Shown here in pieces: positions 1-64,000 of a stretch of DNA of 64,000 nt (position 1 is its first letter; each line of letters starts with the position of its first letter). The stretch comes from Candidatus Fibrimonadaceae bacterium (GTDB lineage: Bacteria > Fibrobacterota > Fibrobacteria > Fibrobacterales > Fibrobacteraceae). The notes beneath the pieces are model-generated. The model had not been told where the DNA came from, ran no database searches, and worked only from the letters and a program-made list of their open reading frames with translations. The DNA lies in assembly GCA_031281265.1 (NCBI GenBank), contig JAITFO010000025.1, forward strand, positions 1 through 64,000, given 5' to 3'. The position numbers and the translations under genes are program-made.

Positions 1-12
1 TATGCAGCAAAT

Positions 13-1962
13 ATGCGTTTCTTTTTCCAGTTTTTGGCATTGATGATTATGACATCGTTTTCTACATCGCAGGCTGCAACTTGGCTCAGAGTCAATCAAG
101 CGGGCTATGCCCCTGAAAGAACTAAAACGGCTGTTGTTCTCTCCGATACCGACATTGCAGGGGAAAGCTGGAATATAAAAAAAGGGGACAAAGTAATTCT
201 CAGCGGGAAAATTCCCGCGGGCAAAAAAGGCCAAGATTTCTATGTGGCTCAGGAATATTATTACACAATTGATTTTAGCTCCTTAAAAGAAAAAGGGGAA
301 TATGTTTTGGAATTTGCTGGTGCGCAGACACAACGGATAATTATCAGTGAAGACCCATATTCATTGTTCGCCACACAAGCGCTTATGCACCTACGTGCAA
401 TGCGCAGCAGCCATCTTAAAGACAATGCCGCGATAGTGCACGTTGTTGATGGCGATTGGCAGCAAGGGAAATGGAAGGAAGCATCTCCGCGTAAAACTTT
501 GGATATGCAAGGCGGTCATTACGATGCTGGGGATTATATAAAATTCACGCTGAACGAAGCCTACCTCGTTTGGCATCTGCTCACGGCTTACCGAGAAAAT
601 CCCTCTCTTTTTGTAAAAGTGCAAAGCCCATCAAATTTGCCCGATATTCTGGACGAAGCAAAATACGGCTTGGATTATTTGGTAAAAACATTCCCAGATG
701 AAAGCACCTTTGTAATACAAGTTGGCGATGGCAAAGACCACGACCAAGGATGGCGTTTGCCAAAAATGGACGCTCTGGACGGTAAAAGGCCCGCTTTGTG
801 TGCCTTATCCCGTGTACATATGGGAAGCACCGCAGCAGCATTGGCTTTGGGAGCACAGGTGTTTAAAACTTTGGATGCAAATTCAGCCGCTCTTTACGAA
901 AGCAAGGCAAAAGCGATTTACGCCCGTGCTCGGCAAAGCGATACCCAAACCTCCGCTTTTGAACGGAGCGTAACCAACGATTTTTACTATGACCCAACCG
1001 ATGTGGACAATATGGCTTTGGCTGCCACATATTTAGGCGAAGCAAAAGCCTACGCCCCTCCAGCAACATACGAGGTGAGCTGGAGCGATTGGAACGCTTT
1101 TGCCAACCACAATTTAGCGTTGCTCGGCGATGCGGCGGCAAAAAAACGTTTGCTCCAAGAGGTAGCACGTTACAACCGCAGTGATGAAATAGACAACGTT
1201 TGGAACGTCACAGGCGGATATACGTGGGGCAGTTTGCACCGTTGGATAGGCATGGCAAATGCGTATGAAAGAGCGAGCCGCTTGGATGGGAAATCGCTCA
1301 CCGCTCCGTTTTTGGGCGTTTTGGATTATGTGTTTGGGCGCAATAACTGGGGCATAGCTATGCTCGCTTCCGCCGATTTGCCTTACAGCGTCCGCAACAT
1401 CTACAATGCCATTTACCGTTTGACTAAAGCGTTCCCGGTTGGAGCACTCTCCGAAGGCCCCGGCGACAAAGAAACCCATATCAAAATGAAGGAATGGCTT
1501 CCCATTCCGGAGAACAGCCCTTTTGAGGAATTCAATACCTCCGCCGGAGTTTTCTACGACAATGCGGATGACTTTATGGTTCAGGAAAGTACCGTGGGCG
1601 GTCAGGGGGATTTGCTTTTGATGCTCGCCCTTGCCTCTGCCAAAAATTTAAAACCCAAGGCGGATTTGGGAACAATCCCCGCATCACTGGACAGAGAAAT
1701 TCCAGCTCTTGCGAGCAACCAAAAAGCATCACGTGGTCCAGCTTCGTTATTCGTCAATAGAGTAGGCAATTTGTTCTATTTCACGCCGGCTCAGTTTTGC
1801 AAAGCCGATAGCCTTACGATTTTAGACGCTCACGGCAAGCATTTCACAACTCTTCACAAAAACGGGCACAATCAATTTATATGGAACACCAGCCGTGCTG
1901 CGAGTGGCATTTACCAAATTCATCCATCAGACGGAAGCCCTTTTTTGACTGTTAGGAAGTGA
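13..1962 (+). CDS. secreted GH9 endoglucanase (cellulase)
   Basis: Predicted to hydrolyse beta-1,4-glucan outside the cell. A signal peptide occupies about residues 1-21 (hydrophobic core, then SQA). Next comes an Ig-like cellulase N-terminal domain (about 22-110, starting TWLRVNQAGYAP), then a GH9 (alpha/alpha)6 catalytic domain (about 120-555). The family's catalytic Asp region is seen as HYDAGDYIKF, a variant of DAGDHVKF, and the likely acid Glu lies in DDFMVQEST before GGQGDLLLMLALA; FGRNNWG is also GH9-typical. The last ~75 residues form a small beta-rich tail ending in a GIYQIHPSDG motif, like type IX secretion sorting domains. Unlike the GH53 and PL11 enzymes further on, it has no polyserine linker. 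The promoter lies outside the window. Family is certain; exact substrate is inferred. Confidence 0.93.
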   Translation: MRFFFQFLALMIMTSFSTSQAATWLRVNQAGYAPERTKTAVVLSDTDIAGESWNIKKGDKVILSGKIPAGKKGQDFYVAQEYYYTIDFSSLKEKGEYVLEFAGAQTQRIIISEDPYSLFATQALMHLRAMRSSHLKDNAAIVHVVDGDWQQGKWKEASPRKTLDMQGGHYDAGDYIKFTLNEAYLVWHLLTAYRENPSLFVKVQSPSNLPDILDEAKYGLDYLVKTFPDESTFVIQVGDGKDHDQGWRLPKMDALDGKRPALCALSRVHMGSTAAALALGAQVFKTLDANSAALYESKAKAIYARARQSDTQTSAFERSVTNDFYYDPTDVDNMALAATYLGEAKAYAPPATYEVSWSDWNAFANHNLALLGDAAAKKRLLQEVARYNRSDEIDNVWNVTGGYTWGSLHRWIGMANAYERASRLDGKSLTAPFLGVLDYVFGRNNWGIAMLASADLPYSVRNIYNAIYRLTKAFPVGALSEGPGDKETHIKMKEWLPIPENSPFEEFNTSAGVFYDNADDFMVQESTVGGQGDLLLMLALASAKNLKPKADLGTIPASLDREIPALASNQKASRGPASLFVNRVGNLFYFTPAQFCKADSLTILDAHGKHFTTLHKNGHNQFIWNTSRAASGIYQIHPSDGSPFLTVRK

Positions 1963-2025
1963 CCTTTAGCAATTTTCTATATTTTCTACCACTAGAATTG
2001 CATTAGTTTATTCAGGAGTTCGCAA

Positions 2026-3015
2026 ATGGACGTTAATATGTTGATTTACTTTGGCTTGGCTGTGCTGGCAGTTATCGCCGTTGTTTTAGTCTATTTTCTC
2101 GCGAGTTTTTTCAGCTTGTGGTTGCAGGCCTTGTTTTCAAAAGCCAGCGTCAGCATTTTTCAGCTCTTGGGAATGAGACTTAGAAAGGTTAATCCCCGCA
2201 TGATCGTTGAAGCTCGCATTTTGAGCGTTAAGGCCGGGATACCAGTGGAGACGAATTTGCTGGAAGCTCATTATATGTCTGGCGGAAATGTTCTGAGGGT
2301 TGTGCAAGCAATTATAGCGGCAAACAAAGCGAACATAAATCTCTCTTTTACTGAGAGTGCGGCTATAGACCTTGCAGGCAGAAATGTTTTGGAAGCCGTG
2401 CAGATGAGCGTAAATCCAAAAGTTATCACTACGCCAAGGGTGAGCGCGGTTGCTTTGGATGGTATTCAGTTGCAAGCGGTCACTAGAATTACCGTGCGCG
2501 CAAGCATTCGTAAATTGGTAGGTGGCGCAGGTGAAGAAACCGTTATTGCCCGCGTTGGCGAGGGCATTGTCAGTTCCATAGGTAGTGCAAAAACCCACAA
2601 ACAGGTTTTGGAAAATCCAAATATGATTTCTAAAAAAGTTTTGGCAAGCGGTTTGGATGCTGGGACAGCTTTTGAGATTCTCTCAATAGACATAGCAGAT
2701 GTTGATGTAGGTAGCAATATAGGAGCAATTCTGGAAACAGACCGCGCCGAAGCGGATAAAAAAATTGCGCAGGCAAAAGCAGAGGAAAGGCGTGCAATGG
2801 CCGCTGCCGCCGAGCAGGAAATGAAAGCCAGGGTTGTGGAGATGCAGGCCAAGGTTGTGGAAGCAGAAGCTCAAGTTCCGCTCGCTATGGCAGAAGCTCT
2901 GAGAAGTGGACATTTAGGGGTTATGGATTACTATAGTATGCAAAATATAAAGGCCGATACCCAAATGCGCACTCAAATTTCCGGTGGTCCGGAAAAAGAA
3001 TCTGGGCATAAATAA
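2026..3015 (+). CDS. floA: flotillin-like protein FloA (UPF0365)
   Basis: Membrane-anchored SPFH/flotillin-type scaffold that organises functional membrane microdomains. An N-terminal membrane segment spans about residues 5-28. It is followed by the FloA-typical core ([20 protein letters not shown]) and an Ala/Glu/Lys-rich coiled-coil tail (about 245-290). The length of 329 aa matches the family. A good ribosome site (aggag) precedes the ATG, and a TATATT -10-like box at about 1978 gives a leader of roughly 36 nt. The next gene follows after 3 nt and then fliR and flhB, so the scaffold may be co-expressed with flagellar export genes. Confidence 0.93.
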
Positions 3016-3018
3016 GAA

Positions 3019-3411
3019 ATGGAAACGCTCCTAGTATTTTTTGCAATAATTGCTATCCAAATGATAGCAGCGTATGCCGCCAAGCAGAAAAAAGAGGCTG
3101 CAAAAACAGCCAAAAACCCACTTCCGTCTTGGCAACAACAAACTCAGAACTCGCCCAAAGAGATACGCAGAGTTGTGAACCATCCACCAAAAGAAGAACC
3201 CGACTTAGACGAAGCCCCAGTAGAAGTTAAAAAGAGAGAGCCTATTTTCGATGACCAGCCTACAGATGTTCACCAACAAACGAGTAGTGAGGGGGTGTCT
3301 CAACTCTCAATTCTCAACTCTAAAATAGACCTAAAAGATCCCGCTCAAGGTATTCTCTGGGCTGCAATTCTTCACGAACCGAGATATAAAGTGAGATGGA
3401 AACGGAGATAA
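3019..3411 (+). CDS. small membrane-anchored protein between floA and fliR
   Basis: A 130-aa protein not recognised by family. One N-terminal transmembrane helix (about residues 3-21) is followed by a charged, Pro/Gln-rich, probably disordered cytoplasmic stretch. A compact C-terminal motif, PAQGILWAAILHEPRYK, ending in basic residues, looks like the conserved functional part. It begins 3 nt after floA and ends 1 nt before fliR, so it is almost certainly translated as part of the same transcript. A FloA partner or a small flagellar-assembly accessory factor is possible, but nothing in the sequence decides this. Confidence 0.75.
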   Translation: METLLVFFAIIAIQMIAAYAAKQKKEAAKTAKNPLPSWQQQTQNSPKEIRRVVNHPPKEEPDLDEAPVEVKKREPIFDDQPTDVHQQTSSEGVSQLSILNSKIDLKDPAQGILWAAILHEPRYKVRWKRR

Positions 3412-3412
3412 G

Positions 3413-4210
3413 ATGCTCTCTCTTGCTTCTTCAGTTGCCGACCTTGCCGTAGAAAAAATAGAGTTTTTTATACTCGCTCTTATACGCATTGCCACGATAA
3501 TTTTTCTGTTGCCAGCTTTTTCTATGACTTCTGTACCTACAACAGTAAAGGCCGCAATATCTTTTTTGCTCACGATTTTGGTGTTCCCGCAAATGCCGCT
3601 GGTGAGTTTTACTATGGCAAATTCGCCAGTATTCTTTTTTATGCTTGTTCTGGAACAGGTTTTTATAGGAATTGTAATCGGCTTTGCAGCATCTTTTTTA
3701 TTGCATTTTATAGCTATGGGTGGCGAATGGATTGCGCGTGATATAGGATTAATGCAAGGTTCTATGAATCCTTTTACGGAATTTCAGAGCAATATATATT
3801 CAATAATTTTAACTATTCTATTAGTGGTTATATTTTTTGCTAGCGGTGGCCATCATTTTTTTATACGAGTGCTTTTTGAATCCTTTCAGTATATCCCCAT
3901 TGGAAATTTTGTTTGGGATACGCGCAGCTTTGCGGCTATTTTAATTATACTATCGGCGAGTTCTTTTGTTGTAGCTTTTCAATTTGCGGCCCCTGTTATG
4001 GGAGCTCTTTTTCTATGCACAGTTTCGCTTGGGCTTATGAACAGAGTTATGCCGCAGTTGCAGGTTTGGATACTGGGTATTCCATTAAAGGTTTTTTTAG
4101 GTTCTTTGGTTTTAATTTATTCCCTGCCGCTTATGGTGCAGATTTTCAACGCGAACTTTGAGCAATTGCAACGTGCTTTATTCGCTATTTTGCGAGCGGG
4201 ACGGGGGTAG
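3413..4210 (+). CDS. fliR: flagellar export apparatus protein FliR
   Basis: Inner-membrane component of the flagellar type III export gate, working with FliP, FliQ and FlhB. The 265-aa protein is very hydrophobic, with about six helices. It shows the FliR pattern RIATIIFLLPAFS near residues 20-32, LVLEQVFIGIVIGF about 80-95 and a conserved GSMNPFTE loop. Its start codon lies 1 nt after the preceding stop and its stop 4 nt before flhB, so these genes are tightly coupled. No fliP or fliQ is in the window. Separate fliR and flhB genes and nearby chemotaxis genes favour flagella over a virulence-type injectisome. Confidence 0.93.
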   Translation: MLSLASSVADLAVEKIEFFILALIRIATIIFLLPAFSMTSVPTTVKAAISFLLTILVFPQMPLVSFTMANSPVFFFMLVLEQVFIGIVIGFAASFLLHFIAMGGEWIARDIGLMQGSMNPFTEFQSNIYSIILTILLVVIFFASGGHHFFIRVLFESFQYIPIGNFVWDTRSFAAILIILSASSFVVAFQFAAPVMGALFLCTVSLGLMNRVMPQLQVWILGIPLKVFLGSLVLIYSLPLMVQIFNANFEQLQRALFAILRAGRG

Positions 4211-4214
4211 ATAA

Positions 4215-5273
4215 ATGGCAGAAGACGAAGATAAAACCGAAGAACCCACCGCCAAAAAAAAAGCCGATGCGATTAAAAAGGGGCAAATTGGCCGCTCAAT
4301 GGATTTGTCTTCGGCCATTTCTTTGTTAGCGGCTTTGTTTGGGCTATATATCTTTGGTGGAGATTTTGCCAACCAATGCGAAGGCATAATGCGTGAATTT
4401 TTTACGGGTTATATGGATTGGGAACCATCCATATCCAATTTTTCTGCACTTGCATATCATATTTTAAAAATGACATTGCGTTTGCTGGCTCCGTTGCTTT
4501 TGCTTTTTTTAGTTATAGGTGTAGTTGGCAATTTATCCCAAGTTGGTTTGCATTTTACGATTGAAAAATTGCAACCTAAGTTTTCAAATGTTTTTTCTTT
4601 GGCTGGTTTAAAGAGAATGTTTGGAAAGGATGCGTGGATTGAACTTTTAAAAGGTGTTATAAAAATAACCATTGTGGGAATGATTTCATATTCAGTTATC
4701 AAAAAGCATTACGATGATATTTTATATATGGTGGATATGCAAATTGGAGTTTTTTGTGCATATATGATAGATATAATAGTTGAGCTGCTTTTGAAGGTGA
4801 TATTATTTTTGTTGATATTAGGCTTGGCAGATTTGATTTACCAAAAAAGAAAAACGCACAGTGAAATAAAAATGAGCAAACACGAAGTTAAAGACGAGCA
4901 TAAAAATTCCGAAGGTGACCCAAAAGTGATAGCAGCCCGTAAACGTGCCATGTATAAAATGCATCAGCAATTTATGATGAAAGAGGTTCCAAAAGCCACC
5001 GTGGTCATCACTAACCCTACGCATTTGGCAATAGCGCTCCGCTATGAACGCGGCGTGGACCAAGTTCCATTTGTTGTTGGGAAAGGAGCGGACAAACTCG
5101 CCGAGAGAATAAAAGAACTGGCTAAAGAACACGGTGTACCTATAGTTGAAAACAAACCTCTGGCACGGGCCATGTATGACGTTGTGGAGATTGGAGACCC
5201 TTTGCCAGCGGAATTTTTCGCCGCCGTTGCAGAAGTTCTGGCCTATGTATTCAGGCAAAAAGAGGCGGGATAA
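4215..5273 (+). CDS. flhB: flagellar export switch protein FlhB
   Basis: Export-gate protein that switches substrate specificity from rod/hook to filament proteins after self-cleavage. The N-terminal half contains four membrane helices after a charged start (EDKTEEPTAKKK). The cytoplasmic half carries the autocleavage motif NPTH at about residues 267-270 and the typical context PTHLAIALRYERG. The length of 352 aa is normal. It closes the floA-fliR-flhB cluster; the Pho-box promoter of pstB begins only 5 nt after its stop codon. Confidence 0.96.
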   Translation: MAEDEDKTEEPTAKKKADAIKKGQIGRSMDLSSAISLLAALFGLYIFGGDFANQCEGIMREFFTGYMDWEPSISNFSALAYHILKMTLRLLAPLLLLFLVIGVVGNLSQVGLHFTIEKLQPKFSNVFSLAGLKRMFGKDAWIELLKGVIKITIVGMISYSVIKKHYDDILYMVDMQIGVFCAYMIDIIVELLLKVILFLLILGLADLIYQKRKTHSEIKMSKHEVKDEHKNSEGDPKVIAARKRAMYKMHQQFMMKEVPKATVVITNPTHLAIALRYERGVDQVPFVVGKGADKLAERIKELAKEHGVPIVENKPLARAMYDVVEIGDPLPAEFFAAVAEVLAYVFRQKEAG

Positions 5274-5277
5274 GAAT

Positions 5278-5309
5278 CTTAACAGAAATGTAACAAAAAC
5301 TCATATAAT
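5278..5309 (+). promoter_or_regulatory. Pho box and -10 element of pstB
   Basis: Two 11-bp direct repeats (CTTAACAGAAA, TGTAACAAAAA) are followed after 4 nt by TATAAT at 5304-5309. The 11-bp periodicity and the -10 box without a separate -35 match PhoB-activated promoters. The predicted start is near 5316, leaving a leader of about 23 nt with no clear ribosome site. The same arrangement recurs before pstS. Confidence 0.8.
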
Positions 5310-5338
5310 TTGTAATTTCCGAAAATTAAATTACATAC

Positions 5339-6085
5339 ATGATAGAAGCGAAGGAAGTTAATTTCTTTTACGGTGATTTTCATGCATTAAAGAATATTTC
5401 CTTATGTGCTACAAAACACAACGTCACTGCGTTTATAGGGCCTTCTGGTTGCGGTAAATCAACTTTCTTGCGCCTTTTGAATCGCATGAACGATTTGATT
5501 CCAGACACTAAGTTAACCGGGAAATGCCTTGTAAATGGAGAGGACATCTACAGCAAGAGTACTAATGTTGACGAACTTAGGAAAAAGGTGGGTATGGTTT
5601 TCCAAAAGCCAAATCCTTTCCCGAAAACTATTTTTGAGAACGTTGCGTATGGATTGCGCGTAAATGGAATAAAAGACAAAAAATTTATACAAGAGCGGGT
5701 TGAAGAGTCACTGGTGGGTGCCGCCTTATGGGAAGAGGTAAAGGACAAATTGAGCAAATCCGCTTATGACTTGTCTGGAGGGCAACAGCAAAGGCTTTGC
5801 ATCGCTCGTGCTTTGGCCATTAAACCGGATATTTTGCTGATGGATGAGCCAGCGTCCGCTCTAGACCCAATTTCTACCTCTAAAATTGAGGATTTGATTT
5901 ACAATCTTAAAACTAAATACACCATAATAATAGTCACTCACAATATGCAACAAGCGGCGAGAGTGAGCGATAACACTGGATTTTTTATGCTAGGTGAATT
6001 GATTGAATTTAGCGATACTAAAAAGATGTTTTTAAGCCCGAGCAAGGAACAAACCCAAAATTATATAACAGGAAGGTTCGGATAA
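5339..6085 (+). CDS. pstB: phosphate ABC transporter ATPase PstB
   Basis: Cytoplasmic ATPase that powers PstCA-mediated phosphate uptake. It has Walker A GPSGCGKS (about residue 33), Q-loop, the ABC signature LSGGQQQRL, Walker B ILLMDEP and the switch His in [10 protein letters not shown]. Its 248 aa match the family, and it reads PstB-like throughout ([11 protein letters not shown]). Unusually, pstB heads the regulon, with phoU and phoBR behind it and pstSCA last under its own promoter. The start was chosen because it gives the standard N-terminus [12 protein letters not shown]. Confidence 0.96.
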
Positions 6086-6100
6086 TTTCAACAGGAAGGT

Positions 6101-6829
6101 ATGGGTATGGACAAAGCGATGAAACATTCCGAAAAAGAATTGCTAGCACTCAAAGGAGAAATCAGCGGCATGTGGCAGCTTGTGCTTTCGCAGTTGCAAA
6201 AGTGCAAGCAAGCATACATGACAGGCGACTTGGAACTCGCACGCGAAGTGATTATGCGTGAAAAGAGCGTTAATTCCTTTGAACTCAGCGTGGATTTGGG
6301 GTGTGAAAATTTTATAGCATTGTTCTCTCCAGTTGCTATGGACTTGCGATTGGTGATTTCCATGATAAGAATAAGTTCAACCTTGGAACGCATAGCCGAT
6401 TTTTCCGAGGGAATTGCAAGGCAGGTTATTGACGGCAACGGTGTTATATCAGAAACATTAAAGGAAGATTTGAAGATAGAGGCTATGTTTGACGTCGCAA
6501 TCTCCATGCTTTCCGATAGTTTTATTATGCTCGAAACCGAAAGTACTAAACTCTCTGGGAAAATTCTGCAAAAGGATGATGAGATTGATATTCTCTATCA
6601 AGAAGGCAAAAAAAGCCTTGCCGAACTCGTTAAAAAAGAAGCGGATAAAGGCGAAGAGGTTTTAAATACATTTTTGATATTGCGGAAGATAGAGAGGATT
6701 GGAGACCATTGCTGCAACATAGTTGAAGAAATAGTTTTCTACATTGATGCTAAAGTCTTAAAGCACAGCAAAGGTAGAGAGAGAGATAAAGAGAGAGAGG
6801 TAGATGAAAAAAAGGATTCTGATAGTTGA
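6101..6829 (+). CDS. phoU: phosphate signalling regulator PhoU
   Basis: Negative regulator linking the Pst transporter to the PhoR kinase; two PhoU repeats form a six-helix protein. Metal-binding-type motifs are seen as ISSTLERIADFSEG (about residue 90) and LRKIERIGDHCCNIVEE (about 195). A strong ribosome site (aggaaggt) lies 4-5 nt before the ATG; Met3 is an alternative start. The 3' end overlaps phoB by 26 nt, so the regulator and the two-component genes are translationally linked. The tail after about residue 225 is short, charged and low in complexity. Confidence 0.94.
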   Translation: MGMDKAMKHSEKELLALKGEISGMWQLVLSQLQKCKQAYMTGDLELAREVIMREKSVNSFELSVDLGCENFIALFSPVAMDLRLVISMIRISSTLERIADFSEGIARQVIDGNGVISETLKEDLKIEAMFDVAISMLSDSFIMLETESTKLSGKILQKDDEIDILYQEGKKSLAELVKKEADKGEEVLNTFLILRKIERIGDHCCNIVEEIVFYIDAKVLKHSKGRERDKEREVDEKKDSDS

Positions 6830-7490
6830 TGATGAATGTGATATCTGCGAAATACTGTCTTTCAATTTGGAAAACGAAGGGTATGAAGTAGATACAGCTT
6901 CATCCGCAGAGGACGCTATTAAAAAGCTCTCTCCTGGGCACGGTTTGATTTTATTGGATGTTATGATGGGAGGGATGTCTGGATTTCGTCTTGCCGAAAA
7001 ACTGCGCAAAGAAGGCAACAATATCCCTATTATTTTTCTCACGGCAAAAGATGCCGAAAACGATATGCTCACGGGATTTTCCGTTGGTGCCGATGACTAT
7101 ATATCAAAGCCATTCTCATTGAAAGAGGTATCTGCCCGCGTTAAGGCAGTTTTAAAAAGAACGCCCGAAGAAACTGATAATACCGAGGAAAGCACGCTAG
7201 TAATTGATGACTTGCTCATCGATACTTCATCAAAAGAGGCAAAAATAGGAAATTCAGTAATCCCATTGACCAAAACTGAATTTGAGATTCTCTTTTTGCT
7301 CGCTTCAAACCCTTCGCGGGTATATTCTCGCAATCAAATCATCAGCGTTGTATGGAAAGATACCCCTTATATAACCGAACGCACAGTTGATGTTCATATA
7401 ACTCGCTTGCGTAAAAAACTCGGCGACAAATCCTACTATATATCCAATCGCACAGGTTTTGGATATAAGTTCAACTTTTCCGAACAATGA
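6804..7490 (+). CDS. phoB: phosphate response regulator PhoB/PhoP
   Basis: OmpR-family response regulator that should bind the two Pho boxes in this window. The receiver domain has the acidic pair in ILIVDDE, the phosphoacceptor Asp at about residue 52 (LILLDVMMG), the switch Thr in IIFLTAKD and Lys in YISKPFS. The C-terminal winged helix ends in ERTVDVHITRLRKKLGD. The 228-aa length is standard. It overlaps phoU at its start and phoR by 4 nt at its end (ATGA). Confidence 0.95.
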   Translation: MKKRILIVDDECDICEILSFNLENEGYEVDTASSAEDAIKKLSPGHGLILLDVMMGGMSGFRLAEKLRKEGNNIPIIFLTAKDAENDMLTGFSVGADDYISKPFSLKEVSARVKAVLKRTPEETDNTEESTLVIDDLLIDTSSKEAKIGNSVIPLTKTEFEILFLLASNPSRVYSRNQIISVVWKDTPYITERTVDVHITRLRKKLGDKSYYISNRTGFGYKFNFSEQ

Positions 7491-9226
7491 CAAGAAATTT
7501 TCAACAGAATTTAATTTTAAGATTTTTGCTCATATTCACTATTTGCACTCTGTGCATTGCAATATTCGAACAGCAATCCCTGCATCAATATAAAAGAGAT
7601 TCTCTGCAAGAAACATTGGATACTTATGTAGATGTAATAGCCAAATATATTGCAATTGAAAATAGGGACGAATCTCTGAAAGATTTACTCGTTTTATTGC
7701 CAAATAATTTGAGAATCACCTTATTGGATAGCAAAAACAATGTACTATACGATAATGTTATTCCCGATTATTCCGCTTTGGAAAATCATGCGGAAAGACC
7801 GGAGATAATTGCTGCCATGAATAATGGAAGCGGTTCTACGCTCAGACATTCTACCTCAAACAACACGGAGTATCTTTACTATGCAAAAAAAGTCGATGGT
7901 AAAATTATACGTGTGGCATTGCCTTATGATGAGCAAGTGCAATTTCTTTTGAAGCCAGATAGCAAATTTCTCTATTTTGTGGCTGCAGTTTTTATAATAG
8001 GTTTTGCATTTATTCTATATGTGGGGAATTATTTTGGCAAATCAATTCGTCAGCTAAGGGATTTTTCGCAAATGATGCACAATGGAAATGACAATGTTGT
8101 TATTCCAAAATTTCCAAAAAACGAATTGAGTGAAATAAGTGCTAGAATTGCGAATGATTTGAACAGAATCAAAGAAGACGAAAAACGTTTAGCTCAGGAA
8201 AAAGAAAAATTACTGCTGCATTTGCAGGCATCTGCCGAAGGGATTTGCTTTTTTAACGCGGACAAAACGGTAGCTTTTTACAATGGGCTTTTTTTGCAGT
8301 ATTTCAATATCATTTCCCATATTTCTATAACCATAGGCAAAGAGATATTGTCTGATGAGTGCTTTAACTCTGCGATTATGTTTTTGAACAACAATGCGGA
8401 TGAAGATTATTTTGAAACGCACATAAGCAGCCAAGGCAGGAATTTTTTACTACGCATGAATGTATTTGAAGACAAGAGTTTTGAGATTATCTTGGTGGAC
8501 ATCACCGCTAAGGAAAAAACTAGGCGTTTAAAGCAGGAAATGACTGGAAACATAGCCCACGAGTTGAGAACACCGGTGACCAGCATTCGCGGATTTTTGG
8601 AGATATTGCTGAACAATGACATAGCTGCGGAAAAAAGGCAAGAATATTTGCAACGTGCTTTTGCACAAACCCAAATTCTGTCCGAGCTTATTTCCGACAT
8701 GAGCTTGCTCACAAAAATAGATGGAAAGGCTCAGTCGCTGCACTTGGAAAATGTGAATGTTTCGCATTTAATCGCAAAGGTATATGCAGATATATCCGCC
8801 GCTATGGAGGAAAAGGGCATAAAAATCAACAGCGATATTCCGCAGGATATTGTAATCTCTGGTAATTCTAGCTTATTGTATTCCATTTTTCGCAATCTCG
8901 CTGATAATGTATTGCGCCACGCGGGGAGCAATGTTGATATAGACATAAAAGTACACGAGATAAAGGAAGGAAAGGTGTATTTCATCTTTGCGGATAACGG
9001 AAAAGGCATAGAAGATGAAAGCCATTTAAACCGTTTATTTGAACGCTTTTACCGAGTGCACGAAGGGCGTACCCGCGATACAGGGGGTTCGGGCTTGGGG
9101 CTTTCCATAGTGAAAAACGCTGTGCTATTTCACGGCGGAACTATAAATGTCCGAAAGGGCAAGGAAAAAGGGCTGGAATTCCTATTTTCGTTGCCTTTGG
9201 CAAAGGATAACTTAACCAAATCTTAA
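7487..9226 (+). CDS. phoR: phosphate sensor histidine kinase PhoR
   Basis: Membrane sensor kinase for PhoB. Transmembrane helices lie at about residues 9-27 and 160-182 and flank an extracytoplasmic domain of about 130 residues. HAMP-like and PAS segments follow. The dimerisation/phosphotransfer helix has His at about 358 (NIAHELRTP), and the ATP-binding domain shows N box NLADNVLRHA, G1 DNGKGIED and G2 GGSGLGLSIVKN. At 579 aa it is longer than the E. coli protein and has a real periplasmic domain, as in Gram-positive PhoR. Its last five codons overlap the Pho box of pstS. Confidence 0.94.
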   Translation: MTRNFQQNLILRFLLIFTICTLCIAIFEQQSLHQYKRDSLQETLDTYVDVIAKYIAIENRDESLKDLLVLLPNNLRITLLDSKNNVLYDNVIPDYSALENHAERPEIIAAMNNGSGSTLRHSTSNNTEYLYYAKKVDGKIIRVALPYDEQVQFLLKPDSKFLYFVAAVFIIGFAFILYVGNYFGKSIRQLRDFSQMMHNGNDNVVIPKFPKNELSEISARIANDLNRIKEDEKRLAQEKEKLLLHLQASAEGICFFNADKTVAFYNGLFLQYFNIISHISITIGKEILSDECFNSAIMFLNNNADEDYFETHISSQGRNFLLRMNVFEDKSFEIILVDITAKEKTRRLKQEMTGNIAHELRTPVTSIRGFLEILLNNDIAAEKRQEYLQRAFAQTQILSELISDMSLLTKIDGKAQSLHLENVNVSHLIAKVYADISAAMEEKGIKINSDIPQDIVISGNSSLLYSIFRNLADNVLRHAGSNVDIDIKVHEIKEGKVYFIFADNGKGIEDESHLNRLFERFYRVHEGRTRDTGGSGLGLSIVKNAVLFHGGTINVRKGKEKGLEFLFSLPLAKDNLTKS

Positions 9227-9242
9227 CAAAAATACATCTAAT
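9211..9242 (+). promoter_or_regulatory. Pho box and -10 element of pstS
   Basis: Direct 11-bp repeats CTTAACCAAAT and CTTAACAAAAA are followed after 4 nt by TCTAAT at 9237-9242. They align without gaps to the pstB promoter, including the AT-rich tail. The box overlaps the end of phoR (stop at 9224-9226). The leader is about 50 nt with a good ribosome site (aaggag, from 9282). Confidence 0.82.
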
Positions 9243-9297
9243 TTTTAATAATCAAATTTTACCTTTATACTAACTCAAAACAAGGAGAGTATAGCTT

Positions 9298-10104
9298 ATG
9301 AGAAAGCTTCTTTTAGTGGCCATTTTGACAACCGCTTCAATATTGGCAGCTCAAACAATTAAAGGTTCAGATACGGTTTTGCCGCTTTCACAGCAGCAAG
9401 CCGAGACCTATATGAAAGTAAATAAAAGCGCAAAAGTAACGGTTACCGGTGGCGGTAGCGGTGTTGGAATCTCCGCTTTGATAGAAGGAACCACCGACAT
9501 AGCCCAATCTTCGCGCAAAATCAAATTTGACGAAAAGAAAAAGCTCTCCGATAAAGGCAGCACCGTAGTAGAAAAAATCATAGCTTATGATGCTTTGGCA
9601 GTTGTTGTAAATCCAAAAAATGCGGTTAACCAATTAACCCGCGAGCAGTTAGACGACATCTTCACCGGAAAAATCACGAATTGGAAAGAGGTTGGCGGTG
9701 CCGATTTAAAAATAACCCCAATTGCCAGAGAAACATCTTCCGGCACTTATGAATTCTTTAAAGAAGAAGTTTTGCAGAAAAAAGACTATTTGGCTGGTAT
9801 TATGAGCGTTCCTGCAACCGGAACAATCATAGAAACAATAAAAAAGACCCCAGGTGCCATAGGCTACGTTGGGCTTGCCTATTTGAACAAAAATGTCAAA
9901 GCACTCAAAGTTTCGTTCAAAGACGGGCAGTTTGTTGAGCCTTCTGTAAAAACCGCCAAGGACGAAACCTATCCCATAGTACGCCCTCTCATCTACTACT
10001 ATGTTCAAAGTTCCGAAGCGGCTGTTAAGCCGTTTATAGACTATGTTCTTTCTAAGGACGGACAAAAGATAGTCAGTGATGTTGGGTTTATTACAATTCA
10101 CTAA
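9298..10104 (+). CDS. pstS: periplasmic phosphate-binding protein PstS
   Basis: High-affinity phosphate receptor of the Pst transporter. It has a signal peptide (about residues 1-18, cleavage near LAAQ) without a lipobox. Phosphate-ligand motifs are GSDTVLPL (about 23), GGGSGVGISAL (about 52) and ARETSSGTYEFF (about 143). The 268 aa match the short PstS type with two lobes. A strong ribosome site and its own Pho-box promoter suggest much higher expression than the upstream genes, as expected for a binding protein. Confidence 0.95.
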   Translation: MRKLLLVAILTTASILAAQTIKGSDTVLPLSQQQAETYMKVNKSAKVTVTGGGSGVGISALIEGTTDIAQSSRKIKFDEKKKLSDKGSTVVEKIIAYDALAVVVNPKNAVNQLTREQLDDIFTGKITNWKEVGGADLKITPIARETSSGTYEFFKEEVLQKKDYLAGIMSVPATGTIIETIKKTPGAIGYVGLAYLNKNVKALKVSFKDGQFVEPSVKTAKDETYPIVRPLIYYYVQSSEAAVKPFIDYVLSKDGQKIVSDVGFITIH

Positions 10105-10110
10105 GCTGAT

Positions 10111-11328
10111 ATGAGATGGTGGATTGAAAAAGTAATAGAAAAAATCTTTGCCATTAGCGGATTTGCAACTACGATTGTCATTCTGTTAATGGTGGTTTTT
10201 CTATTTCGGGAAGGTTTTGGGCTGTTCCGCAGCCCTGTTGTTGAAAAGGGCTTTGCCCTATGCGTCAATGCGTCTAACCCTGTTGAGCATATAGGTTCTT
10301 CTACCATCAAAAAAGTTTTTAACGGCGTGGTAAAAGATTGGTCTGAATTCAGCTCTTTCAATGAAAAAATTGTTCTGTTCCGTTGCGAAGACCCTGACAA
10401 ATGCGGCGATATGTCCAAACGCTACAGCGAAGAAGAGCTGGGCAGCGACTACGAGCATTTAGCTGAAAAATTAGGCGAGGTTATAGCAGAAACACCTGGC
10501 ATATTCGCCTTTGTCCACGAAGAATTTTTGCCTAAAAATATCAAAGGCGTGAGAATACTAGAAGAGAACAAAATTGCCGTTGATGATTTTTTCTTTGGGC
10601 TGGAATGGATACCAACATCCACGCCCGCACCGCAGTTTGGGGTATTGCCCCTTATACTTGGAACCCTGCTCGTGAGTTTGGTTGCAATTTTGATTGCCAC
10701 GCCTCTTGGGTTGGGAGTTGCCATTTATCTTTCAGAACTTTCAAAAGATAGATTGCGCAATATCTTGAAACCCGCCATTGAATTGCTCGCTGGAATACCA
10801 TCTGTTGTTTATGGGTTTTTTGGGCTGGTGGTTTTGGTTCCCATGATACAAAGAGCTTTTAATTTACCCGTAGGGCAAACCGCACTAACCGGCAGCATTG
10901 TCTTGGCTATAATGGCCTTGCCCACGATAATAACCGTTGCAGAAGACGCTATGCGCAGCACTCCGCGACCTATGCGCGAAGCGAGCCTTGCCCTTGGCGC
11001 CACTCATTGGCAAACTATTTATAAAGTGATTATTCCCTATGCTTCCTCTGGCATTTCTGCCGCCGTTGTTCTTGGAATAGGGCGCGCCATAGGGGAGACG
11101 ATGGTAGCTCTGATGGTGACGGGAAATGCAGGCATAATACCCAAAACGCTTTTGACACCAGTGCGCACCATTCCAGCGACCATAGCCGCTGAACTCGGCG
11201 AGGCCCCCGTTGGCGGTGTGCATTATCAGGCACTCTTTGTGCTGGGTTGCGTTTTATTTTTGATTACGCTTACAATAAGCATAGCCGCTGAACTCATATC
11301 AAAACGTCACCACAATAAAGGATTGTAG
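10111..11328 (+). CDS. pstC: phosphate permease PstC with periplasmic insert
   Basis: Inner-membrane permease subunit paired with PstA. The first helix is at about residues 15-32. The usual permease core starts near residue 180 (LPLILGTLLVSLVAILIATPLG) and carries the EAA-type loop REASLALGATHWQTIYKVI. At 405 aa it is about 100 residues longer than usual. The extra residues, about 45-155, lie between the first two helices and resemble parts of PstS: KKVFNGVVKDWSEFS recalls DDIFTGKITNWKEVGG, and ETPGIFAFVHEEFLPKNIKG recalls KTPGAIGYVGLAYLNKNVKA. The start is 6 nt after pstS. Confidence 0.93.
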   Translation: MRWWIEKVIEKIFAISGFATTIVILLMVVFLFREGFGLFRSPVVEKGFALCVNASNPVEHIGSSTIKKVFNGVVKDWSEFSSFNEKIVLFRCEDPDKCGDMSKRYSEEELGSDYEHLAEKLGEVIAETPGIFAFVHEEFLPKNIKGVRILEENKIAVDDFFFGLEWIPTSTPAPQFGVLPLILGTLLVSLVAILIATPLGLGVAIYLSELSKDRLRNILKPAIELLAGIPSVVYGFFGLVVLVPMIQRAFNLPVGQTALTGSIVLAIMALPTIITVAEDAMRSTPRPMREASLALGATHWQTIYKVIIPYASSGISAAVVLGIGRAIGETMVALMVTGNAGIIPKTLLTPVRTIPATIAAELGEAPVGGVHYQALFVLGCVLFLITLTISIAAELISKRHHNKGL

Positions 11329-11331
11329 TAT

Positions 11332-12186
11332 ATGTTGGATAAAAATTTATCGCAAAAAATAGCTTTCTGGACTTTTCGCTTTCTCGGTCTGTTTGTTATA
11401 GGCATTCTTTTATGGATACTCGGTTTTGTGGTTTACAATGGCATTGGGGTTATAAGTTTTGAATTTCTTTTTGAAGCACCGAGAAATGGCATGGTGGAGG
11501 GTGGAATTTTTCCCGCTATCATTGGAACTTTCTGTTTGATAGTTGGAAGCATGGTTGTGGCTTTTCCTCTTGGTGTTATGTCGGCTATATATACCAACGA
11601 ATATGTTAGGGAAGGGAAAATTTCCAAAGCTATACGGACAATGACGAACAACCTCGGCAGCATTCCTTCCATAATTTTTGGCTTGTTCGGAATGGCTCTT
11701 TTTGTGAACACAATGAGCTGGGGCGATTCCATAATAGCTGGTTCTTTCACTTTGGGACTTCTAACGCTTCCCTTGGTAATAAGAACAACGGAAGAATCGC
11801 TTAAAATGGTTCCAGACTCGTTGCGCAACGGGAGCTACGCTTTGGGAGCGACTAAATTGCAAACCATAAGACGAGTTGTTTTGCCGATGGCATTCCCCAA
11901 TATCGTCACAGGGCTAATTCTATCTATAGGAAGAGTTTCGGGCGAAACTGCGCCCATTTTATTTACCGTAGCGGCCTACTTCCTGCCAAAACTGCCCACA
12001 AGCATTTTTGATCAGGTTATGGCCCTGCCTTACCATCTCTATGTTATATCCACCAGCGGCACGAACTTGGAAGCGGCACGCCCAATGGCTTACGGAACCG
12101 CTCTGGTTTTGATAACCCTAGTTTTGATTATCAATTTTTCAGCCTCGCTCCTGCGCAAGCATTTTGGTAAAAAGATAGGGGTGTAA
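11332..12186 (+). CDS. pstA: phosphate permease PstA
   Basis: Second inner-membrane subunit of the phosphate ABC transporter. It has about six helices, the permease loop NGSYALGATKLQTIRRVVLP that contacts PstB, and PstA-typical GIFPAIIGTFCLI and NNLGSIPSIIFGLFG segments. The 284-aa length is normal. It starts 3 nt after pstC. cydA follows after about 34 nt with no terminator, so read-through into the oxidase genes is possible. Confidence 0.95.
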   Translation: MLDKNLSQKIAFWTFRFLGLFVIGILLWILGFVVYNGIGVISFEFLFEAPRNGMVEGGIFPAIIGTFCLIVGSMVVAFPLGVMSAIYTNEYVREGKISKAIRTMTNNLGSIPSIIFGLFGMALFVNTMSWGDSIIAGSFTLGLLTLPLVIRTTEESLKMVPDSLRNGSYALGATKLQTIRRVVLPMAFPNIVTGLILSIGRVSGETAPILFTVAAYFLPKLPTSIFDQVMALPYHLYVISTSGTNLEAARPMAYGTALVLITLVLIINFSASLLRKHFGKKIGV

Positions 12187-12220
12187 AAACGACCTTGCCG
12201 TGTTTTTATATATTCCCTTT

Positions 12221-13564
12221 ATGGATGATCTCGTTTTTCTGTCCAGGCTTCAGTTTGCAATAACATCGGTTTATCACTTTTTCTTTGTTCCGTTGACTAT
12301 AGGCTTGGGGCTTTTCATAGCTATATGGGAAACTTTAGCTTATAAAAGCGGAAACTCAGAAGACGAGAGAATTGTAAGGTTTTGGGGCAGGCTGTTTTTG
12401 CTGAACTTCGCTGTTGGCGTGGTGACAGGCATTGTGCAGGAATTTCAGTTTGGAATGAATTGGTCGGAATACAGCCGCTTTGTAGGCGATGTTTTTGGCG
12501 CACCCCTTGCGATAGAAGCCCTGCTCGCTTTTTTTATGGAAAGCACATTTTTGGGGCTTTGGATGTTTGGGCGAAACGTTTTGCCAAGAGGAGTTCATCT
12601 CACCTGTATATGGCTTGTATTTGCAGCTTCCTGCGTGTCTGCGGTTTGGATTCTAATAGCAAATAGCTTTATGCAACATCCGGTTGGCTACGTGCTGAAC
12701 AACGGGCGCGCAGAGATGACGGACTTTTTTGCCCTTATAACAAATCCATATTTTTTGCATCAAATTCCGCACGTGATATCCGCTAGTATATGCACGGCGG
12801 CATTTTTTGTTCTGGGAATTTCCGCTTGGAAAATGCTTCAGAATACAGAAGATGCGTTTTTGTTCGAGAGAACTTTTAGATACGCTCTATTTATGGGATT
12901 CATTGGACTTATAGCTGTTCTTTTGAGCGGGCATCTGCAAGGGCAATCCATAGCGAAATTGCAACCTATGAAATTAGCCGCTATGGAAAATTTGGAGAAA
13001 ACATCCGACCCGGCACCTCTCTCCCTTGTGCCCGGACTTGAAATCCCCGCCATGCTCAGTTTTATGGTTCATAATAGACCCAGTGGCGAAGTTCAAGGGC
13101 TGGAGGATTTGCAAAAAACTTTTGAATACCGTTATGGAGAGGGAAATTACACTCCACCGGTGTGGGTTTCTTATATTTCGTTTCGCGTAATGGTCGGTGC
13201 TTCGTCTATTATGATGCTCTTTATCATTTACGGCATATCTTGGCATTTGTTTATGAAAAAGAACATACATAGAAAAATAATGTTTTTGATGCTTTTAGGA
13301 ATTTCACTTCCATATATAGCCAATTCAGCCGGATGGATATTGGCGGAAATGGGACGCCAGCCTTGGATAGTTTACGGCTTGATGCCAACGGACAAAGCCA
13401 TATCCGTAGGTACTTCCAGCAACAGCATAATTTTTTCCATAACTGCTTTCACCTTCATCTATGGGGCTTTGGCAGCCATAATATTTATATTGATGCGACG
13501 TGAAGTTCTTCGCGGTTGCAAAAGCAAAAAACCTACCAGAAAAACTGCTGCCGTAAAGGTATAG
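12221..13564 (+). CDS. cydA: cytochrome bd quinol oxidase subunit I
   Basis: Haem-bearing subunit of a high-affinity terminal oxidase that reduces O2 at low tension. The ATG at 12221 (MDDLVFLSRLQFAIT) matches the family start; the upstream GTG of the ORF track adds seven unsupported residues. Conserved features include SRLQF with the axial His in VYHFFFVPLTIG, the Q-loop KLQPMKLAAME and the GRQPW motif. At 447 aa the protein is of the short Q-loop type. It pairs with cydB 17 nt downstream. It suggests oxygen scavenging or microoxic respiration in an otherwise fermentative lifestyle. Confidence 0.95.
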   Translation: MDDLVFLSRLQFAITSVYHFFFVPLTIGLGLFIAIWETLAYKSGNSEDERIVRFWGRLFLLNFAVGVVTGIVQEFQFGMNWSEYSRFVGDVFGAPLAIEALLAFFMESTFLGLWMFGRNVLPRGVHLTCIWLVFAASCVSAVWILIANSFMQHPVGYVLNNGRAEMTDFFALITNPYFLHQIPHVISASICTAAFFVLGISAWKMLQNTEDAFLFERTFRYALFMGFIGLIAVLLSGHLQGQSIAKLQPMKLAAMENLEKTSDPAPLSLVPGLEIPAMLSFMVHNRPSGEVQGLEDLQKTFEYRYGEGNYTPPVWVSYISFRVMVGASSIMMLFIIYGISWHLFMKKNIHRKIMFLMLLGISLPYIANSAGWILAEMGRQPWIVYGLMPTDKAISVGTSSNSIIFSITAFTFIYGALAAIIFILMRREVLRGCKSKKPTRKTAAVKV

Positions 13565-13580
13565 ATAGGGGGATTGTTTT

Positions 13581-14561
13581 ATGAGTTTGGAAATTGTGTG
13601 GTTTGTGCTAATTGCGGTTCTATGGGCTGGTTTTCTCTTTTTGGAAGGCTTTGATTTTGGCGTTGGCATTTTGCAATTCTTTTTTGGAAAAAATGAACGT
13701 GAACGAGGAACCTATATCACTTCCATCGGCCCGCATTGGGATGGGAATGAGGTTTGGCTTATAACAGCAGGCGGAGCGATGTTTGCCGCTTTTCCATTCT
13801 GGTACGCATCATTTTTCAGCGCGCTTTACTTGCCCCTTGTGATTTTGCTTTTGGCTTTGATAACCCGTGGGGTATGCTTTGAAATTAGGCACAGAGCGAA
13901 TTTTGAAAAACCTCGTTTTATATGCGATGCGGCTCTTATGGTAAGCAGTTCACTAGCATCTTTGCTCATAGGCGTTGCCCTGATGAATTTGGCAATTGGC
14001 ATTCCTATAGATGTCAGCGGAAATTTCACCGGAACTTTTTTTGATTTGGTTAAACCTCTTGCATTGTTTGGCGGTATTCTAAGCCTCTCTCTATTTTTAA
14101 CAAATGGGGCTTTGTTTTTAACGCTGAAAATCGAGGGTGAATTGCAGACAAGGGCATATAATTTTTCTAAATACTCCGTTATTGCCAGCACGTTTTTATT
14201 TGCGGTGGCAACTGTATTATTGTGTAAATATAGCGTTATTTGCATAGCTTCCCTTGTTTTAATTTCATCAGCGGCGGTGTTGGTGTTTAAGCAACATCTA
14301 AAAACCGCTTTTATCTGCGTTGCACTCTGCTCCGCTTGCTCCGTTGCTGCTCTGTTCTATGCCATATTCCCAAACGTGCTAGTCTCTTCCATAGCCGAAA
14401 ATAGCTTAACCGTATGGAATGCCGCTTCTTCTGCATACACATTGAAAATCATGAGCATTGTCGCAGCGGTCTTTGTCCCTATAATTTTAGTATATCAAAT
14501 TTGGAGTTACTATATTTTTCGCAAACGAATCAGCCCAAGAAATGTAAATATAGAGGTATAG
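13581..14561 (+). CDS. cydB: cytochrome bd quinol oxidase subunit II
   Basis: Membrane partner of CydA with about eight to nine helices. The N-terminus AVLWAGFLFLEGFDFGVGIL is diagnostic, and IGPHWDGNEVWLITAGGAMFAAFP is the conserved second block. The 326-aa length is at the shorter end of the family. A ribosome site (ggggga) precedes the ATG. No cydX or cydDC is visible nearby. Confidence 0.95.
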   Translation: MSLEIVWFVLIAVLWAGFLFLEGFDFGVGILQFFFGKNERERGTYITSIGPHWDGNEVWLITAGGAMFAAFPFWYASFFSALYLPLVILLLALITRGVCFEIRHRANFEKPRFICDAALMVSSSLASLLIGVALMNLAIGIPIDVSGNFTGTFFDLVKPLALFGGILSLSLFLTNGALFLTLKIEGELQTRAYNFSKYSVIASTFLFAVATVLLCKYSVICIASLVLISSAAVLVFKQHLKTAFICVALCSACSVAALFYAIFPNVLVSSIAENSLTVWNAASSAYTLKIMSIVAAVFVPIILVYQIWSYYIFRKRISPRNVNIEV

Positions 14562-14570
14562 CGTAAAATT

Positions 14571-15416
14571 GTGCAACCGGATATCAGAAAAATAACTCAA
14601 AGCCTTATAAGCCTGCCAACGCTCCCAACCGTTGCAGCACAGCTTTTTGAATTAGTAGATGACGAAAAATATCAAAGAGAGGCCTTGGAGCAAATAATTT
14701 CCGGAGATCCGGTTTTAACAGCGCGCCTCTTGAAAATGATAAATGCTAAAGGCGAAGCTGTCACCGGAATTCACAGCGCAATAGGCAAACTGGGTTTTGA
14801 GCAGGCAAAGGATATAAGCATGGAAGCGTCCATGTCCAGAGTTTTTGAGCTTAAAAATTCTAAAGTGGATTTACAAAAATTCTGGGACCATTGCAGCGCA
14901 GTTGGCATTGTGGCGCGCATCATCGCTCAAGAATATGAGCCTAATTTGGCAGCCGATGCTTTTACAGCGGGGCTTGTGCACGATATTGGGAAAAATGTTC
15001 TGTTGCAATATATGGGCAGCGAGTTTGAACAGGCAATAACCTTGAGCAAAAACCGCCCTTGCGAATTGCACTTGGCAGAAAAGGAACTTATGGGATTAGA
15101 TCACGGGCAAATAGGGGCGCTGCTCGCGGAAAATTGGCAGCTCCCCCGTTCCATAAGCGAAGTTATACAATATCACCACGATTTGTCCAGAGCGGAGATT
15201 AACAAGCCTTTGGTTGCCCTTGTGAGTTTTGCGGATATCCTCTGTAGAATTTTGAATGCCGGCGATGGTGGAAATTATGCCCCCCCTGTATTTAACGCGG
15301 AACTCGCGCAGGAACTCGGCAAATGGCGTATAAATTTGGAATTGAGCGCTTTGCAACCCCTTATGCTTTTATGTATAGACGAGTTGAATAAGAGAAATTT
15401 AACCCAATATGGATAG
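14571..15416 (+). CDS. HDOD domain signalling protein
   Basis: A stand-alone HDOD protein of 281 aa, a family related to HD hydrolases and often tied to signal transduction, motility or stress. The typical start SLPTLPTVAAQLFELVDD is present, followed by SGDPVLTARLLKMINA and an HD-like helix VHDIGKNVLLQYMG. The start is a GTG 9 nt after cydB; no in-frame ATG lies close by. The small Cys-rich gene follows 11 nt later, so the two probably share a message. Confidence 0.85.
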   Translation: MQPDIRKITQSLISLPTLPTVAAQLFELVDDEKYQREALEQIISGDPVLTARLLKMINAKGEAVTGIHSAIGKLGFEQAKDISMEASMSRVFELKNSKVDLQKFWDHCSAVGIVARIIAQEYEPNLAADAFTAGLVHDIGKNVLLQYMGSEFEQAITLSKNRPCELHLAEKELMGLDHGQIGALLAENWQLPRSISEVIQYHHDLSRAEINKPLVALVSFADILCRILNAGDGGNYAPPVFNAELAQELGKWRINLELSALQPLMLLCIDELNKRNLTQYG

Positions 15417-15427
15417 GAGAAAATTAT

Positions 15428-15583
15428 ATGAGCGACATGGCAGACTGCCCAAACAGAGAGATTAACAAAAAGCGATGCCCTTGCCAGAGCAAGGACTGTG
15501 AGCGTAACGGCTTTTGTTGCGAATGCGTTGCATACCACAGAAAAGCCGGCAATTTGCCGATGTGTCTGCGTGGCGGTAAGTAA
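15428..15583 (+). CDS. 51-aa Cys-rich protein (DUF6485-like)
   Basis: A small gene absent from the ORF track. It encodes 51 residues with a strong ribosome site (aggaga) about 8 nt before its ATG. Six of its residues are Cys, seen as KKRCPCQSKDCERNGFCCEC and MCL near the end, a likely metal-binding knuckle. The pattern CxC-x4-C-x4-CCEC followed by AYHR and LPMC resembles the short DUF6485 family. The function of that family is unknown to me. It is read from the sequence directly; codon use and ribosome site support it as real. Confidence 0.75.
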   Translation: MSDMADCPNREINKKRCPCQSKDCERNGFCCECVAYHRKAGNLPMCLRGGK

Positions 15584-15587
15584 AGTT

Positions 15588-17750
15588 CTATACCTTGAAC
15601 TTGCTCATCAAGTCTCGTAGCTGCTCCGCCATTTTGAGCAAATTTTGCGCAGCGCTGTTCACATGACCAGCCCCTTCGCTGGATACGCGAGCGGCTTCCC
15701 TCATGCTGTATACATTTTGACTGACATTGGTTGCGCCAGTTGCCGCCTCGCTTGCGTTGCGGGCAATATCGCGGCCACCTTTGGCTACCTCGCCTATGGC
15801 ATTCGCTACACGCTTTGCACCTGTGCTCGATTGTGATACATTGCTCGCTATCTCGTTGCTCGCCTTTGTCTGCTGCCCAACGTGCCCAGCTATGGCCTCA
15901 ATAGACAGGTTAATCTTGGATATTATTTCGGAAACGTCCTTTATAACCTCTATCGCATTGTTCGTTTCGTCTTGAATGCTGTCTATTCTCTGGGCTATGT
16001 CGTCTGCACTGGTAGCACTCTGGTTCGCAAGTTCCTTGATTTCTCCGGCAACAACGGCAAAGCCTTTGCCAGCCTCGCCCGCACTTGCCGCTTCTATGGT
16101 TGCGTTAAGGGCAAGCAAATTGGTTTTATCCGCGATTTTCTTAATCACATCGGTGACCTGCCCTATCTCTTTGGCGGCTACGCCAAGCCTATTCATAGTG
16201 GAAGTTGCCTCACCGGATTTAGCCGTTGCATCTCCAGCCACCTTGCGCGCATCATTGGCGTTGTTGGATATTTCGCTTATGCTCGCACTCATCTCCTCTA
16301 TAGCCGCAGCTATAGTGTTCATATTCGTGGACATCTGCTCCGCCGAGCCAGCCACATCGTTTGCGTTCACGCTCGCCTGCTCGGCACCGCCTGCCATGGC
16401 ATTGATGTTCACGGACATCTCTTCGGCTGTGCTGGCCACGGTACCAGCCGTGTTCACAGTCTCTTCCGATGAAGCGGAAAGCTCATTGGAAATCGCGGAA
16501 AGGTCTTTGGACGAGTCAGCAAGTTTCTCCACAATCATTTTGGTTTCACCGATTGGCTTTCGTAGTACTTCCATGAGTTTGTTGAAATAGTGAGCTAAAT
16601 CACCTACCTCATCCTTGGATTGCACTTTGATGATTTGCGTCAAATCGCCTTCGCCCTCGGAAATATCTTTTATGGTATTGGTAACCTTGACAATAGGCCT
16701 GCTGATGGAGTTGGACATAAGCACTGCTACTACGATTGCCAATACAAGTATAGCACCGCTTATGTAAGCGGCAATTTCTATCATGCTATACACAGGAGCC
16801 ATTACGGTCTTTGTTGCAATCGCCACCGGAAAGCTCCACGGAGTATTGGATTCGCCAATTCTAATCGGGGAAAAGAAAAATGTCAGATCCGAGTTTACTG
16901 CTGGAACATATCTTACAAAGGAATACGGTCTCCCTTCTTTGAGAGCTGTCATATAATCCTCAAGGTATGGTCCAAACATATCTCTTTCTGATTCCAGTAT
17001 TTTGTTACCTATACGGCTTGGGTCAAAATGGGCTGCCACGGTGCCGTTGTTGCTGAACACTGCGGTGAGAGCATCGGGGTATGGTTTGTTGGATTGGGAA
17101 ATTTCCTGAATGCTCGTGAGGGTAAAATCAACGCCAACAACTCCTATAACAACTCCTTTAGCTGAACGTATGGGCGTGGCAATTGTGGTGACCATAACTT
17201 CTTTTCCATCTATTTTGTAGGGATATGGGTCCAAAAGAGTAGTTTTCCCGGTATTTTTTGCCAATAGATAATAATCACCTTCTCCGGGTTTGTCATAATC
17301 CACCAGAGTTTCCACGTTTATTCCTTTTGGCGTTCTAACCCAATAAGGGGCAAAACGTCCGTTATACTCTGTTCCTGGAACACCTATGTATTGTGAATCA
17401 TCGCCTTCCAAAGCATTGGGTTCAAAGTTGCACCAAGCACCTAAAAGCTCTTTGTTTTCTTTCACCAAAGATTTAAGTGCGGAATTGAAAAAAGGCCTGC
17501 GTCCAGCAGGTGGCAAATCTTCATAATCTTCCATTATCTGCGCTAAGGTTTCCACGGTATACCAATGAGGTTCTAGATGATTCACTATATTTGCAGCCGA
17601 TGCTTCAGAAGCATTTTTAGCAAAACGCATCGACAAATCTTCTAAGTTATTCCACGCCTTTAGCAATACAACCGAGCCTACTATGCCAGCACAAAGCAAA
17701 CTTGAAGTTACCATTATCAAAGTAAATTTAACTCTTAAACTCAGTCTCAT
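15588..17750 (-). CDS. methyl-accepting chemotaxis protein (dCache type)
   Basis: Transmembrane chemoreceptor. A first helix (about residues 8-30) precedes a large periplasmic double-Cache sensor (about 35-305) with GVVGVDFTLTSIQEI in its membrane-distal fold. A second helix lies at about 318-340, then HAMP, then a long coiled-coil signalling domain with the hairpin tip EAGKGFAVVAGEIKELANQS. No C-terminal CheR/CheB-docking pentapeptide is visible. The ribosome site (aggagaaagg) is strong, and a TATATT box lies about 40 nt upstream. A chemoreceptor is consistent with a flagellated cell. The ligand cannot be read from the sequence; dCache receptors often bind amino acids or organic acids. Confidence 0.94.
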   Translation of the reverse strand: MRLSLRVKFTLIMVTSSLLCAGIVGSVVLLKAWNNLEDLSMRFAKNASEASAANIVNHLEPHWYTVETLAQIMEDYEDLPPAGRRPFFNSALKSLVKENKELLGAWCNFEPNALEGDDSQYIGVPGTEYNGRFAPYWVRTPKGINVETLVDYDKPGEGDYYLLAKNTGKTTLLDPYPYKIDGKEVMVTTIATPIRSAKGVVIGVVGVDFTLTSIQEISQSNKPYPDALTAVFSNNGTVAAHFDPSRIGNKILESERDMFGPYLEDYMTALKEGRPYSFVRYVPAVNSDLTFFFSPIRIGESNTPWSFPVAIATKTVMAPVYSMIEIAAYISGAILVLAIVVAVLMSNSISRPIVKVTNTIKDISEGEGDLTQIIKVQSKDEVGDLAHYFNKLMEVLRKPIGETKMIVEKLADSSKDLSAISNELSASSEETVNTAGTVASTAEEMSVNINAMAGGAEQASVNANDVAGSAEQMSTNMNTIAAAIEEMSASISEISNNANDARKVAGDATAKSGEATSTMNRLGVAAKEIGQVTDVIKKIADKTNLLALNATIEAASAGEAGKGFAVVAGEIKELANQSATSADDIAQRIDSIQDETNNAIEVIKDVSEIISKINLSIEAIAGHVGQQTKASNEIASNVSQSSTGAKRVANAIGEVAKGGRDIARNASEAATGATNVSQNVYSMREAARVSSEGAGHVNSAAQNLLKMAEQLRDLMSKFKV

Positions 17751-17801
17751 TCCTTTCTCCTAATATGTTATGTGACCAACAATATATAAAAATTGTTAAA
17801 A

Positions 17802-19370
17802 TTATTTGCTCACCGTACTAAATTCAAGCTCTGGATAATTTTTGACAGCCAGATTCAGACGGTATTCGTTGGGGAACAAGCAAACCAAATTTCCATTTTT
17901 GTCGTGCATGCAATCGCCTCTATATTCCTTAGAAAAAGCTTCTTGCTGTTTGCTGTCTCCGGCAATCCACCTTGCGCAAAACACGGGAATTTTATCCAAT
18001 TGTACTTCTGCTCCATACTCATTTTCTAAGCGGTGCTTTAGAACATCAAATTGCAATTCGCCCACAACGCCTATAATAGGAAGCGCTGATGTTAGTGAAG
18101 TGTATAATTGTGTTGCACCTTCTTCGGAGAGCTGCGAAAGCCCTTTGCCCATTTGCTTGCTTTTCAGCGGATTTAAAAGGGTTACTCTTGCGAAAAATTC
18201 CGGTGCAAAGTCCGGTATTCCAGAGAATTTAAATTTCTCACCATCGGTCAAAGTGTCTCCGATGTTGAAAATTCCGGGGTCGTTTATGCCAACAATATCA
18301 CCAGCGTAGGCTTTATCTATAACTTCTTTGTCCTGAGCCAAAAAACTGGTGGGGGCGGCCAAGCGAATTTCGCGCCCCGTGCGGCAATGCAGAACCTTGT
18401 TTCCCCTTTCAAAAGAACCGGAGCATATACGCAAAAAGGCTGTGCGGTCTCTGTGCTTTGGATCCATATTCGCCTGAATTTTGAAAATGAATGCACTGAA
18501 TTTATCTTCCGCCGGCTGTACCAAGCGAATATCGGATTCTCTGGGCATGGGTGGGGGGGCAATGCTCGCAAACGTATTCAAAAGCTGCCTAACGCCAAAA
18601 TTATTGACAGCACTCCCAAAAAACACGGGGCATTGCTTGCCCGCCAGATATTTTTCCTTGTCAAATGGTTCCATAGCCTGTGTTGCAACATCATAGCGGT
18701 TCTTAAATTCTTTAACATATTCTTCGCCGCAAAGCTCTGTCAATTTAGGGTCATCGGCACCGCTCATCTGCAAAATTTCCTGTTTCCCGTCTTCTTTGCT
18801 GAATGTGTGAAATGTGTTGTCCGCTATGCTGTAAACTCCTTTGAAGAGTTTTCCATAGCCTATGGGCAGGGTAAAAGGGCAGGTTTGAATTTGCAAAATG
18901 TTTTCAATTTCGTCAAGAAGCTCCAGCACATCGCGCCCATCCAAATCCATCTTGTTTATGAAGGTGATTATAGGCGTGTGGCGCATTCTGCACACTTCCA
19001 TCAACTTTATGGTCTGTTTCTCAACGCCATTCACCGAATCTATCAAAACCAAAGCGGCATCCACGGCGGTCAACGCTCGGTAAGTGTCCTCGCAAAAATC
19101 TTGATGCCCCGGGGTGTCAACTAAATTGAAATAGCAGCCTTCAAACGGGAAATTCAAAACCGAGGAACTTACGGAGATTCCCCTTTGCTGCTCGATCTTC
19201 ATCCAATCGCTAACCGTATAGCTTCTGTTGGCCTTTGCCCTAACGTGCCCCGCCTCCCTTATAACCTTGCCATACCATAAAAACTTCTCCGTGAGCGTGG
19301 TTTTGCCAGCATCAGGGTGCGAAACAATGGCGAAAGTACGCCGCCGCTGTATTTCGGAAGGTAAGGACAT
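17802..19370 (-). CDS. prfC: peptide chain release factor 3
   Basis: Ribosome-dependent GTPase that recycles class I release factors. G1 is SHPDAGKTTLTEK, the switch region has QQRGISVSSSV, G3 is DTPGHQDF and G4 is NKMD. The ORF track begins 36 residues too early. Met at 19370 (MSLPSEIQRRRTFAIVSHPD) fits the family start and gives 522 aa, close to the E. coli 529. It is a single gene, divergent from the sugar transferase. Confidence 0.95.
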   Translation of the reverse strand: MSLPSEIQRRRTFAIVSHPDAGKTTLTEKFLWYGKVIREAGHVRAKANRSYTVSDWMKIEQQRGISVSSSVLNFPFEGCYFNLVDTPGHQDFCEDTYRALTAVDAALVLIDSVNGVEKQTIKLMEVCRMRHTPIITFINKMDLDGRDVLELLDEIENILQIQTCPFTLPIGYGKLFKGVYSIADNTFHTFSKEDGKQEILQMSGADDPKLTELCGEEYVKEFKNRYDVATQAMEPFDKEKYLAGKQCPVFFGSAVNNFGVRQLLNTFASIAPPPMPRESDIRLVQPAEDKFSAFIFKIQANMDPKHRDRTAFLRICSGSFERGNKVLHCRTGREIRLAAPTSFLAQDKEVIDKAYAGDIVGINDPGIFNIGDTLTDGEKFKFSGIPDFAPEFFARVTLLNPLKSKQMGKGLSQLSEEGATQLYTSLTSALPIIGVVGELQFDVLKHRLENEYGAEVQLDKIPVFCARWIAGDSKQQEAFSKEYRGDCMHDKNGNLVCLFPNEYRLNLAVKNYPELEFSTVSK

Positions 19371-19466
19371 GGAGCAGTAATGTAGTAATATTGTATCTGA
19401 TAAGTATATTCTATGTAAAAAGTTGTATTTTTTCAAGAAGTAGCGTTTTTTCCCAAAATTCTTTTT

Positions 19467-19472
19467 TATATT
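19467..19472 (+). promoter_or_regulatory. TATATT -10-like box of the sugar transferase gene
   Basis: TATATT lies 11 nt before the ATG at 19484, so the 5' leader would be only about 4-5 nt. No ribosome site is present. It is one of the repeated near-start TATATT elements of this window. Confidence 0.5.
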
Positions 19473-19483
19473 CTGCACAAATC

Positions 19484-20881
19484 ATGCGGGCGTCCACCCT
19501 AGAGAAGATTATCTTCTTAGTTTTTGATTGCGCAGCGAGCTATCTGTGCTTTGCGTTGTTTTTTCCAAAATACATGAAATTTGCAGCCCCTGTGACCTTT
19601 GCCTGGTTTTTAGTGTTCTTTGTTGTGGGGTTTTATCGCCGCTGGCTTTTGGATTCCAGAACCGCACTTGTTCTGCACATCTTAAAATTGGTCAGCATTA
19701 TATATTGCTTTGCCATAGCTACCCTATTCGGTTATTTTCTTTTGCCCTTCATAACCAGATACGATACCGTGCTAAACACAAAAAAATTCTTAACCGAAGC
19801 CATACGTACAACAAGTTACTTTTTCTCAATTTGGTTCTCGGTGAGCGTTTTCAGGCTTTTAATCTGCCAAATTCTGAGGATTTTTTTAAAAAAAGGATGG
19901 GGTGCAGACAACATTCTTTTGCTGGGTTGCACAGATGAAGCACGGGAATATTTGCATTTGTTCAAAAACAACCCGCAATTTGGGAAAAAAGTCATTGGCA
20001 TTGTTGAAGAGGATTGCGGGTCTATAAAGGATTTTGAAGGCTTGCCAATTTTGGGAACATACTCCGATTTGCCAAACCTCATCAAAAAAAACAATGTGCA
20101 GGCGATAATCATCGCTAATCACAGCAATTCAGAAAAAAAAATAAATGATATTCTATACTGGGTAGCTCATCTATCCGTACGGGTTTACTTGGCACAGAGC
20201 TTATGGGAATGTGCAAAGAGTTTTAAAACATCAAATCAGTATATGTCCATTTACACCGATAAATTGCAAGAGCTTTTTGTTCAAAATATGCTCCCGTGGC
20301 AGGCTACTATAAAAAGAATTATGGATGTAGTTATAGCGGGATTTTTGCTCGTGGCGGCATCGCCCTTGATTTTGATAACTGCAATTGCAATTAAGCTGGA
20401 CTCCAAAGGCCCTGTTCTTTACAAACAGCAGAGAATAGGCTTGCATTCAAGGCCATTTACCATCTATAAATTCCGCTCCATGCGAATTGATTCCGAGAAA
20501 GATGGCCCCCAATGGACAAAGAAGAATGACGACCGAGTTACGAAAATTGGGAGGATAATTCGCAAGTTTCGCATAGATGAGATTCCGCAGTTTTTTTGTA
20601 TTTTGAAGGGCGATATGAGTATGGTAGGCCCACGCCCCGAGCGTCTTGTGTTCATAGAAGAACTGCGCAAATCAATTCCTTTTTATGCCAGCCGCTTAAA
20701 GATGAAGCCGGGTTTAACGGGTTGGGCACAGGTTTGCCACCATTACGACAACAACATCGAAGATGTGAAGATAAAACTCGGCTATGACATATATTATATG
20801 TCCAACGCTTCTATCCTCTTGGATATTCAAATTTTGATAAGAACCGTCTATGTTGTTTTAACTGGTAAGGGAGCGCAGTGA
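19484..20881 (+). CDS. polyprenyl-phosphate sugar-1-phosphate transferase (WcaJ/CpsE type)
   Basis: Starts a lipid-linked exopolysaccharide or glycan by moving a hexose-1-phosphate onto undecaprenyl phosphate. Four to five N-terminal helices (about residues 8-130) precede a Rossmann-like CoA-binding-type domain (LLGCTDEAREYLHLF, about 145). The C-terminal bacterial sugar transferase domain has KRIMDVVIAGFLLV, YKFRSM, FRIDEIPQFF, DMSMVGPRPE and PGLTGWAQV. The ATG at 19484 is preferred over the upstream ORF-track start because that extension crosses the promoter. It overlaps the next gene, suggesting that the fusion enzyme supplies its nucleotide sugar. Confidence 0.92.
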   Translation: MRASTLEKIIFLVFDCAASYLCFALFFPKYMKFAAPVTFAWFLVFFVVGFYRRWLLDSRTALVLHILKLVSIIYCFAIATLFGYFLLPFITRYDTVLNTKKFLTEAIRTTSYFFSIWFSVSVFRLLICQILRIFLKKGWGADNILLLGCTDEAREYLHLFKNNPQFGKKVIGIVEEDCGSIKDFEGLPILGTYSDLPNLIKKNNVQAIIIANHSNSEKKINDILYWVAHLSVRVYLAQSLWECAKSFKTSNQYMSIYTDKLQELFVQNMLPWQATIKRIMDVVIAGFLLVAASPLILITAIAIKLDSKGPVLYKQQRIGLHSRPFTIYKFRSMRIDSEKDGPQWTKKNDDRVTKIGRIIRKFRIDEIPQFFCILKGDMSMVGPRPERLVFIEELRKSIPFYASRLKMKPGLTGWAQVCHHYDNNIEDVKIKLGYDIYYMSNASILLDIQILIRTVYVVLTGKGAQ

Positions 20882-23235
20882 TGAACGGCGTAGCTTTTGG
20901 AACAAGCGGGGCTAGGGGGCTTGTTAGCGATATGACTAACGAAGTGTGCTACGCATACACCTTTGGCTTTTTGAAGCATACATTAAAAAATAGCAACGCA
21001 AAAAAAATGGTTGCACTTGGCGGGGATTTACGCCCAAGCACTCCACGCATAATAGCAGCTTGCATGGCTGCGGCAAAGGATTTGGGATTTGAATGTGATT
21101 ATCAGGGATTTCTGCCAAGCCCAGCACTCGCACTTTACAGCATAAAAAAAGGAATTCCGAGCATAATGGTAACCGGAAGCCACATACCAGACGACAGAAA
21201 CGGCATAAAATTCTGCGATTATTACGGCGAAATAACAAAGGATGATGAACAGGGTATCCGCGAACAAATGGTGGAAATTCCCGATGGCGTAGGGGCAGCC
21301 CTACGTGGCTGCCCTTATGGCATCGGGAATTTGCCAAACCCAAACAACGATGCATTGAACATTTACAAGGAATATATTTTAAACCTATTCCCAAAAAATT
21401 CCCTATCAGGCGTAAACATAGCCTTTTACCAGCACTCCGCCGTTGGCAGAGACATAGCGGTGGAAATTTTAACCGCACTCGGAGCGCAAGTTAAAGCCAT
21501 TGGACGTAGCGAAAAATTTATCCCAGTAGACACCGAAGCCATCCGCAAAGAAGACGTAGCCCTTGCAAAAAAAACTTGTGCGAGCGGAGAGTTTTTTTGC
21601 ATGGCAAGCACAGACGGCGATTCCGATAGACCGCTCTTATCCGATGAAAACGGGGTTTGGCTCAAAGGCGACTCGCTTGGGATTTTGGCGGCAAAAGCAC
21701 TTGGGATTGAGGCGGTGGCCATTCCGGTTAGCTGCAATACCGCCGCTGAAAAGGGCGGTTTTTTCAAAGAAGTTTTGAGAACGAGAATCGGGAGCCCTTT
21801 TGTAATTGAGGGGATAAAAAAATTGCAAGGCAAATATAAAAGCGTTGCAGGCTTTGAAGCAAACGGCGGATTTTTAACCGAGGGTTTAACGACAAGAGAT
21901 GCTCTGACACCCATTATCGCAACCATTATAGAGAGCAAAAAACAGGGGTTGAAAATATCGGAACTTTTAGCAAAATTGCCAGCGAGATATGCCTCTAGCG
22001 GTTTGACCAGAGGATTTTCCGTTGATGCCACAGACGGTTACAGAATAGAATTTGAGAACGGGGACATCATTCATCTGCGCAAAAGCGGGAACGCCCCGGA
22101 ATTTCGTTGCTACACGGAGAGCAAAACCCCGGAACAGGCGGAACTTTTGAGCGATAAGTGTATAAAGGCTTTTGAACTTTGGAAAATTATGGGTTCAAAG
22201 CTATACGATGAATTAAAGGAACTTACAAAAAAAGAGATAAAACACCTGGAAGAAAACATTACCCCGATGAATTTTGAAATGCTGCGAGATAATCCCAGAT
22301 ACAAGGAATTTGAAAAAACAGGCAAGGAACTTTTGGAGCGAGGAAAGGTCGCAGCGTTTTTGATTGCTGGCGGGCAGGGTTCAAGGCTGGGTTTTGACGG
22401 ACCAAAGGGAGTATTTAGGTTAGAAGCACTTGGCAAATCCATTTTTCAGATACACGCGGAGAATATGTTGAAGCTGGGAAAAAATATTCCCTGGGTTATA
22501 ATGACAAGTCCGCTGAACAATAAAGAAACCATAGATCATTTTAAGCAGAATAATTATTTTGGCTTAGACAAGTCTATGATTAAATTCATAGAACAGGGCA
22601 CTATTTACGCGATGAACCAGAACAGAGAGCTTATCTTTGAAAACAATGGCGATTTATTTTTGGCCCCAGACGGCAATGGCGGTTGCTTTCACGCACTTTC
22701 TAAGAGTGGAGCGTTGAAATGGCTTGAAGAACAAGGCGTAGAAGTTGTTTTTCTATACGGGGTTGATAACATTTTGGCAAAGCCCTGTGACCCACCTTTT
22801 ATAGGAGCGTTTTTAGACTCAAAAATGGCGGCAGCCTCCAAGGTTGTGAAAAAGAAATACCCCGAAGAAAAGATGGGTGTGTTTGCGTTCAAAAACGGTT
22901 TGCCCGGTGTTATTGAGTATAGTGAAATATCGCCCGAACTGGCAAAAAAACTCGATGGCGGCAACATTCTCGCGCATCTATTCACAATTGAGTCTCTGGA
23001 AAAACTCGAAAAGGAACCTCTGCCGTGGCATTTGGCGGTTAAGCGTGTTTGCGGCGTAGAAAAAGCGTTTAAATTTGAACAACTCTTATTTGACGCTTTC
23101 CCAGAACTTGGAACAATGTACTTAACGGGAGTTTTGCGAGAAGAGGAATTCGCTCCCATAAAAAACGCCACCGGCGAAGATTCACCGGAGAGCGCAGTTA
23201 GGATGTTTAGAAAGGTTCACATCACTTGCTCTTAA
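20881..23235 (+). CDS. phosphohexomutase / UDP-sugar pyrophosphorylase fusion
   Basis: A bifunctional protein of 784 aa. Residues about 1-430 form an alpha-D-phosphohexomutase: active-site Ser at about 100 (VTGSHIP), metal loop TDGDSDRP, sugar loop GFEANGG and phosphate-binding RKSGNAPEFR. Residues about 440-784 form a UDPGP-family uridylyltransferase: nucleotide loop LIAGGQGSRLGFDGPKG and YGVDNILAKPCDPPFIG, closest in feel to eukaryotic-type UDP-GlcNAc pyrophosphorylase, including a REEEFAPIKNATG end. Together the halves would turn hexose-6-phosphate (or GlcNAc-6-phosphate) into a UDP-sugar. The GTG ATG start overlaps the sugar transferase stop. Substrate identity is inferred. Confidence 0.9.
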   Translation: MNGVAFGTSGARGLVSDMTNEVCYAYTFGFLKHTLKNSNAKKMVALGGDLRPSTPRIIAACMAAAKDLGFECDYQGFLPSPALALYSIKKGIPSIMVTGSHIPDDRNGIKFCDYYGEITKDDEQGIREQMVEIPDGVGAALRGCPYGIGNLPNPNNDALNIYKEYILNLFPKNSLSGVNIAFYQHSAVGRDIAVEILTALGAQVKAIGRSEKFIPVDTEAIRKEDVALAKKTCASGEFFCMASTDGDSDRPLLSDENGVWLKGDSLGILAAKALGIEAVAIPVSCNTAAEKGGFFKEVLRTRIGSPFVIEGIKKLQGKYKSVAGFEANGGFLTEGLTTRDALTPIIATIIESKKQGLKISELLAKLPARYASSGLTRGFSVDATDGYRIEFENGDIIHLRKSGNAPEFRCYTESKTPEQAELLSDKCIKAFELWKIMGSKLYDELKELTKKEIKHLEENITPMNFEMLRDNPRYKEFEKTGKELLERGKVAAFLIAGGQGSRLGFDGPKGVFRLEALGKSIFQIHAENMLKLGKNIPWVIMTSPLNNKETIDHFKQNNYFGLDKSMIKFIEQGTIYAMNQNRELIFENNGDLFLAPDGNGGCFHALSKSGALKWLEEQGVEVVFLYGVDNILAKPCDPPFIGAFLDSKMAAASKVVKKKYPEEKMGVFAFKNGLPGVIEYSEISPELAKKLDGGNILAHLFTIESLEKLEKEPLPWHLAVKRVCGVEKAFKFEQLLFDAFPELGTMYLTGVLREEEFAPIKNATGEDSPESAVRMFRKVHITCS
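21280..21327. repeat. 48-bp imperfect palindrome inside the fusion gene
   Basis: Two 21-nt arms (18 of 21 positions pair) surround a 6-nt loop. The core is GGGGCAGCC...GGCTGCCC. The length is exactly 16 codons, so the reading frame is kept, and it encodes a Gly/Ala-rich patch ending in RGCPYG within the mutase domain. Similar cores occur at 54029-54052 and, more loosely, at 42380-42416. Confidence 0.65.
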
Positions 23236-23317
23236 CCTCAAACAAGGCATAAGGGTTTGCAGGGTCTCCTATAGAGGCTCTGCTCACGGTTGCCCTTGTC
23301 CTCGGTGGTCTTGCCTA
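23222..23317 (-). pseudogene. possible 3' remnant of a lost gene
   Basis: Reading the minus strand, an open frame from just after a TAG at 23315-23317 to a TGA at 23222-23224 encodes about 30 residues ending in GDPANPYALFEVKSK, which reads like a natural protein C-terminus. There is no start codon or ribosome site. It overlaps the end of the fusion gene. It may be a chance frame or the tail of a deleted gene. Confidence 0.25.
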
Positions 23318-23368
23318 TAACAGAAGTTTTCTATATTCAATATATTATTTTCAATAGGAGATTTTCTC

Positions 23369-23626
23369 ATGGATAATGGGAATGTTGCTTTTGATGTCCG
23401 GCGTATCCCCACAAAAGGGCTTTTGGATGATTCATCTTTAAATGACTCAGAATCATTTATCCATAGAAAATACAACGAAGGCAGGCCAAATGGCTCTTTG
23501 GATGCAACAGAAGAAGGCTTTAAAAAATCATTGGATATAATGCTAAATGGAAAACCCCAAGTATTTTTTGGTTCCCATATTAGGGAAACTATACGTCAAT
23601 GGCGTTTCCTATTTGGGAAAAACTAG
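23369..23626 (+). CDS. 85-aa orphan protein
   Basis: Not recognised. An 85-aa soluble protein with an acidic middle (DDSSLNDSESF) and a basic, aromatic end (RQWRFLFGKN). It has its own promoter: a TATATT-like box about 40 nt upstream and a clear aggag ribosome site before the ATG. It heads a three-gene group with the next two small genes. Nothing in it suggests an enzyme. Confidence 0.65.
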   Translation: MDNGNVAFDVRRIPTKGLLDDSSLNDSESFIHRKYNEGRPNGSLDATEEGFKKSLDIMLNGKPQVFFGSHIRETIRQWRFLFGKN

Positions 23627-23641
23627 GGTAAAACGTAAAAT

Positions 23642-23803
23642 ATGGGCAATAAATTCAATGAAAAAACAAAACTACTTGCAACAATAGGTTTTTCAATTGC
23701 ATTTTTCATACTTGGTGTAGTACTTACAGTTTTTGGCGACTCTAGTGATAAAATTATGGGTGGTGTTTTTTTAGGAACTCTGCTTGGTTATTGGGTAAAA
23801 TAA
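23642..23803 (+). CDS. 53-aa two-helix membrane protein
   Basis: Too short for the ORF track. It encodes 53 residues with two hydrophobic segments (about residues 11-31 and 39-51) separated by a short GDSSDK turn, so a small hairpin membrane protein is expected. It begins 15 nt after the preceding gene and ends 3 nt before the next, which supports an operon. The ribosome site is weak. The family is unknown. Confidence 0.6.
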   Translation: MGNKFNEKTKLLATIGFSIAFFILGVVLTVFGDSSDKIMGGVFLGTLLGYWVK

Positions 23804-23806
23804 TAT

Positions 23807-24331
23807 ATGGAAAACACCGAAGAAAATGAAAAGAATCATATTAGAGAGAAACGCATTAATAGTATAGTTTCTGCTTGGAAGTTGCTAACAGAGGCTGGTA
23901 TTCTTACCTCAGACACAATGTTTCTTTCGCAGCCTTTACTGGAAGAGACAGTGGAATATTATCTTTCCGATAGAGATATACTGAAAACTAGATATAAAAT
24001 TGAGGATAAAATTCAGCTATACAAAGTAGCGGGGTTAATAGCCAACGCTATTGTAAGGGTTAAGCCGATAATTCCAAAACCAGAATTAAACTCCTTTACA
24101 AAAGATTCTGAAATATATGCAAATGAAATTTTAGCTATCTATCATGCCTTAGCAGTTTGCTCTGAATATGACACCAGCTACAATATAACCGAAGAAGATT
24201 GGTTTCCCAAGTGGCTTGATAGCATTGTGTTTATGCTACATCAAAGGCGGCACACAGCAGAAATGCTAATGTCAGTATTTGAAACTATTTCAAGAATACT
24301 ATATAAAAATGGGTTAAAGGAGCCAAAGTAG
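23807..24331 (+). CDS. 174-aa orphan helical protein
   Basis: Not recognised. A mostly alpha-helical, charged, soluble protein with no signal peptide or obvious motif. Its start lies 3 nt after the 53-aa membrane protein. The spacing suggests that the small membrane protein and this one are made together, perhaps as a membrane-tethered pair. No catalytic signature is visible. Confidence 0.65.
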   Translation: MENTEENEKNHIREKRINSIVSAWKLLTEAGILTSDTMFLSQPLLEETVEYYLSDRDILKTRYKIEDKIQLYKVAGLIANAIVRVKPIIPKPELNSFTKDSEIYANEILAIYHALAVCSEYDTSYNITEEDWFPKWLDSIVFMLHQRRHTAEMLMSVFETISRILYKNGLKEPK

Positions 24332-24407
24332 AAGGGCTAAGTATCCTGTTATATTAATTTCCAAAAGAAAGCGTAGTTAGTCACCCGATTTTAGGATTTT
24401 CCCGAAA

Positions 24408-24929
24408 CTATTTGCAACGCACATATCCATTTTGTTCATACCATTGCTCCAAAGTTATGGTGTAATAATGAATATTTGAAAATTCGTCGTAGTCGCCTGC
24501 ACAAGTATATTTTGCAGTGTTAATCCACTCATCTCCGCATTTGTATTCACGAACTCCGCCTTGACATCTAACATTTTCATCGTTAAGGTCATCATAACCA
24601 AATGCGTTGTCACAACGTGCATATCCAAGTTGCTTCATTTGCTCATCCATTTGCTCATGATATTGTTCCCAAGTTATGGTATAATAATAAATATTTGAAA
24701 ATTCATCGTAGTCGCTTGTACAAAAATACTTTGCAGAGTTATACCACTCGTTATCTCCACATTTGGCTTCAACAACTCCGCCTTGACATCTGCTATTTTC
24801 ATCGTTAGGGTTATACCATCCACCATCACCGCCACCGACGTCGTCATCGTCCGATGAGCAGGAAAGGGTGAATGACAAGGCAAGCCCAAAAGCTGCCGCT
24901 AGCGCGAGTTTTGAGATGGATTTTCTCAT
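24408..24929 (-). CDS. lipoprotein with two tandem Cys-rich modules
   Basis: A 173-aa predicted lipoprotein: N-terminal hydrophobic stretch, then the lipobox SFTLSC followed by SSDDDD. The rest is two copies of a module of about 60 residues. Each starts DEN.RCQGGV, continues with KCGD, NTAKY/NSAKY, a fourth Cys after DYDEFSNI.YYTIT and ends GY.RC. The copies are roughly two-thirds identical by eye, so the duplication is fairly recent or constrained. Ribosome site aaggag is strong. It lies 40 nt after the FISUMP gene in a probable three-gene operon. A surface binding role is a guess. Confidence 0.8.
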   Translation of the reverse strand: MRKSISKLALAAAFGLALSFTLSCSSDDDDVGGGDGGWYNPNDENSRCQGGVVEAKCGDNEWYNSAKYFCTSDYDEFSNIYYYTITWEQYHEQMDEQMKQLGYARCDNAFGYDDLNDENVRCQGGVREYKCGDEWINTAKYTCAGDYDEFSNIHYYTITLEQWYEQNGYVRCK

Positions 24930-24969
24930 TGTGTTATCTCCTTTGTTATGGGTGAAATTTGTAAATCCT

Positions 24970-26142
24970 CTAATTGTCCTTCACACAACGAACACTGTAC
25001 AAGCCATCCCTATCATGATTAATGCTCTCAATGTCTATGTGGTCTCTTGTGCTTTGCATATGAATGCTGTAAGCATAGTAGCAGTAGTCGTTACCCCACA
25101 AATAGTCGTCGTACGAGCTACTCCACCATGAGCCGTAGTCGCCGGAGTAGCCACCACCGGAGACAGGCTGGACACCGCTGAAACCCCTATACGAACCAAA
25201 ACCGCCCAGTAGCGCAGAAAAACCAAAAGTATCCTCAGCGTAGTCCCAACAGTAGTACCGATCGTACGTCTTGAGCTTCCTTCCAGCAATTTCTTCACCA
25301 CCCACAAAATCCACAAGGATTTGCCACTCATCATAGCTCGGCAAATGCCAACCGCTAGGGCATATTCCCCTATGCTTTGTGCCTACCTGAGAAGCGCAGG
25401 AACTTCTATTGCAACTATCTAGCAAGTTCATCGCTGTTGCCCAGTCATATAATCTTCCGAAAATTGCACATATAGATTCTTCGTCATTGTAGCACCTACT
25501 ACCACCGACATTGTAGTTAAGGTTCTCCGCCATCCAAGTCTGATAGCCTATGATTACGGTTTTATATGTTTTGCGTTCGTAAGTCACAGAGCCATAATTT
25601 TTCAACGTGCCATTGGAACAGTATTGCGTTGAGACGTTGTAATTGTTACCGTTGCATTTGTAATGAACGGTATTATCTGTATGGCAGAAGTAAGTAGAAG
25701 CATCGTACTCCCAAACGTCTCCGCATTCTGTGAATCTGACAACATCATCCCGCGAGCATTCGAATTTAGAATTGGAGGCATCGTACCAGCTTTCCCCACA
25801 CTTGCTTTCCAAAATATCATCTTGGCATCTCTGTTCCAATGGATTATACTCCTTGCCATTGCATATCGCAGGATAAGCTGCAGAGCCATCGCAAATATGA
25901 GTAGAAGGATTATATCCCATTCCATTGCATTTAGAGTAAACAATGCCATCATAGCAAAAATTTGTTGAAGCGTTGAATACAATGTTTTTGCAGGCATCGT
26001 TATTGAAAGAAGACGAACTTCTTCTTGAACTGCTGCTAATCTCGCCACCCGTCTCATTGCGAAGGTCATCGGGAATGTCTGTGCAGCTTAGGAATAATGC
26101 TACTCCCAAGAATAGCAAACTTGTGAATTTGATATTTGACAT
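24970..26142 (-). CDS. FISUMP-domain lipoprotein with Cys-rich modules
   Basis: A 390-aa predicted lipoprotein (lipobox near LFLSC). Residues about 50-190 carry four to five degenerate Cys-rich repeats of the CNG..YN...C type. Residues about 195-390 match the Fibrobacter succinogenes major paralogous (FISUMP) domain: IGYQTWMAENLNY, GRLYDWATAM, ICPSGWHLPSYDEW, a Gly-rich segment, WWSSS and the ending YSVRCVKDN. FISUMP proteins are numerous in this phylum and presumed surface-exposed; their function is unknown. The ribosome site (aaggagg) overlaps the end of the upstream gene. Confidence 0.9.
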   Translation of the reverse strand: MSNIKFTSLLFLGVALFLSCTDIPDDLRNETGGEISSSSRRSSSSFNNDACKNIVFNASTNFCYDGIVYSKCNGMGYNPSTHICDGSAAYPAICNGKEYNPLEQRCQDDILESKCGESWYDASNSKFECSRDDVVRFTECGDVWEYDASTYFCHTDNTVHYKCNGNNYNVSTQYCSNGTLKNYGSVTYERKTYKTVIIGYQTWMAENLNYNVGGSRCYNDEESICAIFGRLYDWATAMNLLDSCNRSSCASQVGTKHRGICPSGWHLPSYDEWQILVDFVGGEEIAGRKLKTYDRYYCWDYAEDTFGFSALLGGFGSYRGFSGVQPVSGGGYSGDYGSWWSSSYDDYLWGNDYCYYAYSIHMQSTRDHIDIESINHDRDGLYSVRCVKDN

Positions 26143-26151
26143 AAATCCTCC

Positions 26152-26853
26152 TTAAAATACCAAATAAACAACCAAGCCGCCTGCAAGCAGGGCGGCGCCT
26201 ATTCCATAACTTATATTGCGGCTACTCTCCGCGTCCACAGCAGCCTTGCCGTTCCTATTGGCAACGTGGTCAGACACATCGCTATTCTTCATAATCCCGT
26301 AAACAATTGCCCCCAAACCGATAGTAGCAAGGCTTATGGAAGTTATGGGCTTAAACAATCCACCACCCGAACCGCTTTCCTTCGGTATATTAGTGGGAAT
26401 GGAATTATCCACAATATTTTCCGCCGTCTCCACAGCCAAATCCAAACCCATTTTAAGGCTTATGCCTTGGAGCAAAGACGACAATTCCGCAGGGGATTCA
26501 GGCAACGCCTTTATGCAGCCAACAGTCAAACCCACATCCGTCTTGTCGCCGTCTTTCGGCTTCCCAAACGGGCTTTTAAGCTTTAATCTCGTTTTCGCCA
26601 CATCGGGAGGCAATTCCTTCATGAATTTAGCCATGTCAAAGCTCTCTTTTTCCAAGAGGCTGGTGAAGTCTGCCACGCAGCTCCCCGAAAGGTTTACGCT
26701 GCTAAGAACCTCCGCCACGGACGTCTTGGGCAAAGCCTCAGCGATGGCGGGCAACAATTCAGGTTCCTCGTCGGGTTGGCCAGTTTCTTGGGCAAACAAA
26801 ACCTGCGCGGCAATCGCCAACACCAAAGTGGTTTTAATGAATTTGGTTATCAT
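26152..26853 (-). CDS. exported protein with C-terminal membrane helices
   Basis: A 233-aa protein of unknown family. The ORF-track start is 16 codons too early. The ATG at 26853 follows a ribosome site (gaggtaa) and yields a proper signal peptide ending VLFAQ. The mature part begins with an acidic, Pro-rich stretch, has two Cys (SGSC, VGC) and ends with two hydrophobic segments (about 165-185 and 215-233). It probably sits in an envelope membrane. It lies 9 nt upstream of the FISUMP gene, so the three likely share one transcript. Confidence 0.7.
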   Translation of the reverse strand: MITKFIKTTLVLAIAAQVLFAQETGQPDEEPELLPAIAEALPKTSVAEVLSSVNLSGSCVADFTSLLEKESFDMAKFMKELPPDVAKTRLKLKSPFGKPKDGDKTDVGLTVGCIKALPESPAELSSLLQGISLKMGLDLAVETAENIVDNSIPTNIPKESGSGGGLFKPITSISLATIGLGAIVYGIMKNSDVSDHVANRNGKAAVDAESSRNISYGIGAALLAGGLVVYLVF

Positions 26854-26940
26854 TGAGTTACCTCTATCTTCAAAATTCTTCTTTCGTAAATAAATATACA
26901 AAAAAATGACAATTCAATTTTTGGAAAATAGGCTAAAAAG

Positions 26941-27726
26941 TCAGCAGAACGCTTGGGAATGCTGAGAGAACAGAGATAGCATCTCCAACGCTTCTCTTGT
27001 TTCCAAAACGTCGTGCACACGCAGAACTTTGACGCCTTTTTGAACGGCTACCATACCGGAGATTATGCTAGGAATTAAGCGGTTGCTGTTCTCTAAGCCT
27101 TTGATTTTTGCTATATAGCTTTTTCTGCTCACACCGAGCAACACAGGAAATTTTGTTTGGCAAAGCTCATCTATATTTGCTATCAACGCGAGATTTTCTT
27201 CCTGCGTTTTGCCAAAGCCTATGCCGGGATCTATGAATATATTTTTTATTTTTCCCTCAAGCAATGCAGCTCGTTTCAGCAGATAATTTTTTACCTCTTT
27301 AACCGAAGATGTTCCGCCCGCGTATTTCAAAACGTGCTGCAAAACGGCATCTGCTTTTGTGTCCGTTATGGTTTTGAGCATTTCGGGGTCGTGTTCCATC
27401 GCGGAAATATCATTTATTATATTTGCCCCAGCTTTCACCGCTCTTAATGCGACATTCGCTTTTGTTGTGTCTATGGATATTTGGAAATTTTTTCTGCTCT
27501 GCTCCTTTGCAAGCATCTCTATAACGGGAATGACTCTGGAAAGCTCTTCTTCTTCCGAAATAGGTTCATAGCCCGGTCTTGTGCTTTCACCGCCGATGTC
27601 TAAAATATCCGCACCGTCATTCAGCAATTTTAACCCGTGTTCAAAAGCATTTTTTGGCTCGCAATGCCTGCCCCCGTCAAAAAAACTATCCGGCGTGCAA
27701 TTTATTATACCCATTATTTTATGCAT
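26941..27726 (-). CDS. folP: dihydropteroate synthase
   Basis: Joins p-aminobenzoate to the pterin diphosphate in folate synthesis. It shows GIINCTPDSFFDGGR, the DIGGESTRPGYEPIS loop, ISIDTTKANVA and the ending region GVKVLRVHDV. The 261-aa length fits. The start codon overlaps queC by 8 nt; Met at 27714 is an alternative. Both pathways use GTP-derived pterins or deazapurines, which may explain the pairing. Confidence 0.95.
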   Translation of the reverse strand: MHKIMGIINCTPDSFFDGGRHCEPKNAFEHGLKLLNDGADILDIGGESTRPGYEPISEEEELSRVIPVIEMLAKEQSRKNFQISIDTTKANVALRAVKAGANIINDISAMEHDPEMLKTITDTKADAVLQHVLKYAGGTSSVKEVKNYLLKRAALLEGKIKNIFIDPGIGFGKTQEENLALIANIDELCQTKFPVLLGVSRKSYIAKIKGLENSNRLIPSIISGMVAVQKGVKVLRVHDVLETREALEMLSLFSQHSQAFC

Positions 27727-28504
27727 AATCGCTTCTATCGCTGAGTATGTTCATCGTTTCCTTTACCAACAAGTCGCTGTAGTTATCTTCTTTGGGCAGT
27801 GCATAGCCAAGCTCTTTATGTGCACGGACAATCATAGGGTCGGGAAGACCTGCAAGCCTAAAACCTTCTTCACGTAGCAACGTGGAATGGTCTTTTGTTG
27901 TAGGCGGGAATTTACCGCTATATGCCGTGTGGCTGTAGCTCAAGGCATCCCAGCATTGGCTACCGAGATCCCACGCTTTACGGACTATCTCCTTTTTGGA
28001 AAGTTTCGCAATCGGCGCATCTATGAAAAATTCGTTTCCGTAAGCGGCACTCAAAGCCTCCTCAGCCTTCTTTATGAACTCCAAACTGCAATCCGGATAG
28101 TTCGCAGTATCGCTGCCACATACCCCTGTGACTATAAAGTCTATGCCTCTAGACAAAGCATAGTTCGCTGCCAAGCTAAGGAAAACCATATTACGCACAG
28201 GGACGTAGGTGTTCTCCACACTATCCCCTACCTCTTCAACCATCGTTTGGTAATCCTTGTAGGTGTGCAAATCCCCCCCATCAAGCAGAGTTCCCCCCCT
28301 TAGCACCTCAGGGAAGTTTATAACCTCGTGAGGAACGCCCGCAATCTTTGCGATTATCCTTGCCGCCTCGCACTCAACCTTATGACGCTGCCCGTAATTA
28401 TACGTGACCGCAATAAGGTCATGCCCAGCCGCTTTCTCCATAAAAAGGCAAGTTGTTGAATCCTGCCCACCACTGAATACCACTACCTTTTTGGTTTTCT
28501 TCAT
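27719..28504 (-). CDS. queC: QueC-like 7-cyano-7-deazaguanine synthase, Cys-less variant
   Basis: ATP-dependent enzyme that makes preQ0 from carboxy-deazaguanine on the way to queuosine. The PP-loop FSGGQDSTTC is intact, as are YGQRHKVE and TGVCGSDTANYPDC. However, the C-terminal zinc knuckle that normally holds four Cys is here SHTAYSGKFPPTTKDHSTLL: the four Cys positions read Ala, Thr, Asp, Thr. One Cys remains just upstream (SQCW). The rest of the protein is well conserved, so this is probably a variant subfamily rather than a dead gene. No queD, queE or queF is nearby. The start codon is nearly leaderless. Confidence 0.85.
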   Translation of the reverse strand: MKKTKKVVVFSGGQDSTTCLFMEKAAGHDLIAVTYNYGQRHKVECEAARIIAKIAGVPHEVINFPEVLRGGTLLDGGDLHTYKDYQTMVEEVGDSVENTYVPVRNMVFLSLAANYALSRGIDFIVTGVCGSDTANYPDCSLEFIKKAEEALSAAYGNEFFIDAPIAKLSKKEIVRKAWDLGSQCWDALSYSHTAYSGKFPPTTKDHSTLLREEGFRLAGLPDPMIVRAHKELGYALPKEDNYSDLLVKETMNILSDRSDYA

Positions 28505-28514
28505 ATTACTATTA

Positions 28515-28520
28515 AATATA
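28515..28520 (-). promoter_or_regulatory. TATATT -10-like box of queC
   Basis: TATATT on the minus strand lies 10 nt before the queC ATG, predicting a 5' leader of about 3-4 nt. It is divergent from the element of the next gene 30 bp away. Confidence 0.5.
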
Positions 28521-28550
28521 GAACATGCAAAATGCCGTTTTTGTTTTTAC

Positions 28551-28556
28551 TATATT
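28551..28556 (+). promoter_or_regulatory. TATATT -10-like box of the HNH gene (leaderless)
   Basis: TTTTTACTATATT is followed by exactly 6 nt and then the ATG at 28563, which places the predicted transcription start on the A of ATG. No ribosome site exists. Confidence 0.6.
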
Positions 28557-28562
28557 TTAGTT

Positions 28563-29150
28563 ATGGTTAAAGAAAAAATTAAAGTCAGTAACAATAAAAA
28601 AGTTAAACTTAGCAACCATATTTTCGTTTATATCAGCAAGGATATAAAAGTGCATGGAGTAATGCTCAAAAAGTATAGCGTTGGAATTATTGAAAGTAAA
28701 GATAAAAAAGAAAGCAAAGTTAGTTTCATCTGGTTCAAAGAACCAATTACAGTTCCCAATAGCAGTTATAAAATTTTTGACCCTCAAAAAACAGGCGATT
28801 TGTATTTAAAAAAAGTCTGCAATATATGTCATAGATTGCTGAGCACTAAAACTTTTTCTGAGGGAATTTCGTGTGAAGATTGTAAAAAAATAATAGACGG
28901 AATTAATGCGAGCTCAAAAAAGAAAAAAGCAAAAAAGAAAAATAAAACGGAATTGGATTTTCTCAACTGCCCTGTTTGCTATAAACCAACAATGTCAAAA
29001 TCTACAAGTAAAATAGTCTTAGACCATAGCCATAAAGATCTGCATATTCGTGGCTGGGCTTGCGATAGCTGCAACACTGGCATTGGCAAGTTCAAAGATG
29101 ATATATTATTGTTTGAAGATGCCATAAAATTTTTGAAAACAGATTGTTAA
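28563..29150 (+). CDS. HNH nuclease of the endonuclease VII type
   Basis: A 195-aa protein. The C-terminal 55 residues match the phage T4 endonuclease VII-like HNH fold: zinc Cys pair CPVC, catalytic DHSHKDLHIRGWACDSCN and GKFKDDILLFEDAIKFL. A second zinc pair upstream (CNICHRLL...CEDC) and a Lys-rich linker precede it. This family is usually phage- or mobile-element-borne. Here it stands alone beside queC without other phage genes. The start was moved from the ORF-track 28404 to 28563 because upstream codons overlap the divergent queC gene. It could resolve DNA junctions or act as a defence nuclease; this is not decidable here. Confidence 0.8.
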   Translation: MVKEKIKVSNNKKVKLSNHIFVYISKDIKVHGVMLKKYSVGIIESKDKKESKVSFIWFKEPITVPNSSYKIFDPQKTGDLYLKKVCNICHRLLSTKTFSEGISCEDCKKIIDGINASSKKKKAKKKNKTELDFLNCPVCYKPTMSKSTSKIVLDHSHKDLHIRGWACDSCNTGIGKFKDDILLFEDAIKFLKTDC

Positions 29151-29171
29151 GCAACCGCGCCGCTTCTCAAT

Positions 29172-30002
29172 CTATAGTAGTTTTCCCGTAGCAATATCAT
29201 AAGCAGCTTCGTAACGGGCTAAAGCTTCGTGTCTGCGTGATACCTCTTCTGGTTGAAGACCTTGGATGAATTTTCCGTCTCTATATATCATTACCGAATT
29301 GCCGGTTATCCCCCATTTGTTGCTCTTTTGTTCTATGCTGGGGTCAGAAAATTCCACTTGTTGCACTACACCATTTTGAACAACCGCAGCATACGTATCA
29401 CTTTCAATTATTGTAGTCAGAATGTCTAGTATTTCATCATTGCTCATATCTACGGCAACACGGTTAAATTCTCCTTTATTTTTGAGAGCTTCAAGAAAAT
29501 AATCTATCAATTCTGTTTTTTTCTTTTTATCGTCTTCATCTGTTTTATCTTCTCTCTGCGAATTCACTTGTTGATATGAGCCATAAGAGTTATAATCTGT
29601 TCCATATATTGCATTTACTATTCCGTTTATCTCTGGAACAGATTTGCTTAATATGCCCGCTCTATCTGGCGAAACAGATGATACATATTCGTACATTAAC
29701 TCTTTATATTTTTTGTCTTCAAATCTATTTACGGATTCCCCAGCTTTTGCGTGTTCTTTTGCTAATTCCTCTAACGCCCTTAGAATTTCCTCATCGCTCC
29801 TTGTAGGTTCGGTTTTTGTGTTCATCCATTCAGGCAATTTAATGCTGCCATCTCTGAATGGGTCATTATCGATAATTGGCGTGTTTTCTTTTTTGGCTAC
29901 ATCTCCGCCCCAAATAGGAATTGTAAAAGGTATGCTTGAAGTCTGCGATACGTACTGAGCTCCATAGCCGCTGATTACGGCACCATATCCGCCTATTTCC
30001 AT
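29172..30002 (-). CDS. orphan protein A of a sigma-54 paralogue pair
   Basis: A 276-aa soluble protein without a signal peptide. The N-terminus is Gly/Tyr-rich (GGYGAVISGYGAQY). A helical core (about residues 85-130) holds RSDEEILRALEELAKEHAKA and YVSSVSPDRAGI. After a charged linker, a C-terminal domain ends with VSRRHEALARYEAAYD. The neighbouring gene at 30083-30763 has the same layout: SDEEL, SVSPDR.GI and RRHE. I recall similar SVSPDR-type proteins in Clostridia but cannot name a family. Ribosome site gaggtttttATG and the promoter are shared in design with the paralogue. Confidence 0.7.
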   Translation of the reverse strand: MEIGGYGAVISGYGAQYVSQTSSIPFTIPIWGGDVAKKENTPIIDNDPFRDGSIKLPEWMNTKTEPTRSDEEILRALEELAKEHAKAGESVNRFEDKKYKELMYEYVSSVSPDRAGILSKSVPEINGIVNAIYGTDYNSYGSYQQVNSQREDKTDEDDKKKKTELIDYFLEALKNKGEFNRVAVDMSNDEILDILTTIIESDTYAAVVQNGVVQQVEFSDPSIEQKSNKWGITGNSVMIYRDGKFIQGLQPEEVSRRHEALARYEAAYDIATGKLL

Positions 30003-30035
30003 AAAAACCTCGGTTTAAGTCTTTAAAATTGTACT

Positions 30036-30051
30036 TGCAAAAATAGTGCCA
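30036..30051 (-). promoter_or_regulatory. sigma-54-type promoter of orphan A
   Basis: On the minus strand TGGCACTATTTTTGCA matches the -24/-12 consensus TGGCAC-N5-TTGCA, with GG and GC exactly 12 nt apart. The start would fall about 23 nt before the ATG at 30002. Confidence 0.72.
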
Positions 30052-30082
30052 AAAAAAGTCTAAAACACTAGATATGGGCTTT

Positions 30083-30763
30083 TCAAGCATAAGCATCTAT
30101 AGTAGTTCCGCCTTCAAGGTGTTTTGGACCATTTTTGGCGCCGCTCCACGCTTCGTTGTATATTGAACATATTTCATGCCGCCGTGCACTTTCTTCTTTT
30201 GTTTGGAAATGAGCCCAACCGTTTTGGCTATACTCAGCTATTATGTCTCCATTGCTGTCGTAAAATGCTACATAACTCAATTTATCGCCGTCAAAACTCG
30301 CAAAATAATCATCACTTTTCATATTGACAACTGCATTTTCATCATCTTTCTTTTTTTTATCTCCTTTTTTTTCTGCTTCCAAAAGTATTTCTAGCAATGT
30401 TTTTATTTTTTCATTTTTAAATTTAGCTGTATTTTTGTTATCGAATATTTTTTTTGTTGAATTAGTTATAATACCCTCTCTATCTGGCGAAACTGATGAT
30501 ATGTATTCTTTTTTTAAATCTAAAAACGCTTTTGTAGTTTGAAATTCTCCTTTTGCCGCATCTTCTTTTGCTGTTTTTACAATAGCTTCTTTTAATTCTT
30601 CGTCACTCATTGAAGATTCTGTTTTTGTGTACGCTCCGTTTATCTCGGCCTTTTTAAAATTAGGTAATTTAATGTTCCCTACTTTTGCTCCTGTACCAAA
30701 CCTTTCCTTATTAGCTTGTATGTAATTAAACGCAGCACTATTGACACTGCTAACACCGCTCAT
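30083..30763 (-). CDS. orphan protein B of a sigma-54 paralogue pair
   Basis: A 226-aa paralogue of the preceding entry. Shared landmarks in order: IKLP near residue 32, MSDEELKEAIVKTAKEDAAKGE, YISSVSPDREGI, a Lys/Asp-rich linker and a C-terminal domain with SARRHEICSIYNEAW. The N-terminus differs and there is no signal peptide. It has its own promoter and ribosome site (gcgaggttttttATG), so the two are separately transcribed copies under common control. The function is unknown; sigma-54 control fits motility, surface or nitrogen-related roles. Confidence 0.7.
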   Translation of the reverse strand: MSGVSSVNSAAFNYIQANKERFGTGAKVGNIKLPNFKKAEINGAYTKTESSMSDEELKEAIVKTAKEDAAKGEFQTTKAFLDLKKEYISSVSPDREGIITNSTKKIFDNKNTAKFKNEKIKTLLEILLEAEKKGDKKKKDDENAVVNMKSDDYFASFDGDKLSYVAFYDSNGDIIAEYSQNGWAHFQTKEESARRHEICSIYNEAWSGAKNGPKHLEGGTTIDAYA

Positions 30764-30799
30764 AAAAAACCTCGCTCTTTAATGTTTTAAAATTATACG

Positions 30800-30816
30800 T
30801 GCAAAAATTATGCCTT
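30800..30816 (-). promoter_or_regulatory. sigma-54-type promoter of orphan B
   Basis: On the minus strand AAGGCATAATTTTTGCA keeps the invariant GG and GC at 12-nt spacing. The surrounding 60 bp also resemble the promoter of orphan A, including the AATTTTAAA stretch after the -12 box. Confidence 0.68.
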
Positions 30817-30885
30817 AAAAAAGCCTATTTTGTTTTATTTTTTTCGGTAAAAAAAGGCTAAAGTTTTTACAATAATATGCCGATA

Positions 30886-31239
30886 TTAAATAGAAATATC
30901 AAAGATCTGTTTCAAACTATAATCCACTTGTGAAATGAGATGTTTTGGAAGCATAGAAACAAAACCCATCAAGTATGTTTTGTCTAAGGTTATAATTTGA
31001 GAAATATTTATTACAGAAGATTTTTCGAGTTTAGAAATATTTTTTTCTAATAAAATATTAAATGGAGCATTTGCCAAATGTAAATTAGATGTTATTACTG
31101 CACAGATAACAGTATTTATTTCACTTTTATTAAAAATATCATTTTGAACTATTAAAACCGGTCGTCTTTTAGCTGGCTCGGAGCCTCTAGGACTAGGTAA
31201 GTTAGCCCACCAAATTTCACCTTTTATCAAGTTTACCAA
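30886..31239 (-). CDS. MazF/PemK-type toxin
   Basis: A 117-aa protein of the MazF endoribonuclease toxin family. The typical start KGEIWWANLPSPRGSEPAKRRPVLIVQND carries the conserved Arg and RPVLI motif, ICAVITSN follows, and INISQIITLDKTYL matches the C-terminal half. It overlaps the antitoxin gene by 7 nt, as expected for a type II operon. The cell would be inhibited by mRNA cleavage when the antitoxin is degraded. Confidence 0.9.
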   Translation of the reverse strand: MVNLIKGEIWWANLPSPRGSEPAKRRPVLIVQNDIFNKSEINTVICAVITSNLHLANAPFNILLEKNISKLEKSSVINISQIITLDKTYLMGFVSMLPKHLISQVDYSLKQIFDISI

Positions 31240-31466
31240 TCCTCACTTATAATTGAATTTTGAACAAATTCAATATCTTTTTCCAGTTTGGAATTTATTT
31301 TTGGATAAACTTTATTTAAGGATGTTAGAATATCGTCATCTTTGTGATTTTGAACAAACTCTTTTATTGCAATAATGTAAATAGTTTCAACTGGAACTTC
31401 ACGACGTTTTGCGATTTGCTCAACATCTTTTGAAATATCCGTTTCAATAAATAGAGATGTTTCCAT
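31233..31466 (-). CDS. antitoxin partner of the MazF-type toxin
   Basis: A 77-aa protein upstream of and overlapping the toxin gene. The N-terminus (ETSLFIETDISKDVEQIAKR) looks like a short beta strand and helix of the ribbon-helix-helix type; the acidic, helical tail is a plausible toxin-binding segment. The assignment rests mainly on gene order, overlap and size. Confidence 0.72.
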   Translation of the reverse strand: METSLFIETDISKDVEQIAKRREVPVETIYIIAIKEFVQNHKDDDILTSLNKVYPKINSKLEKDIEFVQNSIISEDW

Positions 31467-31472
31467 ACTGGG

Positions 31473-31478
31473 AATATA
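31473..31478 (-). promoter_or_regulatory. TATATT -10-like box of the antitoxin (leaderless)
   Basis: TATATT on the minus strand is separated from the ATG at 31466 by exactly 6 nt, so transcription should begin at the start codon. A leaderless message would tie toxin-antitoxin synthesis to 70S initiation. Confidence 0.58.
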
Positions 31479-31526
31479 GAAAAATTAAATTATGCCTTGA
31501 AAAAGTTCGTTACCTCTAATTTTTTC

Positions 31527-31532
31527 TACATT
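31527..31532 (+). promoter_or_regulatory. TACATT -10-like box of the HAD phosphatase gene
   Basis: TTTTTTCTACATT lies 10 nt before the ATG at 31543, predicting a leader of about 4 nt without a ribosome site. It belongs to the same near-start promoter series. Confidence 0.45.
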
Positions 31533-31542
31533 CTGATAAATA

Positions 31543-32178
31543 ATGCCATATATACTTGACCTAGACGGAACTTTGATGGATTCCATCGAAGATTTGGGAC
31601 ACGCAATAAACTACGCGCTCTCAGAACTTGGATTTCCAACTTATAGCAATGAAGAGGTAAAAACATTTGTAGGCAACGGTTCGCTGAATTTTGTTTTGAG
31701 AAGTCTGGGCGAGAACGGCAAAGATAGACTGGACGAAGTTTTAGCGCTGTTTATGGAATTTTACAGCGAACACTGCATGGACAATGTGAAACCGTACCCA
31801 GGGGTTTTGGAATTTTTGGAAAAAAATTCCGGCAAGTGCGCCATCTTGACAAATAAATCCGCAGGGCAAACGATGAAAATTTTGGATAAGTTCAATTTGC
31901 AAAGGCACTTCACCTGCATTTTGGGCGGAGATACCGCACCAAAAATAAAGCCAAGCCCAAGCGGTATTCTAAAGATAATCGAGGTTTCAAAATGGAACCC
32001 AAGCGAAACGCTTATGGTTGGCGATGATGTTCCAGATATTGGCGCAGCGCGGGCGGCTGGCATAAAAGTCGCGGTAATTCTCAGCGGCTTTGGCAGGTCT
32101 AACGAGCTTTTGGAATTAAAACCAGATTACGCTTATAAAACATTTCAGGAATTTGCTAATTTAACCACTCATGAATAA
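31543..32178 (+). CDS. gph: HAD phosphatase, phosphoglycolate phosphatase-like
   Basis: Haloacid dehalogenase hydrolase of 211 aa. The nucleophile motif is DLDGTLMDS, motif II is ILTNKSAG, motif III Lys lies in KIKPSP and motif IV is VGDDVPDIGAARAAG. The cap insert and overall pattern fit Gph, which removes 2-phosphoglycolate, but related phosphatases share it. The 3' end overlaps the next gene by 8 nt. Confidence 0.88.
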   Translation: MPYILDLDGTLMDSIEDLGHAINYALSELGFPTYSNEEVKTFVGNGSLNFVLRSLGENGKDRLDEVLALFMEFYSEHCMDNVKPYPGVLEFLEKNSGKCAILTNKSAGQTMKILDKFNLQRHFTCILGGDTAPKIKPSPSGILKIIEVSKWNPSETLMVGDDVPDIGAARAAGIKVAVILSGFGRSNELLELKPDYAYKTFQEFANLTTHE

Positions 32179-32875
32179 AATTTTAATAATTGCATTGCTC
32201 ACATTAACTGCTGGTTTTTCATTTTCTCAAGAAAGCACATTTAAATTAGGGGCAAGAGCTGGGTTTAACCTATATAATGTCTTTTGGAATGGCAAACCGC
32301 CCGGCATGGGTATGGGCTATGGCGGTGGAATAACGGGAGTGTTTCCAATTACAGGTTCTCTGGCTTTTAACCCTGAAGTGAATTTTTATCGCAGAAACGT
32401 GTATAATCATGAATTATCCGGCGATGAAAAGATCGAGATACCTGCGGGTCCAATGATGGGAACGAAAGTTGGAGGAACTATTAAAGAAAATATGACTGAG
32501 TTTGCTGTGGGAGTACCTTTATTGCTTCAGTTTACTCCTATTTCAGATGTACCGTTTTATGTTATTGGAGGAGTACTTTTCACTATTCCTATATCAACCA
32601 AACTTGAATGTGATATGTCTTTGAACCCACCTTGGTCTGCTATGGACAGAAGTGAAACTATGGATTTTAAAAATAGATCCAAGGTTGATGTTGGTATTGT
32701 GTTGGGAACTGGTTATTATATAACCAAAAATTTTGCAGTTGATATTAGAGGGTCTGTGGATTTAACAGATATATCTTCAGAGAAAAATTACCGCAATCCT
32801 CCTTACAACCCGTTCAGGCACGATAAAACCTGGCTTATCCAATACGGGCTTGGCATAAACTATTTACTAAATTAA
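32171..32875 (+). CDS. outer-membrane beta-barrel protein
   Basis: A 234-aa exported protein with a signal peptide (about residues 1-20, cleaved near SFSQ). Alternating aromatic strands begin FKLGARAGFNLYNV, with repeated GYGGGITGVFPI and VGIVLGTGYYITKNFAVDIRGSVDLT segments, and it ends in YGLGINYLLN with a terminal strand. This is the small OmpA-like or PorT-like barrel layout. No plug or peptidoglycan domain is present. It overlaps the phosphatase gene and precedes trpD by 20 nt. Confidence 0.85.
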   Translation: MNKILIIALLTLTAGFSFSQESTFKLGARAGFNLYNVFWNGKPPGMGMGYGGGITGVFPITGSLAFNPEVNFYRRNVYNHELSGDEKIEIPAGPMMGTKVGGTIKENMTEFAVGVPLLLQFTPISDVPFYVIGGVLFTIPISTKLECDMSLNPPWSAMDRSETMDFKNRSKVDVGIVLGTGYYITKNFAVDIRGSVDLTDISSEKNYRNPPYNPFRHDKTWLIQYGLGINYLLN

Positions 32876-32894
32876 CCCTATACAATGGGGTAAT

Positions 32895-33908
32895 ATGATT
32901 AAAGAAGCGATTAAGGAAGCAGCGAGCCGCAATAATTTAAGCTACGAAACCGCAGAAGCTGTGATGGACGAGATAATGCAGGGCGCGGCTTCTGATATAC
33001 AGATGGCGGCTTACCTAACAGCCATGTCCGTGAAAGGCGAAACCATAGACGAAATAACCGGCTCGGCAGCGGGAATGCGCAAACATTGCATAAGGCTTTT
33101 GCACGATATGGAAGTTTTGGAAATAGTGGGGACAGGCGGAGATAAATCCAACAGCTTCAACATTTCAACCACATCGGCTATAGTGACATCCGCAGCGGGC
33201 ATTCCTGTTGCAAAGCACGGCAACCGCGCAGCTTCCAGCAAATGCGGCTCGGCAGATGTTTTGGAAGCGCTTGGCGTGGACATAACCGTAAAGCCCGAAC
33301 ACAGCTTGCTCATGCTCAAAACCATAAACATCTGTTTTCTATTTGCGCAAAACTACCACATAGCCATGAGATATGTAGGGCCTGTGCGCAGAGAGCTTGG
33401 GATTCGCACTATTTTTAATATTTTAGGACCCCTTGTAAACCCTGCCGGAGCGAACATGGAACTGCTCGGCGTTTACGAAGAATCAATGGTAAAGCCAATG
33501 GCGCAGGTTCTCTGCAATTTGGGGGTTAAGAATGCCTTTGTTGTATTTGGACAAGATGGCCTAGACGAAATTTCCATGAGTGCGCCAACTAGCATCTGCG
33601 AAGTGCGAGACGGAGATTTAAATTCCTTTGAAATAACCCCTGAGCAATTTGGGTTTAAGCGTTGCAACAAAGCTGAGCTTGTGGGTGGTTCCCCGCAGGA
33701 AAACGCATTCATAACAAGGGAAATACTAAACGGTAGAGGCGGTGCAAAAAAGGATGCGGTTATATTGAATTCCGCAGCCGCCATACACATAGCAAAACCA
33801 AAAATCAGTTTCAGCGATGCCGTGAAAGTGGCAACAGAAACAATAGCCAGCGGTAAAGCCCTTGAACAGCTCGAAAAATTTATCGCGTATTCAAAGGCAA
33901 GTACATGA
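32895..33908 (+). CDS. trpD: anthranilate phosphoribosyltransferase
   Basis: Transfers phosphoribose to anthranilate in tryptophan synthesis. Signature motifs are VGTGGDKSNSFNIST, KHGNRAASSKCGSADVLEALG and the RRELGIRTIFNILGPLVNPA block. The 337-aa length is normal and there is no fused TrpG domain. trpE and trpG are not in the window. It overlaps trpC by 4 nt. Confidence 0.96.
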   Translation: MIKEAIKEAASRNNLSYETAEAVMDEIMQGAASDIQMAAYLTAMSVKGETIDEITGSAAGMRKHCIRLLHDMEVLEIVGTGGDKSNSFNISTTSAIVTSAAGIPVAKHGNRAASSKCGSADVLEALGVDITVKPEHSLLMLKTINICFLFAQNYHIAMRYVGPVRRELGIRTIFNILGPLVNPAGANMELLGVYEESMVKPMAQVLCNLGVKNAFVVFGQDGLDEISMSAPTSICEVRDGDLNSFEITPEQFGFKRCNKAELVGGSPQENAFITREILNGRGGAKKDAVILNSAAAIHIAKPKISFSDAVKVATETIASGKALEQLEKFIAYSKAST

Positions 33909-34681
33909 TACTGAACAAGATAGCGGAAAAAACCCGCGAACGTGTTGAGAACCTGAAAAAAGCAAAACCCTTTGCCGAGATAAAAATGCAGGCGGAATCA
34001 TTGCCAAAAGATAACGCTTTTGCATTTGAAAAAGCCCTTTCTGTGCCGGAGCTATCTTTTATATGCGAGGTTAAAAAGGCTTCCCCGTCAAAAGGGGTTA
34101 TCGCGGAGGATTTTCCCTATACAGACATTGCACGGGAATATGAGGAGGCAGGTGCTGCCGCTATTTCCGTTTTAACCGAGCCGGACTTTTTTTTAGGAAG
34201 CGATTTGTATTTAAAGGAAATTTCAAAAGTGGTAAACCTGCCGCTTTTGCGTAAGGATTTCACAATAGACCCGTATCAAATATACGAAGCAAAAATAATA
34301 GGTGCCTCCGCGGTATTGCTGATTTGTGCGTTGCTAGACACAAAAACGCTCGCTGAATACATAGAGATAGCAGATAGCTTGGGTTTATCTGCTATAACGG
34401 AAACGCACGATGAAAACGAAGTAAAATCCGCTCTTGAAGCAAAAGCCCGGATAATAGGCGTGAACAACCGCGATTTGAAAACCTTTGAGGTAAACATTGA
34501 AACCAGCGTAAAACTGCGTAAATTGGTTCCAGACAATGTTCTGTTTGTATCGGAAAGCGGCATAAGAACAAGAGAGGATATTCTGCGCTTAGGCAGGGTG
34601 AACGCAGTGTTAATAGGCGAAACCCTTATGCGAAGCGAGGATAAGAAAGCAAAGATAAAATCCCTGCTCGCTCACGGCTGA
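33905..34681 (+). CDS. trpC: indole-3-glycerol phosphate synthase
   Basis: TIM-barrel enzyme closing the indole ring. Motifs: EVKKASPSKGVI, VLTEPDFFLGS, LLRKDFTIDPYQIYEA, GVNNRDLKTF and SESGIRTREDI. It is 258 aa and not fused to trpF. Its last 8 codons lie inside the left copy of a 26-bp direct repeat that flanks the toxin cassette downstream; the natural ending appears preserved. Confidence 0.96.
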   Translation: MILNKIAEKTRERVENLKKAKPFAEIKMQAESLPKDNAFAFEKALSVPELSFICEVKKASPSKGVIAEDFPYTDIAREYEEAGAAAISVLTEPDFFLGSDLYLKEISKVVNLPLLRKDFTIDPYQIYEAKIIGASAVLLICALLDTKTLAEYIEIADSLGLSAITETHDENEVKSALEAKARIIGVNNRDLKTFEVNIETSVKLRKLVPDNVLFVSESGIRTREDILRLGRVNAVLIGETLMRSEDKKAKIKSLLAHG

Positions 34682-34682
34682 T
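34657..34682. repeat. left 26-bp direct repeat (trpC 3' end)
   Basis: An exact copy of the 26 bp at 35461-35486, with core TCCCTGCTCGCTCACGGCTG. It spans the last codons and stop of trpC and marks the left edge of the inserted toxin cassette. Confidence 0.85.
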
Positions 34683-34688
34683 ACATAG

Positions 34689-34853
34689 TTACTTCGCTTT
34701 TATAGTACCGTTTGGATAAACATAAACTATTTTCCCTTCTAGGGAATATACATTTGGCAAACCCAATCTATGATTTTCCTCTTGAGCTTTTTTTGCACCC
34801 CTATTAGCCAAGCGAGTAATTTTTGCAGCAAATTCAAAATCTTCCTTATCCAT
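34689..34853 (-). CDS. small antitoxin-like partner of the zeta-type kinase
   Basis: A 54-aa protein. The ATG at 34853 is preferred over the ORF-track start because it gives the natural beginning MDKEDFEFAAKITRLANRG. The end GLPNVYSLEGKIVYVYPNG is a pattern I recognise from small proteins encoded next to zeta-like kinases. It overlaps the kinase gene by 8 nt and lies downstream of it, the reverse of the usual antitoxin-first order. Confidence 0.65.
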   Translation of the reverse strand: MDKEDFEFAAKITRLANRGAKKAQEENHRLGLPNVYSLEGKIVYVYPNGTIKAK

Positions 34854-35424
34854 TTGCGTCTCCCAAAAACAAGTTGTAAAGTTCTTCATTGAAAATAATC
34901 ATATTATTTTGCACTCCCTGAGCAACTTCTATGTATTTTTCCCCACCGTTAAAATACAAAAACCATTGATCAATTGAATTTTTTATATCGAAAAAATTAT
35001 TTTTGCTCCTAAAAAACCTACGAATAACGTCTTCATCAGGAATACTATGACCACCTTTTGATACTCTGATATTTATTCTATCTATACACAAATTTGGGCT
35101 ATCCAAAAAAATATACAACATTTTTATTTCATATCCACTTTGTTTAAACCGCTCAATCATTCTTTTATGATACTTGCCAGAAAGCGTTGTTTCTATTGCA
35201 AATGATTTCCCTTGTTCCAAATATTCATCCATTTTTCTAAAAAATTCTCTGCCTGCCTGCATATACACTTTAGAAACATCATTTGGATTTATGCTTTTCG
35301 CAATTTCATCAGCGTTCAAAAATTCCAAATTCTCATTTTCTAGCAATTCCTTCGCAAGAGTAGTTTTACCGCTACCGTTAGGTCCTGATATTATATAAAG
35401 ATATGGTTTCGCTATAGAAGTCAT
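34846..35424 (-). CDS. zeta-toxin-like P-loop kinase
   Basis: A 192-aa single-domain P-loop protein. Walker A is ISGPNGSGKTTLAKEL, followed by LEFLNADEIAKSINP, SFAIETTLSG and a basic RVSKGGHSIPDEDVIRRFFRS lid. These match zeta toxins, which phosphorylate UDP-GlcNAc and block wall synthesis, and related predicted kinases. With the 54-aa partner it forms a compact toxin-antitoxin-like cassette inserted between trpC and the glycosyltransferase gene. Actual toxicity and substrate are inferred. Confidence 0.8.
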   Translation of the reverse strand: MTSIAKPYLYIISGPNGSGKTTLAKELLENENLEFLNADEIAKSINPNDVSKVYMQAGREFFRKMDEYLEQGKSFAIETTLSGKYHKRMIERFKQSGYEIKMLYIFLDSPNLCIDRINIRVSKGGHSIPDEDVIRRFFRSKNNFFDIKNSIDQWFLYFNGGEKYIEVAQGVQNNMIIFNEELYNLFLGDANG

Positions 35425-35438
35425 TATTTCTATTGCGT

Positions 35439-35444
35439 AATATA
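35439..35444 (-). promoter_or_regulatory. TATATT -10-like box of the zeta cassette
   Basis: TATATT lies 14 nt before the ATG at 35424, giving a leader of about 7 nt. It lies inside the cassette, so the cassette carries its own promoter. Confidence 0.45.
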
Positions 35445-35460
35445 TAAAAACTGTACCAAA

Positions 35461-35486
35461 AAAATCCCTGCTCGCTCACGGCTGAT
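35461..35486. repeat. right 26-bp direct repeat (duplicated trpC end)
   Basis: Identical to 34657-34682. It contains the last codons and stop of the convergent glycosyltransferase gene, showing that trpC and that gene originally overlapped tail to tail at this site. Confidence 0.85.
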
Positions 35487-37353
35487 TTTGCATATTTACA
35501 TTGTCATACGCTTTAAAATAAAACAACGGGGTTTGAACGTTATCCATAATCAAGGTAACTGTTCCATATCGCTGTAGAACGTTAAGCCCTGGTTCTATCC
35601 CCATTTTCCAGTGTTGAAATAACAGATATACTTTCGGATATCGAAGTATAGACATTAACTCCGGCCCAAGTTTGTTTTGGTTCCATTCTTCTCTGCTAAC
35701 TCCGTAAATAATGTTATCTTGCGTTACTCTTCCTATTTTAGTTTTATAATCGTTTTTGAACTTAAGAGTGGGTATCGCCGCTTTATAAACGTACAATTTT
35801 TCGTCATTTTTGATATGGTCTTTGACATATTGAATTAATGGATTTGGTTCTTCACGAGTCACATATATGCGACCTTTGAATGTGTTTAAACCTGCTTCGT
35901 AAACCCAGTTCAAAGTTATTCCCAAAAATAAGCAAAAGACTGCTCTTTTGATTACGATATTGTTGATTTTTGAAATAAAATCAAACCCTGCGGAAGAATA
36001 GAGCAGTATAACGGCGGGCAAAAACATCCACAGCCTCGGGTTAAGAGGCCATTTCCCTATGGATGACGCCAAAACAGCAAAAAACATGGACAGTATGATC
36101 GAATACACAATCTTATTCTTTTGTTTAATCAATGAATAAACACCGAGCAATGCAAACGGAACAAAAACGTAAACCAATGTGGAATCAAAACCTTTGACTA
36201 CAGTTGAGTCGAATATACCTATAAGTTCGGCTATCAGCTTGGTTTTACCCCGTGTGTTATTTAAAAAACTGGTTATGGACTCAGACACAAATTGTGTCCG
36301 CAATAGGTAATACAAGCCAAATATCACGGCAATCGACAATACGCGCGCTGAAATTGGAATGAGCCGTTCCCTGCCCCTTGCAAAAACCTCGATTAAAAGC
36401 TCCAAAATCAGTATCCCGCCTGCAAAAAAGGCAGCCGGAGGGCAAAAACCGAGTATCAACACATAAAAAGCGGTTAGATAAATAAAAGGCAGTTTCTTTC
36501 TCGTATATAAAAGATATAGTGAAATCACAAGGACAATGGAAAAAACTTCAAACAAAGTTCTATCGGGAAATTTGTTCCAGTCAGCATCCATAATTTTCTG
36601 CACCGGCAGCATCCACCAATAATAGTACAGACCAAATATCGCAATTATAGACACGCCTGTCATTGCAATATTCAGAGCACCTATTTTGTCTCTAGCCAAT
36701 GCCAAAGCCAAAAACTCCGCCGCCAGTATCCCGCCTACAAAAAAGATAGCCGGAGTGCAAAAACCGAGTATCAACACATAAAAAACGGTTAGTTTTATAA
36801 GGGATAGTTTGTTTTGCGTGTAGAAAGCGTGGAGCAAAAGAGCAAGAACAACAAAAAAAGCATCACTCATATACGGCTTTAGCTCGTTGGAATAATAAAT
36901 ATAATTTGGCACAACCGCCGTCAAAGCCAAAACAAGCCAAGTTTTTATGTTATCTATTTTTAGAATTTTTTTCAGGAAAATCCATTCGCAAACCAAAAGC
37001 CCTAGAAACGAAAATAGTGAAAACAAGCGCAGCGAATTTTCTGAAGCACCCAAAATGGAACAAATGACCTTTACAGCAATCACATACAGAATCGGAGCCG
37101 ATTGCCCGTTGCTGAGCGGCGGCACGAGCAACTCCGCCCAGTTTCGGGAAACAATGCTCTCGGCAAGCAGAGCCTCGTCAAGCCACAATGAACGGTATTC
37201 TACAAACATAACTATTCTTGCTATAATGCTCACGGCAATTATCAGCATAGAAATAATTATAAAGATTTTTTCTCCAAAATTTTCAGGAGACGGTGGCGGT
37301 TTTTTGAACTTCCGGCGCTGGCGTTGGGCAATTATTTTTGGGTTTTTGGTCAT
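35476..37353 (-). CDS. GT-C membrane glycosyltransferase (PMT/ArnT-like)
   Basis: A polytopic membrane protein of 625 aa with about 12 helices. After a basic, Pro-rich start comes the GT-C hallmark in the first loop, YRSLWLDEALLAESI, with the catalytic-type Asp-Glu, then GQSAPILYV. Such enzymes transfer sugars from polyprenyl phosphates to proteins or lipids outside the membrane. Two consecutive segments of about 105 residues are copies of each other (FYVLILGFC.PA.FF.GGIL). The ATG at 37353 was chosen because upstream codons cross the promoter. The acceptor is unknown. Confidence 0.82.
   Translation of the reverse strand: MTKNPKIIAQRQRRKFKKPPPSPENFGEKIFIIISMLIIAVSIIARIVMFVEYRSLWLDEALLAESIVSRNWAELLVPPLSNGQSAPILYVIAVKVICSILGASENSLRLFSLFSFLGLLVCEWIFLKKILKIDNIKTWLVLALTAVVPNYIYYSNELKPYMSDAFFVVLALLLHAFYTQNKLSLIKLTVFYVLILGFCTPAIFFVGGILAAEFLALALARDKIGALNIAMTGVSIIAIFGLYYYWWMLPVQKIMDADWNKFPDRTLFEVFSIVLVISLYLLYTRKKLPFIYLTAFYVLILGFCPPAAFFAGGILILELLIEVFARGRERLIPISARVLSIAVIFGLYYLLRTQFVSESITSFLNNTRGKTKLIAELIGIFDSTVVKGFDSTLVYVFVPFALLGVYSLIKQKNKIVYSIILSMFFAVLASSIGKWPLNPRLWMFLPAVILLYSSAGFDFISKINNIVIKRAVFCLFLGITLNWVYEAGLNTFKGRIYVTREEPNPLIQYVKDHIKNDEKLYVYKAAIPTLKFKNDYKTKIGRVTQDNIIYGVSREEWNQNKLGPELMSILRYPKVYLLFQHWKMGIEPGLNVLQRYGTVTLIMDNVQTPLFYFKAYDNVNMQNQP
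36410..36477. repeat. internal duplication of the GT-C gene, copy 1
   Basis: This 68-bp stretch matches 36725-36792 with about five mismatches, at a distance of 315 bp (105 codons). It encodes the TAFYVLILGFCPPAAFF helix. It is the best-conserved part of a longer protein-level duplication. Confidence 0.75.
36725..36792. repeat. internal duplication of the GT-C gene, copy 2
   Basis: Second copy of the 68-bp stretch, encoding TVFYVLILGFCTPAIFF. See the first copy at 36410-36477 for the comparison. Confidence 0.75.
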
Positions 37354-37365
37354 GGCTGGAACGTA

Positions 37366-37371
37366 AATATA
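37366..37371 (-). promoter_or_regulatory. TATATT -10-like box of the GT-C gene
   Basis: TATATT after a run of T (CATTTTTTTATATATTTACG) lies 12 nt before the ATG at 37353, giving a leader of about 5-6 nt. Near-identical T-run plus TATATT elements occur near 26890 and at 60062. Confidence 0.5.
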
Positions 37372-37451
37372 TAAAAAAATGACAAATCCCCGCTCGCCCC
37401 TAGCTAAATGGCTTAGCTCTCCCAAGCGGAAGTGGCTTAACCAGCATTTAC

Positions 37452-37457
37452 TATATT
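37452..37457 (+). promoter_or_regulatory. TATATT -10-like box of the trpF-side lipoprotein (leaderless)
   Basis: TTTACTATATT is followed by 7 nt and the ATG at 37465, so the leader would be 1 nt. It gives trpFBA a promoter separate from trpDC. Confidence 0.6.
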
Positions 37458-37464
37458 CTTACCT

Positions 37465-37875
37465 ATGAGTAGAAACTTAAGTATATTGACAAAAATAGGC
37501 GCGTTGGCGGCAGGTATGTTCTTAATCGGGGCCTGTTCCCCATCTGGTGGATTAAAAAAAGTAGATAATTTATACTGCATGGACGCCAGGTGTTCCAACG
37601 ATTACGAAACTAGGTGCGACTGCATTGAAAACAACGATTACACAGTTGGGGGAATATACTCCGAAAAAGGCTCTTACCCCATTAAAGGCGAAAACGTTGA
37701 ATTGCGCTGCCCCGGTACTAAAACACTTGTTTTTTATAATATGTCATTTAGCGGAGACCCCATAGAAAAAAGGACTGAGAAAGAAAATGGCGATGGTGTT
37801 GACATGGAAAATACGTCGGCTTTTGAACAGAGCAAAGGTTTTTGCAGCGTAGAAGACGACGATGACGATGATTAA
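37465..37875 (+). CDS. lipoprotein of unknown function upstream of trpF
   Basis: A 136-aa predicted lipoprotein: signal peptide with lipobox LIGAC at about residues 20-24. The mature part has six further Cys (YCMDARC, RCDC, LRC, FCS) and ends in a run of Asp (EDDDDDDD-like). The family is not recognised. It starts its own transcript and lies 5 nt before trpF, an odd partner for a biosynthetic operon. Confidence 0.75.
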   Translation: MSRNLSILTKIGALAAGMFLIGACSPSGGLKKVDNLYCMDARCSNDYETRCDCIENNDYTVGGIYSEKGSYPIKGENVELRCPGTKTLVFYNMSFSGDPIEKRTEKENGDGVDMENTSAFEQSKGFCSVEDDDDDD

Positions 37876-37880
37876 ATATT

Positions 37881-38459
37881 ATGAAAATAAAAATCTGCGG
37901 CTTGAAAAATTCTGTTGATGTGGATTATGTGAACGAAGCCATGCCAGATTATATAGGTTTTGTGTTTGCCGAAAGCAAACGGCGCATAAGCCCGCAAACC
38001 GCTGCGGAATTTAAGAATAGGCTAAGCCCAAAGATCACCGCTGTCGGTGTTTTTGTAAATACGGAAATTTCTTCGATATCGCAATTATATAACGCTGGCG
38101 TTATAAATATAGCGCAGTTGCACGGGAGCGAAAGCGAAGCCTACATAGATGAACTAAAAAAAACTTGCGATATTCCTGTGATAAAAGCTATCAACATTGA
38201 AGTTAGCCCCCCAGCCAATGCAGACTATCTGCTTTTTGACAACGGCAAAGGTGGGAGCGGTGAAAGTTTTGACTGGAGCTTAATCCCAAAATACAACAAA
38301 GATTATTTTTTAGCAGGCGGAATAAATTTGGACAACATCAAGAAAGCTATTAATTTAAAACCCTACGGTATAGACTTGAGCAGCGGTACTGAAACAAACG
38401 GCAAAAAAGATAGGGAAAAAATAATCCAGCTTGTGCAAATCGCAAGGGAGGGAAGATGA
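37881..38459 (+). CDS. trpF: phosphoribosylanthranilate isomerase
   Basis: TIM-barrel isomerase of tryptophan synthesis. It begins KIKICGLKN, with the catalytic Cys, then [29 protein letters not shown] and the ending [19 protein letters not shown]. The 192-aa length is slightly short but complete. It overlaps trpB by 4 nt. Confidence 0.95.
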
Positions 38460-39640
38460 GCGAAGGCAGATTTGGTGAATATGGCGGACAATATATCCCT
38501 GAAACCCTTATGAACGAAGTTCAGGCTTTAGAAAGAGCCTATATGCATTATAAAAATGACCCGGAATTCACAGCGGAATTAAACACTCTGTTCAAAGATT
38601 ATGCTGGCAGACCTTCGATGCTTTACTTTGCTGAAAAAATGACGCACGATTTGGGCGGTGCAAAAATTTACCTAAAACGGGAAGATTTAAACCACACCGG
38701 CTCGCACAAGATAAACAACGTGCTTGGGCAAGTTCTGTTGGCAAAAAAAATGGGGAAAACTAGGGTTATTGCAGAGACCGGAGCAGGGCAACACGGCGTT
38801 GCAACAGCTACAGCTGCAGCGTTGCTCGGGCTTGAATGTGAGATTTTCATGGGCAAGGAAGATACCGAAAGGCAATCCCTGAATGTTTACCGCATGGCTC
38901 TCTTGGGTGCAAAGGTCAACGCGGTCACAAGCGGCACAATGACCCTCAAAGACGCGGTAAACGAAACCATGCGCGAATGGACGCGGCGTGTCAGTGACAC
39001 GCATTATGTTTTAGGCTCGGTTATGGGGCCACATCCGTTTCCCATGATAGTGCGGGATTTTCAGAGCATCATAGGCAGGGAAGCGCGCCAGCAAATTCTT
39101 GAACGCGAAAAGAAACTGCCAGCAGCGGTTATAGCCTGCGTTGGCGGTGGAAGCAATGCTATGGGAATGTTTTACCCGTTTATAGAAGATAAAGGTGTAA
39201 AACTCATAGGCTGCGAGGCAGCTGGAAAGGGAGTGGACACGCCGCATCACGCTGCAACGCTCACAAAAGGCAAACGCGGGATATTTCACGGAATGAAGTC
39301 TTATTTTTGCCAAGACGAAAACGGACAGATTGCACCGGTTTATTCAATCTCGGCGGGTTTGGATTACCCCGGAATAGGCCCTGAACACGCACATCTGCAC
39401 GAGATAAAACGAGCGGAATATGTTCCCATAAACGACGAAGAAGCAGTTTGCGCATTTGAATACTTGGCAAAAACAGAAGGAATTATCTGTGCCATTGAAT
39501 CTGCCCACGCCATTGCGCAGCTGCAAAAAATCGCAAAGAATTTTGCGAAAGACGAAAATATAATTGTATCTTTATCTGGTCGCGGAGATAAGGATGTCGC
39601 TGCGATAGCGAGATACAGGGGAGTTAAAGTCCATGAGTAG
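38456..39640 (+). CDS. trpB: tryptophan synthase beta chain
   Basis: PLP enzyme joining indole and serine. The PLP Lys lies in [13 protein letters not shown], with [27 protein letters not shown] and the phosphate-binding [12 protein letters not shown]. The 394-aa length is that of the standard TrpB1 type that pairs with TrpA. It overlaps trpA by 8 nt. Confidence 0.97.
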
Positions 39641-40406
39641 AATAGAAAATGCTTTTAAAAACGGCAAAGCTTTTATAGTCTTTCTAACTGGCGGAGACCC
39701 AAGCCTTGAGAAGAGCGAGGAGTTTATTTTAGAAGCGGAAAAAGCCGGAGCGGATTTAATAGAAATAGGAGTTCCTTTTTCCGACCCTATAGCGGAAGGT
39801 GAGGTGATTCAAGCGGCTAATATAAGAGCGTTGACAAACGGTACAACTATGCACGATTTATTTGAACTTGCATGGAAAGTTAGGCAAAAAAGTGAAATTC
39901 CTTTGGTCTTTTTAACTTACCTCAACCCCGTTCATCACTATGGCTACGGAAAATTTTTCGCAAAATGCAATGAGGTTGGAGTTGACGGGATAATAATCCC
40001 AGATTTGCCCTTTGAAGAACAGAGAGAACTCAAAACCGAAGCGGAACACTATGGCGTAAATTTAATTTCGCTTATAGCTCCAACTTCCAAAGAGCGGATT
40101 GAGAAAATAGCGAAAGAGGGCAAAGGATTCCTTTACATTGTATCTTCTATGGGTGTTACCGGAGTGCGAAGCGAAATAGACACGGATATATCCGCTATTG
40201 TGAACGCGGCAAAGGCTGTTAGCAAAACGCCATGCGCTGTGGGTTTTGGCATCAACACGCCAGAGCAAGCCGCCAAGTTTGCGGCAATTGCAGACGGAGT
40301 TATTGTGGGCAGTGCCATTGTTAGGATTATAGCAGAGCACGGGGAAAATGCCAGCAAACATATTTACGAATATGTTAAGCAGATGAAAGAAGCGATCACT
40401 CGCTAA
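39633..40406 (+). CDS. trpA: tryptophan synthase alpha chain
   Basis: Cleaves indole-3-glycerol phosphate and channels indole to TrpB. Catalytic Glu lies in [15 protein letters not shown]; the second acidic residue is Glu where enterobacteria have Asp, a common variant. [14 protein letters not shown] and [12 protein letters not shown] are conserved. The 257-aa length is normal. Its stop overlaps the end of the convergent 49-aa gene. Confidence 0.96.
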
Positions 40407-40552
40407 ACCATAATACGCCTTGCGCACCTTGCACAGTTGCCTGTCCATTCACCACGAACATTCAAATAAACCCTTGAATACACACCGCAGCAGTGGCTAA
40501 TAACACCCAACCACTTTCTACGTTTTGGGCTTGCTGAATTTTTAGCTATCAT
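40403..40552 (-). CDS. 49-aa zinc-ribbon-like protein
   Basis: The real gene inside a longer ORF-track line. ATG at 40552 overlaps the end of bamD by 11 nt. It encodes 49 residues with a basic start (SPKRRKWLG), then SHCCGVYSRVYLNVRGEWTG and a Cys-x2-Cys pair (NCARCARR). The paired CC and CxxC look like a zinc site. I recall similar short proteins in other bacteria but no name. Its stop overlaps that of trpA on the other strand. Confidence 0.65.
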   Translation of the reverse strand: MIAKNSASPKRRKWLGVISHCCGVYSRVYLNVRGEWTGNCARCARRIMV

Positions 40553-41366
40553 CGTCTTTTCGTCTAAGTTTTTGCTTACGCTCTCTTTCCAACACTCTTT
40601 CCAAAGACTTCTCTGCATCGGTAATTCGCTCTTCCAACCTTTTGCCAGAAGCAAGCATTTTTTCATCCGTGCTGTATGTGTCGCGTAAACGCTCCAAATA
40701 AAATTTTGCGGAGGCAAATTCTTTCATATCTATATAGCTGTTTATCAACATAACTATCGCTTCTTTTTGGCGCGGGCTTTTGGGAAATTCATCTAAAAAC
40801 TCCTTTAAATAAATAGCAGTGGCACTCGGCTCATTCATGCGAGAATATAGCCTTGCTATCTGATAATCGTTTTCTGCCACTCTATTGCTCAAGCTGTCCA
40901 AATACATATATGCGGAATCCATAAGCGCGGAATTTGGGTATTCCGCTTCAAAGCGGCCAAAATCCCTTATCGCTAAAGTAGTATTCGTTTGGTCTCTGGA
41001 ATCTTTGTAAGACAAATTGTAAGCCGAAACCGCCCTGCGGTAAGCGGCCGTTTCTGCGTAAGGCGAACCGGGGAAAAAATTCACAAAACTCCCGTATTGG
41101 GCACGGGCTTCAATCCATTCTTCCAAGCGAAAATGCGATTCCGCAAGCATAAAATTAGTTCCTTCCATAACTCCGGTTCCCGTGCAACTTTTCAGAATTT
41201 CCTCCAAATCCTCTTTCACTTTCCAGTACTTCCCATCTTTGAACTTGGTTTCTGCATCGTTGTATTGCGCAACGCATCTCTCGGTTAGAGTACCCGTGTA
41301 GGTTTTGGAACAGGAGACTAGGATTATCAAAGCCATAAAAAGAACGCTTACATGTAAAAGCTTCAT
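40542..41366 (-). CDS. bamD: outer-membrane assembly lipoprotein BamD
   Basis: Tetratricopeptide lipoprotein of the BAM complex that inserts outer-membrane barrels. The lipobox ILVSC is at about residues 15-19; then come five TPR-like helix pairs (YNDAETKFKDGKYWKVKEDL, FPGSPYAETAAYRRAVSAYN, YPNSALMDSAYMYLDSL, YLKEFLDEFPKSPRQKEA). The end is basic and acidic (ERKQKLRRKDDD). The 274-aa length fits. Start and methyltransferase stop share ATGA, so this essential gene is translationally coupled to a DNA methyltransferase. Confidence 0.9.
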   Translation of the reverse strand: MKLLHVSVLFMALIILVSCSKTYTGTLTERCVAQYNDAETKFKDGKYWKVKEDLEEILKSCTGTGVMEGTNFMLAESHFRLEEWIEARAQYGSFVNFFPGSPYAETAAYRRAVSAYNLSYKDSRDQTNTTLAIRDFGRFEAEYPNSALMDSAYMYLDSLSNRVAENDYQIARLYSRMNEPSATAIYLKEFLDEFPKSPRQKEAIVMLINSYIDMKEFASAKFYLERLRDTYSTDEKMLASGKRLEERITDAEKSLERVLERERKQKLRRKDDDS

Positions 41367-42508
41367 ATATTCATCCCCTTGAAAAGGTTGTTGAAGTAGT
41401 TTTGGACTTTTGTTTTGGCAAAGTTTATCCTATCCGAGTTTGGAACGGAGAATTTGCCTGCAAAAATATCGGGGTGCTTTGCAACGCTCAAAGCAAAAAA
41501 ATCGTCTTTCAGTTTTTCAAAATTGTTTTTGTCAAAAGGGACATCCAAATTGCCGAAATAATATGGAAGTTTGTTGGCAATGTCTTTGAAAATATCCACA
41601 TAGCAATAATATGGCAATTTCTCTTGCGGTATGTAAATTGTATTTGCGGTGTCTTCTTCTATAAAAGTACGGGAGCGTTTCAGGGCGTTTATGTCTCGCA
41701 TGGTGAAAAATTTAAAACTATCTGCTTTTGAATAGCGAGACGGATATTTTGGAATATATCTGCAAACATAATCAAAATCCGAAATTGAAAATTCCTGCTT
41801 TTCCAAAGTTCTGAATTTTCTTTTGATAATTTGCTCATAGCTCGTGCCCCGCTCACTCTTTGCATACACAGCAGCAACTATGGGAAAGCCGTTTGTTTTG
41901 GATGTTTCCGTAAATTCCTGGCTATTGAAAACCACTGCGTCTAGTAGTTCATAGTTTTGCATCAAAGGATTTAGCGTTTCAAAATTAGTTCTTTTTATCA
42001 AATAAGAAAGCGGATGCAAAACCGCTATATAATCGGGCTCTAATTTTGCAAAAGCGAGCATAAAGGAAAGCCCCAAATCTCGGGTTTTTATCTCTTCATC
42101 TATTTTGCAAGGTTCGGCTTTAATTTTGTTCTTCACCCGCGAAGTCACATCGTTATAGGGCGGGTTGCCAACTATAGTCAACTTTTCATTTTCGCCTATT
42201 CCAAATTTTGAACGGGAAATCTGCGAGAGCATATTTATTTTTTTGAACTCGACATTCGGAAATTTTTTGCTCGCAATTTTCAAAGCCACGGGGTCAATAT
42301 CAGAACCTATAAACCGAACATTTTTTTGCGGAAATTTTTCCGCAAAAAAAGCCCCATACCCACACGCAGGTTCCAGAACGGTATGTAGGGGAAAACCCCC
42401 GTTGCCCCTACATACCAAAGTTTCATAAACCAAACGAACCAAATGGGGCGGCGTGTAAAAACTACCCAAATTGGTTTTCTGTTTATATGAAAGATGTTTT
42501 ATATCCAA
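41363..42508 (-). CDS. solitary N6-adenine DNA methyltransferase
   Basis: A 381-aa class I methyltransferase. The N-terminus NLGSFYTPPHLVRLVYETL is typical of Eco57I/TaqI-like enzymes. The AdoMet motif is LEPACGYGAFFAEKFP, and the catalytic motif IV is NPPY (in GNPPYNDVTSR), which marks N6-adenine targets. A target-recognition region follows. No restriction gene is adjacent, so it is either an orphan regulator or the remnant of a larger system. A 37-bp palindrome sits inside the gene at CRGNGGFPLHT, before the AdoMet motif. It is coupled to bamD. Confidence 0.87.
   Translation of the reverse strand: MDIKHLSYKQKTNLGSFYTPPHLVRLVYETLVCRGNGGFPLHTVLEPACGYGAFFAEKFPQKNVRFIGSDIDPVALKIASKKFPNVEFKKINMLSQISRSKFGIGENEKLTIVGNPPYNDVTSRVKNKIKAEPCKIDEEIKTRDLGLSFMLAFAKLEPDYIAVLHPLSYLIKRTNFETLNPLMQNYELLDAVVFNSQEFTETSKTNGFPIVAAVYAKSERGTSYEQIIKRKFRTLEKQEFSISDFDYVCRYIPKYPSRYSKADSFKFFTMRDINALKRSRTFIEEDTANTIYIPQEKLPYYCYVDIFKDIANKLPYYFGNLDVPFDKNNFEKLKDDFFALSVAKHPDIFAGKFSVPNSDRINFAKTKVQNYFNNLFKGMNI
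42380..42416. repeat. 37-bp palindrome inside the methyltransferase gene
   Basis: Perfect 12-bp arms (GGTATGTAGGGG and its complement) surround a 13-nt loop. It lies in the coding frame, so it adds a short Gly/Pro-containing loop to the enzyme rather than breaking it. It is related in style to the GTAGGGGC palindromes at 21280 and 54029. Confidence 0.7.
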
Positions 42509-42520
42509 GAATATCTCCTG

Positions 42521-43036
42521 TTACGGGGTGGGAATAAAATCCTTATTGTAATGAACATTTTGCCGCCATTTGGTTTTCCCGAGTTGCTGGCACTCTTCGG
42601 CTTTCATAAACCTAACATATAGTTTTGTGTATGCTTTGCTGTATGAGTGATTTTCTGGAACATAAACTTCCTGCTGCATATTTCTTACGTTATAAACGGT
42701 ATCCCCTTTTGAACTTTCCATATATCTAGACGAAATCGTGTTGACAGTGTCTTTTTTATAAGTGGTATAACTGTAAGTCTTTACATCCGAACTGGAATTT
42801 GACACAAAAAAACAATCGTGGCCTTCGGCATTGGAAGTTAAAGCCGCTCTTTGCATAGCATTTTGCATAACCTTTTTCGATGAAGTATATGGATTCCCCT
42901 CGGAGCTTATCTCCCATATTTCAGTATCATCGTCTGTCAATTCGGGGCGCAACTTGGCAGAAGTTCCGTCTTTCATTGAAGTTGCACACCCGATAAAAAC
43001 AATAGTAAGCAATATTATTGAGAAAAGTCTAAACAT
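42521..43036 (-). CDS. lipoprotein of unknown function
   Basis: A 171-aa predicted lipoprotein with lipobox VFIGC at about residues 13-17. The mature protein has a Ser-rich middle (FFVSNSSSDVKTYSYTTYKK) and tyrosine-rich strands; no known domain is evident. It lies 6 nt after the fumarase gene and 12 nt before the methyltransferase, so it may share their transcript. Confidence 0.75.
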   Translation of the reverse strand: MFRLFSIILLTIVFIGCATSMKDGTSAKLRPELTDDDTEIWEISSEGNPYTSSKKVMQNAMQRAALTSNAEGHDCFFVSNSSSDVKTYSYTTYKKDTVNTISSRYMESSKGDTVYNVRNMQQEVYVPENHSYSKAYTKLYVRFMKAEECQQLGKTKWRQNVHYNKDFIPTP

Positions 43037-43042
43037 AAAACT

Positions 43043-44665
43043 CTAAATCAATTCCTTAAAAAAGTCATTCCCTTTGTCGTCAACAATTATAAACGCAGGG
43101 AAATCCTTAACAGTGATTTTGCGAATGGCTTCCATTCCCAGTTCCGGGAATGCAAGAATATCGTTGCTCAAAATATTTTGCTCTGCGAGCAATGCCGCCG
43201 GGCCGCCTATTGAACCTAAATAGAAACCGCCGTGTTTATGGCAGGAATCCGTAACATCTTTGGTGCGGTTGCCCTTTGCCACCATTATAAGGCTTGCGCC
43301 TTTTTCCTGGAAGCTCGCCACGTAAGAATCCATTCTGCCAGCGGTTGTTGGGCCAAAGCTGCCAGTGGGTTTGCCTTTTGGAGTTTTTGCGGGGCCTGCA
43401 TAATAAACGGGATGTTGTTTGAAATAATCCGGCAAGTCGCCCTCTTTCTCCAAAATCTCAGCAAGTTTTGCGTGGGCAATATCGCGAGCCACTATCATTG
43501 TTCCAGTCAAGTAAAGCGGGGTTTTCACTGGATATTTGCTCAAATCCTCCAAAACCTCTTTGATTGGGCGGTCTATGTTTATGCTGACAGGTTGCGAAAG
43601 CCCAAGGGACTCGTAGCCGTCTTTTGGCAAATATTGCTCTGGGTTATGCTCCATTTTTTCTAGGAACAAACCTTTCTCGGTTATTTTCCCTTTTATATTG
43701 CGGTCTGCGGAGCAGCTAACCCCAATTCCAACGGGGCAGCTCGCCGCGTGGCGGCTCGCTCTAATCACGCGAACATCGTGCACCAAATACTTTCCGCCGA
43801 ACTGCGCGCCTATGCCGCTTTTCTGCGCCAACTCCTTTACCTTTGCTTCCATCTCCACATCGCGGAAAATCCTGCCTCTCTTTGAGCCCGTGGTTGGAAT
43901 GTTGTCTAAATATCCGGTGCTTGCAAGTTTAACGAGTTTTAAGTTTGCATCTGCGCTGGTGCCACCTATCACAACTGCCAAGTGATAAGGAGGGCAAGCA
44001 GCTGTGCCAAGGCTCTTTATCTTTTCATTCAAAAATTTTTCGAGGTTCGTAGGGGTCAGCAGAGCCTTTGTCATAGGCCAATAATAGGTTTTATTCGCCG
44101 AACCACCGCCTTTGGCAACAAAGAGAAAATCAAAATGGTCGCCTTCCGCAGCGTAAATATCTATCTGAGCGGGCAGGTTGCAAGCGGTATTTGTCTCTTC
44201 GTACATCGTGAGTGGGGCAATTTGGCTGTAGCGCAAATTCAGTTTTGTGTAAGCGTTGTAAATACCCTTGGAAATAGCTTTTGCATCGTTAATGCCTGTC
44301 CATATATTCTGCCCTTTTTTCACAAAAACCGCTGCCGTTCCTGTGTCTTGACAAAATGGCAAAATGCCTTTATTTGCAACGCAGGAATTTTGCAGCATTG
44401 TAAGTGCCACGAGTTTATCGTTCTGACTTGCCTCTGGGTCTTCCAGAATTTCGGCAACTTGTTTTGTGTGCGCGGGGCGCAGGCGAAAGCTCACCTCTGA
44501 ATATGCCGCCTCTGTTAGCTTGGTCAACGCTTCACCGCTGACCTTCAAAATTTTTTTGCCATTAAACTTGCCAACGGAAATCCCAGCATCCTTGGCTGTG
44601 GCTATGAGACCGTACTTTGTGGCATCCTTGCCATATTGCAGATTTTCTTCATATTCAAAAGGCAT
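43043..44665 (-). CDS. fumA: class I (iron-sulfur) fumarate hydratase
   Basis: Oxygen-sensitive [4Fe-4S] enzyme interconverting fumarate and malate, part of the reductive branch that makes succinate in this phylum. The N-terminal half has [19 protein letters not shown] with a cluster Cys. Further motifs are [33 protein letters not shown] and the [16 protein letters not shown] cluster region. The C-terminal half has [13 protein letters not shown] and [13 protein letters not shown]. The 540-aa single-chain length is as in FumA/B. A ribosome site (aggag) and an upstream TATATT box are clear. Confidence 0.94.
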
Positions 44666-44767
44666 AAAAAACTCCTATTTATGTAGGAAATATAGATAAA
44701 AACTACCCCTTTTCTCGAAAATATAATATATTATATATATAGTATTGCTAACTCAAAGAGGCGTAGC

Positions 44768-46093
44768 ATGAGAATTTTTATTGTTTTGACATTTTTTGCT
44801 ACCGTTGGCATTGTTTGTGCCCAAAATGAACCTTATGCCTTGGGTGCTGATATATCCAAGATACAGCAGGATGAAAAAAGCACAAAATACTACCGCAATG
44901 GACAAGCTAAAGATTTGTTTATAATACTTAAAGAAAGCGGGTTCAATTATATACGCCTTAGGCTTTTTGTTGACCCAACGGCAAAAGTGACGGAAGATAA
45001 ACCCAATTCGGATGGGTGGAGCGCATCTCCGTATTCAACCGCTGGATACTGTGGTTTGGATTCCACAATAAAAGTTGCGAAAAGGATAAAAGCCGCTGGT
45101 ATGAAATTTTTGCTCGATTTCCACTACAGCGATACTTGGGCAGACCCAGGCAAACAGTATAAACCTATGTCGTGGCGGAATCTCAATTTCACGCAGCTTA
45201 CCGAAAAGGTACGCACCTACACAAAAGAGAGCCTACAGGCTTTCAAAAATAACGGAGTTTTGCCGGATATGGTTCAAGTGGGCAACGAAGTCGTTGGCGG
45301 AATGATACACCCTGACGGTCAAGGCAATACTCAAAATTTCGCAACCTTGGTAAACGCAGGTATAATGGGGGTAAGAGATGTGGACGCAAATATTAAGATA
45401 ATGATGCACACTATTACTCGCCACAATAATACTGACCCTGACAGCTGGTTCGCGACTCTTAAATCAAACTTAAATAAGGTAGAAGCCAATGCTGCAAACA
45501 AAATAGATGTGATTGGGCTATCGTATTACCCTATGTGGCACGGTGATTTGAATAATTTGAGCAGAGTTTTAACCGCCTTAGCCAGCAAAAACAACATTAA
45601 AATTGCTGTGGTAGAGTATGCAGACTTTCACCGCCAAGTAAACGATTTGGTTTACAACCTGCCAGACAATAAAGGATTTGGCACCTTTGTATGGGAACCG
45701 CAATGGTTTGACGGAGACTCATCAAAGCCGCTTTTTGATTGGAAAAACAATCCCGCTGGCCGTCATTCAAACGCTCGCTTGGAACTCTACCCGCAAATGG
45801 CAATAGATTACGGACTTTCAAACAATACCCAACCGAGTAGCAGCTCAAGAGCGGCAAGTAGCTCTAGCATAGCGAGTAGCAGCAGTGTGGCGAGTAGTTC
45901 CAGCATGGCGAGCAGTTCTAGCGTAGAGAGTAGCAGCAGTTCAGCCGAAGACATAACTCCTGTTTTAAGTGCTAACCCTGTAAAAAATATTGAGGGCATT
46001 CGTATATATTTTGACGGCTCCCGTGTTTTAATTAAAAAAACATCGCCGAATGGAAAAGAAAGAATTTTTGATTTAAAAGGAAAAGAGAGGTGA
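44768..46093 (+). CDS. secreted GH53 endo-beta-1,4-galactanase
   Basis: Cuts the galactan side chains of pectin. A signal peptide (about 1-18) ends in VCAQ. The GH53 barrel (about 20-355) begins YALGADISKIQQ, with the acid Glu in MVQVGNEVVGGM and the nucleophile Glu in IAVVEYADFH. A polyserine linker (about 360-398) of repeated ASSSS units follows. The last ~45 residues begin a C-terminal sorting-like domain (VLIKKTSPNGKERIFDLKGKER) but stop early, without the G.Y.VKV ending seen in the next gene. The PL11 gene starts 2 nt later. Confidence 0.92.
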   Translation: MRIFIVLTFFATVGIVCAQNEPYALGADISKIQQDEKSTKYYRNGQAKDLFIILKESGFNYIRLRLFVDPTAKVTEDKPNSDGWSASPYSTAGYCGLDSTIKVAKRIKAAGMKFLLDFHYSDTWADPGKQYKPMSWRNLNFTQLTEKVRTYTKESLQAFKNNGVLPDMVQVGNEVVGGMIHPDGQGNTQNFATLVNAGIMGVRDVDANIKIMMHTITRHNNTDPDSWFATLKSNLNKVEANAANKIDVIGLSYYPMWHGDLNNLSRVLTALASKNNIKIAVVEYADFHRQVNDLVYNLPDNKGFGTFVWEPQWFDGDSSKPLFDWKNNPAGRHSNARLELYPQMAIDYGLSNNTQPSSSSRAASSSSIASSSSVASSSSMASSSSVESSSSSAEDITPVLSANPVKNIEGIRIYFDGSRVLIKKTSPNGKERIFDLKGKER

Positions 46094-46095
46094 AA

Positions 46096-48363
46096 ATGAA
46101 AAAAACATTCGTTTTTTTTGCTGCAATAGCTTTGTTGTGCCTCAATGTTATGGCTCAAAGGCAAATGGAACGCCTTGACCGCGGCTTGATAGCCGCAAAA
46201 ATAGGCAGCACCAACAACGCATTCGTAAGCTGGCGGCTTTTTGCCACCGACCCCACAGACGTTAAATTTAGCCTATACAGAGCAACATCTGCCACGGGTG
46301 CTTTCTCGCTGGTTAGCAACTGCTCTTCCCTAGATGCAGCGCATACAAACTGCAACGTTAGCGGCGGTGCCGGAACTAACGATAGATATCAGGTTGCCGT
46401 GCTGGTGAACGGCACGGAAGTTGAACGTTCCAAATCTGTTTCGGTTTGGCAAACGAGCGTCAATAACAATGGAGCATATCTGGAAATTCCGGTATCAAAA
46501 CCTGTTGCTGGAACCGGGCCTCAAGGCGGCACTTATTCGGTATATGATGGCACCGTTGCGGATTTGGACGGCGATGGCGAATACGAAGTGATTTTCTTTT
46601 GGGGTCCGGACAACATGCAGGATAATTCAAAAGCTGGAATTACCGATAATGTCTATATAGATGCCTATAAACTCAACGGCACAAAGCTATGGGGAGCAGG
46701 CAAATACATAAATCTTGGCCCAAATATCAGAGCAGGGGCACACTACCAAACATTCTTGGTATATGATTTTGATGGCGATGGCAAAGCGGAAATAATAGTG
46801 AAAACCGCCGATGGAACCACAGACACGCAAGGAACCAGAATAGGAAACACCACCGCTTACAGAAATTCCGATGGGTGGATTTTAACTGGCAATGAATATC
46901 TCACTGTTTTTGAAGGCGCAACGGGAAAAATCATAGATACAAAACCCTTTGAGGTTGCACGTGGCACTGTTTCGTCTTGGGGCGATAATTACGGCAATAG
47001 GGTGGATCGCTTTTTGAGCACAGTGGCTTATTTAGACGGCAAAAAACCCAGCGCAGTTATGTGGCGTGGCTACTATGCTCGCACCACCGCTTCCGCTTGG
47101 GATTTTAACGGAACAGCTTTGGTAAAACGCTGGACTTTTGATAGCAGCACACTACCATCTGCCGACAAAACCAAATATGAAGGTCAGGGCAACCACAATT
47201 TGAGCGTTGCCGAACATAACGGCAAAGACATAATAATAACGGGAGCTATGGCTATAAACGGCGAAGGAAAACCTTTTTTCTCCAATGGAACCGGACACGG
47301 CGATGCAATGCACGTTAGCAAGCACATTCCGAGCAGGGCAGGTTTGCAAGTGTTCAGATGCTTGGAAACTTCGCCTTACGGAGTGCAAATGTACGATGCC
47401 ACAGATGGGAAAATTCTATGGAGCGTATCGCAAGGCGATGATACAGGTCGCGCTCTATGCGCAGATATAGACCCTGAATATCCGGGCAATGAATGTTGGG
47501 GTTCTGGCACTGTGGATATTCATTCCGCAGAAGGAACACGGCTTGGCAGCAAGCCCAACAATTTATCTATAAATATGTCTGTATGGTGGGATGGCGATAC
47601 TGGTCGTGAAACTTGGGATGGCACTGTGATTAAGGTAAGTGCCTCCGCAGGTTCGGGCAACAATTTAAGAACATACTCAAGAGCGGAATTGGTAACTCAC
47701 AGCGGTGCAACCTCCATAGGCGGCACAAAAAAGAACCCCGTGCTGCAAGCCGACATATTAGGCGATTGGCGCGAAGAGATCATATTGCCCACAACCAATT
47801 CCAGTGCTATTAGAATATATACAACAACTATGGCTACCACGCACACGGGAGTAGGCGCAATTCCTTCGCAGGGAATACCAACGCTTATGCAAAACAAGAT
47901 GTACCGTTTGGCTGCTACGTGGCAACATTCCGGTTATAATCAGCCACCGTGGGTGGATTATTTCCTCGGCTATAATATGACTGGGCAAGTTCCCCGCGAC
48001 AACATCGTTTATGTGGGCGGCTCCAGCTCCTCCTCGCCGCGAAGCAGCTCAAGCGTTGCGAGCAGCTCAAGCGTGGCAAGCAGTTCTAGCGTGGCAAGTA
48101 GTTCCAGCACGGCAAGCAGTTCTAGCATCGAGAGCAGCAGCAGTTCAGAAGAAGAAACGCCCATATCAATTCCGCAAGTGGCAAAAACTCCCTCGTTCAA
48201 AACTTCCCTTATGCTCATAGACAAAACCCTTGTTCTCAAAGATCTCCCGAACAATGCAAAAGTAGAAGTCTACAACCTGCAAGGAAAGCTCATTTTCTCA
48301 TCGGGAGAATCCTTAATTCAAGTCCCGACTAAAGGAGTTTACATTGTAAAAGTGAAATTCTAA
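46096..48363 (+). CDS. secreted PL11 rhamnogalacturonan lyase
   Basis: Cleaves the rhamnogalacturonan I backbone by beta-elimination. A signal peptide (about 1-20, ending MAQ) is followed by the PL11 beta-propeller, starting RQMERLDRGLIAA. Repeated calcium-binding loops (DLDGDGEYEVIFFWG, YDFDGDGKAEIIVKTADG) and PVLQADILGDWREEI are present. A polyserine linker (about 640-680) and a complete C-terminal sorting-like domain (VEVYNLQGKLIF ... GVYIVKVKF) close the 755-aa protein. The ATG at 46096, after gagagg, is preferred over the GTG at 46090. It acts with GH53 on the same polymer. Confidence 0.93.
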   Translation: MKKTFVFFAAIALLCLNVMAQRQMERLDRGLIAAKIGSTNNAFVSWRLFATDPTDVKFSLYRATSATGAFSLVSNCSSLDAAHTNCNVSGGAGTNDRYQVAVLVNGTEVERSKSVSVWQTSVNNNGAYLEIPVSKPVAGTGPQGGTYSVYDGTVADLDGDGEYEVIFFWGPDNMQDNSKAGITDNVYIDAYKLNGTKLWGAGKYINLGPNIRAGAHYQTFLVYDFDGDGKAEIIVKTADGTTDTQGTRIGNTTAYRNSDGWILTGNEYLTVFEGATGKIIDTKPFEVARGTVSSWGDNYGNRVDRFLSTVAYLDGKKPSAVMWRGYYARTTASAWDFNGTALVKRWTFDSSTLPSADKTKYEGQGNHNLSVAEHNGKDIIITGAMAINGEGKPFFSNGTGHGDAMHVSKHIPSRAGLQVFRCLETSPYGVQMYDATDGKILWSVSQGDDTGRALCADIDPEYPGNECWGSGTVDIHSAEGTRLGSKPNNLSINMSVWWDGDTGRETWDGTVIKVSASAGSGNNLRTYSRAELVTHSGATSIGGTKKNPVLQADILGDWREEIILPTTNSSAIRIYTTTMATTHTGVGAIPSQGIPTLMQNKMYRLAATWQHSGYNQPPWVDYFLGYNMTGQVPRDNIVYVGGSSSSSPRSSSSVASSSSVASSSSVASSSSTASSSSIESSSSSEEETPISIPQVAKTPSFKTSLMLIDKTLVLKDLPNNAKVEVYNLQGKLIFSSGESLIQVPTKGVYIVKVKF

Positions 48364-48374
48364 ATTTTCTTTGC

Positions 48375-50087
48375 ATGTTTACTTTTGAAAACAAAATTGC
48401 GGAACTCGCCGAGCAAACCACTTATTGGACTGCTGCCGAAGCACTTTCCCTGCTCAGCATTCCGCCCGACTCCTCCCACGGCGATTGGAGCCTGCCTTGC
48501 TTTAACTTAGCAAAAAAATTGCGCAAAGCACCCAAAGCCATAGCAGAGGAATTGGCAGCAAAATTCCCCGCACCTCAAGGCTTTGCAAAAACAGAAGCCA
48601 TCAACGGCTATTGGAATTTTTATGTGGACAAAGCAACTTTTATAAAAATAATCTTAGACGAAATAAAAGAAAAAGGATTGGAGTTTGGATTTGCACCTGC
48701 AAAAAATAAAACCGTAGCCATAGACTACAGCTCCCCCAACATAGGCAAAGAGCTTGCCTTCCACCACTTGCGTAGCACAATGCTGGGCAACAGCTTGGCT
48801 CGCATCCACAAGGCAAACGGCTTTCGTGTAGAGCGTATAAACCACCTTGGGGACTGGGGTACGCAATTTGGCAAACTGATTGTGATATATTTAAAAGAAA
48901 ATTTACCCACCGATGAACAAACCCTTTCCAACTTAACCGTAAAGGAATTGAACAAACTCTACGCATCATTTTCCACTCTGTGCAAAAAGGAGCCGGAGCT
49001 GGAAGATAAAGCTCGAGACGCTTTTGCAAAATTGGAACAGGGCGATGAATTTTACCGCAAACTATGGGCTGCATTCAGAGAAGCAACCTTAAAAGAATTA
49101 GTCCGCATTTATAAAATAATGGGAGTGGACTTTGACCACTACACTGGCGAATCTTTTTTTGAGGATAAAATCCCAGCCGTTGTTGAGGAACTGCAAAACA
49201 AAGGCTTGCTGGTGAACAGCCAAGAGCGTGATGTGGTTACTTTGGGTGACGATATGCCGCCGTGCCTTATAAGAAAAAGCGATGGTAGCACCCTTTACGC
49301 AACCCGCGATTTAGCCGCCGCCATTTACCGCAAAAAAGAATTCGATTTTGACAAGTGTCTATATGTTGTGGATAACGGGCAGGCTTTGCATTTTAAACAG
49401 GTGTTCGCCGTGCTCGGCAAAATGGGCTACGAGTGGAGCAACGACTGCGAGCATATCCCCTTTGGTTTAATACTCCACAAAAACGAAGAAGGTAAGTGGG
49501 AAAAGGGCAAAACTAGAACCGGCACAGCAAGCCTTTTAAGAGATGTTATAGAAGCGGCTTCCGCAAAAATCTTGGCCGTGATAAACGAAAAAAATCCAGA
49601 GCTTGCGAACAAAGAGGAAATAGCCACTAAAATAGGCGTTGGAGCCATAGTTTTCAACGACCTGAAAAACCGCCGCCTGATGGATGTTAAATTCGATTGG
49701 GACGCTGCCCTCAGCTTTGAGGGAGCAACCGGCCCCTACATTCAAAACGCCCACGTTCGCCTTTGCAGCATATTGAGAAAGAGCGGCAAGAATATAGCAG
49801 AGTTGCAATTCAAGAGCGAGGAGCTTCTAGACCAGAGTTCCTGCGATTTAATAAAGATGCTATCTCGCAAAGCGGAGAAAATAAACATAGCCTGCGAAAG
49901 CAGGGAACCTTACATACTAGCTCAATACTCTCTAGAGCTTGCAGAAGCAGCTCACAAATTCCTACACGACAACCGTGTGATAGGAAGTGCTGAAGAAAAT
50001 TCCAGATTATTTTTAGTTTACTGTACCCAGCAAGTTTTGGGAAGCACCCTTGAAATGCTGGGGATAGCCCCGATTAAGGAGATGTAA
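48375..50087 (+). CDS. argS: arginyl-tRNA synthetase
   Basis: Class I synthetase of 570 aa. An N-terminal Add1-like domain precedes the active site IDYSSPNIGKELAFHHLRST, where the usual HIGH-type HVGH reads AFHH. RINHLGDWGTQFG, LYATRDLAA and the KMSK-equivalent GKTRTGTASLL are conserved; the C-terminal DALR anticodon domain ends with GIAPIKEM. The starting ATG lies 11 nt after the PL11 gene without a clear ribosome site. It converges tail to tail on the RNA-binding protein gene with a 2-nt gap. Confidence 0.95.
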   Translation: MFTFENKIAELAEQTTYWTAAEALSLLSIPPDSSHGDWSLPCFNLAKKLRKAPKAIAEELAAKFPAPQGFAKTEAINGYWNFYVDKATFIKIILDEIKEKGLEFGFAPAKNKTVAIDYSSPNIGKELAFHHLRSTMLGNSLARIHKANGFRVERINHLGDWGTQFGKLIVIYLKENLPTDEQTLSNLTVKELNKLYASFSTLCKKEPELEDKARDAFAKLEQGDEFYRKLWAAFREATLKELVRIYKIMGVDFDHYTGESFFEDKIPAVVEELQNKGLLVNSQERDVVTLGDDMPPCLIRKSDGSTLYATRDLAAAIYRKKEFDFDKCLYVVDNGQALHFKQVFAVLGKMGYEWSNDCEHIPFGLILHKNEEGKWEKGKTRTGTASLLRDVIEAASAKILAVINEKNPELANKEEIATKIGVGAIVFNDLKNRRLMDVKFDWDAALSFEGATGPYIQNAHVRLCSILRKSGKNIAELQFKSEELLDQSSCDLIKMLSRKAEKINIACESREPYILAQYSLELAEAAHKFLHDNRVIGSAEENSRLFLVYCTQQVLGSTLEMLGIAPIKEM

Positions 50088-50089
50088 AA

Positions 50090-50380
50090 TTATCTGCGGC
50101 GGTTGTCACGATTGTCTTGGCGTGGGGGGCGTTGCTCGCGTGGCTGAGACTCATTAACGCGAAGCGGCCTATTGCCAACATTCTTCCCGTTCAAAGCCTG
50201 AATAGCCTTGTCTGCTACTTCCTCGTCCATTTCCACAAACCCAAAACCTTTGCTACGGTTGGAGTTGCGGTCAATGACGACCTTGGCACTTTTAACCTCT
50301 CCGAATTCAGCGAATAATTCGCCTAGTTGTTCGTTGCCGAATGCGAATGGGAGGTTACCCACATAGATGCTTTTGCTCAT
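50090..50380 (-). CDS. RRM-type RNA-binding protein
   Basis: A 96-aa glycine-poor RNA-recognition-motif protein. RNP2 is SIYVGNLPFAFG and RNP1 is SKGFGFVEM; the tail is Arg/Gln/Pro-rich (QPREQRPPRQDNRDNRRR). Such proteins are common cold- or stress-induced RNA binders in cyanobacteria and Bacteroidota. The ATG at 50380 follows an aggatt ribosome site; the ORF-track start is 10 codons too early. A TTTACTATATT promoter box lies about 30 nt upstream. Confidence 0.93.
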   Translation of the reverse strand: MSKSIYVGNLPFAFGNEQLGELFAEFGEVKSAKVVIDRNSNRSKGFGFVEMDEEVADKAIQALNGKNVGNRPLRVNESQPREQRPPRQDNRDNRRR

Positions 50381-50425
50381 ACTAATCCTATAAAATTGAA
50401 CCGTATACAATATAGTAAATGCTGA

Positions 50426-51157
50426 TTACCTTGTTACGCTAATTAAAGAGGCTTTTATGGAGCCTATGGCTATTTCGCTCTTCATAAGCACTGGGAGCCG
50501 CTCCTCGTCATCCGTTAGCCAAATTGTGAGCTTGCCTTTAGCCTTAAATAGGCCGTCACCCAGTATCACAGGTTCCACAACCAAGCATTTTTTTTTGCCA
50601 AAAGCGGTTTTTATCTCTTCCCTTCTATGGCATATAACCTTGAGCGGGTACTTCTTCTTGCCCCCTATGGCGTTGAAATAAACCGTATCCCCCGGCTCCA
50701 TTTTAAATGTCCGCGCCAAATAAAACGCAGAGAGTATGCAACGTTCATCGCCGTTCAGCGTTATAGCCGTATCTAAACCGTGCTTAAATTCCGTGGCTTT
50801 GTATGCCGTGTCTTTTATGTAGGCTTTCTTTGCCTTAAAATTGTAAACGGTAAGGGCATTCCTTATATACGAACCTTCTTTGATTCTTTGGTTAAAAACC
50901 TTTGGCATCAAGCTGTCTGCGGTAACTGTGGATTTTACCGTATCGTCAACGGTGAGTATTTTAAAAAAAGAATGATTCCACGCTCTTGAAATTATTTCCA
51001 GTTCGTTTGCGTTTTTTGTTTCTCTAACTAACAACCTCGCATTGCCAGCAGAAATAAATCCCCAGCTTATTTCGTAATCCAATGTTTCGCCAACAAAAGG
51101 ATGAGCTGCATATAAAGCGGAAAAAAAGAAAATTAAAAATGCAAGAAAAAATTTCAT
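50426..51157 (-). CDS. exported DUF3108-family protein
   Basis: A 243-aa exported protein: signal peptide about 1-18 (FFLAFLIFFFSALYA), then the DUF3108 pattern VGETLDYEISWGFISAGNARL, many beta strands and the end LPVLMKSEIAIGSIKASL. The family is periplasmic or outer-membrane associated with no fixed function. The ATG at 51157 overlaps the pyrF stop (ATGA), so the two are coupled. Confidence 0.88.
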   Translation of the reverse strand: MKFFLAFLIFFFSALYAAHPFVGETLDYEISWGFISAGNARLLVRETKNANELEIISRAWNHSFFKILTVDDTVKSTVTADSLMPKVFNQRIKEGSYIRNALTVYNFKAKKAYIKDTAYKATEFKHGLDTAITLNGDERCILSAFYLARTFKMEPGDTVYFNAIGGKKKYPLKVICHRREEIKTAFGKKKCLVVEPVILGDGLFKAKGKLTIWLTDDEERLPVLMKSEIAIGSIKASLISVTR

Positions 51158-52041
51158 ATAGCCTCCGCCAATCTTTCCAAAGCGTCTGCGCAGGCACTCG
51201 CGTAATTGCTGGGCTTTCCGCTCGCTTGCCACGCATAGCTAAGCCCGCTTGAACTGTTGAGGACATGGATATTTTTTTTAAAACCTCCTTCTCTGAGCGC
51301 GCTCATAACTTCCTTTGCATCACCCCCCTGCCCACCCGGAACACCGGGGATAGAAACACCCGGAATCAAAAAAGGAATTTCTTTTTTTTGGCTGGAAAAA
51401 AAATTTGCAATCTCTGCAAGCTCGCGGACATTAGTCGCACCTACAACCGCACCAACGCTGGAGTTATCCCATTCTATAATTTTTTCCGCAACGGCTTTGT
51501 ACGCTTTTCCACCATCACTTGCAAGTTTTAAATCCTGAAAATCTGCGGCTCCGGCATTTGATGTTCTGAGCAATATATAAACTCCATTTTCTTCTCTCAA
51601 AAAAGGCTTAACAGAATCGTTGCCCATCCACGGGCTAACGGTTACAGCATTTGCACCATAAACATCAAAAGCAGCTTTTGCATAAGCCTCGCTGGACTTC
51701 CCTATATCACCTCTTTTTGCATCCAAAATTACCAATATCCCCTCTCTGCGATAAGTAGCTATTATTTCCGCCAAAACTTGCATAGCTCCAATGCTAACAC
51801 ACTCATAATACGCGCTATTTGGTTTTGCAACAGCGGGCATTATATTTCTCTTTAAAAATTCCTCCAAAATATCAAAATAGAATTTGCGAATCTTATCCTC
51901 TGGCGAACCAGCCTCCGCAGGAATCAGCGAAAGAACGGGGTCTAACCCAAAACATACAGGATTTTTGCAAACCCCTATCCTAGACTCCAAAAGCGCAGAA
52001 AAAACCATCGATTTTAACTTAGAAAATTCCCCTCTATGCAT
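51154..52041 (-). CDS. pyrF: orotidine 5'-phosphate decarboxylase (type 2)
   Basis: Makes UMP in pyrimidine synthesis. The type 2 family start CFGLDPVLSLIP, KPNSAYYE, the catalytic VILDAKRGDIGKSSEAYAKA and GVVGATN-like GAVVGATNVREL are present. The start is MHRGEFSKLK at 52041 (295 aa); an in-frame ATG 21 nt upstream at 52062 is preceded by an identical ribosome site. The ORF-track start at 52350 extends across the divergent gene and is rejected. Confidence 0.93.
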   Translation of the reverse strand: MHRGEFSKLKSMVFSALLESRIGVCKNPVCFGLDPVLSLIPAEAGSPEDKIRKFYFDILEEFLKRNIMPAVAKPNSAYYECVSIGAMQVLAEIIATYRREGILVILDAKRGDIGKSSEAYAKAAFDVYGANAVTVSPWMGNDSVKPFLREENGVYILLRTSNAGAADFQDLKLASDGGKAYKAVAEKIIEWDNSSVGAVVGATNVRELAEIANFFSSQKKEIPFLIPGVSIPGVPGGQGGDAKEVMSALREGGFKKNIHVLNSSSGLSYAWQASGKPSNYASACADALERLAEAI

Positions 52042-52075
52042 TATATCCTCTTTTATATGCATTATATCCTCTTTT
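52034..52075 (-). repeat. tandem 21-bp repeat carrying the pyrF ribosome site and start codon
   Basis: Two adjacent 21-bp units, identical over 20 positions (minus strand AAAAGAGGATATAATGCAT). Each holds an AGAGGAT ribosome site and an ATG in the same frame, so pyrF has two equivalent starts seven codons apart. Confidence 0.85.
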
Positions 52076-52140
52076 TTACTGAATGGTGCGTTTTTTTCGT
52101 ATAAAAATTTTAAATTTTCATAAAAAGAGGAGTGCTTACT

Positions 52141-52860
52141 GTGTATGATCCTACTTATATGATGATTATTCTGCTGGGACTTGTTCTTTCTGGCGTTGCG
52201 GCTTTTATGGTGAAAAGCCGTTTTAAAAAAGGCGAGAAAATCCCTATTTCCAGCGGTTATACGGGAGCACAGGTTGCGGAGCAAATTTTGCGCAGCATGG
52301 GCATAACCGATGTGAGCATACATCAACACAGCGGATTTCTCTCCGACCATTACAACCCCCTGAACAAAACTCTGAATTTAAGCCCGGCGGTTTATAACGG
52401 GCGTTCAGCCGCTTCCGCAGGCGTTGCCGCACACGAAGTGGGGCACGCAATTCAACACGCCCAGCATTACTTTCCAATGTGGGTTCGCTCGGCTATAGTG
52501 CCCGTTGCAAATATAGGGAGCAATCTTGGGCCGTGGCTCGTTATAATAGGCATTATGCTCGGAGCAGGTGCGGAAATAGATACCGGAATGGGTTATTGGC
52601 TCGCGGTTTTGGGCGTTGCGCTATTTGCCGCGGCAACCGCATTCACGCTGGTAACCGTTCCTGTTGAGTTTGATGCTTCTGCAAGGGCAAAGCATCAGCT
52701 GCAAAGCTTAGGCATAGTTAAACAAGGTGCCGAAACAAACGCTGTTTCTTCGGTTTTAACCGCTGCTGGCTTAACTTATGTGGCCGCAGCCATCATCTCT
52801 GTTTTTAACCTGATATATTGGGCACATAGAGCTGGTTTGATAGGTGGAAAAAGAAACTAA
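52141..52860 (+). CDS. YugP-family membrane zinc metallopeptidase
   Basis: A 239-aa integral membrane protein of the YugP family. The helix near the N-terminus (PTYMMIILLGLVLSG) is followed by YTGAQVAEQILRSMGI, YNPLNKTLNLSP, the zinc motif HEVGHAIQHAQ and three further helices. The GTG at 52141 is 8 nt after gaggag and is favoured over the GTG at 52132, which abuts the ribosome site. The physiological substrate is unknown. It overlaps the radical SAM gene by 17 nt. Confidence 0.9.
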   Translation: MYDPTYMMIILLGLVLSGVAAFMVKSRFKKGEKIPISSGYTGAQVAEQILRSMGITDVSIHQHSGFLSDHYNPLNKTLNLSPAVYNGRSAASAGVAAHEVGHAIQHAQHYFPMWVRSAIVPVANIGSNLGPWLVIIGIMLGAGAEIDTGMGYWLAVLGVALFAAATAFTLVTVPVEFDASARAKHQLQSLGIVKQGAETNAVSSVLTAAGLTYVAAAIISVFNLIYWAHRAGLIGGKRN

Positions 52861-53725
52861 AGCTTACAAAGATTTTTTAAAAGAAATTTTCCCGCAGTTT
52901 GGGCGTGTTCGCAAAGTTGCGCTCAATGCTGGTTTTAGCTGCCCGAATTTGGATGGAACTGTAGGGAAAGGCGGTTGCGCATATTGCAACAACAACTCAT
53001 TCAGCCAAGTGGCTGCAACGGAATTACCGCTTTTGCAACAATTAGAAAGCGGGATAAAAGCCATAAAAAATAAAAATGATAAAACAGGAATTTTAGCTTA
53101 TTTTCAGAGTTACACAAACACCCACGCCCCTGTTCAAAAACTCCGCGAAATTTTTACTCCCATAATTTTGCACAGCGACGTTGCTGGTATTGCCATTGGA
53201 ACGCGCCCGGATTGCCTGCCCTCGCAAGTTGTGGAATTGCTCGCCGAGTTGAACAGCATAAAACCAATCATCGTGGAGATAGGCGTACAAACCGCAAACG
53301 ACCAAACTTTGAAAAACATAAACAGAAACCACACTGCGGAATGTGCCCGCAAAGCGGCTCTACTTTGCAAAAATTCAAAACTCCTCACAACGGCTCATGT
53401 GATAATCGGGTTGCCGCACGAAAGTGCGGATGACTTTGCGAACACAGCAAAACTTGTCAAGGAATGTGGATTTTCCGCGGTAAAAATTCATCCTTTGCAC
53501 ATAGTTAAAGGAACTCGCTTTGAGGAAGAATACAAAGAGGGCAAAATAGAACTGATATCCTTAGCGGATTATTGCAAAGCCGCAGCGGAATTTATCCGCA
53601 TTGTTCAACCTGATATAGCCATAGAAAGAGTGAGCGGCGAATCCCCAGCCGATATGTTAATTGCCCCAGCCTGGAGCGGAGACAGAAACCGTATTTGGGA
53701 AATGATCTTGCAGTTCCCCCCTTGA
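52844..53725 (+). CDS. radical SAM protein of the TIGR01212 (YhcC) family
   Basis: A 293-aa radical SAM enzyme. The [4Fe-4S] cysteines are in FSCPNLDGTVGKGGCAYCNN, matching the unusual Cx10CxxC spacing of the YhcC-like family. GIAIGTRPDC, EIGVQTANDQTL, HVIIGLPHES and HPLHIVKGT are the conserved barrel blocks. The reaction is unknown to me. The GTG start lies within the end of the protease gene. A hairpin terminator follows immediately. Confidence 0.92.
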   Translation: MEKETKAYKDFLKEIFPQFGRVRKVALNAGFSCPNLDGTVGKGGCAYCNNNSFSQVAATELPLLQQLESGIKAIKNKNDKTGILAYFQSYTNTHAPVQKLREIFTPIILHSDVAGIAIGTRPDCLPSQVVELLAELNSIKPIIVEIGVQTANDQTLKNINRNHTAECARKAALLCKNSKLLTTAHVIIGLPHESADDFANTAKLVKECGFSAVKIHPLHIVKGTRFEEEYKEGKIELISLADYCKAAAEFIRIVQPDIAIERVSGESPADMLIAPAWSGDRNRIWEMILQFPP

Positions 53726-53754
53726 ACGAAGATTTTTAAACAAAATCTCCGTTC
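53724..53754. terminator. hairpin terminator after the radical SAM gene
   Basis: Arms GAACGAAGATTTT and AAAATCTCCGTTC pair with one mismatch around a 5-nt loop. The arm itself is T-rich rather than followed by a long T tract. It overlaps the stop region of the gene. Confidence 0.55.
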
Positions 53755-53756
53755 CT

Positions 53757-53792
53757 CCCCCCGTTTTTTCCGCCCGCAGGGCTAACGGGGGG
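53757..53792. terminator. second GC-rich hairpin between convergent genes
   Basis: CCCCCCGTT and AACGGGGGG pair around an 18-nt loop. It lies 10 nt from the end of the minus-strand lipoprotein gene. Without a U-run its role as a terminator is uncertain. Confidence 0.4.
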
Positions 53793-53802
53793 AATGCTAA
53801 CA

Positions 53803-54612
53803 TTATTGTGCCGGTGCCGTAGGTGCAGGTGCGGGCGGCGGTGGTGGTGCGGCAGCAGCGGGTGCCGGAGCTGGCGCAGGTTTAGGTGCCGGTGCCGTAG
53901 GGGCAGGTGCGGGTGGCGGTGGTGCCGGATGCGCCGCCGCAGGTGCGGGTGGCGGTGGTGCCGGATGTGCCGCCGCAGGTGCGGGCGGCGGTGGTGGTAC
54001 CGGATGCGCGGCCGTTGGGGCAACCGTTGGGGCAGCTCCCTGTGGCTGCCCTTGTGGCGGCGGTGCCGCAGGTTTTACGCCCTGAAGGTTGCTGAATATC
54101 TTGCTGAATTCCTTGAAAGAGTTGTTTACCTTTTGTTCATCGGAGATATTCGTGTTATAACCCGAATTTGGATCCAAAACTATGTTGCCGTTTAAATCGC
54201 GGATAAAAACCTTTTTATCGGGGCCTTCGGTCACAATAGCGGAGAGAACAGCCCCTTTTAATACCTTTATCTGCATAACATCTTTTCTGCTACCCCAAAC
54301 ATCGGCTTTATTTGCCAAGCTAGGTTTCTGTTCGCTTGCCGTGCCCCAAGATTTGATAAAAGTTGTGCTGTCGTAGACTGCCACGGCATAGAGCGTTGGT
54401 CTGTAGTTGTAGTAATATATGTTGGTGTCGCCTACAATTTCAACGAGGGTCGGGAGGCCAGCCTTTTCAACCCATTGCTCTATGGGCATATCTCTGAGAG
54501 CCATCACATCTCGCTCGTCTATCCAGTTTTCTTTTAAACCAATCTGCTGAGAAACGCAGGCAAAAAATAAACTTGCCGTTAAAACAACAATGGGGAATTT
54601 AATTTTATTCAT
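53803..54612 (-). CDS. lipoprotein with Pro/Ala-repeat tail
   Basis: A 269-aa predicted lipoprotein (lipobox LFFAC at about residues 15-19). The folded part (about 25-180) starts QIGLKENWIDERDVMALRD, has GDTNIYYYNYRPTLYAV and VFIRDLNGNIVLDPNSG, and is not recognised. The last ~85 residues are Pro/Ala/His repeats (PPPPAPAAAHPA units) encoded by 36-bp tandem repeats, likely an extended spacer across the periplasm or wall. A palindromic repeat (54029-54052) encodes part of this tail. The start is leaderless by prediction. Confidence 0.78.
   Translation of the reverse strand: MNKIKFPIVVLTASLFFACVSQQIGLKENWIDERDVMALRDMPIEQWVEKAGLPTLVEIVGDTNIYYYNYRPTLYAVAVYDSTTFIKSWGTASEQKPSLANKADVWGSRKDVMQIKVLKGAVLSAIVTEGPDKKVFIRDLNGNIVLDPNSGYNTNISDEQKVNNSFKEFSKIFSNLQGVKPAAPPPQGQPQGAAPTVAPTAAHPVPPPPPAPAAAHPAPPPPAPAAAHPAPPPPAPAPTAPAPKPAPAPAPAAAAPPPPPAPAPTAPAQ
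53906..53977. repeat. 36-bp tandem repeats coding the Pro/Ala tail
   Basis: Two near-identical 36-bp units (one mismatch) at 53906-53941 and 53942-53977, with a diverged third from 53978. Each encodes one 12-residue Pro/Ala/His unit. Copy number probably varies between strains. Confidence 0.8.
54029..54052. repeat. short GGGGCAGC palindrome in the lipoprotein gene
   Basis: GGGGCAGC and GCTGCCCT arms around an 8-nt loop. About 21 of 25 positions match the core of the palindrome at 21280-21327, so the two look like copies of one dispersed element. Confidence 0.55.
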
Positions 54613-54619
54613 GGCAATG

Positions 54620-54625
54620 AATATA
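54620..54625 (-). promoter_or_regulatory. TATATT -10-like box of the Pro/Ala lipoprotein (leaderless)
   Basis: TTTACTATATT is followed by 7 nt and the ATG at 54612. It directly follows the hairpin that ends the upstream giant gene. Confidence 0.6.
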
Positions 54626-54631
54626 GTAAAT

Positions 54632-54646
54632 CCCCCCTTGGGGGGG
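54632..54646 (-). terminator. C/G hairpin after the first fibro-slime gene
   Basis: On the minus strand CCCCCC, AA and GGGGGG form a tight hairpin followed by ATTTACTATATT, so a short T-rich tract merges with the next promoter. The loop is small, which makes the exact fold uncertain. Confidence 0.45.
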
Positions 54647-54654
54647 AAGCTATA

Positions 54655-57600
54655 TTACTGTTTTAATTTCGTGCGCTTTACGCCGTGCATCTCAACCTTC
54701 TTTTCGATTTCGTCTCTTCTCTGTAGCCCTGTGGCGGGAGTAGTGAATTCCCAGCGGAAATCATATATGCCAACATAAGCACCGGAGCCTACAAAGCGAC
54801 CTTTCGTGTCCTTCATATCCCAAGCGATGTAGAATTGGCTACGGTTATCCTTGCAAGAAGGCTCTCCCTTATCGCCTATCGGGAAAATTGCGTCGTTGCA
54901 CTTTATGCCATTGGGGAAGATGTTGTCTGCCACGTAAAGTCCAAGGTTGGTGTGGAAGAATGCCCTAGGATAAATAGTGATGTCTTTATCAGGTACATCC
55001 AAACCAGAAAGCTCGTTGAGTATATCGGGGTTGAACACCATACCGATAGTTCCCGGATACTTTTCCTTGATGCAATCGATTTTGCACTCTGGAGGAACAG
55101 GGAGCAACTCTATTGGCCTGTCTTTGTTGAACAGGTTAGCATAATCGTTAGGATTGCCGTTGCTGTTATCCTTCAAAGTCTCTTTTATCTTATCCGTGTA
55201 ATAATTCGGATAATTCGGGTCAATCTCACCGATGGGCAATTTTTCTGGAGTAAAGGGCTTGCGACCCTCTAACTTCCTGCCATCTTCTTCTGGATTTGGC
55301 GCGTTGCCGTTGAGATCCGCAAGAATGGTTCTTCCAAAGCCGTCATAACCCTTCCCAAGGGCTGCGAATTTAACCGAGTCTCCGGGCATTGGGGTGCCAG
55401 ATTTATTACCCGTACCGTCATTGTAGCGGTCAAAGGTAAAGAGAGCTGTGGAATCACCCTTTTCGGATGGACGCAATTGACTGATGCCGTACCTCACGCT
55501 GTTCGCAGTTGGTATGGCTGAACCTCTAAGGATATCCCAAGCGGGATTGTCATTACCTTCGATAAGCTTATAGGCAAATGGATTTCTCAGCTCATCATCA
55601 CTTGGGCTGGCTACGCTTATCTTGACCGGTTCGGAGAACACGAGAGACACCCTATCGCGGCACGGATTTAAACTACTAGCACCGCAACCTTCCAAATCGC
55701 CAGCTAAATACATAGCACTTACAACTACGGCTGGTATCTTATCTTCTATAGCAGGGGTCGGGGAGATAGTGACTTCCCCTTTGTTGGTTGTAAAAGATAT
55801 CCAGTAGGATATCGTTCCCTTTTCGCTCCTTGTTAGCACGTCCTTGCTGAAACGCACACTAGGTTCACCAGCTGGACCTTTATCGAGTACTATGGTATCC
55901 CTTACATTCTTCCAATCGCTTGTGCTGATAGGATTTTTGAAATATGGTGCCCAATACGCACGGTTGGCAGCAGTGTCTTTAACAGCCAGATATGCTTTTT
56001 TGGTTTCGTCCCATACGCCTTTGCCATAAAGAACCACGTGGGATGTGTCCCATTTCACTTCTATAACGTTTGGAAGGCTATCTCGTTTAAAGCCTTGGTT
56101 ATAAGCTATCACAACTCTATCGCCTACACCATCGCCATCCATGTCAAATATCTGCACGCTTTCTGGAACTGGAACCGGAGGTTCCTCGAACTGAAGTTCG
56201 GTCCAATTGATTTTAGACACGCCGCTTACGCCCTGCACGGTAATATCAGCAAAGTTGGGGTCTTGCACCGTCCTTCTGCCAGCTATATCCAAAGTCGCTT
56301 CTCCGTTCACTATATTTAACCCCTGAGAAGTTATGAGCTGACCGTCTATTTGTGTGGGAGCAGTTGGACTCCCCGTTGCTTTTGCTGTAAGAGAAAGTGG
56401 GTAATTGCAAGTGGTACAGGTTTTGCCATCTCGTTGCGCCCGCAGATGGAGCTTTATAGACTGACCCACCCATATAGCTGCTGGGGAACCCTCTATCATT
56501 TTCACGCCGCTCTCCGGATCGTTATCGATATTCCACACGCTACCCTTGTTTGCGCCAGCTGCTAATGCAGCACCACCTAGTGCTTTTGTCCATTGTAGCT
56601 GTGGAACTAAGGATGTCAAAGTGACTCGTTCATCAGCAGCTCTGCCGCTGACATTTATGTAATAATTATCGGAATCAATTTGCTGGTCGTAATCTCCGGT
56701 CACCCAAAGGACAAGCACACCGGGTACAGAGCCGGAATTAGGTTTAGGCGCTCCGCCGTTGCCACCGGGTATTGTGAATGTAGTGGAATTCAAATCAACC
56801 GGAGATGTGCCTAAGGAATCATAAGATGCCCACAATCTGTTTCCATTATGATTATTGGTTGAGGTCAACTTAAAGCTCTGACCACCTACCTCATTAGCCA
56901 AGCCATTTACATCAAAACGGGTAGCCGTTGTTTGATTGCCGTCTGAGATGCAGATTGGAACCCATTCGCCAGTTAATGCGGTAGCGGGATTCTTGCATCT
57001 ATCTAAAATTTTGGATTCGGTTGGCTCCGATACCCATATATCACCCCAAGCCATTCTGATGCTCGACTTGCCTTGGATAATTCCTACTCTGTCGTCCTCT
57101 ACTCCCGTGATTCTTGGGTCTATCACTTTTACATACAGATACCACGTGCCAGTTAAACCATTGACTAGTTCGTTGTTGATCTTAGCGTTTCCGGTTTTTG
57201 TATTGACCGTTACACCGCCATAGCACCTGAGTTCTCCGGGGACTCCAGTTGCGGTGCAGGTTGTACTATTCAAATCATATACCACAGACCCGCTACGGTT
57301 CCTGATATAAAATGCAATTGTTGAGCTTAAATCGGTTTTGTCGCCGCACAGTGTTTGCGGGCCTGTACTGCCACTGGCAACCGCAGCGCAATTTCCAGAA
57401 CCGCCATCCTGCTGTATGCAGACATCGGCTCCACCGCTACCTTTTGCATCGCCTTTTAATATAATACCGCTCTGCTGAGAGAAATACATATTGGTGGTTA
57501 TACGCACATTGCTACCGGGCGCACGGCGGTCGCAGAAGAATATGTTCAACGCGTATTTTTCGCCCTCTACAAGCCTTGTGGGCTTGCTTATGGTATCCAG

Positions 57601-59310
57601 TTTTATATACCCCGGAGCTGGCATGTGGTTGCCGCCCAAGTCAAGCACTAGCTGGTTGTTGATGAACACCCAAATATCATCATCGCCACGGAAAAAGAAC
57701 TCTTGCCCGGGCTGGTAGATAAATTCCGCAGGTGCGCTTTCAAAGCACAAAAGCCCTTTCACGTCTTTTTGTTCGGGCAACCATTCGAATTCTATCGGGT
57801 CGTTATTATCCTCTATCTCACCTTGTCTAAATGGCCTAGTACAAACTCTCTGCATTTCTGCGTTGATTTCAGCAGCGGTATTTTTGCCAGTCAAATCGCC
57901 TTGACCATAGCCAAACCAGCCCCTGTCGTAGCACCATTTAGTAGTGTCTTTTACGGCTACCCTATTGCCACTATAGGTAGTGCCTGGCAGAGAAGACAGA
58001 GGAACTTTAGAGGTTTGTCCGTTTTGTTCGATGCGGGTCACGGTATTCGGCAGGTAAAAGCCGCCTCTGGCTCCGGGGCCGCCATGCCCTACGCAGCCTT
58101 TTGTGCCTTGCCTGTCAGCCTCGTAATCCATAACCTCTCCGTCCGGGCACATATAAAAAGCATCGAATTCCCATAAGCCACTCGATTTCAGTCTTTGAAA
58201 GGGCATATCATAGCACAATTCCACATTTTGTCCCGGAGTGCTTTTAAAAGCATTTACAAAATCAGTTTCACTATCCCATTGGTAGTGGGACCTACCATCA
58301 TCTTTTCTGCAATCAGAGGGTTGCCCTTTCCACTTCATTTTTCCATCCGCACCTAGAGTTTCCTGTACATAGCCTCTACAAATACCTTCGGCATGTTTAG
58401 CGCCGCTCTCCCACCTAGAGAAAGAATTGCCTGTGGTGCCCTTAAAGTAAATTTTAGCGGCGAATTTGTAAGCGCAACGACCCGGATCTTCTACATTGGG
58501 GTCAAAAGTAGTCCAGCCTTCAATTTCGCCTTTTTGCGCTACAAAGTACAGGCTACCCGGAACGTCTTCCCCCAATCTAGCATCAAATAAATTTTTCAGG
58601 TCAAAAGGCGTAGGCCCGTCCGGACCCCAATCCATAGGGTCTTCGTCAACACCTTTAATGCCCAACTTATCTGTGCCCTTTGTTCCAAGTAGTATGCGAG
58701 CATCTCCGCTTGGAGCTGGTCTGTTGAAATAAACCACTTTATACCAGCCGCATCTATCCGGGTCAACTTCCATAGCTACCGCTGCTGCACTGCCTATTTT
58801 AAGGTATGGAACGCCAAGTACCCATTCATCCTCTTTGGGAGGGAAAAAGTAAAAGTAACGAGCATTAGGTGGCTGTGTGCTAGTGACGGTTTTGCCCGGG
58901 GTGGTTGGGTCTTCCATTATCCAAGTTCCATCTGGCCCAAAATCGGAGCATAAAAATTTAGTCCCATCAGGGCTGGAGACCAAATCTTTGGAATTTGAAT
59001 ACACAAGTTTGGTTATGGTATTGATATTTACAGTTTGGTTATTGTAAATATTTTGGTCAGAGAATACAATCTCTCTCTTAGTAGCATTATCGTTTGACAA
59101 GCCTGTCGGAAGGGTGAACTTTGTCCATTCGCCTTCTTTTACTCCAGTGATAGACTTAAATTGACCTTCCCACATTATATAACTGCTGCTGCCCCATGAG
59201 CTAGGCAGTTTAATATAAACCGTTTTGCCACTGCACTGCGCAAAGGCATCCCCTGCTAGTAGTGCCAGCAGCACAGAAAGTGTTAAAGCGATTTTTTTGA
59301 TCGAGTTCAT
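54655..59310 (-). CDS. giant secreted fibro-slime domain protein
   Basis: A 1551-aa exported protein. The ATG at 59310 follows ggagg and gives a signal peptide (about 1-25, ending DAFAQ); the ORF track begins 72 codons too early. Residues about 25-300 are beta-rich with carbohydrate-binding-like segments. A fibro-slime/PA14-like domain lies about 530-650 (PGQEFFFRGDDDIWVFINN, LDLGGNHMPAPGYI, FFCDRRAPGSNVRITTNMY). Repeated Ig-like segments follow, and the conserved end has YPRAFFHTNLGLYVADN and FYIAWDMKDTKGRFVGSGAY, finishing EMHGVKRTKLKQ. Such proteins are tied to cellulose adhesion in Fibrobacter. It is a paralogue of the gene at the window end. Confidence 0.88.
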   Translation of the reverse strand: MNSIKKIALTLSVLLALLAGDAFAQCSGKTVYIKLPSSWGSSSYIMWEGQFKSITGVKEGEWTKFTLPTGLSNDNATKREIVFSDQNIYNNQTVNINTITKLVYSNSKDLVSSPDGTKFLCSDFGPDGTWIMEDPTTPGKTVTSTQPPNARYFYFFPPKEDEWVLGVPYLKIGSAAAVAMEVDPDRCGWYKVVYFNRPAPSGDARILLGTKGTDKLGIKGVDEDPMDWGPDGPTPFDLKNLFDARLGEDVPGSLYFVAQKGEIEGWTTFDPNVEDPGRCAYKFAAKIYFKGTTGNSFSRWESGAKHAEGICRGYVQETLGADGKMKWKGQPSDCRKDDGRSHYQWDSETDFVNAFKSTPGQNVELCYDMPFQRLKSSGLWEFDAFYMCPDGEVMDYEADRQGTKGCVGHGGPGARGGFYLPNTVTRIEQNGQTSKVPLSSLPGTTYSGNRVAVKDTTKWCYDRGWFGYGQGDLTGKNTAAEINAEMQRVCTRPFRQGEIEDNNDPIEFEWLPEQKDVKGLLCFESAPAEFIYQPGQEFFFRGDDDIWVFINNQLVLDLGGNHMPAPGYIKLDTISKPTRLVEGEKYALNIFFCDRRAPGSNVRITTNMYFSQQSGIILKGDAKGSGGADVCIQQDGGSGNCAAVASGSTGPQTLCGDKTDLSSTIAFYIRNRSGSVVYDLNSTTCTATGVPGELRCYGGVTVNTKTGNAKINNELVNGLTGTWYLYVKVIDPRITGVEDDRVGIIQGKSSIRMAWGDIWVSEPTESKILDRCKNPATALTGEWVPICISDGNQTTATRFDVNGLANEVGGQSFKLTSTNNHNGNRLWASYDSLGTSPVDLNSTTFTIPGGNGGAPKPNSGSVPGVLVLWVTGDYDQQIDSDNYYINVSGRAADERVTLTSLVPQLQWTKALGGAALAAGANKGSVWNIDNDPESGVKMIEGSPAAIWVGQSIKLHLRAQRDGKTCTTCNYPLSLTAKATGSPTAPTQIDGQLITSQGLNIVNGEATLDIAGRRTVQDPNFADITVQGVSGVSKINWTELQFEEPPVPVPESVQIFDMDGDGVGDRVVIAYNQGFKRDSLPNVIEVKWDTSHVVLYGKGVWDETKKAYLAVKDTAANRAYWAPYFKNPISTSDWKNVRDTIVLDKGPAGEPSVRFSKDVLTRSEKGTISYWISFTTNKGEVTISPTPAIEDKIPAVVVSAMYLAGDLEGCGASSLNPCRDRVSLVFSEPVKISVASPSDDELRNPFAYKLIEGNDNPAWDILRGSAIPTANSVRYGISQLRPSEKGDSTALFTFDRYNDGTGNKSGTPMPGDSVKFAALGKGYDGFGRTILADLNGNAPNPEEDGRKLEGRKPFTPEKLPIGEIDPNYPNYYTDKIKETLKDNSNGNPNDYANLFNKDRPIELLPVPPECKIDCIKEKYPGTIGMVFNPDILNELSGLDVPDKDITIYPRAFFHTNLGLYVADNIFPNGIKCNDAIFPIGDKGEPSCKDNRSQFYIAWDMKDTKGRFVGSGAYVGIYDFRWEFTTPATGLQRRDEIEKKVEMHGVKRTKLKQ

Positions 59311-59434
59311 AGAACCTCCGAATATAGGTATTTTGCAGGGTATAAGCCTTTTCACAACATAAATATAGAATTTTTTCAGCAAAAACAAAGGTAAATCCTT
59401 GATTTTCAACAAAATAGGCGGTTTTACGTGATTT

Positions 59435-59608
59435 TTAGCACGTAGGCGCGCGGCGTTCCCTTGCCAACCGCCTTTTTTCTTTTGCCAATCTTTTTTTCTC
59501 AGCGTGAGCAATCGCTTTACATACAAGATCGTCTCTAATGTATTCGTGGATGTATTCCATAAATCCGTGCAAAAAACGCTGGCGGGGGGTTAGCCTCAGT
59601 GCTCTCAT
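59435..59608 (-). CDS. 57-aa basic helical protein coupled to the HEPN-like gene
   Basis: Not in the ORF track as such. ATG at 59608 overlaps the stop of the HEPN-like gene (ATGA). It encodes 57 residues: an N-terminal helix (RFLHGFMEYIHEYIRDDL) and a strongly basic coiled segment (AEKKRLAKEKRRLARERR). The overlap and helical periodicity support it as real. It could be the nucleic-acid- or partner-binding member of a two-gene module. Confidence 0.6.
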   Translation of the reverse strand: MRALRLTPRQRFLHGFMEYIHEYIRDDLVCKAIAHAEKKRLAKEKRRLARERRAPTC

Positions 59609-60054
59609 TGTGCTGCTCCTGCGGGTTCTATTCTTTTAAGTATCTCATCAACAACTTCAAAGCCTTCATCTATGACCTTAGTCATAGCGCAACAGTCATA
59701 GTAGCCTAGCAAATGAAGAGACCAGTAAACTGCGTTGAGATCTCCCAGCAACTTCTTATCCATTTTTGCCAAATGGGTTCTATAAAAATCAATGGTTCTG
59801 CTTTTGCCTTTGTTCTTGTCTTCGCTCCTATCAAAATTTTTTGGTATTTCCACGCCTTTTAGCTGCAACCAAGTATCCAAAGCCTTAAGAACGCCTCTGT
59901 ACGCTATGCCACTCGCAGAACTGACATACTTCGTCTCATCAAAATATCTGCCATTGCGGCGAGCTAATTTCAAGTCGTCTTTAGCATTGGCAATGTAGTG
60001 CATAGCTTCTTTGTAGCCTTTCTGCTTTATATGTTCCTGCTCTTTTTGAGTCAT
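59605..60054 (-). CDS. HEPN-like protein (DUF5618 type)
   Basis: A 149-aa all-helical protein. YKEAMHYIANAKDDLKLARRNGRYFDETKYVSS begins the HEPN-like bundle, AYRGVLKALDTWLQLKG is the second helix pair and YDCCAMTKVIDEGF the last. The pattern resembles DUF5618 of Bacteroidota. The catalytic HEPN RNase motif Rx4-6H is not clearly present (an R-x7-H occurs near RTIDFYRTH). It starts a two-gene operon with the 57-aa basic protein, lodged between the two giant fibro-slime genes. Confidence 0.68.
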   Translation of the reverse strand: MTQKEQEHIKQKGYKEAMHYIANAKDDLKLARRNGRYFDETKYVSSASGIAYRGVLKALDTWLQLKGVEIPKNFDRSEDKNKGKSRTIDFYRTHLAKMDKKLLGDLNAVYWSLHLLGYYDCCAMTKVIDEGFEVVDEILKRIEPAGAAQ

Positions 60055-60061
60055 ATCCGTA

Positions 60062-60067
60062 AATATA
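60062..60067 (-). promoter_or_regulatory. TATATT -10-like box of the HEPN-like gene (leaderless)
   Basis: TATATT is followed by 7 nt and the ATG at 60054. The preceding T-run is the tail of the terminator at 60073-60116, so terminator and promoter are fused. Confidence 0.6.
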
Positions 60068-60072
60068 ATAAA

Positions 60073-60116
60073 AAAATGAGGTAAGGGCGCGATTAATCAC
60101 GCCCTTACCTCATTTT
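60073..60116 (-). terminator. strong intrinsic terminator of the second fibro-slime gene
   Basis: Perfect 17-bp arms (AAAATGAGGTAAGGGCG and complement) with a 10-nt loop, followed on the minus strand by a run of T. It should also work on the plus strand. Its GGTAAGGGCG core resembles the dispersed GTAGGGGC palindromes. Confidence 0.88.
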
Positions 60117-60135
60117 GCAAACAGCTGTTGACGTA

Positions 60136-63100
60136 TTATTTCTTCCGTACACGCTTTACGCCGTGCATTTCCACTTTGCGCTCGATTTTTTCTTTCTCGA
60201 GCAGCGCGCCGGCTTGCCTTACAAACACTTCCCAGCGGAAATCGTATAAGCCTACATAAGCACCGGAACCTACAAAGCGGCCCTTCATGTCTTTCATGTC
60301 CCAAGCAATGTAGAATTTGCTACGGCTATCTCTGCAAGAGGGAAAGCCTTTGTCGTTGCGCGGGAAAATTGGGTCGTTGCATTTTACGCCACCGGGGAAA
60401 AGACGGTCTGCCACGTAAAGTCCAAGGTTGGTGTGGAAATATACTCTGGGATAAAGCGTTATATCGCTATCATATATCGGGCCAAATTTTTCTTCCAAAT
60501 CCGCAAGCTCGTTGAATATATCGGGGTTCAACAATATGCCTACGGTTCCCGGATATTCCCTCAAAACATCCTTGAGACTCCAATCAGGATGAACAGGGAG
60601 CAACTCTATGGGCCTATCTTTGTTGAACAAGCTATCCTTGAAATCGCCGTCGCTGCCGTTTCTCTCCAAAGCGTCGATGATGTTCTTTATATAATCGGGA
60701 TAGTTGGGGTCAATCTCGCCAATGGGTATCTTCTCAAGATTAAAGGGCTTGCGACCTTCTATCTGCCTGCCAATTTCATTTTTGTTGGGCCTGTTGCCTT
60801 CTGTATCCATAAGTATATTCTTTATAAAGCCAGTTTCTCTCCCAACAGCTGCGAATTTAACCGAGTCTCCGGGCATTGGGGTAGGGGATTTGTTGACGCC
60901 GTCATTGTAGCGGTTAAAGATAAGGTTCACTATGGAATCGTTGCGATCGGGTGATGGGCGCTCAATTCTGGAGTACCAGTACTTAGTATCTGGCAACACT
61001 CCAGAAGTAAGAATATCAAATTTCTTAGAACCGTCATAATCACGGAGCATATAGGCAAATGGGTTTATTATCTGTTCTTTGGTTAGGCTTTGGCTTTCTG
61101 CGGAGGTATCCATAATTACCGGTTCGGAGAACTCAAGTGTTAGCTTGTCGCGGCAAGGATTTGAAACACTAAGGCCGCAACCTTCTATTTCGCCAGCTAA
61201 ATACCTAGCACCTATAACTATAGCTGGTATCTTATCTTCTATATTGTAGGAAAGGGCTATGTTCTGTACCTTTTTCCTTGTTCCTTCACCAGATTCAAAA
61301 GATACCCAGTTGGCTATCTTGCCGATTTCGCTTCTTGTAAGCACGCTTTTGCTAAAGCTCACAGGCTTTTCCTCTTTGGGGTCGGGGTCGCGCCTGAGTA
61401 TTATGGTATCGTTCAGGGCCTCTATCTCCGTTTTGGTAAGGTTTTTACGGTTACTCAAAGCCGTTGAATCCACGTTTTTGAGATACTGAGTCCAATACTT
61501 AACATTATCAGCTCTATATTTGGCTGTGTCTCTAGGCTCAATAACAGCCGCATATACGCTGTCGTTTTTATCTTTATCCCATGTGCGCTTGGTTATGCCG
61601 TAAGTGACCACTTTGGATGTGTCCCATTTCACTTCTATAGCGTTTGGAAGGCTGTCTCGCCTAAAGCCACGGTTATAAATTATCACAAGGCTATCGCCAA
61701 TGCCATCGCCGTTCACATCAAATATCCGCGCACTTTCTGGGAATGGAGTAGGCGGCTCTTGGAACGTAAGGCTATCCCACATCACTTCAGACCGAGTGCT
61801 TACGCCCTGCACAATAATATAAGCGTAATAGGGGTGCTGCACGTCCTTTTTGCCAGCTATCTCTATCTCCGCTTCTCCGTTCACTATATTCATGCCAGCA
61901 GAGACTATTAGGTTGCCATCTTTTTCTGAAAAAGTGCTACCAAATATGTTAGGAGCTCTAGCTTCTGCTTTTAAAGACAGAGGGTAATTGCAGGTTTTGC
62001 AGGTTTTGCCATCTCGTTGCGCCCTAAGGTTGAGCTTTATAACCTCGCCAACCCATATAGGTGCGGGATGGTTATCCTCATTTCTAAGAATACCGCTCTC
62101 CGGGTCTCCAGCTGTTTTCCATTTGCTGCCATAGTTAAAGCCTGTTTTTAACCCAACAGTAGCTTTAGCTGCTCTTATCCATTGAAGCTGTGGAATAACG
62201 GATTTAATTACAACCTCTTGGTCGCTCGGCCTGCCATACACATTTACTTTATAAAAAGCGGTATCCACATCCTGATTATAATCGCCGGTCACCCAAAGGA
62301 CTAGCACACCGGGTTTTGAGCCGGAGTATGGCCTTGCCATCGCTTCTATTATAGGTATTGTGAGCGCGGTGTCTGTGCGAACCGGAGAAGTTCCAAGGGA
62401 ATCAAAAAACACCTTTAACCTGCTATTTCCAACGGTAAAGCCCGTTGTTTCCAACTTGAACGCACGGCCGCCTATCGCCTCAATATCATCTATCAAAAAT
62501 ATTTTGCCAGAAATATCAAAATCACCGCCGGAGAAGCAAACGGGAACCAATTCGCCAGTTGCCGCTATGGAAGGATTTTTGCATATATTCGTAACTGTGG
62601 CTCCGTTCACCGAGCCGTCTTTTATGTCTCCCCAAGCCATTCTGACGCTTGACTCCGTTGTGATTGTAGCTATCTTTATGTCTTCGGGTTGCGGTTTCAC
62701 CTCACCTTCTTTGACTCTTGCGTATAAGTACCAAGTACCGGGCAAACCTACAACATCCTTATTTACCACCTTAGCCGTGCCGGTAGACATATCAACCTCT
62801 ACGCCACCGTAGCAAAGGAGTTTTTGGTTGCCAAGCGATTTGCAAGCATCTGTATCATCAATCTTCAAATCACGCTTATCATCTCCTTTGCGGTTGATTA
62901 TATAAAATTCAATTTTTCCATTAACAGCACTGCCGCACAATTCCGAGGACTGTTGCGGCCCATCGCTGGAAAACGCGGCAGCGCAGCTTCCATTGCCACC
63001 ATCCTGCAATAGGCAGATATTGGCACCACCGCCTTTAGCATCGCCCTTTGCAATAATACCGTTCTGCTGGGTAAAATACATATTGGTGGATATACGCACA

Positions 63101-64000
63101 TTGCTACCCGATGTGCGGCGGTCGCAGAAGAATATGTTTATATCGTATTCCTTGCCCGGCACAAGTTTTTCGGGCGTTTTTATGGTATCCAAATGTACAT
63201 ATCCCGGAGCTGGGCCGTGGCTGCCGCCAAGGTCAACAACAAGCTGTTTGTTTATGAACACCCAAATATCGTCATCACCTCTGAAAAAGAACTCCTGCCC
63301 CGGTTTGTAAATAAAGGTTGCAGGTGCGCTTTCAAAGCACATAAGGCTGCTTATTCTAGGTGGATTATTAGAAGTATGGCTCGCCATAGGTGCAGGGTGC
63401 CCGTAATCGTAAAGGTCTCCTTTGGAATTCCGAGCAGTATCTGCGGCCGCCTTAAAAGGTTTCCAGCAGATAGTTTCCATGTAACTGTCAATATCTTCTT
63501 TGGAGGTGGTGGAATTAACAAAGCTTAAATCGCCAACCGTAGCTGGAGAAGTTCTGTTGGCTGTGGGAATGTAAGTGGCACTGGTTTCGGGGGTGCGGCC
63601 AGTTCCAGGGCAGTTGCCGCCATACCAGCCCCTGTCAAAACACCACATATTAACGCAGTCATCAGGTCTAACATCCATTTCCGCATCATACACCCTGCGC
63701 CCACGCAACGAATCTTCTACATCACCCGCAACATGACCTAAACACCGACTGTTATTGCCACATAAATAGGGGGTCTCCGCACGTTTCATCATGCTATATC
63801 TTTCTCTATAATCCCCATATTCATCAATATCCTTCATAAGGCTAGGCGGGTAAAATGCACCTACGCGGCCGCCTGAGGCAGAGCATCGATTGTCATAGTC
63901 CGTGGTTCCGTCCTGGCAAAAATACAAGGCATCAAATTCCCACAAAGAACCTCTCCGCGTAAAGGGCATATCAAAGCAACGCTGGACGTTTTTGGTCGGA
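60136..64000 (-). CDS. giant fibro-slime domain protein, N-terminus beyond the window
   Basis: Partial paralogue of the gene at 54655-59310. The frame stays open to the window edge: upstream of the ORF-track Met at 63969 it reads NVQRCFDMPF, matching VELCYDMPF of the paralogue, so the true start is outside. It shares the fibro-slime domain (PGQEFFFRGDDDIWVFINK, LDLGGSHGPAPGYV, FFCDRRTSGSNVRISTNMY), the Ig-like repeats and the end region (YPRVYFHTNLGLYVADR, EMHGVKRVRKK). Present length is about 1287 residues. Roughly half the residues match the paralogue by eye. A tandem duplication interrupted by the HEPN operon is likely. Confidence 0.88.
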   Translation of the reverse strand, partial: PTKNVQRCFDMPFTRRGSLWEFDALYFCQDGTTDYDNRCSASGGRVGAFYPPSLMKDIDEYGDYRERYSMMKRAETPYLCGNNSRCLGHVAGDVEDSLRGRRVYDAEMDVRPDDCVNMWCFDRGWYGGNCPGTGRTPETSATYIPTANRTSPATVGDLSFVNSTTSKEDIDSYMETICWKPFKAAADTARNSKGDLYDYGHPAPMASHTSNNPPRISSLMCFESAPATFIYKPGQEFFFRGDDDIWVFINKQLVVDLGGSHGPAPGYVHLDTIKTPEKLVPGKEYDINIFFCDRRTSGSNVRISTNMYFTQQNGIIAKGDAKGGGANICLLQDGGNGSCAAAFSSDGPQQSSELCGSAVNGKIEFYIINRKGDDKRDLKIDDTDACKSLGNQKLLCYGGVEVDMSTGTAKVVNKDVVGLPGTWYLYARVKEGEVKPQPEDIKIATITTESSVRMAWGDIKDGSVNGATVTNICKNPSIAATGELVPVCFSGGDFDISGKIFLIDDIEAIGGRAFKLETTGFTVGNSRLKVFFDSLGTSPVRTDTALTIPIIEAMARPYSGSKPGVLVLWVTGDYNQDVDTAFYKVNVYGRPSDQEVVIKSVIPQLQWIRAAKATVGLKTGFNYGSKWKTAGDPESGILRNEDNHPAPIWVGEVIKLNLRAQRDGKTCKTCNYPLSLKAEARAPNIFGSTFSEKDGNLIVSAGMNIVNGEAEIEIAGKKDVQHPYYAYIIVQGVSTRSEVMWDSLTFQEPPTPFPESARIFDVNGDGIGDSLVIIYNRGFRRDSLPNAIEVKWDTSKVVTYGITKRTWDKDKNDSVYAAVIEPRDTAKYRADNVKYWTQYLKNVDSTALSNRKNLTKTEIEALNDTIILRRDPDPKEEKPVSFSKSVLTRSEIGKIANWVSFESGEGTRKKVQNIALSYNIEDKIPAIVIGARYLAGEIEGCGLSVSNPCRDKLTLEFSEPVIMDTSAESQSLTKEQIINPFAYMLRDYDGSKKFDILTSGVLPDTKYWYSRIERPSPDRNDSIVNLIFNRYNDGVNKSPTPMPGDSVKFAAVGRETGFIKNILMDTEGNRPNKNEIGRQIEGRKPFNLEKIPIGEIDPNYPDYIKNIIDALERNGSDGDFKDSLFNKDRPIELLPVHPDWSLKDVLREYPGTVGILLNPDIFNELADLEEKFGPIYDSDITLYPRVYFHTNLGLYVADRLFPGGVKCNDPIFPRNDKGFPSCRDSRSKFYIAWDMKDMKGRFVGSGAYVGLYDFRWEVFVRQAGALLEKEKIERKVEMHGVKRVRKK

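Follow-up and report, generated by a model that had tools for sequence, protein, structure and literature searches.

Genes A and B, two genes on the reverse strand of a 64,000-nucleotide stretch of DNA from a Candidatus Fibrimonadaceae bacterium of the termite-gut type (the window), belong to what sequence comparison indicates is an undescribed, fast-evolving and lineage-specific protein family, here called the SPDR family, which is very probably co-regulated with the flagellum, judging by the promoters of its members. Our favoured reading, to which we give a probability of roughly 0.4, is that A and B are non-structural accessories of the flagellar regulon that would leave the cell through the flagellar type III system and act outside it, in the gut.

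Gene A (29172-30002; open reading frame and profile match) encodes 276 amino acids and gene B (30083-30763; open reading frame, BLASTP and tree) encodes 226; both are type I members of the family, B falling in a sub-branch with the copies G010_I1 and G011c167. The sequence-only reading had described them as two paralogous orphans, and at these coordinates they are indeed real, diverged paralogs, lacking a match in Pfam, NCBIfam, PHROGs or the PDB. In a BLASTP comparison of this pair only, they share 44% identity across 82 amino acids (E = 9e-14). The closest relative of A, found in another species (L039:2971-3894), is 81% identical to it, versus only about 37% between A and B, and the split of the two paralogs is, on such comparisons, ancient. 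Since dN is 0.10 and dS 0.46 between A and this relative (dN/dS of about 0.23), A is under purifying selection. Among the motifs proposed as common to both proteins, SDEE and S-x-x-SPDR hold family-wide, whereas RRHE is limited to A, B and the closest relative of A, with E253 and R256 alone of that stretch invariant in the family alignment. The SSVSPDR block spans residues 108-114 of A (29661-29681, reverse strand), of which S108, P112, D113 and R114 are invariant in 24 members, and residues 89-95 of B (30479-30499, reverse strand; BLASTP and family alignment). In A numbering, the invariant positions of the family further include M1, K63, E72 and L102. An SVSPDR motif also occurs in a member-like protein of genome G007 (L134:2735-3232), which we assigned by eye to another sigma-28-controlled group and rejected as a member.

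With a profile built from A and B, relatives turned up in 13 of the 101 near genomes searched. A 24-member profile, run against 168 genomes of the phylum Fibrobacterota, found about 30 copies, spread over 13 of them; the wider contig scan used the narrow profile only. Of the 13 carriers, 11 belong to the window's genus, which has 12 genomes in this set, and two to a distant genus, a marginal further match in G153 (E = 0.009) being set aside. In the tree, type I, with A, B and their kin, stands apart from a second branch that divides, with moderate support, into types II and III. The earlier notion of a pair of orphans is correct as to the kinship of A and B, but the pair is part of a family with three branches, and one of these relies on sigma-28 in place of sigma-54. 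Searches of Pfam, NCBIfam, PHROGs and PDB sequences returned no known-family match for the family, only scattered chance matches. A phage or plasmid origin was considered and rejected, as no relatives were found in viral contigs or plasmids. Copy number ranges from 0 to 6 per genome, with tandem runs and with fragments or degenerate copies, and in most copies the frame is open and full-length. The family genes lie distant from flagellar clusters.

The promoters of A and B are predicted to be sigma-54-dependent, a prediction supported by several observations. Testing for TGGCAC-N5-TTGCA upstream of the start, with a GG/GC core 12 nt apart, places the element of A at 30036-30051 on the reverse strand (TGGCACTATTTTTGCA), where TGGCAC-TATTT-TTGCA agrees with the consensus at 11 of 11 bases, 33 nt before the ATG. 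The element of B, at 30800-30815 on the same strand (AGGCATAATTTTTGCA), reads AGGCAT-AATTT-TTGCA, with two mismatches (9 of 11 consensus bases), lies 36 nt before the ATG and was aligned with eight other type I promoters. In both, the GG-GC spacing is 12 nt from first base to first base, as the sequence-only reading had noted. Its observation of very similar 60-bp upstream regions also stands, with 49 identities and a score of 27, where 500 shuffles gave at most 10. The likeness ends past the -24 box, so the conserved stretch consists of the promoter and a leader with a ribosome-binding stretch: the type I upstream alignment delimits the leader at 30003-30035 for A, ending in CGAGGTTTTT, and at 30764-30799 for B, ending in GCGAGGTTTTTT, both on the reverse strand. 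The element of B is not significant on its own, as 24 two-mismatch matches are seen in the 64 kb and 24 are expected; its significance comes from where it lies and from being conserved across the type I lead genes without exception, compared with two of 152 control upstream regions. The suggestion that the two promoters have been maintained independently is supported, given that A and B have long been separated, yet promoter and leader are the same in every type I lead gene.

The window is contig C10 of a 2.29 Mb genome in 120 contigs, 77.6% complete (G000). The promoter claim had been staked on the presence of rpoN, and the genome holds one rpoN gene, together with three strong matches to the sigma-54 activator domain; promoters of the same form are frequent, the exact pattern TGGCAYN5TTGCW occurring 32 times versus 3 in the reversed control. 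Most exact sites with a gene behind them lie upstream of rod, hook, cap or flagellin genes, preceding flagellin and FlgE-, FlgF/G-, FlgH-, FlgJ- and FlgL-like genes by Pfam and FliD, FlgB/C and FlgK genes as assigned from sequence. Several gene names in this analysis are assignments by eye. The distribution of these sites makes sigma-54 chiefly a flagellar sigma factor here, which supports the proposed tie to flagellar functions. At eight rod, hook or related loci (L051, L053, L058, L059, L060, L062, L063 and L066), the start codon lies 11-14 nt after the -12 box and has no Shine-Dalgarno sequence, which implies leaderless messages. Across the 12 genomes of the genus, a sigma-54 box 10-12 nt before an ATG occurs 102 times, versus 3 for the reversed pattern.

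The second flagellar sigma factor, FliA (fliA), is encoded on the same contig as FlhA, and a FlgM gene is itself downstream of a sigma-28 site. A broad sigma-28 pattern shows no enrichment, with 23 matches versus 21 in the control, while the extended form TAAAGTTTT-N-TGCCGATA occurs 12 times in the genome versus 0 in the reversed control. Matches to the broad pattern that read TAAAG-AAAGGCTATAC...GCCGATATTGAAAAACA in contigs C53, C58, C100, C101 and C111 of the genome look like repeated coding sequence rather than promoters, being the near-identical ends of several open reading frames. At fliD (L049 / L106, G000:C22:55659-55715), a sigma-54 site is followed closely by a sigma-28 site.

Promoter classes cluster on the family tree. 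All nine type I lead genes carry a sigma-54 site scoring 9/11 or better, 33-36 nt upstream of the ATG. Within type I, such a site is missing from a truncated copy in G011, from the genes in second and third place of a G006 run, and from G010_I1; this last gene groups loosely with B, has a sigma-28 site and appears to have switched sigma factor. In type II, the sigma-54 site of all eight lead genes lies closer to the ATG, at 11-12 nt, and the ninth gene follows a member in a run; type II mRNAs are predicted to be leaderless, with a spacing like that of the rod and hook genes of the genus. Of the six type III genes, five carry a sigma-28 site (TAAA-N15-GCCGATA) that scores 10/11 or more at 20-40 nt, and the sixth a weaker one of 8/11. 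Among 152 control upstream regions, only two attain a sigma-54 score of 9, and a sigma-28 score of 10 is never attained.

A further, perfect sigma-28 (FliA)-type site, at 30859-30885 on the forward strand, faces away from the promoter of B in a back-to-back arrangement, and no gene follows it; it is one of the 12 extended sites of the genome, where none would be expected in the window. Abutting it is the stop codon of a MazF/PemK-like toxin gene (30886-31239, reverse strand; PF02452, E = 5e-28). In genome G006 (contig C84), a divergent back-to-back sigma-28 site drives a type III member. On the simplest reading, the window would once have held a type III gene at this position and would have lost it with the arrival of the mazF module; the rest of the 77.6% complete genome yielded no type III gene. 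Toxin genes (mazF, yoeB, brnT, parE, yafQ, PIN) lie beside or near many family copies, and type II toxin loci of the MazF, YoeB, BrnT, ParE, PIN and YafQ kinds were recorded near members at L137, L124, L125, L134, L138 and L130. Separately, queC lies beside an Endonuclease VII-like gene both in the window (27719-29150) and in G006:C76 (L127:2823-4847), and family members of different subfamilies adjoin these genes in the two places. The toxin neighbourhood, the degenerate copies and the orphan sigma-28 promoter are what one would see if the family were passive cargo of variable islands rich in toxin-antitoxin genes, with promoters that are relics of an ancestral flagellar gene and no present role. 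We regard this as very unlikely, in view of the purifying selection on A, promoter spacing that stays within 3 nt across diverged paralogs, and the full-length open frames of most copies.

The distribution of the family follows that of flagella. Flagellar genes have been described in Fibromonadaceae and as lost in Fibrobacteraceae by Abdul Rahman et al. (PMC4704652), and the distribution of FlhA among the phylum genomes agrees with that account. The family occurs in 13 of 62 FlhA-positive and 0 of 106 FlhA-negative Fibrobacterota genomes, a link that is confounded by ancestry, since it rests on two genera. Most flagellated relatives also lack the family, and within the genus G005, 92% complete and flagellated, has no copy, so the proteins are dispensable for building the flagellum. 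This absence from a near-complete flagellated species also weighs against a structural role, in which the proteins would be built into the organelle as minor components (cap, junction, filament or sheath decoration). Promoter classes and timing like those of hook and filament genes would suit such components, as would the type I N-termini, which are rich in S, T, N and Q like the axial proteins of the genome; those of types II and III are charged, unlike axial proteins. However, none of the 24 members has a flagellin or rod/hook Pfam domain, and neither homology nor a fold match links them to flagellin or rod proteins, so that we consider a structural part distinctly improbable.

AlphaFold models were built for A and for the type III protein of L039 from six sequences each; they are of moderate quality (pTM 0.59 and 0.58) and agree in outline. 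Both predict a disordered N-terminus (the first 45 residues in A, about 70 in the type III protein), a helical core with SDEE and SPDR, a short beta sheet and a C-terminal helix. No fold match in the PDB fell below E = 0.1, the best having E = 0.17, and matches to the flagellin fold were weak (E > 0.5). The family proteins show no stretch resembling a signal peptide or membrane segment and have few cysteines. Small, soluble proteins with a mostly helical core, staged by sigma-54 and sigma-28 and with N-termini that are charged in types II and III, could serve as cytoplasmic assembly helpers (export chaperones, a hook-stage checkpoint or anti-sigma-like regulators) that never leave the cell. 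Their being optional, copy-variable, fast-diverging and partly degenerate would be unusual for assembly factors, and the disordered N-termini are long, which makes this role unlikely, though the least so of the three alternatives considered.

Returning to exported accessories, we propose that sigma-54 and a flagellar activator would switch on A and B at the rod/hook stage, that the type II relatives would be produced at that stage too, from messages predicted to be leaderless, and that the type III relatives would follow later, driven by FliA (sigma-28). The proteins would be soluble and would function outside the cell, as surface accessories or as cargo leaving through the flagellar type III apparatus. 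In favour of export are the absence of signal peptide-like and membrane stretches, the few cysteines, the axial-like composition of type I N-termini and the predicted disorder at the start of A; the charged N-termini of types II and III, the distance of the genes from flagellar clusters and the want of a fold match with any known exported protein speak against this reading. Export by this route, which we put forward because of the analogy with the fed genes of Campylobacter jejuni and with non-flagellar proteins exported by flagellar type III systems, falls somewhat short of an even chance. We would place lower still, as a rather doubtful extension, the view that a single expanding family has been split over the flagellar assembly clock, its branches having been taken into the leadered sigma-54, leaderless sigma-54 and sigma-28 promoter classes, to give successive related sets of accessories exported via the growing flagellum.

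The family adds an undescribed group of proteins tied to the flagellum in mostly uncultured bacteria, and its SPDR core together with the promoter class offers a sequence marker for finding more members. If export is true, the family would constitute a flagellum-secreted repertoire in which paralogs are allotted to successive assembly stages; we know of no flagellum-secreted repertoire in this phylum. Other orphans of the same genome share these promoters and belong to different families: a YjfB-like protein (PF14070, below cut-off), a SprA-related protein (PF12118) and the L046/L047 proteins, none with an assigned motility function. The last two (L046:322-1467 and L047:251-1468, on G000:C22) are tandem paralogs beginning MQ[VI]ANNYYGY, with sigma-54 sites at 32-33 nt as in type I and no Pfam match. 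More sigma-28-controlled orphans were noted at L101, L103, L114, L115, L116 and L122, of which L103 and L122 are paralogs; the sigma-28 orphans include the SprA-related protein and a weak DUF5610 match.

Among known systems, the hierarchy resembles that of polar flagellates such as Campylobacter and Vibrio, with rod and hook genes under sigma-54, later genes under sigma-28 and FlgM present, but differs in that flagellin and fliD also have sigma-54 sites (fliD having both) and that many rod and hook genes start 11-14 nt past the -12 box. The closest likeness for the family itself is to the Fed (flagellar coexpressed determinants) and Cia proteins of C. jejuni, which are lineage-specific, have flagellar promoters and are not motility proteins (PMC7064773, PMC5223770, PMC2764114). 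The fed genes are sigma-28-dependent and dispensable for motility, and matter in colonization (PMC7064773), and non-flagellar proteins that use the flagellar type III system as their exit, the Cia type among them, do so by an N-terminal signal (PMC2764114); for the SPDR family, export is our hypothesis. By its promoters and distribution, the SPDR family shares with these proteins control by flagellar promoters without a core structural role. Whereas the Feds depend on sigma-28, the SPDR family is split between sigma-54 and sigma-28.
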